DNA of 64,000 nt from Sphingomonadaceae bacterium (GTDB taxonomy: Bacteria > Pseudomonadota > Alphaproteobacteria > Sphingomonadales > Sphingomonadaceae). This document shows, in pieces, positions 1 to 64,000 of the stretch (its first letter is position 1; every line of letters starts with the position of its first letter). Location of the stretch: positions 1 through 64,000 of the forward strand of contig JASBUR010000021.1 in assembly GCA_030147805.1 (NCBI GenBank), written 5' to 3'. A program made the position numbers and the translations under genes. The notes beneath the pieces were generated by a model. That model made no database searches and had not been told where the DNA came from. It worked only from the letters and a program-made list of their open reading frames with translations.

Positions 1-116
1 ACGGTCTCGCCATACGTCGCGAGCACCGCGCCGTCGGCCTGGCGGGCGATACGCCCGGTCTCGAGGGTCAGCTTGCGGCCGCCCCACATCACTTCCTGCT
101 TATGAATATCGAACAT
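1..116 (-). CDS. pnp: Polyribonucleotide nucleotidyltransferase (PNPase), N-terminal part, truncated by window edge
   Basis: Reverse-strand translation [38 protein letters not shown] matches the PNPase N-terminus; lies downstream of rpsO as expected. Confidence 0.93.
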
Positions 117-228
117 ACGTCTTTTCCTGCATGTTCCCGGACCTTCCGGGAACGCTTACGCCGGCGGACGCGCCCATCGCGACCGCCGGATGTGGAACAG
201 GCCCCCGCAGGGGCCTGTCCGGTACGGG

Positions 229-498
229 TTACTTACGGAGACCGAGCTTGCCGATCAGGTCGGTGTAGCGGCCCTGGTCCTTGCTCTTCAGATAGTCGAG
301 CAGCGACCGGCGCTTGTTGACGAGCATCAGCAGGCCGCGGCGCGAATGATTGTCCTTCGCGTGGGTCTTGAAATGCTCGGTGAGGTTCGAGATGCGCTCC
401 GACAGGATGGCGACCTGGACTTCAGGGCTGCCGGTGTCGTTGGCTTCGCGAGCATGTTCCTGGATGAGCGCAGCCTTGCGCTCTGCAGTGATCGACAT
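229..498 (-). CDS. rpsO: 30S ribosomal protein S15
   Basis: 89-aa [60 protein letters not shown]; classic S15. Confidence 0.98.
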
Positions 499-511
499 CG
501 TGATCTCCTAC

Positions 512-1393
512 CTAGAGGTTGAAGCCCCGCACCACACGCACTCCATCGGCCGAAACATCGACCAACGCGACCGGAACAGACCCGGCGGTCGCGAGATGGA
601 GCCCATGGCTATCGGGGCGCCCGTCGAGCAGCCGTCCTTGCCGAAGCATGGCTGCCTGCGCGGGTTCGACGGCGAGGACCGGGATGTCGTCCAGTCCAGC
701 CGTCAGCGGCAAAAGGGCCTGTTCAAGCGCGCGGCTATGACCGAGCGCGGCCAATTTGTCCAGCGAAATTGCCCGTTCCTCGCCGAACGGTCCCGCCTTG
801 GTCCGCCGCAGCATCGACACATGGCCGACGGTGCCGAGCGCCAGCGCGAGATCGCGCGCGAGGCTGCGGATATAGGTGCCCTTCGACACCAGCGCCTCGA
901 GCGTCGCGCTGTCCCCGTCGCCGTCGACGAGTTCGAGCGAATAGATCGTCAGCGCGCGCGCCGCCAATTCGACCGACTCGCCGGCGCGCGCCAGCGCATA
1001 GGCGCGCGCGCCGTCGACCTTGAGCGCCGAATAGGCGGGCGGGATCTGGACGATCGCGCCGGTGAAGGCCGGCAGCGCCGCCAGGATCGCGGCGCGACCG
1101 GGGCGGACGTCGGAGGTGGCGACGACCTCGCCCTCGGCATCGTCGGTGGCGGTCGCCGCGCCGAACGAGACGGTGAAGCGATAGCCCTTGGTGGCATCGA
1201 GAAGCCGGCCGGTCAGCTTGGTCGCCTCGCCGAGCGCGATCGGCAGCACGCCGGTTGCCAGCGGGTCGAGCGTGCCGCCATGCCCGACCTTGAGCTTGCC
1301 CCAGCCGGTCTCGCGGCCGAGCCGCTTGATTGCGGCGACGCCCTGCGCCGAGGACAGGCCGAGCGGTTTGTCGAGGATGATCCAGCCATGCAT
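512..1393 (-). CDS. truB: tRNA pseudouridine(55) synthase TruB
   Basis: MHGWIILDKPLGLSSAQGV...KVGHGGTLDPLATGVLPIALGEATKL, TruB motifs. Confidence 0.97.
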   Translation of the reverse strand: MHGWIILDKPLGLSSAQGVAAIKRLGRETGWGKLKVGHGGTLDPLATGVLPIALGEATKLTGRLLDATKGYRFTVSFGAATATDDAEGEVVATSDVRPGRAAILAALPAFTGAIVQIPPAYSALKVDGARAYALARAGESVELAARALTIYSLELVDGDGDSATLEALVSKGTYIRSLARDLALALGTVGHVSMLRRTKAGPFGEERAISLDKLAALGHSRALEQALLPLTAGLDDIPVLAVEPAQAAMLRQGRLLDGRPDSHGLHLATAGSVPVALVDVSADGVRVVRGFNL

Positions 1394-1444
1394 GGCGCGG
1401 CTGTTAGCAGCTCCCCTCCCCGGCGGGGAGGGGAGACGCCCCGG

Positions 1445-1798
1445 TCATGCGTTCTTGCGCGCGGGCGGCTCGACCTGGACGAGCGAGCGCAGCGGATAGC
1501 GGCGTCCCTCGACGATCACCGAGGAAAAGCGATCGAAGGTGCCGCTGCCGCGGCCCGGATCGAACCCGATCGCGTGCGCGAAGTTGAGGCCCCAGGCGGG
1601 GGCGAACAGCTCGGCCTTGTACCAGCGATTGCCGGTACCGCGGATCAGCAGCGTGTCGCGGTCGACGACGCGCCAGTCGCGGATGCCGCCGTGGTCGACG
1701 AAGTTGATGCGCGCCTCGCGAGGCGTTTCGACGGCCGCCGCGGGGACGGCCAGGCCGATAGCCAGCGCGGCGAACAGGGCGTTGGTGCGACTCTTCAT
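1445..1798 (-). CDS. DUF6491-like small secreted protein
   Basis: MKSRTNALFAALAIGLAVPAAAV signal peptide then ARINFVDHGGIRDWRVVDRDTLLIRGTGNRWYKAEL; the longer ORF to 2041 lacks a plausible N-terminus. Confidence 0.75.
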   Translation of the reverse strand: MKSRTNALFAALAIGLAVPAAAVETPREARINFVDHGGIRDWRVVDRDTLLIRGTGNRWYKAELFAPAWGLNFAHAIGFDPGRGSGTFDRFSSVIVEGRRYPLRSLVQVEPPARKNA

Positions 1799-1887
1799 GC
1801 GAGACTCCCATGTTCTGGTTCGCGAGACATATACGGAACATCGGCTGAATTCGGGGTGAATAGGCGGCCCATGCGGCCTCGCATGCG

Positions 1888-2472
1888 CTAGCCGCGCCGT
1901 TTCGGGCGCGGATGAAGCGGGGCGAACGCGAAGGCCAGACTCATCAGCCGCGACCGGTCGTCCGATTTGGGTTGGCTCAGCAGCGCACCGAGCCGCTCGA
2001 GGAGGTGGTTGACCTCGACGAGGTCGCCGTCGCTCAGCCACCCGGTGGTGCGCGACGCCCAGAGCTCGCGGCGCGGCCCCGAGAGGGCGACACCGGGCCG
2101 ATCGACGGCAGCGTCGAAATCCGACGCCGCGACGTGGAGGAGCGCACGCGCGAAATGCCGCAGCGCATCGGTGTTGCCGCCCGGTCCCCGACGATAGGCG
2201 AGCCGGATCGGCGCGCCGTCGCCGATCAGTCGATACAGGCGCTCGCCACCGGCATCGCCGTCGCTCGCTTCGACGAGGCCGGCCGACGCGAGCAAGCGCA
2301 TGTGATGGTAGAGGCCGTCGGCGGGTCGCCCCAGCTGCTCGGCAAGCGTCGCGACGCTGGCGGTGCCGCCCAGCGCCGCGAGCGTGTCGACCAGCTCCTG
2401 ACGCACCGGCGACGCGAGCAGCCGAACGAGTTCGGGGTCCGCAATGGCCCGGGGATCTGCCGGCCGCGACAT
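1888..2472 (-). CDS. ArsR-like winged helix-turn-helix transcriptional regulator
   Basis: MSRPADPRAIADPELVRLLASPVRQELVDTLAALGGTASVATLAEQLGRPADGLYHHMRLLASAGLVE, wHTH; divergent from the S41 peptidase. Confidence 0.82.
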   Translation of the reverse strand: MSRPADPRAIADPELVRLLASPVRQELVDTLAALGGTASVATLAEQLGRPADGLYHHMRLLASAGLVEASDGDAGGERLYRLIGDGAPIRLAYRRGPGGNTDALRHFARALLHVAASDFDAAVDRPGVALSGPRRELWASRTTGWLSDGDLVEVNHLLERLGALLSQPKSDDRSRLMSLAFAFAPLHPRPKRRG

Positions 2473-2547
2473 ATATCGACTCCTGTTGAAATTATGCCTA
2501 TGCAATTCAACAAACGCCAATCTGTTCCCTGTGTCGAGGATATTGTC

Positions 2548-3861
2548 TTGTCGCACCTGCCGCTCTCGCTCCTGGCCGTTCTCCCGCTGTTGGCGGCGCT
2601 GTCGCCCGCGGCAAAAGCCGGCGAGGCGTTGATCGAGCCTGCGGCGCTGCGCGCCGATCTCGACCAGGCGCTCCGCGAGGTCCGGGCGCGCCACCCCGCG
2701 CTCGACCAGGTGGCCGACATCGCCGCACTCGACGCGGAGGCCGCGCGGATTCGCCGATCGATCGACGGACCCGTCTCTCGCGCCGACGCCTGGGCGCTGC
2801 TCGCGCGCCTCAATCCGCATTTCAAAGATGGACACACGCTGATCGGGCGTCCCGGCTGGCGCGGCGAGGCCGCCAAGCTCATCGCGCGTGGCGAAGGCCT
2901 CTTTCCGTTCGAGGTGGAACTCGACCGCCGCGGACTTCCCCGGATCGCGGGCGCGCTCGGCGGCGGGCCGCACCCGCTCTCGGGCACGCCGATCCGTCAG
3001 ATCAATGGCGAGGACGGCCGCAAGCTCGCGGCGGCAATGCTGGCGCGCGCCCATGGCGACACCCCGCGCATGCGCCGCGCGCTCGTTTCGGAACGGTGGT
3101 GGTTCTTCTACGCGATGCTGCGTGGGACTCCGCAGCGCTTCGACCTGCGGATCGGCGATGCACGCCCCGGGCGGCTCACCCTAACCGCAGCGCCGGTCCT
3201 GCCGGCGGCGATCGCCCGCGAGGACGACTTCGACGCCAATTTTCGCTGCCGGACGGCGGCCGATGGCCAAGGGCTCCTCGGTCTCGGAAGCTTTGGCTGG
3301 CCCGACAAGCCGCGCGTCCTCGCCTTCACGCGTGACTGCTTCGCCCGCCTGCGCGCCGCCGGCACGACGCGGCTGCTCATCGACCTGAGCGCCAACGGCG
3401 GCGGCGACGACGACCTGTGGATCGATGGCGTGATGCCCTATGTCGCGACGCGCCCGTGGCGCAACGGCTCGACCGCTCTCAAGCGTGTGATTGCCGACGA
3501 TCCGGCGAAGGGCGAAATCGCCGGTACGATCGTGGCCGGGGAGAACGGCTTGCGCGAGTCCCCGCCCGTCGACGCCGCGCTGGCCTATCGCGGCGACATC
3601 GAGGTGCGCATCGGGCCGATGACCTACTCCTCGGCGGTGCTGTTCGCCAACGTCATGCGCGACCATGGTCTCGCCCGGCTGTGCGGCGAGGGCGCCGCAG
3701 CCCGGACCCGCCAGACCGGCGGGACGCGGACGCTGACGCTTCCGGCGAGTGGCTTCTTCCTGTCGTATCCGCGTTTCATTCTCGACCCGCCCGCCGGCGA
3801 TCGGGCACCGGCATTGCTCGAGTCGGACGGGCGCTGCGCCTTCGCGACGAGCGGAATCTAG
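2548..3861 (+). CDS. S41 family peptidase-like secreted protein
   Basis: TTG start preceded by GAGGA; signal peptide (M)SHLPLSLLAVLPLLAALSPAAKAG; C-terminal LLIDLSANGGGDDD...GPMTYSSAVLFANVMRDHGLARLCGE typical of S41. ORF can be extended to ATG 2494. Confidence 0.8.
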   Translation: MSHLPLSLLAVLPLLAALSPAAKAGEALIEPAALRADLDQALREVRARHPALDQVADIAALDAEAARIRRSIDGPVSRADAWALLARLNPHFKDGHTLIGRPGWRGEAAKLIARGEGLFPFEVELDRRGLPRIAGALGGGPHPLSGTPIRQINGEDGRKLAAAMLARAHGDTPRMRRALVSERWWFFYAMLRGTPQRFDLRIGDARPGRLTLTAAPVLPAAIAREDDFDANFRCRTAADGQGLLGLGSFGWPDKPRVLAFTRDCFARLRAAGTTRLLIDLSANGGGDDDLWIDGVMPYVATRPWRNGSTALKRVIADDPAKGEIAGTIVAGENGLRESPPVDAALAYRGDIEVRIGPMTYSSAVLFANVMRDHGLARLCGEGAAARTRQTGGTRTLTLPASGFFLSYPRFILDPPAGDRAPALLESDGRCAFATSGI

Positions 3862-3878
3862 CGCCTGCGTGCCTCGGC

Positions 3879-4316
3879 TCAGTCCTCGCCGTCCCCGTCG
3901 GCGGCGTCGATCGCCTTGCCCACCTTGCCGTCGAGGTCGCGCGCCACCTGCGGCGAGCGCAGGATGGCGTCGATGCGGCTCGCCTCGTCGAAGGTCTCGT
4001 CGAGGTGGAAGTGCAGCTCGGCCGCATATTTGGTGTTCACGCGCTTCGCCACCGCGCCCTTGAGATAGCGGACGTTGCGCTTGAGCGCCTTGATCACCTC
4101 GACCGCCTCGTCGCCCTTGGCGCCGAGCGGCTGGATGAACACGGTGGCGTGGCGCAGGTCGGGCGACACCCGCACCTCCGTCACCGAGACGATCATCCGC
4201 TCGAGCACCTCGTCGCGCACGTCGCCGCGCGCCAGCACCTCGGCGAGGGCGTGCCGCATCTGCTCGCCGACCCGGAGCGTCCGGACCGACTTGCCCTGAT
4301 CCTCGCGCTGGCGCAT
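3879..4316 (-). CDS. rbfA: 30S ribosome-binding factor RbfA
   Basis: [38 protein letters not shown]...[16 protein letters not shown]; next to infB (possible GTG start at 4334). Confidence 0.95.
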
Positions 4317-4337
4317 CGCGGCAAGCGGCGGCACCCC

Positions 4338-7049
4338 CTAGAGGGTGCGCGCCCGCTCCTCGACCTCGAAGGTCTCGATGATGTCGCCGACGCGGACATC
4401 CATGTTGCCCTCGAGCACGACGCCGCATTCGAGACCGGCGCGCACCTCGTTGACGTCGTCCTTGAAGCGACGGATCGAGGCGATGTTGCCGTTCCAGATG
4501 ACGACGTCGTCGCGCATGACGCGCGCCTTGAGGTTGCGGCGGATGATGCCCTCGACGACGCGAAGGCCCGCGGCCTTGCCCTTGCCGGCGGCGAACACCT
4601 CGAGCACGTTGGCACGGCCCATGACGTTCTCGATCCGCTCGGGGGCGAGCTTGCCCGCCATCGCATCCTTGGTCTCGTCGAGCAGGTTGTAGATGATGTC
4701 GTAGTAGCGGAATTCGACACCGTCGCGCTGCGCGATCTCGCGGGCCTTGGCGTTGGCGCGGACGCCGAAGCCGATGATCGGCGCCTTGCTCGCCTTGGCG
4801 AGCACGACGTCCGACTCGGTGATCGCGCCGACGCCCGAATGCAGCACCCGGACCTTGATCTCGTCGGTCGACAGCCGGCTGAGGCTGCCGACGATCGCTT
4901 CGACCGAGCCCTGCACGTCGCCCTTGATGACGACGGGGAATTCGACCGCCTTGGTCGCCTTCAGCGCCGAGAACATGTTCTCGAGATTGGGGGCGACGGT
5001 GGCGGTGCGCTTGCGCTGCAGGATCGTCTGGCGATAGGCGGCGACCTCGCGGGCGCGCGCCTCGCTGTCGACCACCGACAGCGGATCGCCCGCCATCGGC
5101 GCGCCCGACAGGCCGAGCACCTCGACCGGCAGGCTCGGCCCGGCTTCCTTGATCTGCTGGCCGCGGTCGTTGACCAGCGCACGGACCTTGCCCCATTCGG
5201 CGCCGACGACGAACACGTCGCCGGTGCGAAGCGTTCCGCGGCTGACCAGCACGGTCGCCACCGGGCCGCGGCCCTTGTCGAGCTTGGCCTCGACGACGGT
5301 GCCCTCGGCGGCACGATCGGGGTTGGCGCGCAGCTCGAGCAGCTCGGCCTGCAGCAGGATCTTGTCGAGCAGCTCGTCGAGGCCGGTCTTCTTGAGCGCC
5401 GACACCTCGACGTCCTGGACCTCGCCGCCCATCGCCTCGACCTGGACGTCGTGCTGGAGCAGCGCCTCGCGGACGCGCTGGGCGTTGCTGCCCGGCTTGT
5501 CCATCTTGTTGATCGCGACGATCATCGGCACGCCCGCCGCCTTGACGTGATTGATCGCCTCGATCGTCTGCGGCATCAGCCCGTCGTCACCCGCGACCAC
5601 GAGGATCACGATGTCGGTGATGTCGGCACCGCGGGCGCGCATCTCGGTGAAGGCGGCGTGGCCCGGCGTATCGAGGAAGGTGACGCGGTCGCCCGTCTTC
5701 ACCTTCACCTGATAGGCGCCGATGTGCTGGGTGATGCCGCCGGCCTCGCCCGCCACGACGTCGGTGCCGCGCAGCGCGTCGAGCAGCGAGGTCTTGCCGT
5801 GGTCGACGTGGCCCATGATGGTCACCACCGGCGGACGCGGCTGCAGCGTCTCCTCGGCGTCGACGTCCGAATCGACGTCGATGTCGACGTCGCTCTCCGA
5901 CACGCGCTTGATGTTGTGGCCGAACTCGGTGACGAGCAGCTCGGCGGTGTCCTGGTCGATCGACTGATTGACCGTGACGGGCATGCCCATCTTGAACAGC
6001 GCCTTGACCAGGTCGGCACCGCGCTCGGCCATGCGGTTGGCGAGCTCGGCGACGGTGATGGTGTCGGGGACCACGACGTCGCGCACCTGCTTGGCGGCGG
6101 CGGCGCCGCCGCTCATGTGCGAGCGACGATCCTTTTCACGCGCGCGGCGCAGCGCGGCGAGCGAGCGCGAGCGCGTGCCGTCCTCGTCGTCGAGCGCGCG
6201 GGTGACGGTGAGCTTGCCCGACTGGCGGCGATTGTCCTCGCGGCCACGCGACGGCTTGGGCGCCGCGGGGGCCTCGGGGCGGCGGCCGGCGGGCGCGCCG
6301 CCGGGGCGGCGCAGGTCGCGGTCGTCGTCGGCCGGCGCGGTGGCGACGGGCGCGGGCGCCTCGGCGGCGCGCTTGGCCTCTTCGGCGGCGCGTACCGCGG
6401 CTTGCTCTTCCTCGCGGCGGCGTTCCTCGATGCGGCGGCGTTCGGCCTCGGCGGCGTCGATGCGGGCGCGGTCCTCCTCGCGGCGGCGCTCCTCGGACAG
6501 GCGCAGGCGGTCCTCCTCGGCCTGGCGCAGCAGGCGGGCCTGCTGCTCCTGGCGCGACAGCAGGTCGGTCGGACGCGACGCCGGCGTCACCGGAGCGGGA
6601 CGGCGCGAGGCAGGGATGGGGGCCGGCGCCGGGGCTGGCGTCGGGGCGCGAGTCGGCGTCGGCGCCGGCACGGGCGCGGCGGCGACGGGCGCCGGCGCGG
6701 GCGTCTCGACCGGAGCGGGCGCCGCAGCGACGGGCTCGGGCGCGGCGACGGGCGGCGCCGGCTCGGGAGCCGGGGCTTCGACCGCAGCCGGTGCCGGCGC
6801 GGGAGCCGGCGCCGGGGCAGGTGCGGCGACGGGGGCCGGGGCTGGAGCGGGAGCAGGAGCCGGCGCTGCGACTTCCTCGACCGGTGCGGGATCGCCCGGA
6901 CGGCGCAGCACGCGCGTCTTCTTGGTCTCGACGACCACCGAATGCGTACGGCCATGGCTGAAGCTCTGCTTCACCTTGCCGATCTCGACGGTGCGCTTCA
7001 GGCCAAGCGGGGGCCGGACGCCGAGTTTGGGTTTATTGTCTTCGCTCAT
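4338..7049 (-). CDS. infB: Translation initiation factor IF-2
   Basis: [48 protein letters not shown]-domain [20 protein letters not shown]; long Ala/Pro-rich N-terminal linker. Confidence 0.98.
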
Positions 7050-7065
7050 GCCTTGCCTGATACCT

Positions 7066-7713
7066 TCATCGTTCGGCCGCGGAGCCTGGCTCCACGTCCG
7101 CGCCTTGTTCGTTCGTTCCGCAGAAAGCGCGCCACCGTGAGACGGCGGCCGCTGCCCGTGTCGCTGCCGCGCGGTCGCAGAGCGCGGCGTGTACAACATT
7201 TTCGCGCCCCAAGGCCACCGACAATTCGGCGCGGCCCACGGGGAGCACGACCGACTCGCCGACCTCGGAAACCCTGAGCTTCTGGTCGAGCTTGCCGCGT
7301 CCATCGGCCGAGGCGTCGTTGGCGTGCAACAGCAGGTGCACGCGCCCGGCGCGGATCTTGTCGAGGATGCGGTCGGATCCCAACATGAGGTTTCCGGTCC
7401 GCAATTCCAACCCCAGCCGGTCGAGCGCGCGCCGCTGCAGCCCGGTCGCGATGCGCTCGGCGAGGTCGTCGGGCACGCTGATCGACGCGCCCTTGAAGGC
7501 GCGCAGCAGCGCGCCGCGCAGCCTGCCCTTGGCCACCGCGGTCTCGACCAGCTGGCGATCGGGCGTGATCCAGGCGCCGCGCCCCGGCGCCTTCGCGCCG
7601 AGGTCGGGGTGCACCTCGCCGTCGGCCGACAGCGCGAGACGAATCAGGTCGTCGCGCGCGCCGTGCTCACCGCTCAGTATGCATTTACGCTCAGGGGGCT
7701 CATGCTGAGGCAT
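7066..7713 (-). CDS. DUF448/YlxR family RNA-binding protein with C-terminal L7Ae-like region
   Basis: [49 protein letters not shown]; located between nusA and infB. Confidence 0.92.
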   Translation of the reverse strand: MPQHEPPERKCILSGEHGARDDLIRLALSADGEVHPDLGAKAPGRGAWITPDRQLVETAVAKGRLRGALLRAFKGASISVPDDLAERIATGLQRRALDRLGLELRTGNLMLGSDRILDKIRAGRVHLLLHANDASADGRGKLDQKLRVSEVGESVVLPVGRAELSVALGRENVVHAALCDRAAATRAAAAVSRWRAFCGTNEQGADVEPGSAAER

Positions 7714-9241
7714 CCGCGGTCGCGTCCCCCTCAAACCAGTGGGCGCGCGCCGCCATGATGATGCGGTTGCCGTCTTCCTCGCTGAGGCCGGCGTCCTTCA
7801 GGATGCCGTCGCGCTTGCCGACGAGTTCGTCGGTGGCGAGGTCCCCGAGGTCGTCGAGCGTCTTGATGCCGGCCTTGCCGAGCGTGACGAGCATCGCCTC
7901 GGTCAGCCCCTCGATCTCGCCCAGCGCATCCTCGACGCCGAGCGCGCGGCGCTCGTCGCGCGACGCCGCCTCGCGGCGCTCGAGCGCCTCGACGGCGCGG
8001 TTCTGCAGCTCGCTCGCGAGGTCGTCGTCGAAGCCCTCGATCGAGGCCAGCTCGGGCAGCTCGACATAGGCGACCTCCTCGAGCTCGGTGAAGCCCTCGG
8101 CGACGAGCAGCTGCGCCAGCGTCTCGTCGACGTCGAGCTCGCGCTGGAACAGCTCGGAACGCTCGACGAACTCGCGCTGGCGCTTCTCGCTCTCGTCGGC
8201 CTCGGTCATGATGTCGATCTGGTGACCGGTCAGCTGCGAGGCGAGGCGGACGTTCTGGCCGCGGCGGCCGATCGCCAGGCTCAGCTGGTCGTCGGGGACG
8301 ACGACCTCGAGCCGATTCTCGTCCTCGTCGATGACGACCTTCGAAACCTCGGCCGGCTGCAGCGCGTTGACGACGAAGGTCGCGGTGTCGGGCGACCAGG
8401 GGATGATGTCGATCTTCTCGCCCTGCAGCTCCTGGACGACCGCCTGGACGCGGCTGCCCTTCATGCCGACGCAGGCGCCGACCGGATCGATCGAGCTGTC
8501 GCGGCTGATCACGCCGATCTTGGCGCGGCTTCCCGGATCGCGGGCGCAGGCCTTGATCTCGATGATGCCGTCGTAGATCTCGGGCACTTCCTGCGCGAAC
8601 AGCTTCTTCATGAACTCGGGATGCGCGCGCGACAGGAAGATCTGCGGGCCGCGGTTCTCGCGGCGGACGTTCAGGATCAGCGAGCGGACGCGGTCGTTGA
8701 CGCGCAGCACCTCGCGCGGGATCTGCGCGTCGCGGCGGATGACGCCCTCGGCACGGCCGAGGTCGACGACGACGTGGCCGAACTCGACGCGCTTGACGAC
8801 GCCGGTGATCAGCTCGTTCACCCGGTCCTTATATTCCTCATACTGCCGGTCGCGCTCGGCATCGCGCACCTTCTGCACGATGACCTGCTTGGCGGCCTGC
8901 GCGGCGATGCGGCCGAACTCGATCGGCGGCAGCGGATCGACGACGAAGTCGCCGAGCTTGGCATTGGGGTCGCGCTTCTGCGCGTCCTTGACCGAGGTCT
9001 GCTTGAAATAATCCTCGACCTGATCGACCACCTCGACGACGCGCCACAGCCGCATGTCGCCCGACTTGGTGTCGATCTTGGCGCGGATGTCGTTCTCGGC
9101 GCCGTAGCGGGCGCGCGCCGCCTTCTGGATCGCGTCCTCCATCGCCTCGATGACGATGCCGCGGTCGATCGACTTCTCGCGCGCGACGGCGTCGGCAATC
9201 GCGAGCAGCTCGGCCTTGTTGGCGGAAATGGCGGTGGCCAT
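7700..9241 (-). CDS. nusA: Transcription termination/antitermination protein NusA
   Basis: [42 protein letters not shown]1/KH regions, acidic C-terminus. Confidence 0.98.
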
Positions 9242-9245
9242 GACC

Positions 9246-9767
9246 CTATTCCTTCTCTTCGATGATGTCGTCGGCGCCCTCTGACGAGAGCGGCTTGCTC
9301 GCCTTGATCAGCGCGTCGGTGAGCGTGAGCTTGGCGGAAAAAATGTCGGCGAGCGGCAGCCGGACCTCGACGCCCTCGACCTCGAGCAGCGCGGTGTCGC
9401 CATCGAGCCCGCGCACGATGCCCTGGAAGCGCTTGCGGCCGTCGACCGCCTCGTTGAGCGAGACGCGCGCCTCATGCCCGGCCCAGGCGGTCCAGTCCTT
9501 GGCGCGGGTCAGCGGCCGGTCGATGCCGGGCGACGACACCTCGAGCCGGTACTCGTCCTCGATCGGGTCGGTCTCGTCGAGCATCGCCGACAGCGCGCGC
9601 GAGATCGTCGCGCATTCGTCGAGCGTCAGCTGCCCGGTCTTCGGGTCCTCGGCCATCACCTGCAGCGACAGATGCTTGGTCCCCGACAGCGTCACGCGCA
9701 CGAGGTCGAAGCCGAGGCGCGTCACCTCGGGTTCGATCAATCGCGTCAGTTGCGCTGCGTCGGCCAA
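9246..9767 (-). CDS. rimP: Ribosome maturation factor RimP
   Basis: LTRLIEPEVTRLGFDLVRVTLSG...DLDECATISRALSAMLDETDPIEDEYRLEVSSPGIDRPLTR, RimP signature. Confidence 0.97.
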   Translation of the reverse strand: MADAAQLTRLIEPEVTRLGFDLVRVTLSGTKHLSLQVMAEDPKTGQLTLDECATISRALSAMLDETDPIEDEYRLEVSSPGIDRPLTRAKDWTAWAGHEARVSLNEAVDGRKRFQGIVRGLDGDTALLEVEGVEVRLPLADIFSAKLTLTDALIKASKPLSSEGADDIIEEKE

Positions 9768-9937
9768 TCACGTCTCCAAGCACCTTCGGCGCCGGTTCCG
9801 GGATCGGAACCAGCTTCCTCAAGGTCACCCATGTGGAAGATGCCGGCGATATAGGTGAGTTCGCGGGCGGCGGCAAGCGGGGGTGCGGCTGATGCGACGG
9901 ATTTCGGGTCCGCCACCTCCCACACCCCCTTCTAACC

Positions 9938-10035
9938 CGTCATCCTGATGAAAGTCAGGATCTCCCCGCGAGTGGTGCCAGCCTCGCCAAGCCGCCGCAC
10001 ATCTCGGGAGATCCTGACTTTCCGTCAGGATGACG
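9938..10035. repeat. Dispersed palindromic intergenic repeat, family A copy 1
   Basis: cgtcatcctgatgaaagtcaggatctcc...ggagatcctgactttccgtcaggatgacg; second copy at 58402-58478. Confidence 0.85.
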
Positions 10036-10063
10036 TGAGTTGAAAAGGCGGTCGCGGGCGCCG

Positions 10064-10597
10064 CTACTTCGCCTTCGCCACCCCGACGAGCGCCGGCCGC
10101 AGCAGCCGCTCCTTGAGGAGGTAGCCCGCCTGCATCTCGTGGACGATGGTGCCCGGCTCGGCATCATGCTCGATCTCGACCATCGCCTGGTGGCGGTTGG
10201 GGTCGAGCTTCTGGCCGGCGGTCTCGATGCGCGTGACGCCGTGGCGCTGCAGCGCGTTCAAGAGTTCGCGCTCGGTCATCTCGACGCCGGTGACGATCGT
10301 CTTCACCGCCTCCTGCTCGCGCGCCTCGGCGGGGATGGCGTCGAGCGCGCGGCGCAGGTTGTCGACCACGCCGAGCAGGTCGCGCGCGAAGGCGGTGACG
10401 GCATAGGCGGTGGCGTCCTGCTTCTCGCGTTCGAGGCGGCGGCGGACGTTCTCGGTCTCGGCCGCGGCGCGCAGCACGCGGTCCTTCAGCTCGGCGATCT
10501 CGGCGTCCCGGTCGTCGGGGCGCTTGTCGGCCTCGGCGGGCGCGTCCTCGGGGAGGAGATCCTCGGCCTCGGGGGTGGGCTTGTCGTCGTCAATCAT
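10064..10597 (-). CDS. grpE: Nucleotide exchange factor GrpE
   Basis: MIDDDKPTPEAEDLL...ENVRRRLEREKQDATAYAVTAFARDLLGVVDNLRRAL...GTIVHEMQAGYLLKERLLRPALVGVAK. Confidence 0.96.
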   Translation of the reverse strand: MIDDDKPTPEAEDLLPEDAPAEADKRPDDRDAEIAELKDRVLRAAAETENVRRRLEREKQDATAYAVTAFARDLLGVVDNLRRALDAIPAEAREQEAVKTIVTGVEMTERELLNALQRHGVTRIETAGQKLDPNRHQAMVEIEHDAEPGTIVHEMQAGYLLKERLLRPALVGVAKAK

Positions 10598-11640
10598 CCA
10601 ATCAACCTGCTCAATGCTCTGGCGGTGTAGTCCACCATGGGAACCACCCGCGCGTAGTTCAACCGCGTCGGGCCGATGACGCCGATGACGCCGACGACGC
10701 GGTCGCCGGCGGCGCGATAGGGTGCGGCGATAACGCTGGACCCGGACAAAGAGAACAGCTTGTTCTCCGATCCGATGAAAATCTTCATCGCCTGGCTCGA
10801 CCGCGCGAGGTCGAGCACGCGCACCAGATCCTCCTTGCCGTCGAGGTCGGCGAGCAGCGAGCGCAGCCGCTCGAGGTCGGTGGTGCCGGTCTCGTCGAGC
10901 AGATGCGCCTGGCCGCGAACGATCAGCACCGGGCGCTGCGCGCCGTCCGACGACCACACCGCCAGCCCGCGCTCGACGATGTCCTGCGACAGCGAATCGA
11001 GCTCGGCGCGCTCGGCGGCGATCTCCTGCTGCAGCCGCTCGAGCGCCTGGCCGAGCGTCAACCCGGTCAGCCGCGCGTTGATATAGTTGGACGCCTGGAC
11101 GAGCGCCGCGGGCGGCAGCCCCGGCGGCAGCTCGATCACCCGGTTCTCGACCGAGCCGTCGCCGCCGACCAGCACCGCCAGCGCGCGGTCGGGGGCGAGC
11201 GGCACGAAGCTCAGCTGGCGCAGCACCGCCTCGGCCTTGGGCACCATGACGATCGCGGCGCAGGCCGACAGCCCGGCGAGCACCGAGGTGGTGCGGCTGA
11301 GCACGTCCTCGATCGGCAGCCCGCGCCCCCGCACCTGCTCCTCGATCGCGGCGCGGTCCTCGGCGGCGGGCTCGCCGGTCTGCATCATGCCGTCGACGAA
11401 CAGGCGGAGGCCGATCTCGGTCGGCAGCCGCCCCGCCGAGGTGTGCGGGCTGGCGAGCAGCCCCATTTCCTCGAGGTCCTGCATGACGTTGCGGATCGAG
11501 GCCGGCGACAGACCGAGACCGCTCAGCTTGGACAGGGTCCGCGAACCCACCGGGGTGCCGCTCGACAGATAGGATTCGACGATCTGCCGGAAGATGTCCC
11601 GCGCGCGGTCGTTCAGCTCGGTGATCGATGGCGACTGCAT
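10594..11640 (-). CDS. hrcA: Heat-inducible transcriptional repressor HrcA
   Basis: ELNDRARDIFRQIVESYLSSGTPVGSRTLSKLSGLGLSPASIRNVMQDLEEMGLLASPHTSAGRLPTEIGLRLFVDGMM. Confidence 0.97.
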   Translation of the reverse strand: MQSPSITELNDRARDIFRQIVESYLSSGTPVGSRTLSKLSGLGLSPASIRNVMQDLEEMGLLASPHTSAGRLPTEIGLRLFVDGMMQTGEPAAEDRAAIEEQVRGRGLPIEDVLSRTTSVLAGLSACAAIVMVPKAEAVLRQLSFVPLAPDRALAVLVGGDGSVENRVIELPPGLPPAALVQASNYINARLTGLTLGQALERLQQEIAAERAELDSLSQDIVERGLAVWSSDGAQRPVLIVRGQAHLLDETGTTDLERLRSLLADLDGKEDLVRVLDLARSSQAMKIFIGSENKLFSLSGSSVIAAPYRAAGDRVVGVIGVIGPTRLNYARVVPMVDYTARALSRLIG

Positions 11641-11723
11641 GGCGGGGGCCAATGTAGGGCGTGCGCCGCCGCCGCTCAACCGAGCGGCTTGCAGCGGCGT
11701 GCCGGCGGTGGAATCCTGCCGCG

Positions 11724-12146
11724 ATGAGCGACGCGACCCGGAAGCCGAAGCTGCTCGCGGGCGGCAATCCGCAGATCGCCAAGGGCGACGGCGACGCGCC
11801 GGTGCAGGCCTATATCGCCGCGATGCCCGGCTGGAAGCGCGCGGCGGGCGAACGCCTCGACAAGCTGATCGAGCGGACGATCCCCGGCGTGCGCAAGGCG
11901 GTCAAATGGAACTCGCCCTTCTACGGCGCGCCGGACCGGGGCTGGTTCCTCAGCTTCCACGTCTACACCAGATACATCAAAGTGCTGTTCTTCGAGGGCG
12001 CCAGGCTCGATCCGCTGCCGCCGGTCGGCTCGAAGGACCCGAACGGCCGCTATTTTCACATCAATGAGGACGAGGCGATCGACGAGGCGCAGGTGGCGGA
12101 CTGGATCCGGCAGGCCGCGGCGCTGCCCGGCTGGCTGAAGCACTGA
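11724..12146 (+). CDS. DUF1801 domain-containing protein
   Basis: MSDATRKPKLLAGGNPQIAKGDGDAPVQAYIAAMPGWKRAAGERLDKLIERTIPGVRKAVKWNSPFYG. Confidence 0.9.
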   Translation: MSDATRKPKLLAGGNPQIAKGDGDAPVQAYIAAMPGWKRAAGERLDKLIERTIPGVRKAVKWNSPFYGAPDRGWFLSFHVYTRYIKVLFFEGARLDPLPPVGSKDPNGRYFHINEDEAIDEAQVADWIRQAAALPGWLKH

Positions 12147-12158
12147 GCGAGGACGCGC

Positions 12159-12494
12159 ATGACGACCGACAAAACCCCCGCACAGCTGATCGACGACCGC
12201 ATCGCCGAGCTCGGCGACTGGCGCGGCGAAACGCTCGCCCGCGTCCGCGCGCTGATGAGGGAGGCGCTGCCCGACGTCGTCGAGGAATGGAAGTGGCGCG
12301 GCGTGCCGACCTGGTCTCGCGACGGCATCATCTGCACCGGCGAGACCTACAAGAGCGTCGTGAAGCTGACCTTCGCCAAGGGCGCCAGCCTCGACGACCC
12401 GGCAAGGCTGTTCAACTCGAGCCTCGACGGCAAGGTGCGGCGGGCGATCGATATCCGCGAGGGCGAGGCGAGGCGATCGACGAGGTGGCGCTGA
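12159..12494 (+). CDS. DUF1801 domain-containing protein with probable C-terminal frameshift (conserved C-terminus continues in +2 frame to 12547)
   Basis: MTTDKTPAQLIDDRIAELGDWRGETLARVRALMREALPDVVEEWKWRGVPTWSRDGIICTGETYKSVVKLTFAKGASL; the expected tail EAIDEVALRALFRAAAALNASRAKR lies in the other frame. Confidence 0.85.
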   Translation: MTTDKTPAQLIDDRIAELGDWRGETLARVRALMREALPDVVEEWKWRGVPTWSRDGIICTGETYKSVVKLTFAKGASLDDPARLFNSSLDGKVRRAIDIREGEARRSTRWR

Positions 12495-12617
12495 GGGCGC
12501 TGTTCCGGGCGGCAGCAGCGTTGAACGCGTCGCGTGCCAAACGCTGATGGTCCCCTCCCATTTGCCTCCCCGCCCGCATCCCGCTAGACGGCGCGCTCCA
12601 TCATAAGGAGTGACCCC

Positions 12618-13334
12618 ATGCGCCCATCCGGCCGCGCCCCCGACCAGATGCGCCCCCTCGAGATGATCCCCGGCTTCAATGCGCACGCCGAAGGCTCGTG
12701 CCTGGTGAAGTTCGGCAACACGCATGTGCTGGTGACCGCCAGCGTCGAGGAGCGGCTGCCGCCGTGGCTGCGCGGCCAGGGCAAGGGCTGGGTCACCGCC
12801 GAGTACGGCATGCTGCCGCGCGCCACGCACACCCGCGGCAATCGCGAGGCGGCCAAGGGCAAGCAGTCGGGGCGCACGCAGGAAATCCAGCGGCTGATCG
12901 GCCGGTCGCTGCGCGCCGTCACCGACATGAAGCTGCTCGGCGAGCGGCAGATCACGCTCGATTGCGACGTCATCCAGGCCGACGGCGGCACGCGCACCGC
13001 GGCGATCTCGGGCGCCTGGGTGGCGCTGCGCCTCGCGGTCGACGGCATCATGAAGGCCAACAACCTCGAGATCGATCCCTTGAAGGGCCGCGTCGCCGCG
13101 GTGTCGTGCGGCTTCTATGAAGGCACCGCGGTGCTCGACCTCGACTATATCGAGGATTCGGGCGCCGAGACCGACGCCAATTTCGTGCTGATCGAGGGCG
13201 GCGGCATTGCCGAGGTGCAGGCAACCGCCGAAGGCGCCGCCTTCGACGACGAGGGGCTGCTGCGCATGATGCGCCTCGCACGCATCGGCTGCGACGAAAT
13301 CTTCGCGATGCAGGCGAAGGTCACGGGGCGCTAG
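12618..13334 (+). CDS. rph: Ribonuclease PH
   Basis: [73 protein letters not shown]. Confidence 0.98.
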
Positions 13335-13337
13335 GCG

Positions 13338-13952
13338 ATGACGGCGCGCAAGCTGTTCCCCGGGCCGCTGGTCATCGCCAGCCACAACGCCGGCAAGGTG
13401 CGCGAGATCACCGCGCTGCTCGGGCCGCTCGGCATGGAGCCGATTTCCGCCGGGTCGCTCGGGCTGGAAGAGCCCGAGGAGACCGAGGACAGCTTCGTCG
13501 GCAACGCCACCTTGAAGGCGCTGGCGTCGACGCGCGGCAGCGGCATGCCGGCGCTGGCCGACGACAGCGGGCTCGAGGTCGAGGCGCTCGGCGGTCGACC
13601 CGGCGTCTATACCGCCAACTGGGCCGAGAAGCCCGACGGTACGCGCGACTGGGGACTCGCGATGGAAAAGGTCGAGGCCGAGCTGCAGAAGCTCGGGCCG
13701 GGCGTGTCGCGTCGCGCGGCCTTCGTCTGCACGCTGGCGCTCGCCTGGCCCGACGGGCATGTCGAATGCTTCTCGGGGCGGATCGAGGGCCATCTGACCT
13801 GGCCGCCCCGCGGCAAATTGGGCTTCGGCTATGATCCGGTCTTCGTTCCGGGCGACAGCGAGCTTACCTTCGCCGAAATCGAACCGAGCGAGAAACATGC
13901 GATCAGCCACCGTGCCAGGGCCTTCGAGAAGCTGGTCGCCGCCTGCTTCTGA
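13338..13952 (+). CDS. rdgB: RdgB/HAM1 family non-canonical purine NTP pyrophosphatase
   Basis: [51 protein letters not shown]...[26 protein letters not shown]. Confidence 0.97.
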
Positions 13953-15099
13953 GGCTGACGGGCGCGAGCTGGCGGTCTATGTCCACTGGCCGTTCTGCGT
14001 CTCCAAATGCCCCTATTGCGACTTCAACAGCCATGTCCGCGAGTCGATCGACGAGGCGGGCTGGCGCGAGGCGCTGATCGCCGACCTGCGCCACGAGGCG
14101 GCGCTGACCGCGGGCGCGAGCGTCGTGTCGATCTTCTTCGGCGGCGGCACGCCGTCGCTGATGGACGCGGCGACCACCGCGGCGATCATCGACGCGATCG
14201 CGGCACTGTGGCCGGTGGCGCCCGGCGTCGAGATCACGCTCGAGGCCAACCCGACCAGCGTCGAGGCGGCGCGCTTCGCCGGCTTCGCGCGCGCCGGGGT
14301 CAACCGCGTGTCGCTGGGGCTGCAGGCGCTCGACGACGCTTCGCTCCAGATGCTCGGCCGGCCGCATGACGTCGCGCAGGGGCTGGCGGCGCTCGACGTC
14401 GCGCAGGCCAATTTCGGGCGCGTCAGCTTCGACCTGATCTACACGCGGCCGGGCCAGACGCTGGCGTCATGGCAAGCCGAGCTGCAGCGCGCGCTGGGCT
14501 TCGGTACCGAGCATCTGTCGCTCTACCAGCTGACCATCGAGCCCAAGACGCGCTTCGCCAGCCTGCACGCCAGCGGCAAGCTGCTGCTGCCCGACGAGGA
14601 GGCTTCGGCCGACCTGTTCGAGCTGACGCGGGAGATGACGGCTGCGGCGGGGCTTCCGGCTTACGAGGTCTCGAACCACGCCCGCGCCGGCGCGGAGAGC
14701 CGGCACAATCTCGCCTATTGGACCTACGCCGACTATGTCGGCGTCGGCCCCGGTGCGCATGGCCGGCGCCGGCACGCGGCGACCGTCAGGACGATGAAGC
14801 CCGAGGGCTGGCTCGCCGGGGTGCGCGCGGCGGGGCACGGCATTGCCGAGGAGACCGCGCTCGACGCGCCGACGCGCGGACAGGAGGCGCTGCTGATGGG
14901 GCTGCGGCTGACCGACGGCATCGATCCGGGGCGGTTCGAAGCGCGCACCGGCGTGGCGCTCGACGAAGCGATCGACCCCCAATCGCTCGCCGAATTGCGC
15001 GGCCTCGGCCTCGTCGCGCCCGCCGGCGGGAATCTGCGGCTGACGGCGGCCGGCGCGCCGCTGCTCAACGCCATTCTCGCCCGGCTGGTCGCCGGCTGA
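13897..15099 (+). CDS. hemW: Radical SAM family heme chaperone HemW
   Basis: [22 protein letters not shown] CxxxCxx[11 protein letters not shown]; start codon uncertain (overlaps rdgB). Confidence 0.93.
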
Positions 15100-15137
15100 G
15101 CGTTGCGCCGCGCCGGGGGGCGCTCTACGCTTCGCGC

Positions 15138-15629
15138 ATGCATGACACCCGCCGACTCGCAGTGACCGCCTGCCTGCTGCTCGCCACGCCGCTGCTGGCG
15201 CAGTGCAGCCCGGCGATGCAGGATGGCGTCACGCGCGCCGGGGACATCGCCACGCAGCCGGTGCGCGACGTCGGGCTCGACAAGGACGAGATTCCTGCCG
15301 CGCTCGCCGCGGCGATCGCCAACCCCTATGCGCTCGCCGGGCTCAGGCGCTGCAACCAGCTCGGCACCGCGCTCGCCGACCTCAACGCCGCACTCGGCCC
15401 CGATTTCAGCACGATCCCCGCCGACGCCGAGAATCGCGCCGGCAAGATCGCCGAAGCCGGCGGCAAGGCGGTGGTCAATTCGATCATCCCGTTCCGCGGG
15501 TTGGTGCGCGAATTCACCGGCGCGGCGCCGGCGCAGCGCCGGTTGAACGCGGCGATCGACGCCGGCTATGCGCGGCGCGGCTTCCTGCGCGGGGTGTACA
15601 CGCAGCGCGGCTGCAAGCCGGCGCTGTAG
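15138..15629 (+). CDS. Conserved hypothetical lipoprotein-like protein
   Basis: MHDTRRLAVTACLLLATPLLAQCSPAMQDGVTRAGDIATQPVRDVGLDKDEIPAALAAAIANPYA; lipobox-like LLAQC. Confidence 0.75.
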   Translation: MHDTRRLAVTACLLLATPLLAQCSPAMQDGVTRAGDIATQPVRDVGLDKDEIPAALAAAIANPYALAGLRRCNQLGTALADLNAALGPDFSTIPADAENRAGKIAEAGGKAVVNSIIPFRGLVREFTGAAPAQRRLNAAIDAGYARRGFLRGVYTQRGCKPAL

Positions 15630-15646
15630 CTGCTGGCTGCCGCTTA

Positions 15647-15850
15647 TCAGGCGTCGACGAGATCGAGTCGCTTCTCGAGGCGCGCCATCCGTTCGTCGAG
15701 ACGGTCGACGCGGGGCGACAGCGAAGCGACCGACTCCTCGACTGCCCCCGTGCGCTGCTTCAGCTCGCGCACGTCCTCAGCCAGATTGTCGAGCTTCTCA
15801 TCGATACGGCGCAAATAGCGCAACGTGATGCTCTCACGCGCTTCGGTCAT
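15647..15850 (-). CDS. Small coiled-coil protein
   Basis: 67 aa MTEARESITLRYLRRIDEKLDNLAEDVRELKQRTGAVEESVASLSPRVDRLDERMARLEKRLDLVDA, heptad pattern. Confidence 0.65.
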   Translation of the reverse strand: MTEARESITLRYLRRIDEKLDNLAEDVRELKQRTGAVEESVASLSPRVDRLDERMARLEKRLDLVDA

Positions 15851-15894
15851 TCTACCATTCCGGCAGCGAAGACGCCGAAATTCACCCATGCCGC

Positions 15895-17190
15895 TCAGTT
15901 GATCGCCGACACCTGCGCGTTGCGGAAGGCGCGCGGCGCGGGCGACACCGTCGAGAAGCCGCCCGGCCCGACCTGCTGGACCTCGAGCCCGCGCTCGGCG
16001 ACGCCGCCGCGGAAGCGGAAGATGCCGTCGATGCCGGTGAAGCCGTCGTCGTCGTTGAGCAGCGCGCGCGGGAAGGGCTCGCCGATCTTCCAGCGGTCGC
16101 CCATCGAATGGACGAGCAGCACCGCGTCGTATCCCATCGACGCGAGCCGCGACGGCGCGCCGCCGAACTTGGCGCGGTAGCGCGTCGCCAGCTGCTGGAA
16201 ACGGTTGTCGGGAACGGTCGCGAACCACGAGCCGTGCATGCCGGCGACACGCGACAGGCTGGGCTCGCTGTTCCACAGCTCGGTACCGAGCAGCCGCACG
16301 CCGCTGGCGCCGAACTGCTGCAGCGCCGGCAGGAAGCGCGGCGCCACGGTGCCGCTGTCGCCGATCAGCAGCGCCTGGAACGACACCGGCCCGAGCCGCT
16401 GCTCGACCGGCGCCACCGTGCCATCGGCGCGCACCACGCCGCCCTGCGCCACCTTGGCGACGCGCGCTTCATAGTTGGTGACGCGCCGCGCCGCCGCGGC
16501 GAGCCGCTTGGGATCGCGCGGATAGGTTTCGAGCGAGGTCACCTTGCCGCCGTCGTTCTGCACCGCGCGCACGAAGGCGCTCGACACGCGCTGGCCATAG
16601 TCGCCCGCCGGGATCAGCGCGGCGAAGTTGCTGACGCCGCGCGACCGCGCAAAGCCGACGACGCGTGCGACCGACTGCTGCGGCTGGAACCCCATCACAT
16701 AGGTGTTGCCGCCGGCGAGCGTGGCGTCGTTGGAGAAGCTGAGGATCGGCACGCCCGCCGCCGCGACCGCCGCCTGCACCGCGCGCACGTCGGGGGCGAG
16801 CAGCGGGCCGAGGAAGATGCGGTTGCCGTCGGCAAGCGCGCGGCTCGCCGCCACCGAGGCGCCGCCGGCGGTGTTGTAGACGGTCAGCTTGATGTCGCGG
16901 ACATTCGAATCGAGCAGCGCCATGTTGGCGGCGTTGGCGATCGACTGGCCGACCGCGGCGTTGCCGCCGGTCGTCGGCACCAGCAGCGCGACGCGGTGCT
17001 GCGCCGGCCCGACCTCGGGCACGGGCGCCGCTACCACCGGCGCGGCGACGGGCGGCGCCGCCACCGGCGCGCGGCGCGTCGCGGTGTTCGAGCAGGCGGC
17101 GACGCCGAGCAGCGCGATCGCGGCGACGCCGCGCCTCGCCGTCCGTGCCCAGGGCGTTGCGGTTTGCGTCGACCCGCCTTGCTGCGTCAT
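15895..17190 (-). CDS. Penicillin-binding protein activator (LpoA/LppC-like periplasmic binding-protein fold lipoprotein)
   Basis: GVAAIALLGVAACS lipobox; HRVALLVPTTGGNAAVGQSIANAANMALLDSNVRDIKLTVYNTAGG...; upstream of rsmI-yraN as in relatives. Confidence 0.88.
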   Translation of the reverse strand: MTQQGGSTQTATPWARTARRGVAAIALLGVAACSNTATRRAPVAAPPVAAPVVAAPVPEVGPAQHRVALLVPTTGGNAAVGQSIANAANMALLDSNVRDIKLTVYNTAGGASVAASRALADGNRIFLGPLLAPDVRAVQAAVAAAGVPILSFSNDATLAGGNTYVMGFQPQQSVARVVGFARSRGVSNFAALIPAGDYGQRVSSAFVRAVQNDGGKVTSLETYPRDPKRLAAAARRVTNYEARVAKVAQGGVVRADGTVAPVEQRLGPVSFQALLIGDSGTVAPRFLPALQQFGASGVRLLGTELWNSEPSLSRVAGMHGSWFATVPDNRFQQLATRYRAKFGGAPSRLASMGYDAVLLVHSMGDRWKIGEPFPRALLNDDDGFTGIDGIFRFRGGVAERGLEVQQVGPGGFSTVSPAPRAFRNAQVSAIN

Positions 17191-17199
17191 GATGGTCAC

Positions 17200-18042
17200 A
17201 TGCTTCTCCCTGAGCCGCTCGAACCCGGCCTCTATATCGTCGCGACCCCGATCGGCAATCTCGGCGACATGTCGCCCCGGGCCGCGGAGACGCTGTGTCG
17301 CGTCGGCTTAATCGCGGCTGAAGACACCCGCGTGACCGCAAAGCTCCTGCGGCACATCGGTTCCACGCGGCCGATGACGCCCTATCATGATCACAACGCC
17401 GACCAGGCGCGGCCGCGGCTGATCGAGCGGATGCGCAGCGAGGCGGTGGCGCTGGTGTCCGACGCAGGGACTCCGCTGATTTCCGACCCCGGCTTCAAGC
17501 TGGTGCGCGACGCGCGCGCTGCCGGAATCGCGGTGACCACGCTCCCTGGCCCCTGCGCGGCGATCGCCGCGCTGACGCTCGCCGGCCTGCCGACCGACCG
17601 CTTCCTGTTTGCCGGCTTCCTGCCGTCGAAGCCCGGGGCGCGCGCCGCGGCGATCGACGAGTTGAAGGGCATCCGCGCCACGCTGGTCTTCTACGAATCG
17701 GGTCCGCGGCTCGGCGCGGCGCTGGCGGCGCTCGCCGAAGGGCTCGGCCCGCGTCCGGCGGCGGTGACGCGCGAGATCAGCAAGCGCTTCGAGGAGGCGG
17801 TCGACGGCGATCTCGCGACGCTCGCCGCGCGCTACGCCGACGCCGGACCAAAGGGCGAGATCTGCATCGTCGTCGGCCCGCCCGGCGACGCGCCGGCCGC
17901 CACCGCCGACGATCTCGATACCGCGCTCCGCCGCGCGCTGGCGAGCGCGCCGCTCAAGACCGCGGTCGCCGAGGTCGCCTCGGCGCTCGGCCTGCCGCGC
18001 AAGCAGGTCTATGCTCGCGCGCTCGAACTCAGCGGCAGATGA
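17200..18042 (+). CDS. rsmI: 16S rRNA (cytidine(1402)-2'-O)-methyltransferase
   Basis: GLYIVATPIGNLGDMSPRAAETLCRVGLIAAEDTRVTAKLLRHIG...ALVSDAGTPLISDPG. Confidence 0.96.
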   Translation: MLLPEPLEPGLYIVATPIGNLGDMSPRAAETLCRVGLIAAEDTRVTAKLLRHIGSTRPMTPYHDHNADQARPRLIERMRSEAVALVSDAGTPLISDPGFKLVRDARAAGIAVTTLPGPCAAIAALTLAGLPTDRFLFAGFLPSKPGARAAAIDELKGIRATLVFYESGPRLGAALAALAEGLGPRPAAVTREISKRFEEAVDGDLATLAARYADAGPKGEICIVVGPPGDAPAATADDLDTALRRALASAPLKTAVAEVASALGLPRKQVYARALELSGR

Positions 18043-18392
18043 CGCGCCGGCGCGCCGAGAGCTGGGGCCGGCGCGCCGAAGACATCGCCGCCTGGTGGCT
18101 GCGGCTCAAGGGCTACCGAATTCTCGCGCGCCGCGTCCGTACGCCGTTCGGCGAGGTCGATCTCGTCATCCGGCGCGGCTCGAGCCTCGTATTTGTCGAG
18201 GTCAAGGCACGGCTCGACGCAGCCAGCGCGGCAGCGTCGATCACCGAGGTAAACCAGCGTCGCGTTTTTCGTGCGTCCAACGCGCTTCTCGCGCGTTTTG
18301 GGAAGGGTTGCGAGGCGGTGCGGATCGACGTCGTACTGATCAGCCCGTGGCGGCTGCCGCACCATATTGTGGGCGCCTGGATGGGCGAATAG
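18039..18392 (+). CDS. YraN family protein (UPF0102)
   Basis: GRRAEDIAAWWLRLKGYRILARRVRTPFGEVDLVIRRGSSLVFVEVKAR. Confidence 0.94.
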   Translation: MTRRRAESWGRRAEDIAAWWLRLKGYRILARRVRTPFGEVDLVIRRGSSLVFVEVKARLDAASAAASITEVNQRRVFRASNALLARFGKGCEAVRIDVVLISPWRLPHHIVGAWMGE

Positions 18393-18406
18393 GGCCGGAG
18401 ACCGAC

Positions 18407-19219
18407 ATGAGCGACGCGATCGCGCATCTGGGGCTGCTCGAGGACGAGGCGATTCCGCTCGACGAGGCGGCGCTGCTGCTGGCGACGCTCGATCATCCGC
18501 ACGTCGAGGTCGACGCCTATCTCGACCAGATCGCCGAGATGGCGGCCGAGCTGCTGGCGCGCGCGCCGCGCGCCGTCGCCGCGCGCGACCGCGCCGAGCA
18601 GCTGGCGACGCTCATCCACCGCCAGCATGGCTTCCGCGGCGATTCGAACGACTATGACAATCCCGCCAACGCCGACCTGTTTTCGGTGATCGACCGCCGC
18701 CGCGGCCTGCCGGTCGCGCTGTCGATCCTCTATGTGGCGATCGCGCGGCGCGTCGGCTGGACGGCCGAGCCGCTCAACATGCCGGGGCATGTGCTGGTCC
18801 GCGTCGGTCGCGAGCCCGACGCCGTCGTCGTCGATCCATTCGATGGCGGCGCGATTCTCGACGGCCACGGCCTCGCCCGGCTGGTGGCGCGCGTCGTCGG
18901 CAGTCACGCCACCGTCGAGGCCGAGCATCTGGCGCCGCTGGGCAACCGCGCGGTGCTGGTGCGGCTGCTGTCGAACCAGGCGGCGCGGGCGCGGCGCGCC
19001 GGCGATCTCGACCGCGCGCTGACGCTGCACGAGCGGATGACAAGCTTCGCCCCCTCCTTTACGGGGCTGTGGTGGGAGCGTGCCCGGCTCGAGCAATTGC
19101 TGGGCCACGCCCGCACGGCGCGCGCGAGCCTTGGCGCGATGCTCGAGACGACGCGCGATCCGGCGCTGCGCTCGCGCATCCGCGCGGCGCTCGACGCGCT
19201 GGCTCGGTCGATCAACTGA
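18407..19219 (+). CDS. SirB1 family protein (transglutaminase-like/TPR)
   Basis: FRGDSNDYDNPANADLFSVIDRRRGLPVALSILYVAIARRVGWTAEPLNMPGHVLVRV. Confidence 0.92.
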   Translation: MSDAIAHLGLLEDEAIPLDEAALLLATLDHPHVEVDAYLDQIAEMAAELLARAPRAVAARDRAEQLATLIHRQHGFRGDSNDYDNPANADLFSVIDRRRGLPVALSILYVAIARRVGWTAEPLNMPGHVLVRVGREPDAVVVDPFDGGAILDGHGLARLVARVVGSHATVEAEHLAPLGNRAVLVRLLSNQAARARRAGDLDRALTLHERMTSFAPSFTGLWWERARLEQLLGHARTARASLGAMLETTRDPALRSRIRAALDALARSIN

Positions 19220-19250
19220 GGGGCGCCGGACGCCCCGCGAAAGGGGCGCC

Positions 19251-20213
19251 ATGGCTCTGAAGGTCGCGGTCCAGATGGACCCGCTCGAAAGCATCAACAT
19301 CGCCGGTGATTCGACGTTTGCGCTGATGCTGGCGGCGACGGCGCGCGGGCATAGCCTGTTCCACTACACGCCGCACGACCTGAGCTATCGCGCGGGGCGC
19401 GTCGTGGCGCGGGCACGGCCGGTGACGGTGCAGCGCGTCGTCGGCGATCACCACGCCTTCGGCGACCCGGTCGAGCTCGACCTCGGCGCCGACATCGACG
19501 TGGTGCTGATGCGCCAGGATCCGCCGTTCGACATGGCCTATATCACCGCGACGCACCTGCTCGAGCTGGCGCAGCGGCAGGGCGTCCTCGTCGTCAACGA
19601 CCCCGCCGAGGTGCGCAACGCCCCCGAGAAGCTGTTCGTGCTCGAGTTCGACCGCTTCATGCCGGCGACGCTGGTGACGCGCAGCCTCGACGAGGTGCGC
19701 GCCTTCCATGCGCAGCATGGCGAGATCGTGATCAAGCCGCTCTACGGCAACGCCGGCGCGGCGGTGTTCCATGTCGCGCAGGGCGACGCCAACCTCGCGG
19801 CGCTCGTCGAGCTGTTCAGCCATTTCTGGCGCGAGCCGTTCATGGCGCAGCAGTTCCTGCCCCGGGTCACCCAGGGCGACAAGCGCATCGTCCTCGTCGA
19901 CGGCGTCGCGACCGGCGCGATCAACCGGCTGCCCAAGAGCGGCGAGATCCGCTCCAACCTCGCCGCCGGCGGCCAGGCGCAGGCCACCGAGCTGACGGCG
20001 CGCGAGCAGGAGATCTGCGCCGCGCTGGGCCCCGAGCTGAAGAAGCGCGGGCTGGTGTTCGTCGGCATCGACGTCATCGACGGCCACCTCACCGAGATCA
20101 ACGTCACCTCGCCGACCGGGATCGTCGCGATCGACCGTTTCAACGGAACCGATACGCCGGCGCTGATTTGGGATGCCATCGAGGCAAGAAGGACCGCGCA
20201 ACCGCATGGATAG
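19251..20213 (+). CDS. gshB: Glutathione synthase
   Basis: MALKVAVQMDPLESINIAGDSTFALMLAATARGHSLFHYTPHDLSY...; ATP-grasp TEINVTSPTGI. Confidence 0.97.
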   Translation: MALKVAVQMDPLESINIAGDSTFALMLAATARGHSLFHYTPHDLSYRAGRVVARARPVTVQRVVGDHHAFGDPVELDLGADIDVVLMRQDPPFDMAYITATHLLELAQRQGVLVVNDPAEVRNAPEKLFVLEFDRFMPATLVTRSLDEVRAFHAQHGEIVIKPLYGNAGAAVFHVAQGDANLAALVELFSHFWREPFMAQQFLPRVTQGDKRIVLVDGVATGAINRLPKSGEIRSNLAAGGQAQATELTAREQEICAALGPELKKRGLVFVGIDVIDGHLTEINVTSPTGIVAIDRFNGTDTPALIWDAIEARRTAQPHG

Positions 20214-20811
20214 CTGGCTTACCGACCTCATCGAGCAGTCGGGCTATCTCGGCGTGGCGTTCCTGATGTTCCTCGAAACCGTGTTCCCGCCGATCCCGTC
20301 GGAGGTGATCATGTCGCTGGCCGGGTTCGAGGCCTCGACCGGCTCGCTGTCGCTCGGCGGGGTGATCGCCGCCGGCAGCGCCGGCGCGATGCTCGGCAAC
20401 ACCTTCTGGTATCTCGTCGCGCGCGCCTATGGCTACGACCGCTTCAAGCAGCTCACCGCGCGCCACGGCCGGCTGCTCACCATCCACCCCGAGGAGGTCG
20501 ACGAGGCCAAGGGCTGGTTCGACCGCTGGGGCGGCGCCGCGGTCGGCATCGGCCGCATCATCCCGACGGCGCGCTCGCTGATCTCGGTACCCGCCGGCAT
20601 CCTCAAGATGAGCCTGTCGCGCTTCTTCGTCTATTCGGCGATCGGCACCGTCACCTGGACCGCGCTGCTCGCCGCCGCCGGCTATGCGCTGGGGCGCGCC
20701 TATGCCGACGCCGAGAAATATATCAACCCGGTCGCCACCGGCGTGATGGTGCTGATCGTGCTCGGCTATCTCTACCGCTTCGCTACCTACGACCGGCGCG
20801 CCAAGGGCTAG
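20206..20811 (+). CDS. DedA family membrane protein
   Basis: GYLGVAFLMFLETVFPPIPSEVIMSLAGFEAS...GRIIPTARSLISVPAGILKMSLSRFFVYSAIGTVTWTALLAAAGY. Confidence 0.95.
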   Translation: MDSWLTDLIEQSGYLGVAFLMFLETVFPPIPSEVIMSLAGFEASTGSLSLGGVIAAGSAGAMLGNTFWYLVARAYGYDRFKQLTARHGRLLTIHPEEVDEAKGWFDRWGGAAVGIGRIIPTARSLISVPAGILKMSLSRFFVYSAIGTVTWTALLAAAGYALGRAYADAEKYINPVATGVMVLIVLGYLYRFATYDRRAKG

Positions 20812-20840
20812 GGTTTCGCGCAGGCCCCGCGCTTGGCGTT

Positions 20841-20919
20841 CGCCCCGAGCGTGTCGAAGGGCGCGCCTGCCCGGGCGTCCGAGCGCCCCAATCCTGCTTC
20901 GACAGGCTCAGCCGGAGCG
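20841..20919. repeat. Dispersed intergenic repeat, family B copy 1 (TTCGACAGGCTCAG type)
   Basis: Reverse complement closely matches 54238-54321. Confidence 0.8.
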
Positions 20920-20947
20920 CGTGTGGGCGGACCGGCAGGCGAACGCT

Positions 20948-21877
20948 TCACGCCCGCGGATGCGCGTTGCGATAGACGTCCATCAGATGCGCGGTATCGA
21001 CCGCGGTGTAGACCTGCGTCGACGACAGGCTGGCGTGGCCGAGCAGCTCCTGGATGGCGCGCAGGTCGGCGCCGCGGCCGAGCAGGTGCGTCGCGAAACT
21101 GTGGCGCAGCGCGTGCGGCGTCGCCGAGGGCGGCAGCCCCAGCCCGGCGCGCGCCGCCTGCATCGCGCGGCGAATCAGCGCCGCGTCGAGCGCGCCGCCC
21201 TTGGCGCCACGGAACAGCGCGCCGTCGCGCGGCAGCGGCCAGGGGCAGAGCGCGACATAGCGCTCGATCGCCGCGCGCACGACGGCGAGCAGCGGCACGA
21301 CGCGCGTCTTGCGGCGCTTGCCGGTGACGGTCAGCGTCTCGCCGAGCGGCAGCGCCGCGGCGGTGAGCGACAGCGCCTCGGCGATGCGCAGCCCGCTGCC
21401 GTAGAGCAGCAGCAGCACCGCCTCGTCGCGCGCCGCGATCCACGGCTCGGCGGCCTGCTCGCCGCTGTCGCCGATCACCGCCAGCGCATCGGCGGGCGAC
21501 AGCGGCCGCGGCACGCGCCTGCCGACCTTCGGACTCTTCAGCCCGGTGATGCCGTCGCAGTCGATCCCCCTGGCGCGCGCCAGCCAGCCGAAGAAGTTGC
21601 GCAGCGCCGAGACCTCGCGCGCCACCGAGACGTTGGCGAGCCCGTCGCCGCGCCGCGACGCAAGGAAGGCGCGGAAATCATTGAGCGTCAGCGCTGCGAG
21701 CGCGGGGCCGTCGACCAGCCGCCCGAGGTGCGGCCCCAGAAAGGCGACGAAGCCGTGGAGCGTCGCCGCATAGGCGCGCGAGGTGTGCGGCGACAGCCGC
21801 CGGCCGTGATCGAGCGCGCCGAGCCATTCGCCGACGAGCGTCTGCGCGGGATGGGTCAGGGTGGGGTCAGCAGCCAC
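20948..21877 (-). CDS. xerC: Tyrosine recombinase XerC
   Basis: [20 protein letters not shown]...[16 protein letters not shown]...[37 protein letters not shown]; catalytic R/HxxR/H/Y. Confidence 0.95.
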
Positions 21878-22422
21878 CGGGCGATCATGCGCGAGACGAC
21901 GCTGCCGAGGAAGGCCAGAAGCTCGCCGCCGTGGCTGCCCTCGAAATTATGCGCGGCGCGCGACCCGAGCGCCAGCATGCCGACGGGCAGCGGCGCCGGC
22001 AGCTTCAGCCGGATCAGCGCCTCCGACCGGATGAGGTCGGCGGCCGGCCCGAACAGGTCGGCGCCGCGCTCCACCGCGCGCAGGCTGACGTCGGGGCCGC
22101 CGGCAAACACGCTGGTCAGCGCCGCGGCGCTCATCAGCTGCATCCCCTGCCCGCCGGCGCGGATCGCCTGGTCCTTGGTGACGAGCGCCAGCGCCACCGC
22201 GTCGACGCTGAGGATGTCGACCCAATCCTGCGTCACGACATGGATGAGGTGATCGAGTCCCTCGGCATCGATCGCCGCCAGCGCCGCGGCATGGATCTGC
22301 GCCACCGCGCCGGTATGGCCGCGCGCATAGGCGAGCAGGTCGGCGTTGGCCTCGTCGAGCGCGGCGACGCGGGCGCGCAGCCGCGCCACCGCATTGCTCT
22401 GGAAGTCGATCACGGTGCTCAT
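21856..22422 (-). CDS. DUF484 family protein
   Basis: [51 protein letters not shown]; upstream of xerC. Confidence 0.9.
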
Positions 22423-22457
22423 CGCCGCCGATGATAGCGCAGGTTGGTTAAGAGACC

Positions 22458-23111
22458 CTAGAGGATCGACTGGCCGGTCTTTTCCCAGTCGGCGGCGAAG
22501 GCGGCGAGGCCCTTGTCGGTCAGCGGGTGGTTGAACAGCGCCTTGATGACGGCGGGCGGCGCGGTCATCACCTCGGCGCCGATCTTCGCCGCCTGCAGCA
22601 CGTGGATCGGGTGGCGGATGCTGGCGACCAGGATCTCGGTCCGGAAGGCGTAATTGTCGTAGATCGTCTTGATGTCCTCGATCAGGTCCATGCCGTCGAA
22701 GCCGACGTCGTCGTGGCGGCCGACGAAGGGCGAGATGAACGCCGCGCCGGCCTTCGCCGCGAGCAGCGCCTGGTTGGCGCTGAAGCATAGCGTCACGTTG
22801 ACCATCACGCCATCGTCCGACAGCTTCTTGCAGGCGCGAAGGCCGGCGAGCGTCAGCGGCACCTTGACGGCGATGTTGTCGCCGAGCGTCAACAGCTTTT
22901 CCGCCTCGCGCATCATGCCGTCGTAATCCATCGCCACCACTTCGGCCGACACCGGCCCGTCGACCAGCTTGGCGATCTCGGCGATCACCTCGAGGAACTG
23001 GCGGCCCGACTTGTGGATCAGGCTGGGGTTGGTGGTGACGCCGTCGAGCAGGCCGGTCTCGGCGAGCTCGGCGATGTCCTTGGTGTCGGCGGTATCGACG
23101 AAGAATTTCAT
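22458..23111 (-). CDS. fsa: Fructose-6-phosphate aldolase / transaldolase family protein
   Basis: [37 protein letters not shown]...[28 protein letters not shown]. Confidence 0.95.
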
Positions 23112-23174
23112 GGTCGCGGAGGCCTTGCGTGGGGGGCGATGCGCCTGCTCTATCGCGGCGGGAGACCGAATGCC

Positions 23175-23713
23175 ATGCCGCAAAATGCCCCGCCGACTCT
23201 CGTCACCGCCCGGCTGACGCTGCGCGCGCACGACACCGCCGACTTCGCCGAAAGCGCCGCGATGTGGGCCGACGAGCGCGTGACGCGCTTCATCGGCGGC
23301 CGCCCGTCGACCGCGGAGGAAGCCTGGCAGCGGCTGCTGCGCTACGGCGGGCTGTGGGCGCTGCTCGGCTTCGGCTATTGGGTGGTGCGCGAGCGCGGCA
23401 GCGACGCCTTCGTCGGCGAGATCGGCTTCGGCAATTTCCACCGCGACCTCGACCCGCCGTTCGGCGACACGCCCGAAATCGGCTGGGCGCTCAGCCCGCG
23501 GGCGCAGGGGCAGGGCTTTGCCGGCGAGGCGGTGCAGGCCGCCGTCGCCTGGGCGGATGCGCAGCGCTTCGACCGGACCGTCTGCCTGATCTCGCCCGAC
23601 AATGCGCCGTCGATCCGCGTCGCCGAGCGCGCCGGCTATCGCAACTATGCGCGCACCGACTTCAAGGGCAGCCCGACGATGCTGTTCGAGCGCCCGGTCG
23701 AGCGGCGCGCGGA

Positions 23714-23741
<28 letters not shown>
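23175..23741 (+). CDS. GNAT family N-acetyltransferase
   Basis: [32 protein letters not shown]...[27 protein letters not shown]. Confidence 0.92.
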
Positions 23742-24405
<664 letters not shown>

Positions 24406-24409
<4 letters not shown>

Positions 24410-27096
24410 CGCGGCTCCTCGTCGCTCGCGCGCAGGATCAGCGCCTCGGGGACGCCGATCGCGAAGCAGGCGCCGCGCCGGTCGGTCCGGTTCGACGCGC
24501 GCACCGACAGGCCCATCGCCTCGGCGAAGCCCTTGACGATCGCGAGCCCGAGGCCGGTGCCGCCCTTGCGGTCGGAGCCTTCGATTCGCGCGAAGGTGTC
24601 GAAGACGTCGTTCTCGCGCCCCGGCGGCAGCCCGATGCCCTCGTCGAGGATCGCCAGCGTCAGCTGCCCCGCGCGGCGCTCGGCGCGCACGATGATGGGG
24701 GTTCCGGGATCGGCATATTTGCCGGCGTTGTCGAGCAGGTTGATCAGGCAATGGTGGAACAGCTGCGGATCGGCGCGAACCAGCGGCATGTTGGGCGCGA
24801 CCTCGAGCGTGATCGGATGGTCGGCGAGCGACCGCCGCACGTCGTGCACCGCGCTCGCGACCGCATCGGTCAGGTCGATCGGCTCGGCCGCGACGCGAAC
24901 CGCGCCCGCCTCGACGCGTGCCATGTCGAGCAGATTGGCGACGAAGCGGTTGAGTCGCTGCGCCTCGACCTCGAGCCCGTCGACGAGCGCCGGATCGAGC
25001 CCCTCGCAGCGCGCAGCGCGGATCTGTGCCGCCGAGGCGAGGATGGTGGTGAGCGGCGTGCGCAGGTCGTGACTGACCGACGAGAGCAGCGCCGAGCGCA
25101 GCCGGTCGCGCTCCTTGAGCTGCGAGACCTGGCGCATTTCGCCGTCGAGCAGCATCCGTTCGAGCGCCAGCGCGGTCTGGTCGAGCAGGCTCATCAGCAG
25201 CGGCATCCGGTCGGCGCGCACCGGATCGCGGCCGTCGTCGCGCGCCAGACCGAGCACCGCGAGATTGCCGCGGCCGGTGTGCAGCGGCTGGAACAGCCAG
25301 TCGGCTGCGGTTAGCGTCTGCGACCCGCGGCCCGCCGGCTGGCCCTTGTCGATCGCCCACTGCGCCGCGGCCAGTTCGATCTGGCCGAGCCGGTCCTCGG
25401 GCGGGAAGGCGCCGCGCAGCACCAGCCCGTCGTCTTCGGGCATCAGCAGCACGGTGCGCGCGTCGAACAGGCGCGCGACCTCGCCGCACACCACGCGCGC
25501 CACCTCGTCGGCGGTCGACAGCCCGGTCAGATGCCGCGAGAAGCCGGCAAGCGCCGCATTCTGCCGGGCGCCGCGCGTGGCGAGGTCGGCCTGCGCGCGT
25601 ACCCGCGCGGCGAGCTGGCTCGTCACCACCGCCACCGACAGCAGGACGAGCAGCGTGACGACGTTCTCGGGATTGGAGATGGTCAGCGAGCCGGTCGGCG
25701 GCAGGAAGAAGAAGTTATAGGCGAGCGACGACAGCAGCCCCGCCGCGATCCCCTGGCGCAGGCCGAACAGGCTTGCCGCGGCCATCACCGGGACCAGGTA
25801 GAGCAGCGCGACGTTGGCCAGGTTGAGGAAGCGCGCCAGGCTGAGACCGAGCAGGGTGACGACGACCACCATCGCGATCGCCCAGGCATAGTCGCGCCGG
25901 CGACCCCACGGCGCGCGCGCCGGCCGCGCCGGACGGGCCGCGGCGGCCGCGCGGTCGTCATGGGCCGGGATGACGTGGACGACCACGTCGCCGATACTGC
26001 GCACCAGATTGTCGACCACCGAGCCGTGGCGAAGTTCGAACCAGCGGCTGCGCGCCGACTTGCCGATGATGAGCTGCGTGACCCGCGCATCCTCGACATA
26101 GGCGCGCAGCCCCTCGAACACCGTTGCGGCGGGAATCGAGGCGGTCGTCGCGCCGAGTTCCGCCGCCAGGCGCAGCGCCTCCCCCACGCGGGCGCGCTCG
26201 GCCTCGCCGAACTCGCGCGCGCGCGGCGTCTCGATGTGAACCGCGGTCCAGGGCGCCTTGAGCGCGTCGGCCTGCCGCTTGGCGGCCCGGACCAGCTCGA
26301 GCGACCCTGGCAGCTCGCTCACCGCGACCAGCAGGCGCTCGCCGGCGGCGAAGCTGCCCGCCAGCGCCTGGCCGCGCAGATAATCCAGCATCTGCGCGTC
26401 GACCGCCTGCGCGGCGCGGCGCAGCGCCATCTCGCGCAGCGCCGACAGGTTGGATTTCGAGAAGAAGTGCGTGAGCGCGCGGCTCGCCTCGGCGGGGACG
26501 TAGACCTTGCCCTCCTTCAGCCGGTCGATGAGCTCGTCGGGCGGGATGTCGACGACCTGCAGCTCGGCGTTCTCGAGAATGCGGTCGGGGACGGTCTCGC
26601 GAACGCGGACACGCGTGAACGACGCGACGATGTCGTTGAGGCTTTCGAGATGCTGGATGTTGATCGTCGAATAGACGTCGATACCGGCGTCGAGCAGCTC
26701 CTCGACGTCCTGATAGCGTTTGGGATGCCGGCTGCCGGGGGCGTTGCTGTGCGCGAGCTCGTCGACCAGCACGAGCTGCGGCCGCCGCGCCAGCACCGCG
26801 TCGAGGTCCATCTCGTCGAAGGCGCGGCCCCGCCCCTCGACCGGGCGCCGCGCGATCACCTCGAACGGCGCCACCAGCGCTTCGGTCTCGTTGCGGCCAT
26901 GAGTCTCGACGACGCCGACGACGACGTCGATCCCGGCCTTGAGCCGCGCGGCGCCGTCGAGGAGCATTTCATAGGTCTTGCCGACCCCGGGCGCCGCGCC
27001 GAGGAACACCTTCAGGCGCCCGCGGCCTTCCTGTGCCGCGGCGCGCAGGAAGGCTTCGGGCGGCGGGCGGTCGGGTTCGGTCGGACGGCTGGTCAC
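24406..27096 (-). CDS. kdpD: Sensor histidine kinase KdpD
   Basis: GRLKVFLGAAPGVGKTYEMLLDGA...DELAHSNAPGSRHPKRYQDVEELLDAGIDVYSTINIQHLESLND; HisKA and HATPase domains. Confidence 0.98.
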
Positions 27097-27683
27097 CGCG
27101 GCGATTGTGCCGTGACCCCGTCCAACTGTCGATTGAGCAGCAGGATGTTGACGCGCGGCGCGCCGAGCAGGCCGAGCGTCGGCTGGCGCACCGACCGCTC
27201 CACCATCGCGCGGAGCAGCGCTTCGGGAAGCCCGCGCGCGGCGGCGACACGCGGGACCTGCGCCAGCGCGGCGGCGGGCGATACATCAGGATCGAGCCCC
27301 GATCCGCTCGCCGTCACCAGATCGGCCGGGACCGCGCCCCTGACCCCGGCCGACCGCTGCGCCGCGACGTCGGCGCGGATGCGGTCGGCGAGCGCCCGGC
27401 TGGTCGGGCCGAGGTTGGATCCCGACGAGGCGGCGGCGTCATAGCCTTGGCCGGCCGCCGAGGGGCGCGGATGGAAATAGGCCGGGCTCGTGAAGGCCTG
27501 GCCGACCAATTCGGAGCCGACGAGCCGCTCGCCGTCGCGGATGAGGCTGCCGTTGGCCTGGCGCGGAAACAGCGCCTGGCCGATCGCCAGCGTCAGCAGC
27601 GGATAGCCGAGCCCGAGCAGCAGCGTGAACAGCAGGAGCAGTGCCAGCGCGGGCCGGAGCGCGGAACGAAGTTCGGAACCCAT
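27093..27683 (-). CDS. kdpC: Potassium-transporting ATPase subunit C
   Basis: LRSALRPALALLLLFTLLLGLGYPLLTLAIGQALFPRQANGSLI...YFHPRPSAAGQGYDAAASSGSNLGPTS. Confidence 0.97.
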   Translation of the reverse strand: MGSELRSALRPALALLLLFTLLLGLGYPLLTLAIGQALFPRQANGSLIRDGERLVGSELVGQAFTSPAYFHPRPSAAGQGYDAAASSGSNLGPTSRALADRIRADVAAQRSAGVRGAVPADLVTASGSGLDPDVSPAAALAQVPRVAAARGLPEALLRAMVERSVRQPTLGLLGAPRVNILLLNRQLDGVTAQSPR

Positions 27684-27695
27684 TGTCGCTATTCC

Positions 27696-29735
27696 TCAGG
27701 CGAGACCGAGGCCGGAAACGGCCAGGTCGATGAGCTTGATGCCGACGAACGGGGCGACGAGGCCGCCCAGCCCATAGACGGCGAGGTTGCGCGCGAGTAG
27801 CTGGCCGGCCCCGGCGGGCCGGCATTTCACGCCGCGCAGCGCCAGCGGCACGAGGATCGGGATGATCAGCGCGTTGAAGATGATCGCCGACAGGATCGCG
27901 CTTTCGGGCGAGCCGAGCCGCATGACGTTCAATGCCGCGAGCCCCGGATAGAGCACGACGAACATCGCCGGGATGATCGCGAAATATTTGGCGACGTCGT
28001 TCGCCACCGAGAAGGTGGTGAGCGCGCCGCGCGTCATCAGCAGCTGCTTGCCGAGGCCGACGATCTCGATGAGCTTGGTCGGGTCGCTGTCGAGATCGAC
28101 CATGTTGCCCGCCTCGCGTGCCGCCTGCGTGCCGGTGTTCATCGCCACGCCGACATCGGACTGCGCCAGCGCCGGCGCGTCATTGGTGCCGTCGCCGCAC
28201 ATCGCCACCAGCCGCCCGCCCTGCTGTTCCTGGCGGATCAGCGCGAGCTTGTCCTCGGGGCTGGCCTGCGCGAGGAAATCGTCCACCCCCGCCTCGGCGG
28301 CGATCGACGCCGCGGTCAGCGGATTGTCGCCGGTGATCATCACGGTGCGGATGCCCATGCGGCGCAGCTCCGCGAAGCGTTCGCGCACCCCCGCCTTGAT
28401 GATGTCCTTCAGCTGCAGCACCCCGAGCGGCCGCCCGTCGCGGACCACGGCGAGCGGCGTGCCGCCCGAGCGCCCGATCTCGTCGGCGGCGCGGCGAAGG
28501 TCGGCCACCGCCGGCCCGTGACTCTGATCGGCGATCGTCCTCAACACCGAATCGACCGCGCCCTTCTGGATCAGCGAGCCCTCGACGCGGACCCCCGACA
28601 GCCGCGTCTGCGCCGTAAAGGCGATGACCTCGGCGTCGGCAGGCAGCTGCCGCGCGGCGACGCCATAGGTGTCGCGCGCCAGCCCGACGATCGAGCGCCC
28701 CTCGGGAGTCTCGTCGGCGAGACTCGACAGATAGGCCGCCTCGGCGAGCTCGGCGATCGATACGCCGCCGACCGGCCGGAACGCGGTCGCGTGGCGGTCG
28801 CCGACGGTGATGGTGCCGGTCTTGTCGAGCAGCAGCACGTCGATGTCGCCCGCCGCCTCGACCGCACGGCCCGACTTCGCCAGCACGTTGAAGCGGACCA
28901 GCCGGTCCATCCCGGCGATGCCGATCGCCGACAGCAGCGCGGCGATCGTCGTGGGAATGAGCGTGATCAGCAGCGCGGCGAGGATGGTGACGGGGACCAG
29001 CGCGCCGGCATAGATCGAGAAGCTCGGGATCGTCGCCACCGCGATCAGGAAGATGATGGTGAGGCCGACGAGCAGGATGGTCAGCGCGATCTCGTTGGGG
29101 GCCTTCTGCCGGCTGGCGCCTTCGACGAGCGCGATCATCCGGTCGAGGAAGCCGTGGCCCGGGTCGACGGTGACGCGCACCTTGATCTGGTCGGAGATGA
29201 CGCGCGTGCCCGCGGTCACCGCTGACCGGTCGCCGCCCGCCTCGCGGATCACCGGCGCCGACTCGCCGGTGATCGCCGCCTCGTTGACGCTGGCGACGCC
29301 GTCGACGACCTCGCCGTCGGCCGGGATCAGGTCGCCGGTTTCGACGAGTACGATGTCGCCGGCCTTGAGCGCGCTCGCCGGCACCGTCTCATGCGCGGGG
29401 CCGCCGCGCATCAGCCGCTTGGCGGTCAGCTCGGCCTTGGTGGCGCGAAGGCTCGCCGCCTGCGCCTTGCCGCGCCCCTCGGCCAGCGCCTCGGCGAAGT
29501 TGCCGAACAGCACGGTCAGCCACAGCCAGAACACCAGCTGCGCCTTGAAGCCGGTGGTGCCGCCGCCCGCGCCGACGAGCAGCAGGATCGTCAGCAGCGT
29601 CGCGACGACCGCGGTGGTGAACATCACCGGATTGCGCACCAGCGTCGCCGGGTTGAGCTTCCGGAAGCTGTCGACGATCGCCGGCCGCGCCAGCGCCCAG
29701 GTGAACAGCGTCTGCGGCGTGGGATGCTTGGTCAT
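27696..29735 (-). CDS. kdpB: Potassium-transporting ATPase subunit B
   Basis: P-type ATPase [58 protein letters not shown]. Confidence 0.98.
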
Positions 29736-29742
29736 GGGGTCC

Positions 29743-31452
29743 TCAGTAGAGCTGGCCGCTGATCATCGCCGCCTGGCCCGCGCCCGGCCCGAGCGCGAGC
29801 GCCGGCAGGAAGGTCAGGCCGCCGAGGATCAGGATGAGGCCGACGAGCATGGCGACCCACAGCGGGCCGGTGGTCGGGAACGAGCCCGCCGACGGCGGCG
29901 TGAAGCGCTTGGCGGCGAGCGAGCCGGCGATCGCCAGCATCGGCAGGATGACGAAGAAGCGGCCGGCGAACATCGCGACGCCGAGCAGCGCGTCGTAGAA
30001 GCGCGTGTTCGCGGTGAGGCCCGCAAAGGCCGAGCCGTTGTTCGCGACCGCGCTGGTGAAGGCGTAGAGGATCTCCGAGAAGCCGTGCGGCCCCTTGGCG
30101 AGCGGCCCGGCGAGCCCCGCCCCGGTGACGCTGGCGATCGCGGTGCAGCCGAGGATCATCAGCGGCAGGATCGTGATCGCGAGCACCGCGAGCTTGACCT
30201 CGCGCGCCTCGATCTTCTTGCCGACATATTCGGGGCTGCGCCCGACCATCAGCCCGGCGACGAACACCGCGAGGATGGCGAAGAGCAGGATGCCGTAGAG
30301 GCCGGCGCCGACGCCGCCGATGATGATCTCGCCGAGCTGCATGTTGAGCAGCGGGATCATCCCGCCGATCGGCGTGAAGCTGCCGTGCATCGCATTGACC
30401 GCGCCGCAGGAGGCGGCGGTGGTGACGACGGCGAACAGCGCCGAGGCGGCGATGCCGAAGCGCGTCTCCTTGCCCTCCATGTTGCCGTCGGCCGCGTCGA
30501 CGCCGAGCGCCTGGTGGATCGGGTTGCCGGCGGCTTCGGCCCTGTAGGTGACGGTCGTTCCGGCGATGAACAGCACCAGCATCGCCGCGAGGATCGCCCA
30601 GCCCTGGCGGGTGTTGCCGACCGCCTTGCCGAACATCCAGGTCAGCCCGGCACCGGTCGCGAAGATCGACAGCATCTGGACGAAGTTGACGAGGTCGGTG
30701 GGGTTTTCGAACGGGTGCGCCGAATTGGCGTTGAAGAAGCCGCCGCCGTTGGTGCCGAACATCTTGATCGCCAGCTGCGACGCCACCGGCCCCAGCGCGA
30801 TCGTCTGCGACGCGCCCTCGACCGTCGTCGCCGTCACCGATCCGGCGAGCGTCTGCGGCACGCCACTGGCCATCAGGAAGATCGCGTAGGCGAGGCTGGC
30901 GGGCAGCAGCAGGTAGAGCGTGATGCGCGTGAGGTCGGCCCAGTAATTGCCGATACCCGTCGCCTCGCGCCGCGCGAAGCCGCGGACCAGCGCGAAGGCG
31001 AGCGCGATGCCCGTCGCCGCCGACAGGAAATTCTGCACGGTGAAGCCGAGCATCTGCACGAGATGCGACATCGTCGTTTCGCCACCATAGCTCTGCCAGT
31101 TGGTGTTGGTGACGAAGCTGATCGCGGTGGCGAACGCGAGATGCCCCGGCACCGCATCGAACCCCTGCGGATTGAGCGGCAGCACGTCCTGGAGCCGCAG
31201 CAGCGCGTAGAGCAGGAGGATGCCGGCGAGGTTGAACATCAGCATCGCGACCGCATAGCCGCGCCAGCTCTGCTCGCGCGCCGGGTCGATTCCGCCGGCC
31301 GTGTAGAGCAGCCGCTCGAGCGGGCCGAGGACGGGGTGCAGCGGCGTCCGCCGGCCCGCGTAGAGCGCGAACAGCCACGCGCCCATCGGCCGGGCGAGCG
31401 CCGCGACCAGCGCCGTGAACAACAGGATGAGAAGCCAGCCTTGGACGTTCAT
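29743..31452 (-). CDS. kdpA: Potassium-transporting ATPase subunit A
   Basis: [67 protein letters not shown]. Confidence 0.98.
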
Positions 31453-31473
31453 CGCGCGTCTCCGCAGAAGGGG

Positions 31474-31563
31474 TCAGAAGCGCTCGGGTCGCAGCAGGAC
31501 GACCACGAGGTAGACGAGGAGGCCGGCAGCGGTCAGCGCGCCGAGCCAGAGGTCGAGAATCAT
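31474..31563 (-). CDS. kdpF: Potassium-transporting ATPase subunit F (29 aa)
   Basis: MILDLWLGALTAAGLLVYLVVVLLRPERF, typical KdpF with C-terminal LLRPERF; GGAGA upstream. Confidence 0.93.
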   Translation of the reverse strand: MILDLWLGALTAAGLLVYLVVVLLRPERF

Positions 31564-31577
31564 GGGCGGTCTCCAGG

Positions 31578-31661
31578 TCAGGCCCGTTCGCCGAGCGTGA
31601 TGCAGGCAAGGCCCAACAGGGCGAGCCCGAGGGTGATTCCGATCCACAGCAAATCGTCCAC
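31578..31661 (-). CDS. Putative 27-aa membrane micro-protein upstream of kdpF
   Basis: GTG start, VDDLLWIGITLGLALLGLACITLGERA; SD GAGGAGA 7-8 nt upstream; single hydrophobic helix. Confidence 0.55.
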   Translation of the reverse strand: MDDLLWIGITLGLALLGLACITLGERA

Positions 31662-31673
31662 GGCGAGCTCTCC

Positions 31674-31778
31674 TCAGAAGGACGCGGTGAGCGAGAACAG
31701 CACGGCGGCGTCGGTGATGTCGTGATCTGGATCAACGAGACGGCGGTTCGCGTCGGCGCCGACGAGCGGAATGGGCAT
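31674..31778 (-). other. 34-aa ORF resembling the C-terminal strand of an outer-membrane porin; possible gene remnant or leader ORF
   Basis: MPIPLVGADANRRLVDPDHDITDAAVLFSLTASF; AGGAGG 9 nt upstream of ATG; porin-like C-terminal SLTASF. Confidence 0.35.
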
Positions 31779-32070
31779 CGAGAAGGGCCTCCTGATGGCC
31801 GCAGGCCACGCCCGGCATCGGGCGGCGGCGCTACGGCGATGATCGAGGCAGGTTGATTAGGCGCATCGCGCGTAAGTCTTCCATACCGAGCCGGTCCGAT
31901 CGGCATATGTTCGGCGTAAGTTTTTGCCGATTTTGGAGCCGGCAGGCGGCGTTGCACGCGCGGCGCGGGTCGCCGGTCGCGGGGTTCGGCACGGCCGGGC
32001 GCCGGGTGGGGTGAAAAAGCCGGACGGCGTGATATATACGACTAACGCAGTTGATGGAGAGCGCAGACAC

Positions 32071-33267
32071 ATGGCGACCGAGGCCCCCACGATCACCCTG
32101 ACCGCGCCCGATCCGGTCAAGCCGATCTCGATCGAGCGGGCCGCCGGGCTGGTGCCGCTGAAGAGCGAGCAGCAGACCGCGCTCGAGGCCAAGGTCGAGA
32201 GCTTCGTCGACGATCTCGTCGCGCAGGACGCCAACAGTCCCGAGTTCGGCAAGCGCGTCGATGCGCTGACCGCGCTCGGGCGGCGCGAGATCGCCGAGGC
32301 GGCGGGCTATTCGAACCGCTTCCTCGATCGGCCGGTGCGCGCCATGGACAAGGAGAGCGGCGTCGGCACCGACCTCGCCGAGCTGCGGCGGACGATCGAG
32401 GATCTCGATCCCGGCAAGCGCGGCGACCTGATGACCCGGAAAAAGCTGTTCGGCGTCATCCCCTTCGGCAACAAGCTGCGCGACTATTTCGACAGCTACC
32501 AGTCGGCGCAGGGCCATATCTCGTCGATCCTCGCGCGGCTCGGCAGCGGCAAGGACGAGCTGCTGCTCGACAACGCCGCGATCGACGTCGAGCGGCAGAA
32601 CCTGTGGGCCACCATGGGCAAGCTCGAGCAGATGATCTACGTCTCGAAGGCGCTCGACGCGCAGCTCGAGGGCAAGGCGATGGAGCTCGAGGCGACCGAG
32701 CCGGCCAAGGCCAAGGCGATCCGCGAGAGCGCGCTGTTCTACGTCCGCCAGCGCACCACCGACCTGCTGACGCAGATGGCGGTGACGGTGCAGGGCTATC
32801 TGGCGCTCGATCTCGTCAAGAAGAACAATGTCGAGCTGGTCAAGGGCGTCGACCGCGCCTCGACGACGACCGTTGCGGCGCTGCGCACCGCGGTCACCGT
32901 CGCGCAGGCAATGACCAACCAGCGGCTGGTGCTCGAGCAGATCACCAGTCTCAACACGACCACCGCCAACATCATCGATTCGACCGGCGCGCTGCTCAAG
33001 GACAATACCGCGCGCATCCACGAGCAGGCGGCGTCGGCGACGATCCCCGTCGAGACGCTCAAGCGCGCCTTCCAGAACATCTACGACACGATGGATGCGA
33101 TCGACAGCTTCAAGCTCAAGTCGCTCGATTCGATGAAGACCACGGTCAACGCGCTGACCAGCGAGGTCGAGAAGTCGCGCGGCTACATCGCGCGCGCCGA
33201 AGGCGCGGCGCAGGCGCGGATCGACGGCGGCGTCCAGTCGCCGTTCAGCGCCATCGAAGCGAAGTAG
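32071..33267 (+). CDS. Toxic anion resistance protein (TelA/KlaA family)
   Basis: MATEAPTITLTAPDPVKPIS...GKRGDLMTRKKLFGVIPFGNKLRDYFDSYQSAQGHISSILARLGSGKDELLLDNAAIDVERQNLWATMGKLEQMIYV. Confidence 0.95.
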   Translation: MATEAPTITLTAPDPVKPISIERAAGLVPLKSEQQTALEAKVESFVDDLVAQDANSPEFGKRVDALTALGRREIAEAAGYSNRFLDRPVRAMDKESGVGTDLAELRRTIEDLDPGKRGDLMTRKKLFGVIPFGNKLRDYFDSYQSAQGHISSILARLGSGKDELLLDNAAIDVERQNLWATMGKLEQMIYVSKALDAQLEGKAMELEATEPAKAKAIRESALFYVRQRTTDLLTQMAVTVQGYLALDLVKKNNVELVKGVDRASTTTVAALRTAVTVAQAMTNQRLVLEQITSLNTTTANIIDSTGALLKDNTARIHEQAASATIPVETLKRAFQNIYDTMDAIDSFKLKSLDSMKTTVNALTSEVEKSRGYIARAEGAAQARIDGGVQSPFSAIEAK

Positions 33268-33268
33268 C

Positions 33269-33979
33269 TTGGTCCTCGACCCCGATCGCGCGCTCGAACG
33301 CGCCGAAGACTTCCTGCGCCGGCACATGAAGTCGAAGGCGACGCGCGAGGCCGAGCGCCGCTCGCGCCAGCGCGCGATGGGCGAGCTCGGCCGCCGCGTC
33401 GGCCGCGCCGCCGCGGTCACCGGCGCGTCGGGCGTCGGCGTGCTCGGCTATGGGCTGGCGGTCGCCCCGGTCGGCGCGAGCGGGCTGATCGCGGCGGGCG
33501 CCGCGACGCTCGTCGCCGCCGGTGCCGCGCTGTTCTGGCCGTCGCGCCGGCCGCAGGGCAGCGCCGCGCTGACGATGGTCGGCCTCGGCACGCTGACGCT
33601 CGAGGCCGAGGATTGGCTGCTGCGCCAGCGCAATTCGATGCCGGGCCGCGCCGCGCCGTCGATCGACGCGATCCTGCTGCGGCTGCACGACATCCAGCCC
33701 TATCTCGCCAAGCTCGATCCCAACGCCCCGCTCGCCGGCGAGGCGCGGCGGCTGATCGGCGAGCATCTGCCGCGGCTGGTCAATTCCTATCTCGGCGTGC
33801 CCGCGAGCGCGCGCGACGCCAACCCCGAGATCGCCAAGCGGCTGATCGGCGGACTGGGCATCGTCGCCGGCGAGATGCAGCGGCTGTGCGAGGAGCTGAG
33901 CCGCGACCAGCTGCTGAACTTCGAGACGCAGGGCCGCTTCCTCGAGACGCGCTATGGCGACGACGCGGTCGGCCCTTAG
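33269..33979 (+). CDS. Conserved membrane protein downstream of TelA (possibly XpaC-like partner)
   Basis: TTG start 1 nt after telA stop; hydrophobic hairpin AAAVTGASGVGVLGYGLAVAPVGASGLIAAGAATLVAAGAALFW then helical domain. Confidence 0.72.
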   Translation: MVLDPDRALERAEDFLRRHMKSKATREAERRSRQRAMGELGRRVGRAAAVTGASGVGVLGYGLAVAPVGASGLIAAGAATLVAAGAALFWPSRRPQGSAALTMVGLGTLTLEAEDWLLRQRNSMPGRAAPSIDAILLRLHDIQPYLAKLDPNAPLAGEARRLIGEHLPRLVNSYLGVPASARDANPEIAKRLIGGLGIVAGEMQRLCEELSRDQLLNFETQGRFLETRYGDDAVGP

Positions 33980-33988
33980 CCCACCGCG

Positions 33989-34525
33989 CTAGCGGCGCGG
34001 CGGCGGCGGGGTTTGAACGCGGGCCAGCTCGACCGGCAGGATCGACACGCCGAACAGCTTCCAGCGGCCGGCATCCCATTGATAGTAAAGATCGAAGCTG
34101 ATGGCGGTCGGCCGTAGCCCGAAGCTTCCCTGCGCGCGCAGCACGCCCGGCGCGATGATCGCCGGCGCGGCCGAATAGGTCGGTGCCAGCAGGACGGTGT
34201 TCGACAGGTCGATGCCCTGGCTGCGCAGATCGGCGAAGATCGTCGCGAGCCGGGCGGCGTCGTTGTTCGCCTGGAATCCCGGCGAACCGAGATCGCGCAG
34301 CACCGAATAATTGCCGGCGCGGTTGGCATGATCGATGGCGAGCATCGTGCTCCACACCATCTTCGACAGCTCGAGCGCGCTCGGCACCGGCTGCGCGGCG
34401 ACCGCCGGCGGCGGCGTCTGCGCGGCGGCCGGCATGGCGCTCGCGCTCACGAGCGCCGCGACGATCGCGACGAAGACGGCCGGGGCGCGACGCCCCGGCC
34501 CTCCTTTCGTCGACCGCTCGTTCAC
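33989..34525 (-). CDS. Hypothetical secreted protein, overlapping the trimeric autotransporter gene by 4 nt
   Basis: Signal peptide AVFVAIVAALVSASAMPAAAQ; C-terminal YQWDAGRWKLFGVSILPVELA. Confidence 0.72.
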   Translation of the reverse strand: MNERSTKGGPGRRAPAVFVAIVAALVSASAMPAAAQTPPPAVAAQPVPSALELSKMVWSTMLAIDHANRAGNYSVLRDLGSPGFQANNDAARLATIFADLRSQGIDLSNTVLLAPTYSAAPAIIAPGVLRAQGSFGLRPTAISFDLYYQWDAGRWKLFGVSILPVELARVQTPPPPRR

Positions 34526-35895
34526 CAGGCGACCTGGAAGCCGGCCCGCCCGCCGACCTCGCCCGAGTCGAGCCCGACGCCGATGCCGGCCGAGAAGGCC
34601 GACATTTCGCCGACGCGCGCCGACACCGCCGAGCTGAACGCCGTGCGCTTCTGGAAATAGCCGAAGCCGCCCGACAGCGCATAATTGGCGCGGTCGGGGA
34701 TCGACGGGCTGTCCATCGCCAGCGCCATCGCCACGCCCTCGTTGGCGGTGCGGATGTCGCGGCGGTTGACGTCGGCGAGATCGAAGAGCGTCGCGGTCTG
34801 GCCCTGCAGCGTGGCGATCGCGGCGGTATTGGCCGCGGTGTTCGCCAGCAGCGTGGTGTTGCGCCCGAGGACGCCGTTGGCGTCGACCGTCGCGACGCCG
34901 ACCGAGGCGGCCGTCTGCGCCGCCGTGCTCGCGGTGATATCGCCGACGCGGACCGAGCTGCCGGTGCCGCCGAGCACCACCTGGTTGTCGACGGTCGCGG
35001 TCGCGCCGAAGCCGATCGCGGTCGAGTTGGCGCCCGACGCGACGCTGTTCTTGCCGACCGCCGTCGCCTGCACGCCGCTCGCGCTGGCCTGGTGACCCGC
35101 CGACAGCGACAGATTGCCGGTGGCGCGCGACTGCCAGCCGAACGCCTGCGCGCCGCGGCCCGAGGCCACCGACTCGCCGCCGACGGCGGTGGCATGGAAG
35201 CCCGAGGCGAGCGCCTGGTCGCCGAGCGCGACCGCATCCTCGTCCGAGGCGACGGCGGCATTGCCGATGGCGACCGCGGTGCCGAGCGAGGCGGTGTTGG
35301 CCGATGCCGTCGTCGCCATGTTGCCGATCGCGATGCCGCTGATGCCGCTGCCGACGGCGAAATTGCCGACCGCGACCGAGGTTGCGCCGCCGGCGGCGGC
35401 GCTCTTGCCGACCGCAGTGGCGTTGGCGCCCGCCGCATTCGCCTGATGGCCCGCCGCGAGCGACAGCCCGCCCGCCGCATTGGCCTGCCAGCCGAAGGCC
35501 TGCGCGCCGCGTCCCGAGGCGACCGATTCGCCGCCAACCGCGGTCGAGTGGAAGCCCGATGCCGTCGCCTTGTCACCGAAGGCAGCGGCATCCTCGTCGG
35601 AGGCGACGGCGGCGTTGCCGACCGCGACCGACTGGCCGAGCGAGGCGGCATTGGCGCTCGCGGTGGTCGCGCCGATGCCGACCGAGACCGACTGCGCCGC
35701 GGGCGCCAGCGCGCCGTTGCCGACCGCGGTCGCCGAGGCGCCGGCCGCGAGCGCGTTGACGCCGCACTCGGTGCTGTTCGCCCCCGCGCCGACGTTGCAT
35801 TCCGGCGTCGCGTCGGCGAGCGCCGGACTCGCGGTGAACAGCGCCAATCCCGTCGCCGCCAGCAGGCGCAGCTGTAGCCTTCCCATATTGGTCAT
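34522..35895 (-). CDS. YadA-like trimeric autotransporter adhesin (short)
   Basis: Signal peptide, repeated YadA head motifs (SxAVGxxAxASG) and C-terminal YadA anchor (EGVAMALAMDSPSIPDRANYALSGGFGYFQKRTAFSSAVSARV...). Confidence 0.88.
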   Translation of the reverse strand: MTNMGRLQLRLLAATGLALFTASPALADATPECNVGAGANSTECGVNALAAGASATAVGNGALAPAAQSVSVGIGATTASANAASLGQSVAVGNAAVASDEDAAAFGDKATASGFHSTAVGGESVASGRGAQAFGWQANAAGGLSLAAGHQANAAGANATAVGKSAAAGGATSVAVGNFAVGSGISGIAIGNMATTASANTASLGTAVAIGNAAVASDEDAVALGDQALASGFHATAVGGESVASGRGAQAFGWQSRATGNLSLSAGHQASASGVQATAVGKNSVASGANSTAIGFGATATVDNQVVLGGTGSSVRVGDITASTAAQTAASVGVATVDANGVLGRNTTLLANTAANTAAIATLQGQTATLFDLADVNRRDIRTANEGVAMALAMDSPSIPDRANYALSGGFGYFQKRTAFSSAVSARVGEMSAFSAGIGVGLDSGEVGGRAGFQVAW

Positions 35896-36104
35896 CGTCT
35901 CGTCCTCCCTCTTGAAAAATTCCCCGATTAGAACCCAGCTACGCGTCGCCGGGTGGGGTGGATGCGCGCGCCGCCTGATTTGTGGCGGCTGCGGCCGCGG
36001 CGCCGGCGCGGGGCGCTTCGGGCCGGCTCGCCGCCCCTGCGCGCAGCGTCGTTGACAGCGGCCGGCGGCTGACGCTTGATCGGCGCGGGAGGCGCGCCGC
36101 GCGG

Positions 36105-36369
36105 ATGGCGACGAAGGGCAAGGCACCGACAAAGGCCGTCGCGGCCCGGGCCGCGGCGCGACCTGCGCGAGCGCCGCACGCCGCAGCCCGGCCGCTGCGG
36201 GGACGCGCGCCAGCGGCGGCGCCGGTCCGACTGTTCCAGATCTATTTCGAGCCCTGGCAGCGCGACCTGCTCGATCCCGCCTTCATCCCGTTCGACAATT
36301 CGGGTGTACGGTCGGAGCGGCTCGAATTCGACGTGTTCGAACGGCTCGCCGCGTCGAAGGCGACCGCGG
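36105..36369 (+). pseudogene. 5' fragment of a gene encoding a glycosyltransferase-associated-like protein; no plausible C-terminus
   Basis: VRLFQIYFEPWQRDLLDPAFIPFDNSGVRSERLEFDVFERLAASKAT then low-complexity Arg-rich translation. Confidence 0.4.
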
Positions 36370-36374
36370 GAGCG

Positions 36375-36540
36375 GCGTCACCGATCCAACGCTGGCGGTC
36401 AGCCCGCGCAGGAAGGGCAGGAATTCGGGGTTCATCTCAACCGCGGGCACCGCAAAGCCGGCCTCGGCAGCCATCGTCGCCGCGGCGCCCCAGTGCGAGG
36501 CGACGTCGAGCACCCGGCGCCGGGCGGCAGCTGCTCGCGG
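36375..36540 (-). pseudogene. Internal fragment of a SAM-methyltransferase-like gene
   Basis: RRVLDVASHWGAAATMAAEAGFAVPAVEMNPEFLPFLRGLTASVGSV resembles motif I of class I methyltransferases; no start or C-terminus. Confidence 0.35.
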
Positions 36541-36612
36541 TCGCTCAAAGCAGTTACTGACTACTTCTGGCAAATGGGTTAGCGTTCATCCGTTCGGCCC
36601 GGGGGGCGGTGC

Positions 36613-37314
36613 ATGGTGCAAGCGGGTATTGCCCTAATTGTCAGCTCGCTGCTGGCCATAGCTCTCGTTGCTCTATTCCACCGATGGAGAAGCGTCGGGG
36701 AAGGCCTATCGGCGACATCGGCCTTTGTAACTGTTTTAGCCGTTCTGTTGACAGCATACTGGTTCATAGTCCTCAGGCCGGATGCGCCGAGGCTGAGAAT
36801 CGGCATCCAGGCGACGCCGATTAGTCTAGCGAACGATGACCTGTTGTTGGTGTTCGAAGTCGAAGTCCAAAACGTCGGCGGCGCGCCGGTAAGGTTTGAG
36901 CAAGACGATGCGCGCGGCGGTGGCGCGGACGCGCTCCGCCCGTTCCAGTTAATGGTTCAGAAGGTCACTCCACTTCCCACTAAGGTGCGCGATGAGCTCC
37001 ATGCGGCCCGTGAAAGAGAAATGAGCAATCGCTTCCGTGTCATCGAGCCGGCTCCCGCCGACAATTGGGAACTCATGGCGTGGATCGATATGCAACCGCA
37101 CGCGTCCATCGCCGTCGGCGAAGCCGACAGTTTTTACTTCAGAACCTTAGTTAAGTGCGAGCCTGATCTCAGGATGTACGCGACAGTCAGAATTGCGCAG
37201 ACAGACGATAGAATAAGCCAGATTGTACACAAATTGCGCGGGGATGAGCACCGATTCGGTTGGATCAAGCAGGTGCTAGTTGATGCAAGCACTGCGTGTG
37301 GGGGCAAAAAATGA
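36613..37314 (+). CDS. Hypothetical protein with two N-terminal TM helices and a beta-sandwich-like domain
   Basis: GIALIVSSLLAIALVALF / AFVTVLAVLLTAYWFIVL then LLLVFEVEVQNVGGAPVRFEQDD. Confidence 0.7.
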   Translation: MVQAGIALIVSSLLAIALVALFHRWRSVGEGLSATSAFVTVLAVLLTAYWFIVLRPDAPRLRIGIQATPISLANDDLLLVFEVEVQNVGGAPVRFEQDDARGGGADALRPFQLMVQKVTPLPTKVRDELHAAREREMSNRFRVIEPAPADNWELMAWIDMQPHASIAVGEADSFYFRTLVKCEPDLRMYATVRIAQTDDRISQIVHKLRGDEHRFGWIKQVLVDASTACGGKK

Positions 37315-37589
37315 GGAGCGTTTCGAAATTTGCGATCGGGATTGTGTTGTACTTGTCAGGCTGTGGCAGTCCGGAAGCGCCCACAGATGCAACCGTGGCC
37401 GATGTGGAATCCTCAGATGCGGCGTCCGCCGTCGCTACCGACCTCGATGCGGATGAAGCAGGTGCAGCTGCAGTGGATGCCACTGTGGAGGAGGCAGTCT
37501 CCACCGATGCAGCGGCCGCAGTCGAGATGACTAGTGAGCCTATCGAGGCTCGTGAAATGCCGCCGCCGCCGCCCTCGCCTGGTGGCTAA
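37311..37589 (+). CDS. Putative small acidic lipoprotein
   Basis: MRSVSKFAIGIVLYLSGCGSPEAP lipobox LSGC; Asp/Ala/Val-rich body; proline tail PPPPPSPGG; ATGA overlap with previous gene. Confidence 0.6.
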   Translation: MRSVSKFAIGIVLYLSGCGSPEAPTDATVADVESSDAASAVATDLDADEAGAAAVDATVEEAVSTDAAAAVEMTSEPIEAREMPPPPPSPGG

Positions 37590-37664
37590 CCCTCACAGAG
37601 AATCAGTTTGCCGGGATAACGACGCGGGCCGTGCCGACAATCGCGCCGGCCTTCATTGAAGCCC

Positions 37665-37784
37665 ATGCCCGACGAGAGCGCATCGAGTGCAGCCGCCGAA
37701 ATCGGCGCGCGGGGAGGAAAGACGCGCGCGGAGAAGATGAGCCCAGAGCGTCGGGCCGAGAAAGCGGCGGCCGCCAAGCGATAG
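37665..37784 (+). CDS. Putative 39-aa basic protein (GGKTRAEKMSPERRAEKAAAAKR motif)
   Basis: MPDESASSAAAEIGARGGKTRAEKMSPERRAEKAAAAKR; motif type seen in small phage/plasmid proteins; weak SD. Confidence 0.4.
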   Translation: MPDESASSAAAEIGARGGKTRAEKMSPERRAEKAAAAKR

Positions 37785-37865
37785 AGCAAGCACTAACACT
37801 CACCTGAAAGATTCTGCTTGCTGATTTATTAAGCAAGCAGTAATGATCCTCCCGTTAGCAAGCAT
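37785..37865. promoter_or_regulatory. AGCAAGCA repeat cluster, including a perfect 9-bp inverted repeat, upstream of the P63C gene
   Basis: AGCAAGCA at 37785, 37832 and 37857 plus TGCTTGCT at 37815; CTGCTTGCT-N9-AGCAAGCAG at 37814-37840. Confidence 0.7.
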
Positions 37866-37875
37866 GGGGGCATGA

Positions 37876-38859
37876 ATGACTGACTCTCCGCAGCAAAAGG
37901 GTGGCGTCGCTCGATCTCGCGCACTGCCGGCGCAGGAGCGCTCGCGTATCGCTCGCGAGGCGGCAAAGGCAAGGTGGGGCGAGGCCAGCGCGACAGCCAA
38001 GGCCGGGTCGCCCGATAAGCCGATACGGATCGGCGGCATCGAGGTGCCTTGCTACGTCCTCGACGATGAGCGGCGAGTGGTGGCAACAAACGGCGTGCTG
38101 GATGCTCTCGAAATGGCCCGTGGCGGGGCCATGGTGGGGGGCATGAATCGTTTAGAGCTTTTCGCGGCTCAAAATCGCCTTTCGCCTTATGTTTCGAAAG
38201 ACTTACTGGCAAGAATTGCTAACCCAATCCGCTTCCGTGTGGGCAACAACACAGCGCATGGTTTTGAGTCCGATCTCTTGATTGAACTCGCCGAGGCGGT
38301 GGTCGCTGCGGATAACGCGGGTGTCCTCCAGAAACAGCAGAGCGCAATTGCGCACCGCTGCCGGCTGATCCTAGCGAGCCTCACTCGCATTGGCCTCATC
38401 GCCCTGATAGATGAGGCTACGGGCTACCAGAAAAAGCGCGATGCGGACGAACTGCAACGCATCCTGACTGCGTACCTTCTTCCAGAACATCGGCCTTGGC
38501 TGCAGGTCGTCCCGGAGGAATTCACGAACGAAATCTACCGTGTCTATGATTGGCAGCGGAAGCCGCAGAACAGGGGTCCCCGTTACGCGGGCAAGCTTAT
38601 CCGTCAGCTCGTTTATGAGCGGATGCCGAAGCCCATCCTGCCCGCGTTAGATGAAAAGAACCCAGCGGGTAAAGACCACCGCCGCAAGCATAAGCACCAT
38701 CAGTTTCTTACGCCCAAGCAGGGGCTTGATCACTTCCGCAGCCAAATCATAACCATCATGACTCTGTTGCGGATTTCCGCGGACAAGCATGAGTTCAAGG
38801 CGCACCTACGGCGGCTTTACGATCCGCAGCGCGAGTTCGATTTCAATAATCGTGCTTGA
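37876..38859 (+). CDS. P63C domain-containing protein
   Basis: IRIGGIEVPCYVLDDERRVVATNGVLDALEM...IALIDEATGYQKKRDADELQRILTAYLLPEHRPWLQVVPEEFTNEIYR...YAGKLIRQLVYERMPKPILPALDEKNP. Confidence 0.85.
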   Translation: MTDSPQQKGGVARSRALPAQERSRIAREAAKARWGEASATAKAGSPDKPIRIGGIEVPCYVLDDERRVVATNGVLDALEMARGGAMVGGMNRLELFAAQNRLSPYVSKDLLARIANPIRFRVGNNTAHGFESDLLIELAEAVVAADNAGVLQKQQSAIAHRCRLILASLTRIGLIALIDEATGYQKKRDADELQRILTAYLLPEHRPWLQVVPEEFTNEIYRVYDWQRKPQNRGPRYAGKLIRQLVYERMPKPILPALDEKNPAGKDHRRKHKHHQFLTPKQGLDHFRSQIITIMTLLRISADKHEFKAHLRRLYDPQREFDFNNRA

Positions 38860-38997
38860 CGATAGGGCGGGTTGCGTTTGCCAACTATCGTAAGGGGCTT
38901 AGTCAGGCTGATGAAGGAGGAGGCCGCCGCGGCAACCGACGCGTGATGGCGCCCGCGGCGGTCGCGCCGCGCCCATCGGGTGAGACAGACGGCGCGT

Positions 38998-40293
38998 TCA
39001 GACCATGCCCCCCCGGGCCTGCTTCCGCGGCCCCATGTAGCCGAACAGGAACGCCGCGACCTTGCGCATCTGGATCTCCTCGGCGCCCTCGGTGATGCGG
39101 TAGCGGCGGTGGTGGCGGTAGATATGCTCGAACGGCTTGTGGCGCGAATAGCCGATGCCGCCGTGCACCTGCATCGCGCGGTCGGCGGCCTCGCAGACCA
39201 GCCGGTTCGCCCAGTAGTTGCACATGCTGACCTTGTCGGAGAGCGTGCGCTCGACCGCCTTGTGGTCCATGCGGTCCATTTCCCAGGCGGTCTTGCGGAT
39301 CAGCAGCCGCAGCATCTCGCACTGCGTCGCCAGCTCGACGAGCGGCCACTGGATCGCCTGGTTGTCGGATAGCGGCTTGCCGAACGGCTTGCGCTCGCGG
39401 GCGTATTTCACGCTCTCCTCGACGCAATAGACCGCGGCGCCGAGCGACGACGCCGCCTGGCGGATGCGGTTCTGGTGAACGAAGCTCTGGCCGAGGCCGA
39501 GGCCGCGGTCTATCTCGCCCCAATAGCTGTCCTCGGGCACCCAGACGTCGGTGAGGCTGATGCGCGGGTGATCGGTCGGCATGTTGAAGGTCCACAGCCA
39601 TTCCTCGATCTTGAGACCGGGCGCGTCGGCGGGGACGATGAAGCAGGTGATGCCCTTCGCGTCGCCGTCGGCGCCGCTGGTGCGCGCGAAGGTCATGACG
39701 TGCGTCGCGACATGCATCCCCGTCGTCCACATCTTCTCGCCGTTGATCAGCCAGCCGGGCCGGCCGTCGCGCGTGTGGCGGACGGCGCGCGTCGCCATGA
39801 AGGTGGCGTCGGAGCCATGATCGGGCTCGGTCAGCCCGAAGGCGGTGATCATCTCGCCCTTGAGCAGCTTGTCGCCGTCGCGCGCGAATTGCTCTGCGCT
39901 CGCGAACTCCCTGAACATCAGCACGAAGGGATTGTTGCCGACGATCGAATGCTCGTTCTGCAGGTCGTTGAAGAGGCCCAGCCCCTTGGCGGCGAGGTGC
40001 TCGCGGATGACCGCCATCCACAGCTGCGATCCCTCGCTGCCGCCAAGCGCCTTCGGCCAGGCGAAGCGATAGTGGCCGGCCTTGTCGGCGCGCTCGCGGG
40101 CTTCCTTGAGCAGCGCCTCCCATTCGGGCCGCGGGAGTCCCTCATTGTCCCAGTCGGTGCGCGCATGCTCGCGGCGGTGGTCGAAGAAGCGCTCGTTGTC
40201 GTCCTGTGCCTGCAGCGGCCTGATCTCCGCCTCGATGAAGGCGTCGAGCTCGGCGAGATAGGCGGTGAGTTCGGGGGGCAGCGCGAAGTCCAT
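38998..40293 (-). CDS. Acyl-CoA dehydrogenase family protein
   Basis: GYSRHKPFEHIYRHHRRYRITEGAEEIQMRKVAAFLFGY; AFGLTEPDHGSDATFM. Confidence 0.95.
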   Translation of the reverse strand: MDFALPPELTAYLAELDAFIEAEIRPLQAQDDNERFFDHRREHARTDWDNEGLPRPEWEALLKEARERADKAGHYRFAWPKALGGSEGSQLWMAVIREHLAAKGLGLFNDLQNEHSIVGNNPFVLMFREFASAEQFARDGDKLLKGEMITAFGLTEPDHGSDATFMATRAVRHTRDGRPGWLINGEKMWTTGMHVATHVMTFARTSGADGDAKGITCFIVPADAPGLKIEEWLWTFNMPTDHPRISLTDVWVPEDSYWGEIDRGLGLGQSFVHQNRIRQAASSLGAAVYCVEESVKYARERKPFGKPLSDNQAIQWPLVELATQCEMLRLLIRKTAWEMDRMDHKAVERTLSDKVSMCNYWANRLVCEAADRAMQVHGGIGYSRHKPFEHIYRHHRRYRITEGAEEIQMRKVAAFLFGYMGPRKQARGGMV

Positions 40294-40409
40294 GGCCGGC
40301 TCCTGTCGGATGTGCCGCCTAGACTGGCGCGCCGGTCGCCCTGCTGTCGAGGCTGGCGATCCTGTGAGGGTGCGACGCGACGGCGGTTTTCGCGTTACAA
40401 GCCTCGACG

Positions 40410-41303
40410 ATGGAGCTGACGGCAGACTTCCGCATCACGCCGGCCGAGGGCGAGCGCGCCGGCGCCTACGCCCGCTTTCCCTATGACCGCGAACTGGTGC
40501 GGCGCTTCCGCAAGGCGTTTCCGCGCGCGCGCTGGCGCGAGGAAGGCTGCTGGTTCGTGCCCGGCGTGCGCGCGGCGCGGCGGCTCGACGTGTGGATGGC
40601 GGGCGAGCTCGAGGCGATCGACCGCCATGCCGACGCGAAGGGGCGTGACGATTTCGACTTCGACCCGCTGGCGAGCGACTATCTGGAAGCGGGCGACGAT
40701 CTCGTCGTGCGCACGCCCTGGTCGCGGACGGTGGTCGCCGAGATGCGCGCCATTCCCTGGGCGCGCTGGGACCCGCTGGCGCGGGTGTGGCGCGTACCCT
40801 ATCGGTCGGTGGCCGAGCTGCGACGCCGCTGGCCGGCGATCGAGACCGCGGCGCGGCGTGCCGAGCCCGAGGCGAAGCTGGCGCGGGCGATGGCGCGCGA
40901 ACCCGATCCGCTGGCGACGGCGCGGCAGGGCGACCGCCGGCGGCGGCGCTATCCGGTCCCCGCCGACGATCTGCCGCCGCTCGGGCAGCCGGTCGGCACG
41001 TTGTTCGGACTCGTCGTCTTCGAAGGCAGCGACGGCGAATGCCCGAGCGCCGACGCGGTCGCGGCCTATCCCTTCGCCGCCGGCGCGGCCGACCGCTTCG
41101 TCTGGGCCAGCCTTCGCCTCCCCGACTATCGCGAGCTGCGGTCGCTCAAGCCCGCCGAGGCGGGCGACACGTCGCGCGGCTGGTGGGCGCCGACCGCCGA
41201 TCAGATCGACGCGGCGCGCGAGCGGCTGGCACGCGGCTTCCGGCGGAAGCGTCAGGGCGCAACTATGGAGGGGCGGTCGCCATCCCCGCCGGCGCGGAGA
41301 TGA
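40410..41303 (+). CDS. Hypothetical protein with two HARP-like modules, no helicase domain
   Basis: FPYDRELVRRFRKAFPRARWREEGCWFVPGVRAARRLDVW and VRTPWSRTVVAEMRAIPWARWDPLARVWRVPYRSVAELRRRW. Confidence 0.7.
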   Translation: MELTADFRITPAEGERAGAYARFPYDRELVRRFRKAFPRARWREEGCWFVPGVRAARRLDVWMAGELEAIDRHADAKGRDDFDFDPLASDYLEAGDDLVVRTPWSRTVVAEMRAIPWARWDPLARVWRVPYRSVAELRRRWPAIETAARRAEPEAKLARAMAREPDPLATARQGDRRRRRYPVPADDLPPLGQPVGTLFGLVVFEGSDGECPSADAVAAYPFAAGAADRFVWASLRLPDYRELRSLKPAEAGDTSRGWWAPTADQIDAARERLARGFRRKRQGATMEGRSPSPPARR

Positions 41304-41330
41304 CGACTCAACGGTGGCGAAGCGACGCCG

Positions 41331-42440
41331 CTACTTGACCGAAGCCTTGTCCATCACCGTCATGTTGGCGACGACCGCGGCGTTCTCGGCGCGGACCGCG
41401 TCGGTCGCGGCGACCAGGCCGCGGCCCTTCAGATAGCCGGTCGGCCCCCAGGTGCTCTCCTTGGCATATTCGCCGAGGAAGGCCTGCAGCGCCGGCTTGG
41501 CGCGCGCATGCTCGCCCTTGGCGTAGACATACATGGCGCGCGAGGCGGGATATTCGAGGCTGGCGATGGTCTCGTAGGTCGGGACGACGCCATCGAGCGC
41601 GATGCCGCGGACCTTGTCGAGATTCTCCTCCATGTAGGAGTAGCCGAACACGCCGATCGCGTTGGGATTGCCGACGAGCTTCTGGACGATCAGATTGTCG
41701 TTCTCGCCGGCTTCGACGTAGACGCCGTCCTCGCGCAGCTTGCGGCAGCGCGACAGATATTCCTCCTCGTTGCTGTCCTTGAGCGCCGCGAGCTGCGGAA
41801 TGGTCTTGCAGCCCGCCTCGATGATCAGTTCGTTGAACGAATCGCGCGTCCCGCTGGTCGGCGGCGGCCCGATCACCTCGATGCGCAGCGGCGGCAGCGC
41901 CGGATTGACGTCGCGCCAGGTGCGCGCGGTGTTGGGCTGGCCGTCGGGGCGCGTCGCCGCAAGCGCCAGATACAGGTCGCGCGCGGTCAGCTTCAGGTCG
42001 GGGCCGTTGTTGGCCTGCGCGAGCGCCAGCCCGTCGATGCCGACCTGCACCTCGACGATCTGGTTGACGCCGTTCTTGGCGCAATCGTCGATCTCGGACT
42101 TCTTGATCCGGCGCGAGGCGTTGGCAAGGTCGGGGAAGGCCATGCCGACGCCGGCGCAGAACAGCTTGATGCCGCCGCCGGTGCCGGTCGATTCGACGAT
42201 CGGGGTCTGCGCCTGCGGATACTGGCGCTTGAACGCCTCGGCGACCGCGGTGGTGAAGGGATAGACGGTCGACGAGCCGACGGCGCGGATCGCCGGGCCC
42301 GAGACGTTGACCGCCCCCGTCGCGGGGCCGGCGGCGGCGCCCTGCTGTCCGCCCTCGATCGGCTGGACGTTCTCCGGTCCCGAGTCGCAGGCGGCGAGCG
42401 CGAGAAGGGCGGCGGCGGTCGGCAGCAACAAAGGCTTCAT
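41331..42440 (-). CDS. PstS family phosphate-binding lipoprotein
   Basis: ALLALAACDSG lipobox; AIRAVGSSTVYPFTTAVAEAFKRQYPQAQTPIVESTGTGGGIKLFC; ANASRRIKKSE. Confidence 0.93.
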   Translation of the reverse strand: MKPLLLPTAAALLALAACDSGPENVQPIEGGQQGAAAGPATGAVNVSGPAIRAVGSSTVYPFTTAVAEAFKRQYPQAQTPIVESTGTGGGIKLFCAGVGMAFPDLANASRRIKKSEIDDCAKNGVNQIVEVQVGIDGLALAQANNGPDLKLTARDLYLALAATRPDGQPNTARTWRDVNPALPPLRIEVIGPPPTSGTRDSFNELIIEAGCKTIPQLAALKDSNEEEYLSRCRKLREDGVYVEAGENDNLIVQKLVGNPNAIGVFGYSYMEENLDKVRGIALDGVVPTYETIASLEYPASRAMYVYAKGEHARAKPALQAFLGEYAKESTWGPTGYLKGRGLVAATDAVRAENAAVVANMTVMDKASVK

Positions 42441-42504
42441 GGCAGGGCTCCCTGGATGGTTGCCCGGCCATTGGCGGGCTTTTGTGACGCTCGGATGACA
42501 GCGG

Positions 42505-45288
42505 CTAGTGCGCCGCGCCCCAGCTCGCACCGGTGCCGATCTCGACCCCCAGCGGCACGCTGAGCTCGACCGCGGGCAGCGGCGCCTGCGTCATCACCGT
42601 ACGGATCACCTCGGTCGCGCGCGCCACCTGGCCCGCGGGCAGCTCGAACACCAGTTCGTCGTGGACCTGCAGCAGCATCCTTACCTCGGGCAGCCCGGCG
42701 TCGAGCAGCGCCTGCGGCATGCGGATCATCGCCCGCTTGATGATGTCGGCGCTGGTGCCCTGCACCGGTGCGTTGACCGCGGCGCGCTCGGCGAACTGGC
42801 GTTCGGCCGGGTTGCGGCTGTGGATCAGCGGCAGGTTGGTCTTGCGCCCGAACAGCGTCGTCACGAACCCCGACTCGCGGCAGGCGTTGATCGTCTCGGC
42901 CATGAAATTGCGGATGCCGGGAAAGCGCGCGAAATAGGCGTCGATGATGCGCTGCGCCTCGCCGCGGTCGATGCCGAGCCGGCTGGCGAGGCCGAACGCC
43001 GAAATGCCGTAGAGGATGGCGAAATTGACCGTCTTGGCGCGCCGCCGCGCCTCGTGCGGGTCGATCTCGCTGCCGAACAGCTCGCGCGCGGTCAACGCGT
43101 GGATGTCCTCGCCGGCGGCATAGGCGCGCTTCAATTCGGGCACGTCGGCCATGTGCGCGGCGAGCCTGAGCTCGATCTGGTTGTAGTCGGCGGCGAGGAT
43201 GACGTTGCCCGGCTCGGCGACGAAGGCATGGCGGATCTGCCGGCCGAGTTCGGTACGGATCGGAATGTTCTGGAGGTTGGGGTCGGTCGACGACAGCCGC
43301 CCGGTCTGCGCCACCGCCATCGAGAAGCAGGTGTGGACGCGCCCGGTACGCTCGTTGATCGCCGCCTGCAGCGCATCGGTATAGGTCGACTTGAGCTTGG
43401 TCAGCTGCCGCCAGTCGAGCACTTTCTGCGCGATGTCATGGCCGGCGGAGGCGAGCTTTTCCAGCTCGGTGACGTCGGTGGCATATTGCCCCGACTTGCC
43501 GCCCTTCTTGCCGCCGGCGAGACCGAGCTTGTCGAACAGGATATCGCCGAGCTGCTTGGGCGAGCCGATGGTGAAGGGGCAGCCGGCGAGCTCGTAGATC
43601 TGCGCCTCGAGCGAGACGATCTCGTGGCCGAAGGTCGACGACAGCTCGGCGAGCGCCGCGCGGTCGACCTTGATGCCGGCGAGTTCCATCTCGGCGAGCA
43701 CCGGGACCAGCGGCAGGTCGATCGTCCGATAGACGCGCGTCACCCCCTCGGGCGACAGCCGCGGCCGGAACAGCCGGTGCAGCCGCAAGGTGACGTCGGC
43801 GTCCTCGGCGGCATAGTCGGTGGCGCGATCGAGCGGCACCTGGTCGAAGGTGCACTGGCTCTTGCCGCTGCCGCACACGTCCTTGAAGGCGATCGGCGTG
43901 TGGCCGAGATATTTTTCGCTCAGCTCGTCCATGCCGTGGTTATGCTTGCCGGCGTTGAGCGCATAGGACAGCAGCATCGTGTCGTCGAAGCCGACGATGT
44001 CGAGCCCGTAGCGCCGGAACACCATCAGGTCATATTTGAGGTTCTGGCCGATCTTGAGCACCGACGGATCGGCGAGCATCGGCGCCAGCCGGTCGAGCAC
44101 CGCCTGCCGGTCGAGCTGGTCGACCTTCTCGGCGAGCAGCCCCTCGCCCTGGACGTGCGCGACGGGAATGTAGCAGGCGAGGCCGGGTTCGAGCCCCAGA
44201 CTGATGCCGACGAGGTCGCAGCGCACCGGGTCCTTGGCGGTGGTCTCGGTATCGACCGCGACCAGCCCGCGCGCCACGCTCTCGGCGATCCACCAGTCGA
44301 GCCGGTCGAGCGTGGTGACCGTCTCATAGTCCTTGTGCACGAAGGGCTTCTCGGGCGCCTGCGGCTGCGCCGCCGCCTCGGCGGCCTGCGCCTCGCGGCC
44401 GAGCTTGGCCAGCATCGACTTGAAGCCCTGCTCGGCGAGGAAGGCGCGCAGCGGGTCGTGCGGCGGCTCGCGCATCTCGAGCTCGTCGAGGCTGTGCGGC
44501 GGCTCGAGATTGCATTCGAGCTGGACGAGCACGCGCGACAGCCGCGCCATCTCGGCGTGCGTGGCCAGCGTCTCGCGCAGCTTGGGCCGCTTGATCGATT
44601 CGATGTTGGCGAGCACGCCCTCGACGTCGCCATATTGCTGGATCAGCTCGGCGGCGGTCTTGGGGCCGACGCCGGGCACGCCGGGGACGTTGTCGACGCT
44701 GTCGCCCATCAGCGCCAGCACCTCGCCGAGCTTGTCGGGCGGCACCCCCCATTTGGCGGTCACCGCCGCTTCGTCGAAGCGCTCGTTCTTCATCGTGTCG
44801 AGCATGTCGACGCGCGGCGACACCAGCTGCATCAGATCCTTGTCGGAGCTGACGATGGTGACGTTGTAGCCTGCCGCCGTCGCCTGGCCGACGTAGCAGG
44901 CGATGATGTCGTCGGCCTCATAGCCTTCCATCTCGATGCACGGCACCGAGAAGGCGCGCACCGCGTCGCGGATCAGCGGGAACTGCGGCAGCAGATCCTC
45001 GGGCGGCGGCGGCCGGTTGGCCTTGTACTTGTCGTAGAGCGCGTTGCGGAAATTGTCCTTCGCCGCATCGAAGATCACCGCGAGATGCGTCGGCTCGTCG
45101 GCACCGTTCAGCTCCTCGATCAGCTTCCACAGCATCGCGGTGAAGCCGTAGACCGCGTTGACCGGCGTTCCAGCCGGATTGTTGAGCGGCGGCAGCCGGT
45201 GATAGGCGCGGAAGATGAACCCCGACCCGTCGACGAGGTAGAGGTGCTTCTGCTTGGCGGGAGCGTCGGGAGCGGGTGCGGTGGCCAT
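42505..45288 (-). CDS. polA: DNA polymerase I
   Basis: 5'-3' exonuclease, 3'-5' exonuclease (VDTETT) and polymerase (AADYNQIELRLAAH, QVHDELVFELP) motifs. Confidence 0.98.
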   Translation of the reverse strand: MATAPAPDAPAKQKHLYLVDGSGFIFRAYHRLPPLNNPAGTPVNAVYGFTAMLWKLIEELNGADEPTHLAVIFDAAKDNFRNALYDKYKANRPPPPEDLLPQFPLIRDAVRAFSVPCIEMEGYEADDIIACYVGQATAAGYNVTIVSSDKDLMQLVSPRVDMLDTMKNERFDEAAVTAKWGVPPDKLGEVLALMGDSVDNVPGVPGVGPKTAAELIQQYGDVEGVLANIESIKRPKLRETLATHAEMARLSRVLVQLECNLEPPHSLDELEMREPPHDPLRAFLAEQGFKSMLAKLGREAQAAEAAAQPQAPEKPFVHKDYETVTTLDRLDWWIAESVARGLVAVDTETTAKDPVRCDLVGISLGLEPGLACYIPVAHVQGEGLLAEKVDQLDRQAVLDRLAPMLADPSVLKIGQNLKYDLMVFRRYGLDIVGFDDTMLLSYALNAGKHNHGMDELSEKYLGHTPIAFKDVCGSGKSQCTFDQVPLDRATDYAAEDADVTLRLHRLFRPRLSPEGVTRVYRTIDLPLVPVLAEMELAGIKVDRAALAELSSTFGHEIVSLEAQIYELAGCPFTIGSPKQLGDILFDKLGLAGGKKGGKSGQYATDVTELEKLASAGHDIAQKVLDWRQLTKLKSTYTDALQAAINERTGRVHTCFSMAVAQTGRLSSTDPNLQNIPIRTELGRQIRHAFVAEPGNVILAADYNQIELRLAAHMADVPELKRAYAAGEDIHALTARELFGSEIDPHEARRRAKTVNFAILYGISAFGLASRLGIDRGEAQRIIDAYFARFPGIRNFMAETINACRESGFVTTLFGRKTNLPLIHSRNPAERQFAERAAVNAPVQGTSADIIKRAMIRMPQALLDAGLPEVRMLLQVHDELVFELPAGQVARATEVIRTVMTQAPLPAVELSVPLGVEIGTGASWGAAH

Positions 45289-45400
45289 GCCCCGATGTAG
45301 CGCCTCGGGACGCGGAATGCGACCGTCTGCGAACCCCGATGCGCGCGCGTCACGATCGCGCTAGAAGCGGCGCGGGGCTTGTGGATTCGAGGGGGCGTCG

Positions 45401-46456
45401 ATGCGCATCGTGAAGGGGCTGCTGCTGGTGGGGGTGCTGGTGCTGGCCGCCGCGGGCGGCTGGTGGCTGACGCGCCCCGCCCCCGCCGAGGCGTCGCCGA
45501 CGCACCCGCAATGGGTGCGCGATCTCGACGCCGCGCGCGTCGAGACGCCGGGCGGCGGCCTGCCGTTCATGCTGCAGAGCGGCGGCAGCTTCGCCAAGCT
45601 CGCGCCGGCGGTGCGCGCGGCGCGCGACACCGACACCATCACGATCATGCCGGGGGTCTATGAGGATTGCGCCGTCGTCTCGCGCGGCAACCTGACCTTC
45701 CGTGCCATGGTCCCGGGCAGCGTGACGCTCAGCAAGAAGGTCTGCGAGGGCAAGGCCGGGCTGGTGCTGCGCGGCGAGACGGCGACGGTCGAGGGAATCC
45801 ATTTTACCGGCTACACCGCGAACGACGGCAATGGCGCCGGCATCCGGCTCGAAAAGGGCGACCTCTATGTCCGCTCGAGCATCTTCGACGGCAGCGATAC
45901 CGGCGTGATCAGCGGCAACGGCCAGCCGGGGCAGGCGACGATCGAACGGTCGATCTTCCGCCGGCTCGGACGCTGCCGTCCCGACAATTGCTCGCATTCG
46001 GTCTACATGGGCCGCTTCGCGGCGCTCACGGTCAGGGAATCGCTGTTCGAGCAGGGGCGCGGCGGCCACTACATCAAGAGCCGCACCCGGCAGGTCGACA
46101 TCCGCGACAACCTCATCGACGACAGCCAGGGCACGCGCACCAACTATCTCATCGATCTGCCCGAAGGCGCGACGGGCGAAATCCGCGGCAACGCGCTGAT
46201 CAAGGGCACGCAGGGCGAGAATAAATGCTGCGCGATCGTGGTCAGCGCCGAGTTCCGCGACAACGACGCCTCGGTGCTGGTCGACGGCAACCAGTTCGCC
46301 AACCTCGCCGACCGGCCCGTCGTCCTGCTCGGCGACTACAAGGGGGAGGCGCGGCTCGGCCGCAACGAGACGCTCGGCTGGTTCATCGACGAGGCCCGAT
46401 TGACCGTCGCCGACAAATGCGTCGCCTGCAAATTGCTGAGCGGGCGGATATTGTAG
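45401..46456 (+). CDS. Right-handed parallel beta-helix repeat-containing protein
   Basis: Signal anchor then repeated VRSSIFDGSDTGVISG...ATIERSIFRRLG...LTVRESLFEQG...VDIRDNLIDDS rungs. Confidence 0.85.
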   Translation: MRIVKGLLLVGVLVLAAAGGWWLTRPAPAEASPTHPQWVRDLDAARVETPGGGLPFMLQSGGSFAKLAPAVRAARDTDTITIMPGVYEDCAVVSRGNLTFRAMVPGSVTLSKKVCEGKAGLVLRGETATVEGIHFTGYTANDGNGAGIRLEKGDLYVRSSIFDGSDTGVISGNGQPGQATIERSIFRRLGRCRPDNCSHSVYMGRFAALTVRESLFEQGRGGHYIKSRTRQVDIRDNLIDDSQGTRTNYLIDLPEGATGEIRGNALIKGTQGENKCCAIVVSAEFRDNDASVLVDGNQFANLADRPVVLLGDYKGEARLGRNETLGWFIDEARLTVADKCVACKLLSGRIL

Positions 46457-46459
46457 CGA

Positions 46460-47722
46460 TCAGCCGCCGGCGGGCGCCGGCGACGCATCGTCGATTCGCA
46501 TCTCGCTCGGCCCGCGCTCCTTCTGCAGCCGCGCCGACACCAGCTCGGCCTGGCGCATCACGCGCAGGATGTTGCCCTGCGCGATCTTCGACAGGTCGGC
46601 GTCCGAATAGCCGCGACGGACGAGCTCGGCGAAGAGATTGGGCACCATCGACACATTCTCGAGGCCGACGGGCGTATTGGGGATGCCGTCATAGTCCGAG
46701 CCGATGCCGATATGATCGATGCCGGCGACCTTGCGGATATGATCGACATGATCGGCGAGCTGCGCGACGGTGGCGCGCGGCCGCGGATGGGCGGCCACCC
46801 ACGCATCGAGCGTGGCCTTCGCCGCGGCGGCGTCACCGGGATGGCGCGCCTTCAGCTGGGCTTCCAGCCCCGCCCGCTGCGCATCCCAGTCGGCGATCGC
46901 CGCGCTGGTGAAGGACGGCACGAAGGTGACCATGATCACCCCGCCGTTCGCCGGCAGCCGCTTCAGCACGTCGTCGGGGACGTTGCGCGCGAAATCGGCG
47001 ACCGCCTGCGCGTTCGAATGGCTGAAGATCACCGGGGCGACGCTGGCATCGAGCGCGTCGCGCATCGTCGACGGCGCGACATGGCTGAGGTCGACGAGCA
47101 TGCCGAGGCGGTTCATCTCGCGCACCACCTCGACGCCGAACGGCGTCAGCCCGTCGTGCTTGGGCGCGTCGGTCGCGCTGTCGGCCCAGTCGATCGTCTT
47201 CGAGTGCGTCAGCGTCATGTAGCCGACGCCGAGCGCGCGCAGCTGGCGCAGCGCGGCGAGCGAATTGCCGATCGAATGGCCGCCCTCGGCGCCGAGCATC
47301 GAGGCGATGCGGCCGCGCTTCATGATCCGCTCGGCCTCCGACGCGGTGGCGGCGAATTCGAGCGCGTCGTAGCGGTCGATGAGCCGGCGCGCGACGTCGA
47401 TCTGCTCGATCGTCGCCTGCACGCCGTCGGGGCCGGTCATCGACGCGTCGATGTAGACCGACCAGAATTGCCCGCCGACGCGGCCCTCGCGCATCCGCTC
47501 GATATCGGTGTGCCAGTCGCCGCGCTGGTCGTCGGGCAACCGGTCGAAGGCGAAGCCGGCGGTCTTGCCGCGCAGCTTCTGCCGCACCCCCCACGGCACG
47601 TCGTTGTGGCCGTCGATCACCGGCGTCTTGGCCAGCACCGCCCGCGCCCGCGCGAGATCATCGGCGGGCGCGAAGCCCGCGGTGAGCATCAGGGCGGCAG
47701 TGGCGAGGAGCAGGCGCTTCAT
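46460..47722 (-). CDS. Membrane dipeptidase (peptidase family M19)
   Basis: [12 protein letters not shown]...[31 protein letters not shown]...IGIGSDYDG. Confidence 0.95.
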
Positions 47723-49347
47723 GGTTTCTCCGGGTCGGGCGTGAGGATCGTGTCGACAGCGTCGGGCAAAGCCTGCGGATAGTCGAGCGTATAGTGAAGG
47801 CCGCGGCTTTCCTTGCGCGCCAGCGCCGAGCGCACGATCAGGTCGGCGACGGTGACGAGGTTGCGCAGCTCGAGCAGGTTCGGGTTGACGCGGAAATTGG
47901 CGTAATATTCGGCGATCTCGCCCTTCAGCAGCGCGACGCGGTGGCCGGCGCGTTCGAGCCGCTTCGTCGTGCGGACGATGCCGACATAGTCCCACATGAA
48001 GCGCCGCAGCTCGGCCCAATTGTGCGTGACCACGATCTCCTCGTCCGAATCGGTGACGCGCGACTCGTCCCATGGCCGCACCGCCGGGACCGGTTCGGCG
48101 GGCGCACCCAGCGCCAGGATGTCCTCGGCGGCGGCCTGGCCGAACACCAGGCATTCGAGGAGCGAGTTCGACGCCATGCGGTTGGCGCCGTGGAGGCCCG
48201 ACTGCGACACCTCGCCGATGGCGTAGAGCCCGGGCAGGTCGGTGCGCCCGGCGCGGTCGATCGACACGCCGCCGCAGGTATAGTGCGCCGCCGGCACCAC
48301 CGGGATCGGCTGCTTGGTCGGGTCGATCCCGAGTTCGACCAGCCGCCGGTAGATCGTCGGGAAGTGGCCGATGACGAAGTCGGGATCGAGATGCGTGACG
48401 TCGAGCAGGACGTGCTCGAGCCCCAGCCGCTTCATCTCATGGTCGATCGCTCGCGCCACCACGTCGCGCGGCGCCAGCTCCTCGCGCGGGTCGAAGCGCG
48501 GCATGAAGCGCTCGCCGTCGGGCAGCCGGAGCTTGCCGCCCTCGCCGCGCATCGCCTCGGTGATCAGGAAATTCTTGACCTGCGGGTGGTAGAGGCAGGT
48601 CGGGTGGAACTGGTTGAACTCGAGGTTGGCGACGCGGCAGCCGGCGCGCCACGCCATCGCGATGCCGTCGCCGGTCGCGCCGTCGGGATTGGTCGAATAG
48701 AGATAGACGCGCGACGCGCCGCCGGTGGCGAGGATCGTCGCCGGCGCGACGAAGCGCTCGACGAGCCCGGTCTCGCGGTTGAGCGCGTAGAGGCCGTGGC
48801 AGCGCCGCCCCCCGCCATCGCCGCCGCCGTCGGCGAGATGGCGCTCGGTGATCAGGTCGACGCCGACGCGCTCGGGCGCCAGCGTGATGTTGGGATGCGC
48901 ACGCGCCGCGCGCTCGAGCGCCTGCTGCACCGCCCAGCCGGTAGCATCGTCGACATGGACGATGCGCCGCCGCGAGTGGCCGCCCTCCTGCGTCAGGTGA
49001 AACCGCTCGCGGTCGCCCGGATTGAACGGCACGCCGAGGTCGGCGAGCCGCGCGATCGCCGCGGGCGCATTCTCGACGACGAACTCGACGGCGCGGCGGT
49101 CGTTGAGCCCGGCGCCGGCGACCATCGTGTCGTCGATATGGCTTTCGAAGGTGTCGCCGCGTTCGAGAACCGCGGCGATGCCGCCCTGCGCCCAGGCGGT
49201 CGAGCCGGCCGACAGCGCGCCCTTCGACAGCACGACGACACGCGCGCGATCGGCGAGATTGAGCGCCGCGGTAAGCCCGGCGGCACCCGACCCGACGATG
49301 ACGACGTCGAAGTTCTGCGCCGCGGGGGCGGGAGCGCGCTTGGCCAT
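47719..49347 (-). CDS. nadB: L-aspartate oxidase
   Basis: [20 protein letters not shown]...[47 protein letters not shown]. Confidence 0.97.
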
Positions 49348-49461
49348 GACCGGTATGTAGCGCGCGACGGCGACCGGTCAAAGCATTGCCCGACTACGGT
49401 AGCGGAATCCGTGGCTTGCGGGGGAGGCGGCGCCCGCTAAGCTGTGTGCGGGGGGTGGCCG

Positions 49462-50511
49462 ATGGACGATGGTGGCGGCGCGCGCGTCAGCTTCGCCTTC
49501 GAGGGCAAGCTCGGCGATTTCGCGCGGATCGCCTTCGTCAACCTGCTGCTGACGCTGCTGACGCTCGGCGTCTACGCCTTCTGGGGCTCGGCGCGGGCGC
49601 GGCGCTATCTGTGGTCGCACACGCGCTTCATCGACGACCATCTCGAATGGACCGGCACCGGCAAGGAGCTATTCAAGGGCTTCGTCGCCGTCCTGCTGCT
49701 CGTCCTCCTGCCGCTTTTTGCGCTCAATCTGCTGCTGCAGTCGGCGGTGATGCGCGGCGATACGCGGCTCGCCTTCCCGCTCGGCCTCGGCTTTATGGTC
49801 GCGATCTTCTATCTCGTCGGCGCCGCGCATTTCCGCATGCTGCGCTACCGGTTGAGTCGCACGCTATGGCGCGGGATCCGCGGCGGCAGCGACGACCGCG
49901 GCTGGCGCTACGGCGGTTTCGTGCTGCTGCGCGGAGTGCTGGTGCTCGTGACCTTCTGGCTCACCGTCCCGAGCTACAATATCGCCCTGTGGAACCGGCG
50001 CTGGCGCGCGATGAGCTTCGGGCCGTTCCCGTTCGAGGCCGCCGCGACGACCCAGGGGCTCTACGCCCGCTTCTGGGCGCTGATCGGCCTGGGCTTCGTC
50101 GGCATGGTCGGCCTGGCGATCCTGTTCGCGGTGGTGCAGGGGGCGAGCGATCCCCGCGTGGCGTCGATGCTGGGCACCGGCGCGGCCTATCTGCTGTTCG
50201 CGCTGATCGCGGCGCTCTATTTCGCGGTCTATTTCCGAAATGCCGTCAACGGGTTATCGCTGGGGGGACTTGCCTTCCGCTTCGACGCCAGCTCGGGCGA
50301 CTGGATCCGCTTTTTCGCAGGCAACTTCGCGCTGGTAGCGGGCACCCTCGGGATCGGGATCGTGCTGCTGCCCTACCGCAACTGGCAATTCCTCATCACG
50401 CATCTCGGCGCGACCGGCGGCATCGACGCCAGCCGGCTCAGCCAGTCGTCGACGGCGGCGCCGGGGGAAGGCGAAGGTCTGGCCGGGGCGTTCGAGATCG
50501 GGGCGATATGA
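49462..50511 (+). CDS. DUF898 family membrane protein (YjgN-like)
   Basis: FEGKLGDFARIAFVNLLLTLLTLGVYAFWGSARARRYLWSHTRFIDDHLEWTGTGKELFKGF. Confidence 0.92.
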   Translation: MDDGGGARVSFAFEGKLGDFARIAFVNLLLTLLTLGVYAFWGSARARRYLWSHTRFIDDHLEWTGTGKELFKGFVAVLLLVLLPLFALNLLLQSAVMRGDTRLAFPLGLGFMVAIFYLVGAAHFRMLRYRLSRTLWRGIRGGSDDRGWRYGGFVLLRGVLVLVTFWLTVPSYNIALWNRRWRAMSFGPFPFEAAATTQGLYARFWALIGLGFVGMVGLAILFAVVQGASDPRVASMLGTGAAYLLFALIAALYFAVYFRNAVNGLSLGGLAFRFDASSGDWIRFFAGNFALVAGTLGIGIVLLPYRNWQFLITHLGATGGIDASRLSQSSTAAPGEGEGLAGAFEIGAI

Positions 50512-51587
50512 CGGCGCCGCCTGCCACGACCGGCCATCTCTACGACGGCGTCACCGGCGTCCGCCGCGCGGCAAGCGCCCGGCTCGCCGAGGGGCGACTT
50601 CGCATCGAGGCGCGCGACATGGCGCCCGACGAGGTGCCGCTCGCGCTGCTGCGGCACACCGGGCAGCGCGGCGCCGCCGATACCTATGCCAGGTCCGACC
50701 GCCCGGGCTGGCGGCTCACGCTCGTCGATAGTCCCGAAATGCGCGCGGCGCTGCCGCAGCGCGACGCCTTCGAAGCGCGTCTCGACCGCATCGGCCTGCC
50801 CACGGCGATCGCCGCCGGGATCGTGGCGCTGGCGGTCGTCGCCACCGTGGCGCTGAACTTCGTCGACTGGGTGACGCCGCTCGTTCCCGACCGGGCGGCC
50901 GACCGGATCGGCAGCGAGGCGATCGCGCTGCTCGGGGAGCCGGGCAGCTGCACGGGGACCGCGGGGCAACAGGCGCTCGACCGGCTCGTCGCGCGTCTCC
51001 AGCCGGGCGGGCCCGCCATCCGCGTCCATGTCATCGACTCACCCACCATCAATGCCTTCGCCGTCCCCGGGCGGCATATCGGCGTGCTGCGCGGGCTCAT
51101 CGAAGAAGTGAAGACCGCCGAGGAACTGGCAGGCGTGCTGGCGCACGAGGTGGCGCATGTCGAGGGCAAGCACCCGTTGAAGGGCGTGCTGCGCGCCGGC
51201 GCGCTGGCCTTCGTGCTGCAGAACGTCGGCGGCGACGCGGCCAGCATCGCGCAGACGGCGCTGCTGCTGACCTATACCCGGGGCGCCGAAAGCGAGGCCG
51301 ACGTCCAGGCGATTGCCAGCCTGAGGCGGATCGGCGTATCGCCCAAGCCACTTGCGGAATTCCTCAGCTATATCGGCGACTATGCGGGCAGCGAGCCGCA
51401 AGAGGAGGGGAGCTGGCGGGTGGTCCTCCGCTACGCCTCCACCCACCCGCTGACGGGCGATCGCCGGCGTCGGCTGCTTGCGGCGGTCGAGCCGGGGCGC
51501 AGCTACCGGGCGGCGATGACGGACACCGAGTGGAGCGCCGTGCAGGCAATGTGCGAGGCGCCGGTCCCGGATCGCGCGACCAGATAA
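50508..51587 (+). CDS. M48 family metallopeptidase
   Basis: ELAGVLAHEVAHVEGKHPLKGVL (HExxH); ESEADVQA. Confidence 0.93.
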   Translation: MTAPPATTGHLYDGVTGVRRAASARLAEGRLRIEARDMAPDEVPLALLRHTGQRGAADTYARSDRPGWRLTLVDSPEMRAALPQRDAFEARLDRIGLPTAIAAGIVALAVVATVALNFVDWVTPLVPDRAADRIGSEAIALLGEPGSCTGTAGQQALDRLVARLQPGGPAIRVHVIDSPTINAFAVPGRHIGVLRGLIEEVKTAEELAGVLAHEVAHVEGKHPLKGVLRAGALAFVLQNVGGDAASIAQTALLLTYTRGAESEADVQAIASLRRIGVSPKPLAEFLSYIGDYAGSEPQEEGSWRVVLRYASTHPLTGDRRRRLLAAVEPGRSYRAAMTDTEWSAVQAMCEAPVPDRATR

Positions 51588-51665
51588 CGCAGGCCATTGC
51601 GGCGCCGAAGCGGTATAGCAGCGCCGGGACCCGCTGAGGCCCCTCCGTGGTAAAGGAGGTCCTAG

Positions 51666-53072
51666 GTGCTGGACGGCTTCGACGCCCTCGTGCTGGCGCG
51701 CATCCAGTTTGCGTTCACCGTGTCGTTTCACTTCCTGTTCCCGGCCTTCTCGATCGGCCTCGCCTCCTATCTGGCGGTGCTCGAGGGGCTGTGGCTGAAG
51801 ACGGGGCGCGAGGTCTATCTCACGCTGTTCAGATATTGGCTGAAGATCTTCGCGATCACCTTCGCGATGGGCGTCGTGTCGGGCATCGTCATGTCCTACC
51901 AGTTCGGCACCAACTGGTCGGTGTTCTCCGACCGCGCCGGGCCGGTCATCGGCCCGTTGATGGCCTATGAGGTGCTGACCGCCTTCTTCCTCGAGGCAGG
52001 CTTCCTCGGCGTCATGCTGTTCGGCATGGAGAAGGTGGGCAAGAAGCTCCACTTCGCCGCGACGCTCGCCGTCGCGGTCGGCACCTTCATCTCGGCCTTC
52101 TGGATCCTCGCGGTCAACAGCTGGATGCACACGCCGCAGGGCTTCATCATCGGCGCGAACGGCCAGTTCCTGCCCGCCGACTGGTGGGCGATCATCTTCA
52201 ACCCGAGCTTTCCCTATCGCCTCGTCCACACCGTGATCGCCGCCTATCTGACGACGGCGCTGATCGTCGGGGCCGTCGGCGCCTGGCATCTGCTGCGCGA
52301 TCGCGGCAACGCCGGCGCGCGCAAGATGTTCTCGATGGCGATGTGGATGGCGGCGCTGGTCGCGCCCGTTCAGATCTTCGCGGGCGACCTGCACGGGCTC
52401 AACACGCTCGAACACCAGCCCGCCAAGGTGATGGCGATGGAGGGCCATTTCGGGAGCCATCCCGACGGCGCGCCGCTGATCCTGTTCGGCCTGCCCGACC
52501 AGGACGCCGCCACCGTCCGCTACAAGCTCGAAATCCCCAAGGCCTCGTCGCTGATCCTCAAGCACGACCTCGACGCGCCGCTCGCCGGGCTCGACAGCGT
52601 GCCGCGCGAGGATTGGCCGCCGGTGCCGATCGTCTTCTGGTCGTTCCGCGTGATGGTCGGCCTCGGCTTCCTGATGCTCGGCCTCGGGCTGTTCAGCCTC
52701 GTGGCGCGGGCGCGCGGCAGGCTCTACGACTGGCCGTGGCTGCACCGCTTCGCGCTCGCCATGGGGCCGTCGGGTCTCGTCGCGGTGCTCGCCGGCTGGA
52801 TCACCACCGAAGTCGGGCGCCAGCCCTATACGATCTACGGGCTGCTGCGCACCTCGGCCTCAGCGTCGCCGCTCGACGCGCCGGCGGTCGCCGCCTCGCT
52901 GGTTGCCTTCGTCCTCGTCTATTTCGCGGTGTTCGGCGTCGGCGTCTGGTATCTGCTGAAGCTGATGGGCCATGCGCCGCACGCCGGCGAGCCGGGCATC
53001 GAGGCGGGGCCCGACCGGCCGATCCGCAGCGCCGGCATCACGCCGGCGCCCGCCGTCGAAAGGGGACAGTGA
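51666..53072 (+). CDS. cydA: Cytochrome bd-type ubiquinol oxidase subunit I
   Basis: GTG start with AAGGAGG SD; ARIQFAFTVSFHFLFPAFSIGLASYLAVLEGLWLKTG...GWITTEVGRQPYTIYGLLRT. Confidence 0.97.
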   Translation: MLDGFDALVLARIQFAFTVSFHFLFPAFSIGLASYLAVLEGLWLKTGREVYLTLFRYWLKIFAITFAMGVVSGIVMSYQFGTNWSVFSDRAGPVIGPLMAYEVLTAFFLEAGFLGVMLFGMEKVGKKLHFAATLAVAVGTFISAFWILAVNSWMHTPQGFIIGANGQFLPADWWAIIFNPSFPYRLVHTVIAAYLTTALIVGAVGAWHLLRDRGNAGARKMFSMAMWMAALVAPVQIFAGDLHGLNTLEHQPAKVMAMEGHFGSHPDGAPLILFGLPDQDAATVRYKLEIPKASSLILKHDLDAPLAGLDSVPREDWPPVPIVFWSFRVMVGLGFLMLGLGLFSLVARARGRLYDWPWLHRFALAMGPSGLVAVLAGWITTEVGRQPYTIYGLLRTSASASPLDAPAVAASLVAFVLVYFAVFGVGVWYLLKLMGHAPHAGEPGIEAGPDRPIRSAGITPAPAVERGQ

Positions 53073-54073
53073 TGGGCGTCGATTTCGACCTGACGATCGT
53101 CTGGGCGTTCATCATCGCCTTTGCGGTGTTCGCCTATGTGGTGATGGACGGTTTCGACCTCGGCGTCGGCATCCTGTTTCCGCGCCTCGAAGGCGACGAG
53201 CGCGCCGTCGCGATGAATTCGATCGCGCCGGTGTGGGACGGCAACGAGACCTGGCTGGTGATGGGCGGCGGCGGACTGCTCGCCGCCTTCCCGCTGGCCT
53301 ATGCGATCGTCCTGCCGGCGCTCTACGCGCCGATCATCGCGATGCTGCTGGCGCTGATCTTCCGCGGCGTGGCCTTCGAATTCCGCTGGCGCGACGCGCG
53401 TCACCAGGCTTTCTGGGACCGCGCCTTCTTCGGCGGCTCGCTGCTGGCGGCGCTGGCGCAGGGCATCGCGCTCGGCGCGCTGCTGCAGGGGATCGCGGTC
53501 GAGGGCCGCGCCTATGCCGGCGGCTGGTGGGACTGGCTGACGCCGTTCAGCCTGCTGTGCGGCGCCAGCCTCGTCGCCGGCTACGGGCTGCTCGGCGCGA
53601 CCTGGCTGATCATGAAGGCCGAGGACGGGCTGCAGGCCAAGGCGCGCCGCTATGCCAAAAGGCTCGGCATCGTCACCGTCGTCGCGATCGCCGCGGTGAG
53701 CGCGGCGACGCCCTTCCTCGAGATCGAATATTATGCACGCTGGTTCGCCTGGCCCAACATCCTGCTGACCGCGCCGGTGCCGCTGCTGGTGGCGGTGGTC
53801 GCCGTCGCCTTCTGGCGCAGCCTCGACCGCCGCGAATATGCCCCGTTCCTGCTGGCGCTCGCCTTGTTCGCGCTCAGCTTCGTCGGCCTCGGGATCAGCA
53901 TGTTTCCTTACGTCATCCCCAACGAGGTGACGATCTGGCAGGCGGCGGCGCCCGAGAAGAGCCAGATCTTCATGTTGATCGGCGCCAGCGTGCTGATCCC
54001 GATCATCCTCGCCTACACCGCCTATGCCTATTGGACCTTCCGCGGGAAGGTCGGCACGCACGGCTATCATTGA
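53072..54073 (+). CDS. cydB: Cytochrome d ubiquinol oxidase subunit II
   Basis: VVMDGFDLGVGILFP...APVWDGNETWLVMGGGGLLAAFPLAYA; TGATG overlap with cydA. Confidence 0.97.
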   Translation: MGVDFDLTIVWAFIIAFAVFAYVVMDGFDLGVGILFPRLEGDERAVAMNSIAPVWDGNETWLVMGGGGLLAAFPLAYAIVLPALYAPIIAMLLALIFRGVAFEFRWRDARHQAFWDRAFFGGSLLAALAQGIALGALLQGIAVEGRAYAGGWWDWLTPFSLLCGASLVAGYGLLGATWLIMKAEDGLQAKARRYAKRLGIVTVVAIAAVSAATPFLEIEYYARWFAWPNILLTAPVPLLVAVVAVAFWRSLDRREYAPFLLALALFALSFVGLGISMFPYVIPNEVTIWQAAAPEKSQIFMLIGASVLIPIILAYTAYAYWTFRGKVGTHGYH

Positions 54074-54186
54074 TGGCGGAAGCGCCGCTCGCACGCCGGT
54101 TGTTGTGGTTCGCCGGCCTGTGGCTGGCGGGGGTCGCGGCGGTGGGCAGCGTGGCGTGGGTGATACGGACGTGGCTGATTGGTTGA
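54073..54186 (+). CDS. DUF2474-like CydX-type small membrane protein (37 aa)
   Basis: MAEAPLARRLLWFAGLWLAGVAAVGSVAWVIRTWLIG directly after cydB. Confidence 0.85.
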   Translation: MAEAPLARRLLWFAGLWLAGVAAVGSVAWVIRTWLIG

Positions 54187-54237
54187 GGCCGCGTTGTGCG
54201 TCGTCGGCAAGGGGGAGGGCCTTCGTCACACCCCAAG

Positions 54238-54321
54238 CGCTCATGCTGAGCTTGTCGAAGCAGGGTTGGCGCGCTGAGACGTTCGGGCAGGCTCGCCCTT
54301 CGACAGGCTCAGGGTCGAGCG
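54238..54321. repeat. Dispersed intergenic repeat, family B copy 2 (inverted relative to copy 1)
   Basis: cgctcatgctgagcttgtcgaagcagggttggcgcgctgagacgttcgggcaggctcgcccttcgacaggctcagggtcgagcg. Confidence 0.8.
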
Positions 54322-54387
54322 CGGAGGGCAGGGCTTGGTGGAGAGGGGGGCGCCTTGGCGGGGCTGACGATTTAAGTGGGGCGGCTT

Positions 54388-55317
54388 CTACGCCGCCACC
54401 GCGCCGGCGCGCGTCAGCGACAGGAACACGTCCTCGAGATCGGCTTCCTGCGTCGTCACGTCGACGACGCCGAGTCCCGCCTCGGTCAGCGCGTGCAGCA
54501 CCGCGCCCGCCTGGCGCTCGCGCTTGTCATAGGTGATCGCCAGCTGGCGCGTACCGCGCAGCTCGACCTTGCCGACGCCGAGATCGGCCGGCGCGACGTC
54601 GAGGTCGCGGTCGATGGTGACGACGACGACCTTCTCCTGCGCGGTCGCCAGCAGCGTATGCGTCGCGTCATTGGCGACGACGCGGCCGTGGTTGATGATC
54701 GCGATGCGGTCGCATAGCGCCTCGGCCTCCTCGAGATAGTGCGTCGTCAGCACCACCGTCGTGCCATGGCTGTGCAGCTCGCGGACATAGGCCCAGAGCT
54801 GCTGGCGCAGCTCGATGTCGACACCGGCGGTCGGCTCGTCGAGCACGAGGATCGGCGGATTGTGGACGAGCGCCTTGGCGACGAGCAGCCGCCGTTTCAT
54901 GCCGCCCGACAGCGTGCGCGCATAGGCGTGCGCCTTGTCGTCGAGCCGCACGGCACGAAGGATGTCCATCGTCCGCCGCTCGTGCCGGGGTACGCCGTAG
55001 AGGCCCGCCTGCAGCTCGAGGACCTCGAACGGCGTGAAGAAGGCGTCGAAGACGATCTCCTGCGGGACGATGCCGATCGATGCCTTGGCGTTGCGCGGAT
55101 TGGCGTCGATGTCGAAGCCCCAGACGCGCGCGCTGCCGCCGGTCTTGTTGACGAGGCCGGCGAGGATGTTGATCGTCGTCGACTTGCCGGCGCCGTTGGG
55201 CCCGAGCAGCCCGAACATGCTGCCGCGCGGGATGTCGAGATCGATGCCGTGCAGCGCGACCTTGCCGTTGGCATAGGTCTTCTCGAGTCCGCGGATGGAG
55301 ATCGCCGGTTCGCTCAT
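54388..55317 (-). CDS. ABC transporter ATP-binding protein
   Basis: Walker A GPNGAGKST, LSGGMKRRLLVAKALVHNPPILVLDEPTAGVD. Confidence 0.95.
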   Translation of the reverse strand: MSEPAISIRGLEKTYANGKVALHGIDLDIPRGSMFGLLGPNGAGKSTTINILAGLVNKTGGSARVWGFDIDANPRNAKASIGIVPQEIVFDAFFTPFEVLELQAGLYGVPRHERRTMDILRAVRLDDKAHAYARTLSGGMKRRLLVAKALVHNPPILVLDEPTAGVDIELRQQLWAYVRELHSHGTTVVLTTHYLEEAEALCDRIAIINHGRVVANDATHTLLATAQEKVVVVTIDRDLDVAPADLGVGKVELRGTRQLAITYDKRERQAGAVLHALTEAGLGVVDVTTQEADLEDVFLSLTRAGAVAA

Positions 55318-55471
55318 GCGTCACCGCATAGCGCGCTCGGGGCCCCTCCAACCACCGCAAAATTATCGGGCGCCGCGACGCGGCCGGAACGATCGTTCAC
55401 CTATGGTGTTTAGCATGGCGCGATCCGGGGCCTGGCCGGGGTCTGTCACCCCAGGCTGCGAGGATGGTCGA

Positions 55472-56263
55472 ATGAACGCTCCGGTTCGATGCACGGCTTG
55501 CCGCGACGGCAATGCCTTCGATATCGACTTCTCGATGGCCTTCCAGCCGATCGTCGACATGACGACCGGCCGACCCTATGCCTATGAGGCGCTGGTGCGG
55601 GGCCCGGGCGGCGAAGGGGCGATGACCGTGCTGTCGCAGGTCACCGACGCGAACCGCTACGCCTTCGACCAGGCCTGCCGCGTGAAAGCGATCGGGACGG
55701 CGGTGGCGGCCGGTCTGCTCGACGGCGATGCGCGGCTGTCGATCAACTTCCTGCCCAACGCGGTCTATTCGCCGATGGCGTGCATCCAGCTGACGCTCAA
55801 GACCGCGGCGGCGGCCGGCCTGCCGCTCGACCGGCTGATCTTCGAATTCACCGAGGGCGAGCGCATCGCGTCGCCGCAGCACGTCCAGACGATCATCGAC
55901 GCCTATCGCCGCATGGGCTTCGGCGTGGCGATCGACGACTTCGGGGCCGGCCACGCCGGGCTCGACCTGTTCGCGCAGTTCACGCCCGACATCATCAAGC
56001 TCGACATGGAGCTGGTGCGCGACATCGATTCGGACCCGCGCCGCCGCGCCATCGTCCGCGCCGCGGTCGCGATGTGCGCCGAACTCGACACGCTGGTCAT
56101 CGCCGAGGGCGTCGAGACGCCGGCCGAGGCCGAGATGCTGACGTCGCTCGGGGTACGCTACCTGCAGGGCTACCTGCTGGCGCACCCGGGATTCGAGCGG
56201 CTGCCGGTGCTCGCCGCGCCGGCGCGCGTCTCCGCCCAACAGGGGGCTTCGCCGACGGCGTGA
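55472..56263 (+). CDS. EAL domain-containing protein (c-di-GMP phosphodiesterase-like)
   Basis: [22 protein letters not shown]...[10 protein letters not shown]...IFEFTEGE...[17 protein letters not shown]...IKLDMELV...VIAEGVET. Confidence 0.94.
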
Positions 56264-56283
56264 GAGATGCTAGAGCGCGCGGC

Positions 56284-56466
56284 ATGACCGGCCTTCCCGC
56301 ACCCGAAACGCTCTACGTCGATTCCACGCGCGTCGCCTGCGACGGCGACGAAGGCCCGCTCGGCCACCCGCGCGTCTGGCTGCAGATGGGCGCCGAGGGC
56401 TGGGCCGACTGCGGCTATTGCGACCGCCGCTTCATCCTCGCCGGCGGACCCGCCGACAAGCGCTGA
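56284..56466 (+). CDS. Zinc-finger domain-containing protein (NDUFS6-like)
   Basis: 60 aa, [36 protein letters not shown]. Confidence 0.9.
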
Positions 56467-56467
56467 G

Positions 56468-56923
56468 CTACCAATAGCGCGCCATGATCTCGCGCGCCCA
56501 GTCGGGTTCGCGCACTTCGCCGCGCGGCAGGAAGCCCGACAGCACCGGCTTGATGTCGAGCACCGGCGTCCCGTCGATCGCGTCGAGTCCCTCGACCTCG
56601 AGCCGCCTCCCGTCGACGCCGATGATCCGGCAGATCGTCACGCCGATGCGGTTGGGGCGGCTGCTGCCGCGCTGCGCGAAGATGCCGACCCGCGGCCAGT
56701 CGGTGCGGCCGCGCGGATGGCGCGCCGTCGTGACGATCGCGTCGTCGCCGATCTGGTCGAACACATAGACGATCTCGGCGTGGCTGAATCCGTCGAGCCC
56801 GGCGAGCGCCTCGGGCGTGAAGCGCGCGTCGAGGACGATCGCGGCGCGACTGGCGCCCCAGTCGTCGTCGATGGCTTCGCGGCGGCCGCCCGACACGCGA
56901 CCGATCGGCTCCATGGCGATCAT
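56468..56923 (-). CDS. tsaA: tRNA (N6-threonylcarbamoyladenosine(37)-N6)-methyltransferase TrmO-like
   Basis: PIGRVSGGRREAIDDDWG...RPNRIGVTICRIIGVDGRRLEVEGLDAIDGTPVLDIKPV. Confidence 0.9.
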   Translation of the reverse strand: MIAMEPIGRVSGGRREAIDDDWGASRAAIVLDARFTPEALAGLDGFSHAEIVYVFDQIGDDAIVTTARHPRGRTDWPRVGIFAQRGSSRPNRIGVTICRIIGVDGRRLEVEGLDAIDGTPVLDIKPVLSGFLPRGEVREPDWAREIMARYW

Positions 56924-56961
56924 CGGCTTCCCCTTCGCTCGCCAGCCCCTATATCACAGGG

Positions 56962-58392
56962 ATGACCCAGATCGATCCCGCCACGATTTTCTACCGCGAC
57001 ACCGAGCTCGACCCGGCGCGCACCGAACGGCTCGTCGCCGAGGCGCTGCGCGGCTGCGACGATGGCGAGCTCTATCTGCAATATGCCGCGTCGGAGAGCT
57101 TCGCCTTCGACGACGGCCGGCTGAAGGCGGCGACCTTCGACACCAACCAGGGCTTCGGGCTGCGCGGCGTCGCCGGCGAGACCACCGGCTATGCGCATGC
57201 CAACGAGCTGTCCGAGGCGGCGATCCGCCGCGCCGCCGAGACCGTCGGCGTCGTTCGCTCGGGGCATGGCGGCACCGCGGCGGCCAACCCGCCGCGCACC
57301 AACCGCCAGCTCTACATCGCCGACGATCCGCTGTCGGCGGTGCCCTTTGCGAGGAAGGTGGCGCTGCTGCAGGACATCGATGCCGCCGCCCGCGCGCGCG
57401 ACCCCAGGGTCCGCCAGGTGTCGGCGTCGCTGCTCGGCAGCTGGGGCGTCGTCGAGATCATCCGCCCCGACGGCTTCCGCGCGCGCGACGTGCGGCCGCT
57501 GGTGCGCCTGAACGTCCAGATCGTCGTCGAGAAGGACGGCAAGCGCGAGACCGGCTTCCACGGCCTCGGCGGTCGCTTCCTCTACGACCGGCTGTTCGAG
57601 CCGGCGACCTGGGGCCGCGCCATCGACATCGCGCTGGCGCAGGCGCTGGTCAATCTCGATGCCGTCGCCGCCCCGGCGGGCGAGACCACCGTGGTGCTCG
57701 GCCCGGGCTGGCCGGGCGTGCTGCTGCACGAGGCGGTCGGTCACGGGCTCGAGGGCGATTTCAACCGCAAGGGCAGCTCGGCCTTCTCGGGGATGATCGG
57801 CCAGCGCGTCGCGGCGCCGGGCGTCACCGTCGTCGACGACGGCGCAATCGAGCATCGCCGCGGCTCCTTGACCATCGACGACGAGGGCACGCCGACGCAG
57901 CGCACGGTGCTGATCGAGGACGGCATCCTCAAGGGCTATATGCAGGACCGCTTGAACGCCCGGCTGATGGGCGTCGCCGCGACGGGCAACGGCCGCCGCG
58001 AATCCTATGCGCATGCGCCGATGCCGCGGATGACCAACACCTTCATGCTCGGCGGCACCGACGATCCGGCGGAGATCCTCGGCCGGGTCAAGGACGGCAT
58101 CTATGCCAAGAGCTTCGGCGGCGGCCAGGTCGACATCACCAGCGGCAAGTTCGTCTTCTCCTGCACCGAGGCCTACCGGATCGAGAACGGCCGCCTCGGC
58201 GCGCCGATCAAGGGCGCGACCTTGATCGGCAACGGCCCCGACGTGCTGACGCGCGTCAAGGCGATCGGCAACGACCTCGAGCTCGACGAGGGCGTCGGCA
58301 TCTGCGGCAAGGGCGGTCAGTCGGTGCCGGCGGGCGTCGGCCAGCCGACCTTGCTGATCGAGGGACTGACCGTCGGCGGCACGGCGGCCTGA
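56962..58392 (+). CDS. tldD: Metalloprotease TldD
   Basis: GPGWPGVLLHEAVGHGLEGDFNRKGSSAFSG (HExxxH); YAKSFGGGQVDITSGKFVFSCTEAY. Confidence 0.97.
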   Translation: MTQIDPATIFYRDTELDPARTERLVAEALRGCDDGELYLQYAASESFAFDDGRLKAATFDTNQGFGLRGVAGETTGYAHANELSEAAIRRAAETVGVVRSGHGGTAAANPPRTNRQLYIADDPLSAVPFARKVALLQDIDAAARARDPRVRQVSASLLGSWGVVEIIRPDGFRARDVRPLVRLNVQIVVEKDGKRETGFHGLGGRFLYDRLFEPATWGRAIDIALAQALVNLDAVAAPAGETTVVLGPGWPGVLLHEAVGHGLEGDFNRKGSSAFSGMIGQRVAAPGVTVVDDGAIEHRRGSLTIDDEGTPTQRTVLIEDGILKGYMQDRLNARLMGVAATGNGRRESYAHAPMPRMTNTFMLGGTDDPAEILGRVKDGIYAKSFGGGQVDITSGKFVFSCTEAYRIENGRLGAPIKGATLIGNGPDVLTRVKAIGNDLELDEGVGICGKGGQSVPAGVGQPTLLIEGLTVGGTAA

Positions 58393-58401
58393 CCCACATT
58401 C

Positions 58402-58478
58402 CGTCATCCTGACGCACGTCAGGATCTCCGCGAGAGTTCCGCACAGCCGCAAAGATCCTGACTTTCGTCAGGATGACG
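58402..58478. repeat. Dispersed palindromic intergenic repeat, family A copy 2
   Basis: cgtcatcctgacgcacgtcaggatctcc...aaagatcctgactttcgtcaggatgacg. Confidence 0.85.
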
Positions 58479-58577
58479 GGCTCGGTGTGGGGCTTGTTTG
58501 CCAGCTTTCGCTTGACCTGACGCGCCCGCTTCTCCGTAACTGCGCGCTGTTTTCCAGCTGCAGTGCGAAGGACGCGC

Positions 58578-59906
58578 ATGGCCAAGCGCCTCACCCAGTT
58601 CATCCTCCTTGCCATGGTCCTCGGCATCGCCGTCGGCTGGGCGCTCAACGCCAGCATCGCCGACGGCACCCCCGCCGCCGAAGCGCGGCTGGCCGAGATC
58701 GCGGGCTATTTCTCGATCGTCACGACGCTGTTCCTGCGGCTGATCAAGATGATCATCGCGCCGCTGGTGTTCTCGACGCTCGTCGTCGGCGTCGCGCACA
58801 TGGGCGACACCGCGGCGCTGGGGCGCGTCGGCGCGCGCGCGATCGGCTGGTTCATCTGCGCCAGCGTCATCTCGCTGACGCTCGGCCTCATCCTCGTCAA
58901 CTTCTTCCAGCCGGGCGTCGGCCTGGGCTTCGCCATCCCGCCCGAGACCGCGGCGAGCGGCGTCGACCGCGCCGCCTTCAACCTCAAGGATTTCATCACG
59001 CATATCGTCCCCGCCTCGATGTTCGAGGCGATGGCGACCAACCAGATCCTGCAGATCGTGGTGTTCTCGCTGTTCGTCGGCGTCGCGATCACCGCGGTCG
59101 GCGAGAAGGCGGCGCCGCTGGTGCGCGGCGTCGAGGCGCTGGTATCGGTGATGCTGCAGATCACCGACTATGTGATGCGCGTCGCGCCGATCGCGGTGTT
59201 CGCCGCGGTCGCCGGCACCATCGCCGAGCGCGGACCGCAGATCCTCGCCACCTTCGGCTATTTCATGGGCACCTTCTATTTCGGGCTGCTGCTGCTGTGG
59301 CTGCTGCTGATCGGCGCCTGCTACCTGATCGTCGGGCGGCGCACCGGGCTGCTGGTGCGCTACATCCGCGAGCCGATCCTGCTCGCCTTCTCGACCGCCT
59401 CGTCCGAGGCCGCTTTCCCGCGCACGCTGGAGGCGCTCGACCGCTTCGGCGTGCCGCGGCGCATCGCCAGCTTCGTGCTGCCGCTCGGCTACTCGTTCAA
59501 TCTCGACGGCTCGATGATGTACATGACCTTCGCGACGATCTTCATCGCGCAGGCTTACGGGATCGACCTGACGCTCGGTCAGGAGATCACCATGCTGCTC
59601 GTGCTGATGGTGACCTCGAAGGGCGTCGCCGGCGTGCCGCGCGCCAGCCTCGTCATCATCGCCGCGACGCTCGCCTTCTTCGACATTCCCGAGGCGGGGC
59701 TGCTGCTGATCCTCGCGGTCGACCATTTCCTCGACATGGGCCGCTCGGCGACCAACGTCGTCGGCAATGCGGTGGCGAGCGTCGTCGTCGCGAAGTGGGA
59801 AGGCAAGCTCGAGATCCTCGAGCCCGCCGAGATCGAGCCGCCGCACGCGCCGTCGCACACGCCGCACGACGGCGCGCGCGGGCTGGAGATCGACCCCAAG
59901 GCCTGA
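58578..59906 (+). CDS. Dicarboxylate/amino acid:cation symporter
   Basis: LFLRLIKMIIAPLVFSTLVVGVAHMGD...FSTASSEAAFPRTLEAL...LPLGYSFNLDGSMMYMTFA. Confidence 0.96.
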   Translation: MAKRLTQFILLAMVLGIAVGWALNASIADGTPAAEARLAEIAGYFSIVTTLFLRLIKMIIAPLVFSTLVVGVAHMGDTAALGRVGARAIGWFICASVISLTLGLILVNFFQPGVGLGFAIPPETAASGVDRAAFNLKDFITHIVPASMFEAMATNQILQIVVFSLFVGVAITAVGEKAAPLVRGVEALVSVMLQITDYVMRVAPIAVFAAVAGTIAERGPQILATFGYFMGTFYFGLLLLWLLLIGACYLIVGRRTGLLVRYIREPILLAFSTASSEAAFPRTLEALDRFGVPRRIASFVLPLGYSFNLDGSMMYMTFATIFIAQAYGIDLTLGQEITMLLVLMVTSKGVAGVPRASLVIIAATLAFFDIPEAGLLLILAVDHFLDMGRSATNVVGNAVASVVVAKWEGKLEILEPAEIEPPHAPSHTPHDGARGLEIDPKA

Positions 59907-59910
59907 TCGG

Positions 59911-60705
59911 ATGGCGATCGCGCTCATCGGCCTGCCGACCGATCGCGGCTCGTCCTTCCTGCGCGGCTGCGCCGGCGGGCCGGCGGCGATCCGCGCGGCG
60001 CTGCACGGCGGATCGAGCAACCTCTTCGCCGAGAACGGCGTCGACGTCGGGGCGGTGCTGGTCGACGCCGGCGACCTGGCGCTCGACGGCACGCCGGGCG
60101 AAATCGACGCGATCACCGCCGGCGTCGCGGCGCAGCTGGCGCTGGGGCATGAGGTCATCGCGCTCGGCGGCGACCATGCCGTCACCTATCCGGTGCTGCG
60201 CGCCGTCGCGGCGGCGCAGCCGGGGCTGTCGATCCTGCATTTCGACGCGCATCCCGATCTCTACGACAGCTATGACGGCGACCGCTATTCGCACGCCTGC
60301 CCGTTCGCGCGGATCATGGAGGACGGGCTGGCGCGCCGGCTCGTCCAGGTCGGCATCCGCGCCGATACCGCCGCGCTGCGCGCGCAGGCGGCGCGCTTCG
60401 GCGTCGTCAGCGTCGGCATGGACCGGCTCGGCGAGCTGCCCGGGCTGCTGCCCGACGGGCCGGTCTATGTGTCGATCGACCTCGACGGGCTCGACCCCGC
60501 CTATGCGCCGGGCGTGTCGCACCACGAGCCGGGCGGGCTCAGCACGCGACAGGTCATCGCGGCGATCCACGCGCTCGCGGGCCCGGTGATCGGCGGCGAC
60601 ATCGTCGAGCTCAATCCCGTGCGCGACGTCAACGGCATGACCGCGATGGTCGCGGCGAAGCTGCTGCGCGAGCTCGCGGGCACGATGCGGCGGCCCGGTC
60701 GGTAG
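59911..60705 (+). CDS. Arginase/agmatinase family protein
   Basis: ALGGDHAVTYPVLRA...LHFDAHPDLYDSYDGDRYSHACPFARI...VSIDLDGLDPAYAPGVSHHEPGGLS. Confidence 0.95.
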   Translation: MAIALIGLPTDRGSSFLRGCAGGPAAIRAALHGGSSNLFAENGVDVGAVLVDAGDLALDGTPGEIDAITAGVAAQLALGHEVIALGGDHAVTYPVLRAVAAAQPGLSILHFDAHPDLYDSYDGDRYSHACPFARIMEDGLARRLVQVGIRADTAALRAQAARFGVVSVGMDRLGELPGLLPDGPVYVSIDLDGLDPAYAPGVSHHEPGGLSTRQVIAAIHALAGPVIGGDIVELNPVRDVNGMTAMVAAKLLRELAGTMRRPGR

Positions 60706-60751
60706 CGATTCCGCGCGCGTTGCAGTAGCATCGCGCGCGGGAAGGGAACCC

Positions 60752-61219
60752 ATGCCGGCACATCGGCTGATCATGGCGGCGCTCGCGCTGCTGCTCGGCG
60801 CGGCCGGGCCCGAGCCGCCGTCGGTCGACCGGCTCGGCTGGCTGGCGGGCGAATGGGTAAGCGAGTCGAACGACCGCTGGACCGAGGAGCAATGGAGCGC
60901 GCCGCGCGGCGGGCTGATGCTCGGCATCGGCCGCTCGGGCAAGTCGGACCGCGCGATGGGCTTCGAATTCATGCGCATCGCCGCCGAGGCCGACGGCAGC
61001 GTGATCTTCTGGGGCGCGCCCGGCGGCCAGCGCCCGGTGCCGTTCCGGCTGGTCGAGCAGGACGATGGGCACGCGGTGTTCGAAAACCCGCGTCACGACT
61101 TTCCCAAGCGCGTCAGCTACCGCCGCGACGGCAACCGGCTGGTCGCGACGGTCAGCGGCGCCGGCGACGCCTCGCAGAGCTGGACCTACCGGCGCCGCGA
61201 ACCGGCGGCGCGGAAGTAA
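60752..61219 (+). CDS. DUF6265-like secreted protein
   Basis: LGWLAGEWVSESNDRWTEEQWSAPRGGLMLGIGRSGKSDRAMGFEFMRI...ENPRHDFPKRVSYRR. Confidence 0.85.
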   Translation: MPAHRLIMAALALLLGAAGPEPPSVDRLGWLAGEWVSESNDRWTEEQWSAPRGGLMLGIGRSGKSDRAMGFEFMRIAAEADGSVIFWGAPGGQRPVPFRLVEQDDGHAVFENPRHDFPKRVSYRRDGNRLVATVSGAGDASQSWTYRRREPAARK

Positions 61220-61223
61220 GATA

Positions 61224-61334
61224 TCCTCCCCGGAACGGGGAGGGGGACCGCCGCAGGCGGTGGAGGGGGTGCCGTCGCCCGCGTACCCCTCCACCCTGCT
61301 GCGCAGGGTCCCCCTCCCCTTGCAGGGGAGGATG
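61224..61334. repeat. Dispersed GC-rich intergenic repeat, family C (CCTCCCC...GGGGAGG type)
   Basis: ctccccggaacggggagggggaccgccgcaggcggtggagggggt...cccctccaccctgctgcgcagggtccccctccccttgcaggggag; nested inverted repeats; partial copy near 1409-1438. Confidence 0.7.
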
Positions 61335-61337
61335 ACT

Positions 61338-61744
61338 TTAGTTGGTGATCGTCGCCTGCATCGCCTCGAAGCGCGCGATGCGGCGTTCGGCGAGGCTGCG
61401 CTCGACGTCGGTCTTGGCGTCGCGCAGATCCTCGCGCGCGTTCGACAGATCGCGGGCGATCGCCTCGGGCTCGAGTTCCTCGACGGGCAGCGCCGCCTCG
61501 GCGAGGATGGTCAGCCCGCCCTCGTTCACCTCGGCGAAGCCGCCGTCGATGAAGATGCGCGCCGGTGCCGATTCGGCCTCGGCGAACACCTGGATGGCGC
61601 CGGGGCGGATCGTCGACATGAAGGGCGCGTGGCCGGCGAGGACGCCGAAGTCGCCCTCGCTGCCCGGCACCACGACCATGTGCACCTCGTCCGAGCGCAG
61701 CGCGCGCTCGGGCGAGACGAGGCTGAAGTGGAGCTTGTCGGCCA

Positions 61745-61745
<1 letters not shown>
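61338..61745 (-). CDS. atpC: F0F1 ATP synthase subunit epsilon
   Basis: [46 protein letters not shown]. Confidence 0.97.

Positions 61746-64000
<2,255 letters not shown>

Follow-up and report, generated by a model that had tools for sequence, protein, structure and literature searches.

In a sphingomonad contig, the gene of a P63C-domain protein has a short DNA word in front of it, present four times. Among relatives of this gene, the word goes with a helical hairpin at the N-terminus of the encoded protein. It is likely, in our view, that P63C regulates its own gene by binding this array; on the sequence comparisons presented here, autoregulation through the hairpin would be the best supported mechanism. 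The window referred to throughout is the whole stretch of DNA analysed, 64,000 nucleotides from Sphingomonadaceae bacterium (contig JASBUR010000021.1, positions 1 to 64,000 of the forward strand). Its features are collected in Table 1.

Table 1 Features of the P63C locus and the surrounding low-GC block (window coordinates).
Feature	Position	Strand	Basis or remark
Orphan two-TM protein, 233 aa	36613..37314	+	Judged separate from the P63C unit
Orphan small acidic lipoprotein, 92 aa, lipobox LSGC	37311..37589	+	Sequence
39-aa ORF, decayed partner remnant	37665..37784	+	Alignment with intact partners
Putative operator site 1, AGCAAGCA	37785..37792	+	-91 from P63C start
Putative operator site 2, inverted copy	37815..37822	-	-61; overlaps weak candidate -35
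Weak candidate -35, TTGCTG	37818-37823		
Putative operator site 3	37832..37839	+	-44; inside candidate-promoter spacer
Weak candidate -10, TAATGA	37841-37846		
Putative operator site 4	37857..37864	+	-19; near inferred transcription start
P63C-domain protein, 327 aa, phrog_2384 family	37876..38859	+	PF10546 and phrog_2384 matches
N-terminal GGxAR hairpin, residues 6-35, putative DNA-binding mini-domain	37891..37980	+	AlphaFold and operator association
Bro-N/KilA-N-like core, about residues 39-150	37990..38325	+	Foldseek against viral models
P63C domain proper, residues 196-286	38461..38733	+	Pfam PF10546

Four copies of a short word precede the P63C gene

The sequence AGCAAGCA occurs four times in the 64 kb window and all copies fall in the 91 bp that precede the start codon of P63C (37785-37864), whereas shuffled versions of the window contained 0.91 copies on average and never four. 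An earlier note on this DNA, made from the sequence alone, had described such an operator array in front of a P63C gene, and both the array and the identity of the gene were borne out. Paired-site patterns were absent elsewhere in the 3.56-Mb draft genome and present only at the P63C locus. The arrangement > < > > at about -91, -61, -44 and -19 is the commonest one and recurs in 16 other loci. Spacings of 17 and 24-25, which separate the inverted site and the two direct sites, are the same in phage homologues that are 96% and 84% identical (L002 and L003), and they have been kept despite divergence of the DNA around the sites. A promoter scan revealed no consensus sigma-70 promoter overlapping the sites; in 28 aligned loci, the -10 signal at a spacer of 17 was only slightly above that at other spacers.

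The P63C protein has a predicted N-terminal hairpin and a core with some resemblance to phage regulators

The protein matched PF10546 (9.4e-20; 71.5 bits against a Pfam cut-off of 26.1) and phrog_2384 (2.4e-86 over residues 4-317 of 327), indicating that it belongs to the P63C family and, over its full length, to a phage protein family with the same core and C-terminal domain. The P63C family takes its name from p63 of Myxococcus phage Mx8. In the AlphaFold model (118 sequences, mean pLDDT 87), helices 5-16 and 19-34 form a hairpin that holds a motif of about 30 residues, GGxARAxxLSxExRxEIAxxAAxARW, with I25 in the second helix. Foldseek comparisons with viral models gave many matches of the core to Mx8 p63, Bro-N, KilA-N and repressor-domain proteins, but with low TM-scores. 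No Pfam Bro-N or KilA-N match was detected among 118 members, and a PDB fold search returned no solved structure resembling the model (best match DdrC, probability 0.33). The core bears some resemblance to viral models of phage antirepressors and Bro-N/KilA-N regulators, but those families have neither the GGxAR hairpin nor the GCAAGCA array. One relative (L201) weakly matched phrog_2899, 'anti-repressor Ant' (1.3e-5). In another (L017), a YdaS/Cro/CI-type HTH was found in place of the N-terminal hairpin, a swap that fits a DNA-binding role for the hairpin.

The upstream word tends to follow the hairpin across P63C loci

The comparison set was made of P63C genes from IMG/VR, GTDB genomes, phages and plasmids, with about 190 relatives from at least seven phyla. 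Counts were made on genes with distinct N-terminal motifs (n = 143), and a gene was scored if it had at least two GCAAGCA words within 190 bp around its start. Such words were found at 89 of the 143 hairpin-bearing genes and at none of the 23 genes without the hairpin, a comparison that is confounded because most hairpin-less loci are part of a transposase operon and can do without their own promoter. In the controls, the count was 0.66 of 143 for shuffled sequences (maximum 2) and 0 of 143 within the gene; among other tiles from the same loci it was 4 of 4305. The canonical word was present in Proteobacteria, Actinomycetota, Planctomycetota, Acidobacteriota, Nitrospira, Chloroflexota (Dehalococcoidia) and Deinococcus.

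Variant hairpins tended to go with variant words, TGCTATC, TGCGTGC, TGCACGT and TACTTGC among them. Hairpins with SKAGKAR[LMV] and E/K-V-A were associated with TGCTATC or TGCTAAC, RSESA hairpins mostly with TGCGTGC or TGCGTAG, and KMTxEERKESS hairpins with TGCACGT; the word was TACTTGC for AxKGG with AV/AI, AGCTTGC for EGG and TGCTGGC for ARM (two loci). The strongest association with the operator was found for residue 25, the canonical word being present at 84 of 107 loci with isoleucine and at 0 of 10 with serine. Independent pairs were drawn from a tree of the protein core, leaving the motif out. They linked motif presence to the sites (about 7:0, median p 0.016) and I25 to the canonical word (about 12:0, median p 0.0005), whilst residue-to-base tests on such pairs were weak (best median p 0.03, uncorrected).

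For a hold-out, three rules were written before new loci were fetched. At least two canonical sites were detected at 12 of 17 motif-bearing and 0 of 10 motif-less loci, and at 9 of the 13 loci with isoleucine motifs; the isoleucine failures comprised two shortened genes (L270 and L271), a locus with TACTTGC, the word expected of the AV sub-class (L284), and a locus with TGCGTGC (L292). The rule that a residue other than isoleucine at position 25 goes without the canonical word failed, 3 of 4 such hold-out loci having it. Because of this failure, the residue-word code does not look like a one-residue switch; in outline, it appears to be real. Collectively, cognate sites lie upstream of the gene and co-vary with the putative DNA-binding part of the protein, which is the pattern of an autoregulated repressor. 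A broader proposal, which we hold to be evenly balanced between right and wrong, is that the hairpin may be a DNA-binding mini-domain of ~30 residues, not described before, that recognises specific sequences by a readable code and is common to P63C and many small 'hypothetical' proteins of mobile elements. In such a code, for example, I or S at position 25 and V or I at position 30 would go with different bases of the 7-bp site.

P63C genes travel with transposons, phages and plasmids

Two kinds of transposase adjoin P63C genes, IS1-like (PF03400, 4.3e-7) and IS1595 (PF12762, 1.2e-34). An IS1-like transposase was found near 27 motif-bearing loci; in most cases it is transcribed divergently and the sites occupy the stretch between the two genes, and in the others it lies directly downstream. 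In 19 of 23 cases, a motif-less locus lay directly 3' of a co-oriented IS1595 (ISXO2-like) transposase, and the hairpin-less P63C is apparently a passenger in this transposase operon. Hairpin-less genes behind an IS1595 transposase were seen at L009, L010, L013-L016, L084, L114, L187, L190, L199, L201, L209 and L221.

Complete IS1-like transposons with P63C, about 2.3-3.5 kb long, were identified at L086, L150, L166, L180, L182, L193, L197, L206 and L225. Eight closed units had terminal repeats GGTAGTGTCTCAGTTTGAAAT or close variants together with exact 8-bp target duplications, and the ninth (L166) was assigned by inspection. Most P63C-bearing IS1-like transposons also hold a ~75-aa GGxAR protein, in which the hairpin is C-terminal. 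P63C relatives share with IS1/IS1595-family transposons carrying accessory genes the transposase neighbour and, in the IS1-like units, the 8-bp target duplications. The window copy was also considered as an IS1-like transposon and rejected: unlike these relatives, it has no transposase, and no IS1-like terminal repeats were found in the window within 3 mismatches.

In some phages and plasmids, P63C lies near replication or recombination genes. It adjoins cI in phage ST104, Gordonia Kuwabara, Erwinia Midgardsormr38 and one E. coli plasmid, which is not the case in the window. DNA methyltransferase, Abi, LlaMI restriction or DndB genes adjoin P63C on several plasmids or phages (L057, L063, L064, L288, L291 and L056).

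Autoregulation as the proposed mechanism and its alternatives

In the model that we propose, P63C is a regulator gene that is complete in itself and moves horizontally, and the encoded protein would combine a helix-turn-helix-like hairpin, a Bro-N/KilA-N-like core and the P63C C-terminal domain. The hairpin would recognise the 7-bp word GCAAGCA, and the four copies covering the promoter region of the gene would allow P63C to repress its own synthesis. In transposon copies with sites between P63C and the divergent IS1-like transposase, P63C would also set the expression of the transposase. The window unit is an orphan that has neither transposase nor terminal repeats and whose partner has decayed to the 39-aa ORF. 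The computation itself shows where the sites lie, how they are conserved and arranged, that they depend on the hairpin, and in which mobile contexts the gene occurs; we infer direct binding, repression and an effect on transposase or prophage genes. Regulation of transposase or prophage genes by the P63C core fits the contexts in which it is found.

The main rival to autoregulation, and one compatible with it, is a prophage defence resembling that of BstA. P63C would then stop invading elements from replicating, and the array in front of the gene would act as a matching self-immunity element, comparable to aba, by which P63C is titrated or inactivated during replication of its own element. We regard this as unlikely. 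In related Lederbergviruses, P63C of ST104 (L059 3084-5017) and bstA of BTP1 (L293 716-2453) are found at the same position, flanked by cI and the antiterminator gene, and P63C is next to cI in the other elements named above. Its core is KilA-N-like, and methyltransferase, restriction, Abi or DndB neighbours occur in several elements. Cognate DNA elements containing short repeats lie upstream of BstA variants (PMC8585504). BstA/aba (PADLOC PDLC02356) is the closest functional analogue, being a single gene behind cI (as P63C is in relatives) with a KilA-N-like fold and a cognate upstream DNA element. P63C nevertheless does not belong to BstA by sequence, and its membership was rejected: PADLOC gave no match for P63C, although the prophage defence gene bstA fills the same locus in a related phage; the BstA profile did not match P63C up to E 10 whereas it matched BTP1 BstA at 1.9e-124; blastp gave an E of 0.038 and hhalign a probability of 2.9%. 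Moreover, aba contains two CCCGCC repeats and overlaps the start codon of bstA, whereas the P63C sites are different and lie upstream, and for copies on transposons there is no evident reason why self-immunity in replication should be required.

Autoregulation by P63C also has to be weighed against an array that serves some other factor (a host regulator, a nucleoid protein or a plasmid-type iteron) and is simply carried along with the gene. The replication and recombination genes found near P63C in some phages and plasmids would suit such a factor. We nevertheless hold this to be very improbable, since the word shifts with the hairpin class across phyla and hosts, is missing where the hairpin is missing and is the same in hosts of several phyla, and since the paired sites are confined to a single locus of this genome.

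An autoregulated regulator of a mobile element is already a known kind of system. The hairpin, the operator and their co-variation were not found in the libraries and papers searched, which covered few subscription papers; for the P63C family, these sources held one passing literature mention and recorded no operator, DNA-binding hairpin or function. P63C proteins occur in many phyla, in phages, satellites, plasmids and transposons, and have no assigned function. An operator with a matching hairpin makes the family readily testable and suggests a role in regulating mobile elements, and it gives a first clue to the function of an unannotated motif that numerous small hypothetical proteins contain. 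Transposon regulation and prophage defence would be connected should the array prove to act in trans as well, in the way that aba acts for BstA.

The low-GC block comprises at least two apparently separate units

The GC content is ~0.56-0.60 across about 36.5-38.9 kb as compared with about 0.69-0.75 outside, in agreement with the drop in composition reported by the earlier note. The codon-usage check that it had suggested indicated non-host usage, with a GC3 of 0.63 in the two-TM gene, 0.58 in the lipoprotein gene and 0.67 in the P63C gene against 0.93 in the flanking acyl-CoA dehydrogenase and polA genes. The two-TM and lipoprotein frames overlap by ATGA, as had been described. The same note took the block to be a recently acquired cargo module and P63C to be a family often met in mobile contexts. 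Acquisition and mobility hold for P63C, given its foreign codon usage, the 96% and 84% identical proteins in viral contigs and its sporadic occurrence: a survey of the sphingomonad family gave matches in only 30 of 301 genomes, and the P63C protein itself was matched in fewer than 20 of these 30. Its nearest relatives are the 96% identical protein in IMG/VR contig L002 and a protein of 83% identity encoded in a Phenylobacterium genome (L148).

The idea of one module did not survive. DNA similarity to phage and transposon copies is limited to about 37767-38861, the sites and the P63C gene. The two-TM protein had no homologue in 250 family genomes, phage records, plasmid records and IMG/VR viral contigs, and in the profile libraries searched neither it nor, at significance, the lipoprotein matched a family. 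Because homology is restricted to the P63C unit and the two-TM protein has no homologues, the block at 36.6-38.9 kb consists, as judged from these comparisons, of two or more separate parts: the two-TM/lipoprotein pair, which is an orphan, and the P63C unit, to which the two-TM membrane protein appears unrelated. Low GC and foreign codon usage are common to the whole block and would suit a single acquired cargo or defence module of four cooperating genes; the extent of homology, the orphan status of the two-TM protein and the origin of the 39-aa ORF from a P63C partner make this scarcely credible, and it was rejected.

The 39-aa ORF does echo the P63C N-terminus, the same 30-residue profile matching both (18.5 bits, and 48.2 bits for P63C), but the alignment shows that it is not an intact gene. 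It aligns with the second half of the ~75-aa partner, lacks the N-terminal half, has a 2-residue deletion of helix residues and stops at the position of the W found in relatives. It is thus a decayed remnant of the partner with its C-terminal GGxAR hairpin, and because this partner has decayed, the local P63C unit may be on its way out. Intact partners, which are absent from Pfam and NCBIfam, adjoin P63C in L148, L150, L163, L170, L180, L206 and others. The partner gene may be autoregulated too. An imperfect inverted repeat of the form TATGCTTAGCGNTAAGCAG lies directly 5' of the partner gene in L150, L163 and L206, and two GCAAGCA words were seen upstream of it in L195. A second GGxAR hairpin is encoded in an 83-aa open frame of the same genome (G000:C37:8862-8954).

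To the left of the low-GC block, short coding-like fragments resembling truncated genes are present on both strands (window 36100-36570); they gave no Pfam match and no relatives were found, an insertion/deletion scar being only suspected. The island is also adjoined by a gene for a YadA-like trimeric autotransporter with head repeats and a membrane anchor (window 34522-35895, minus strand).
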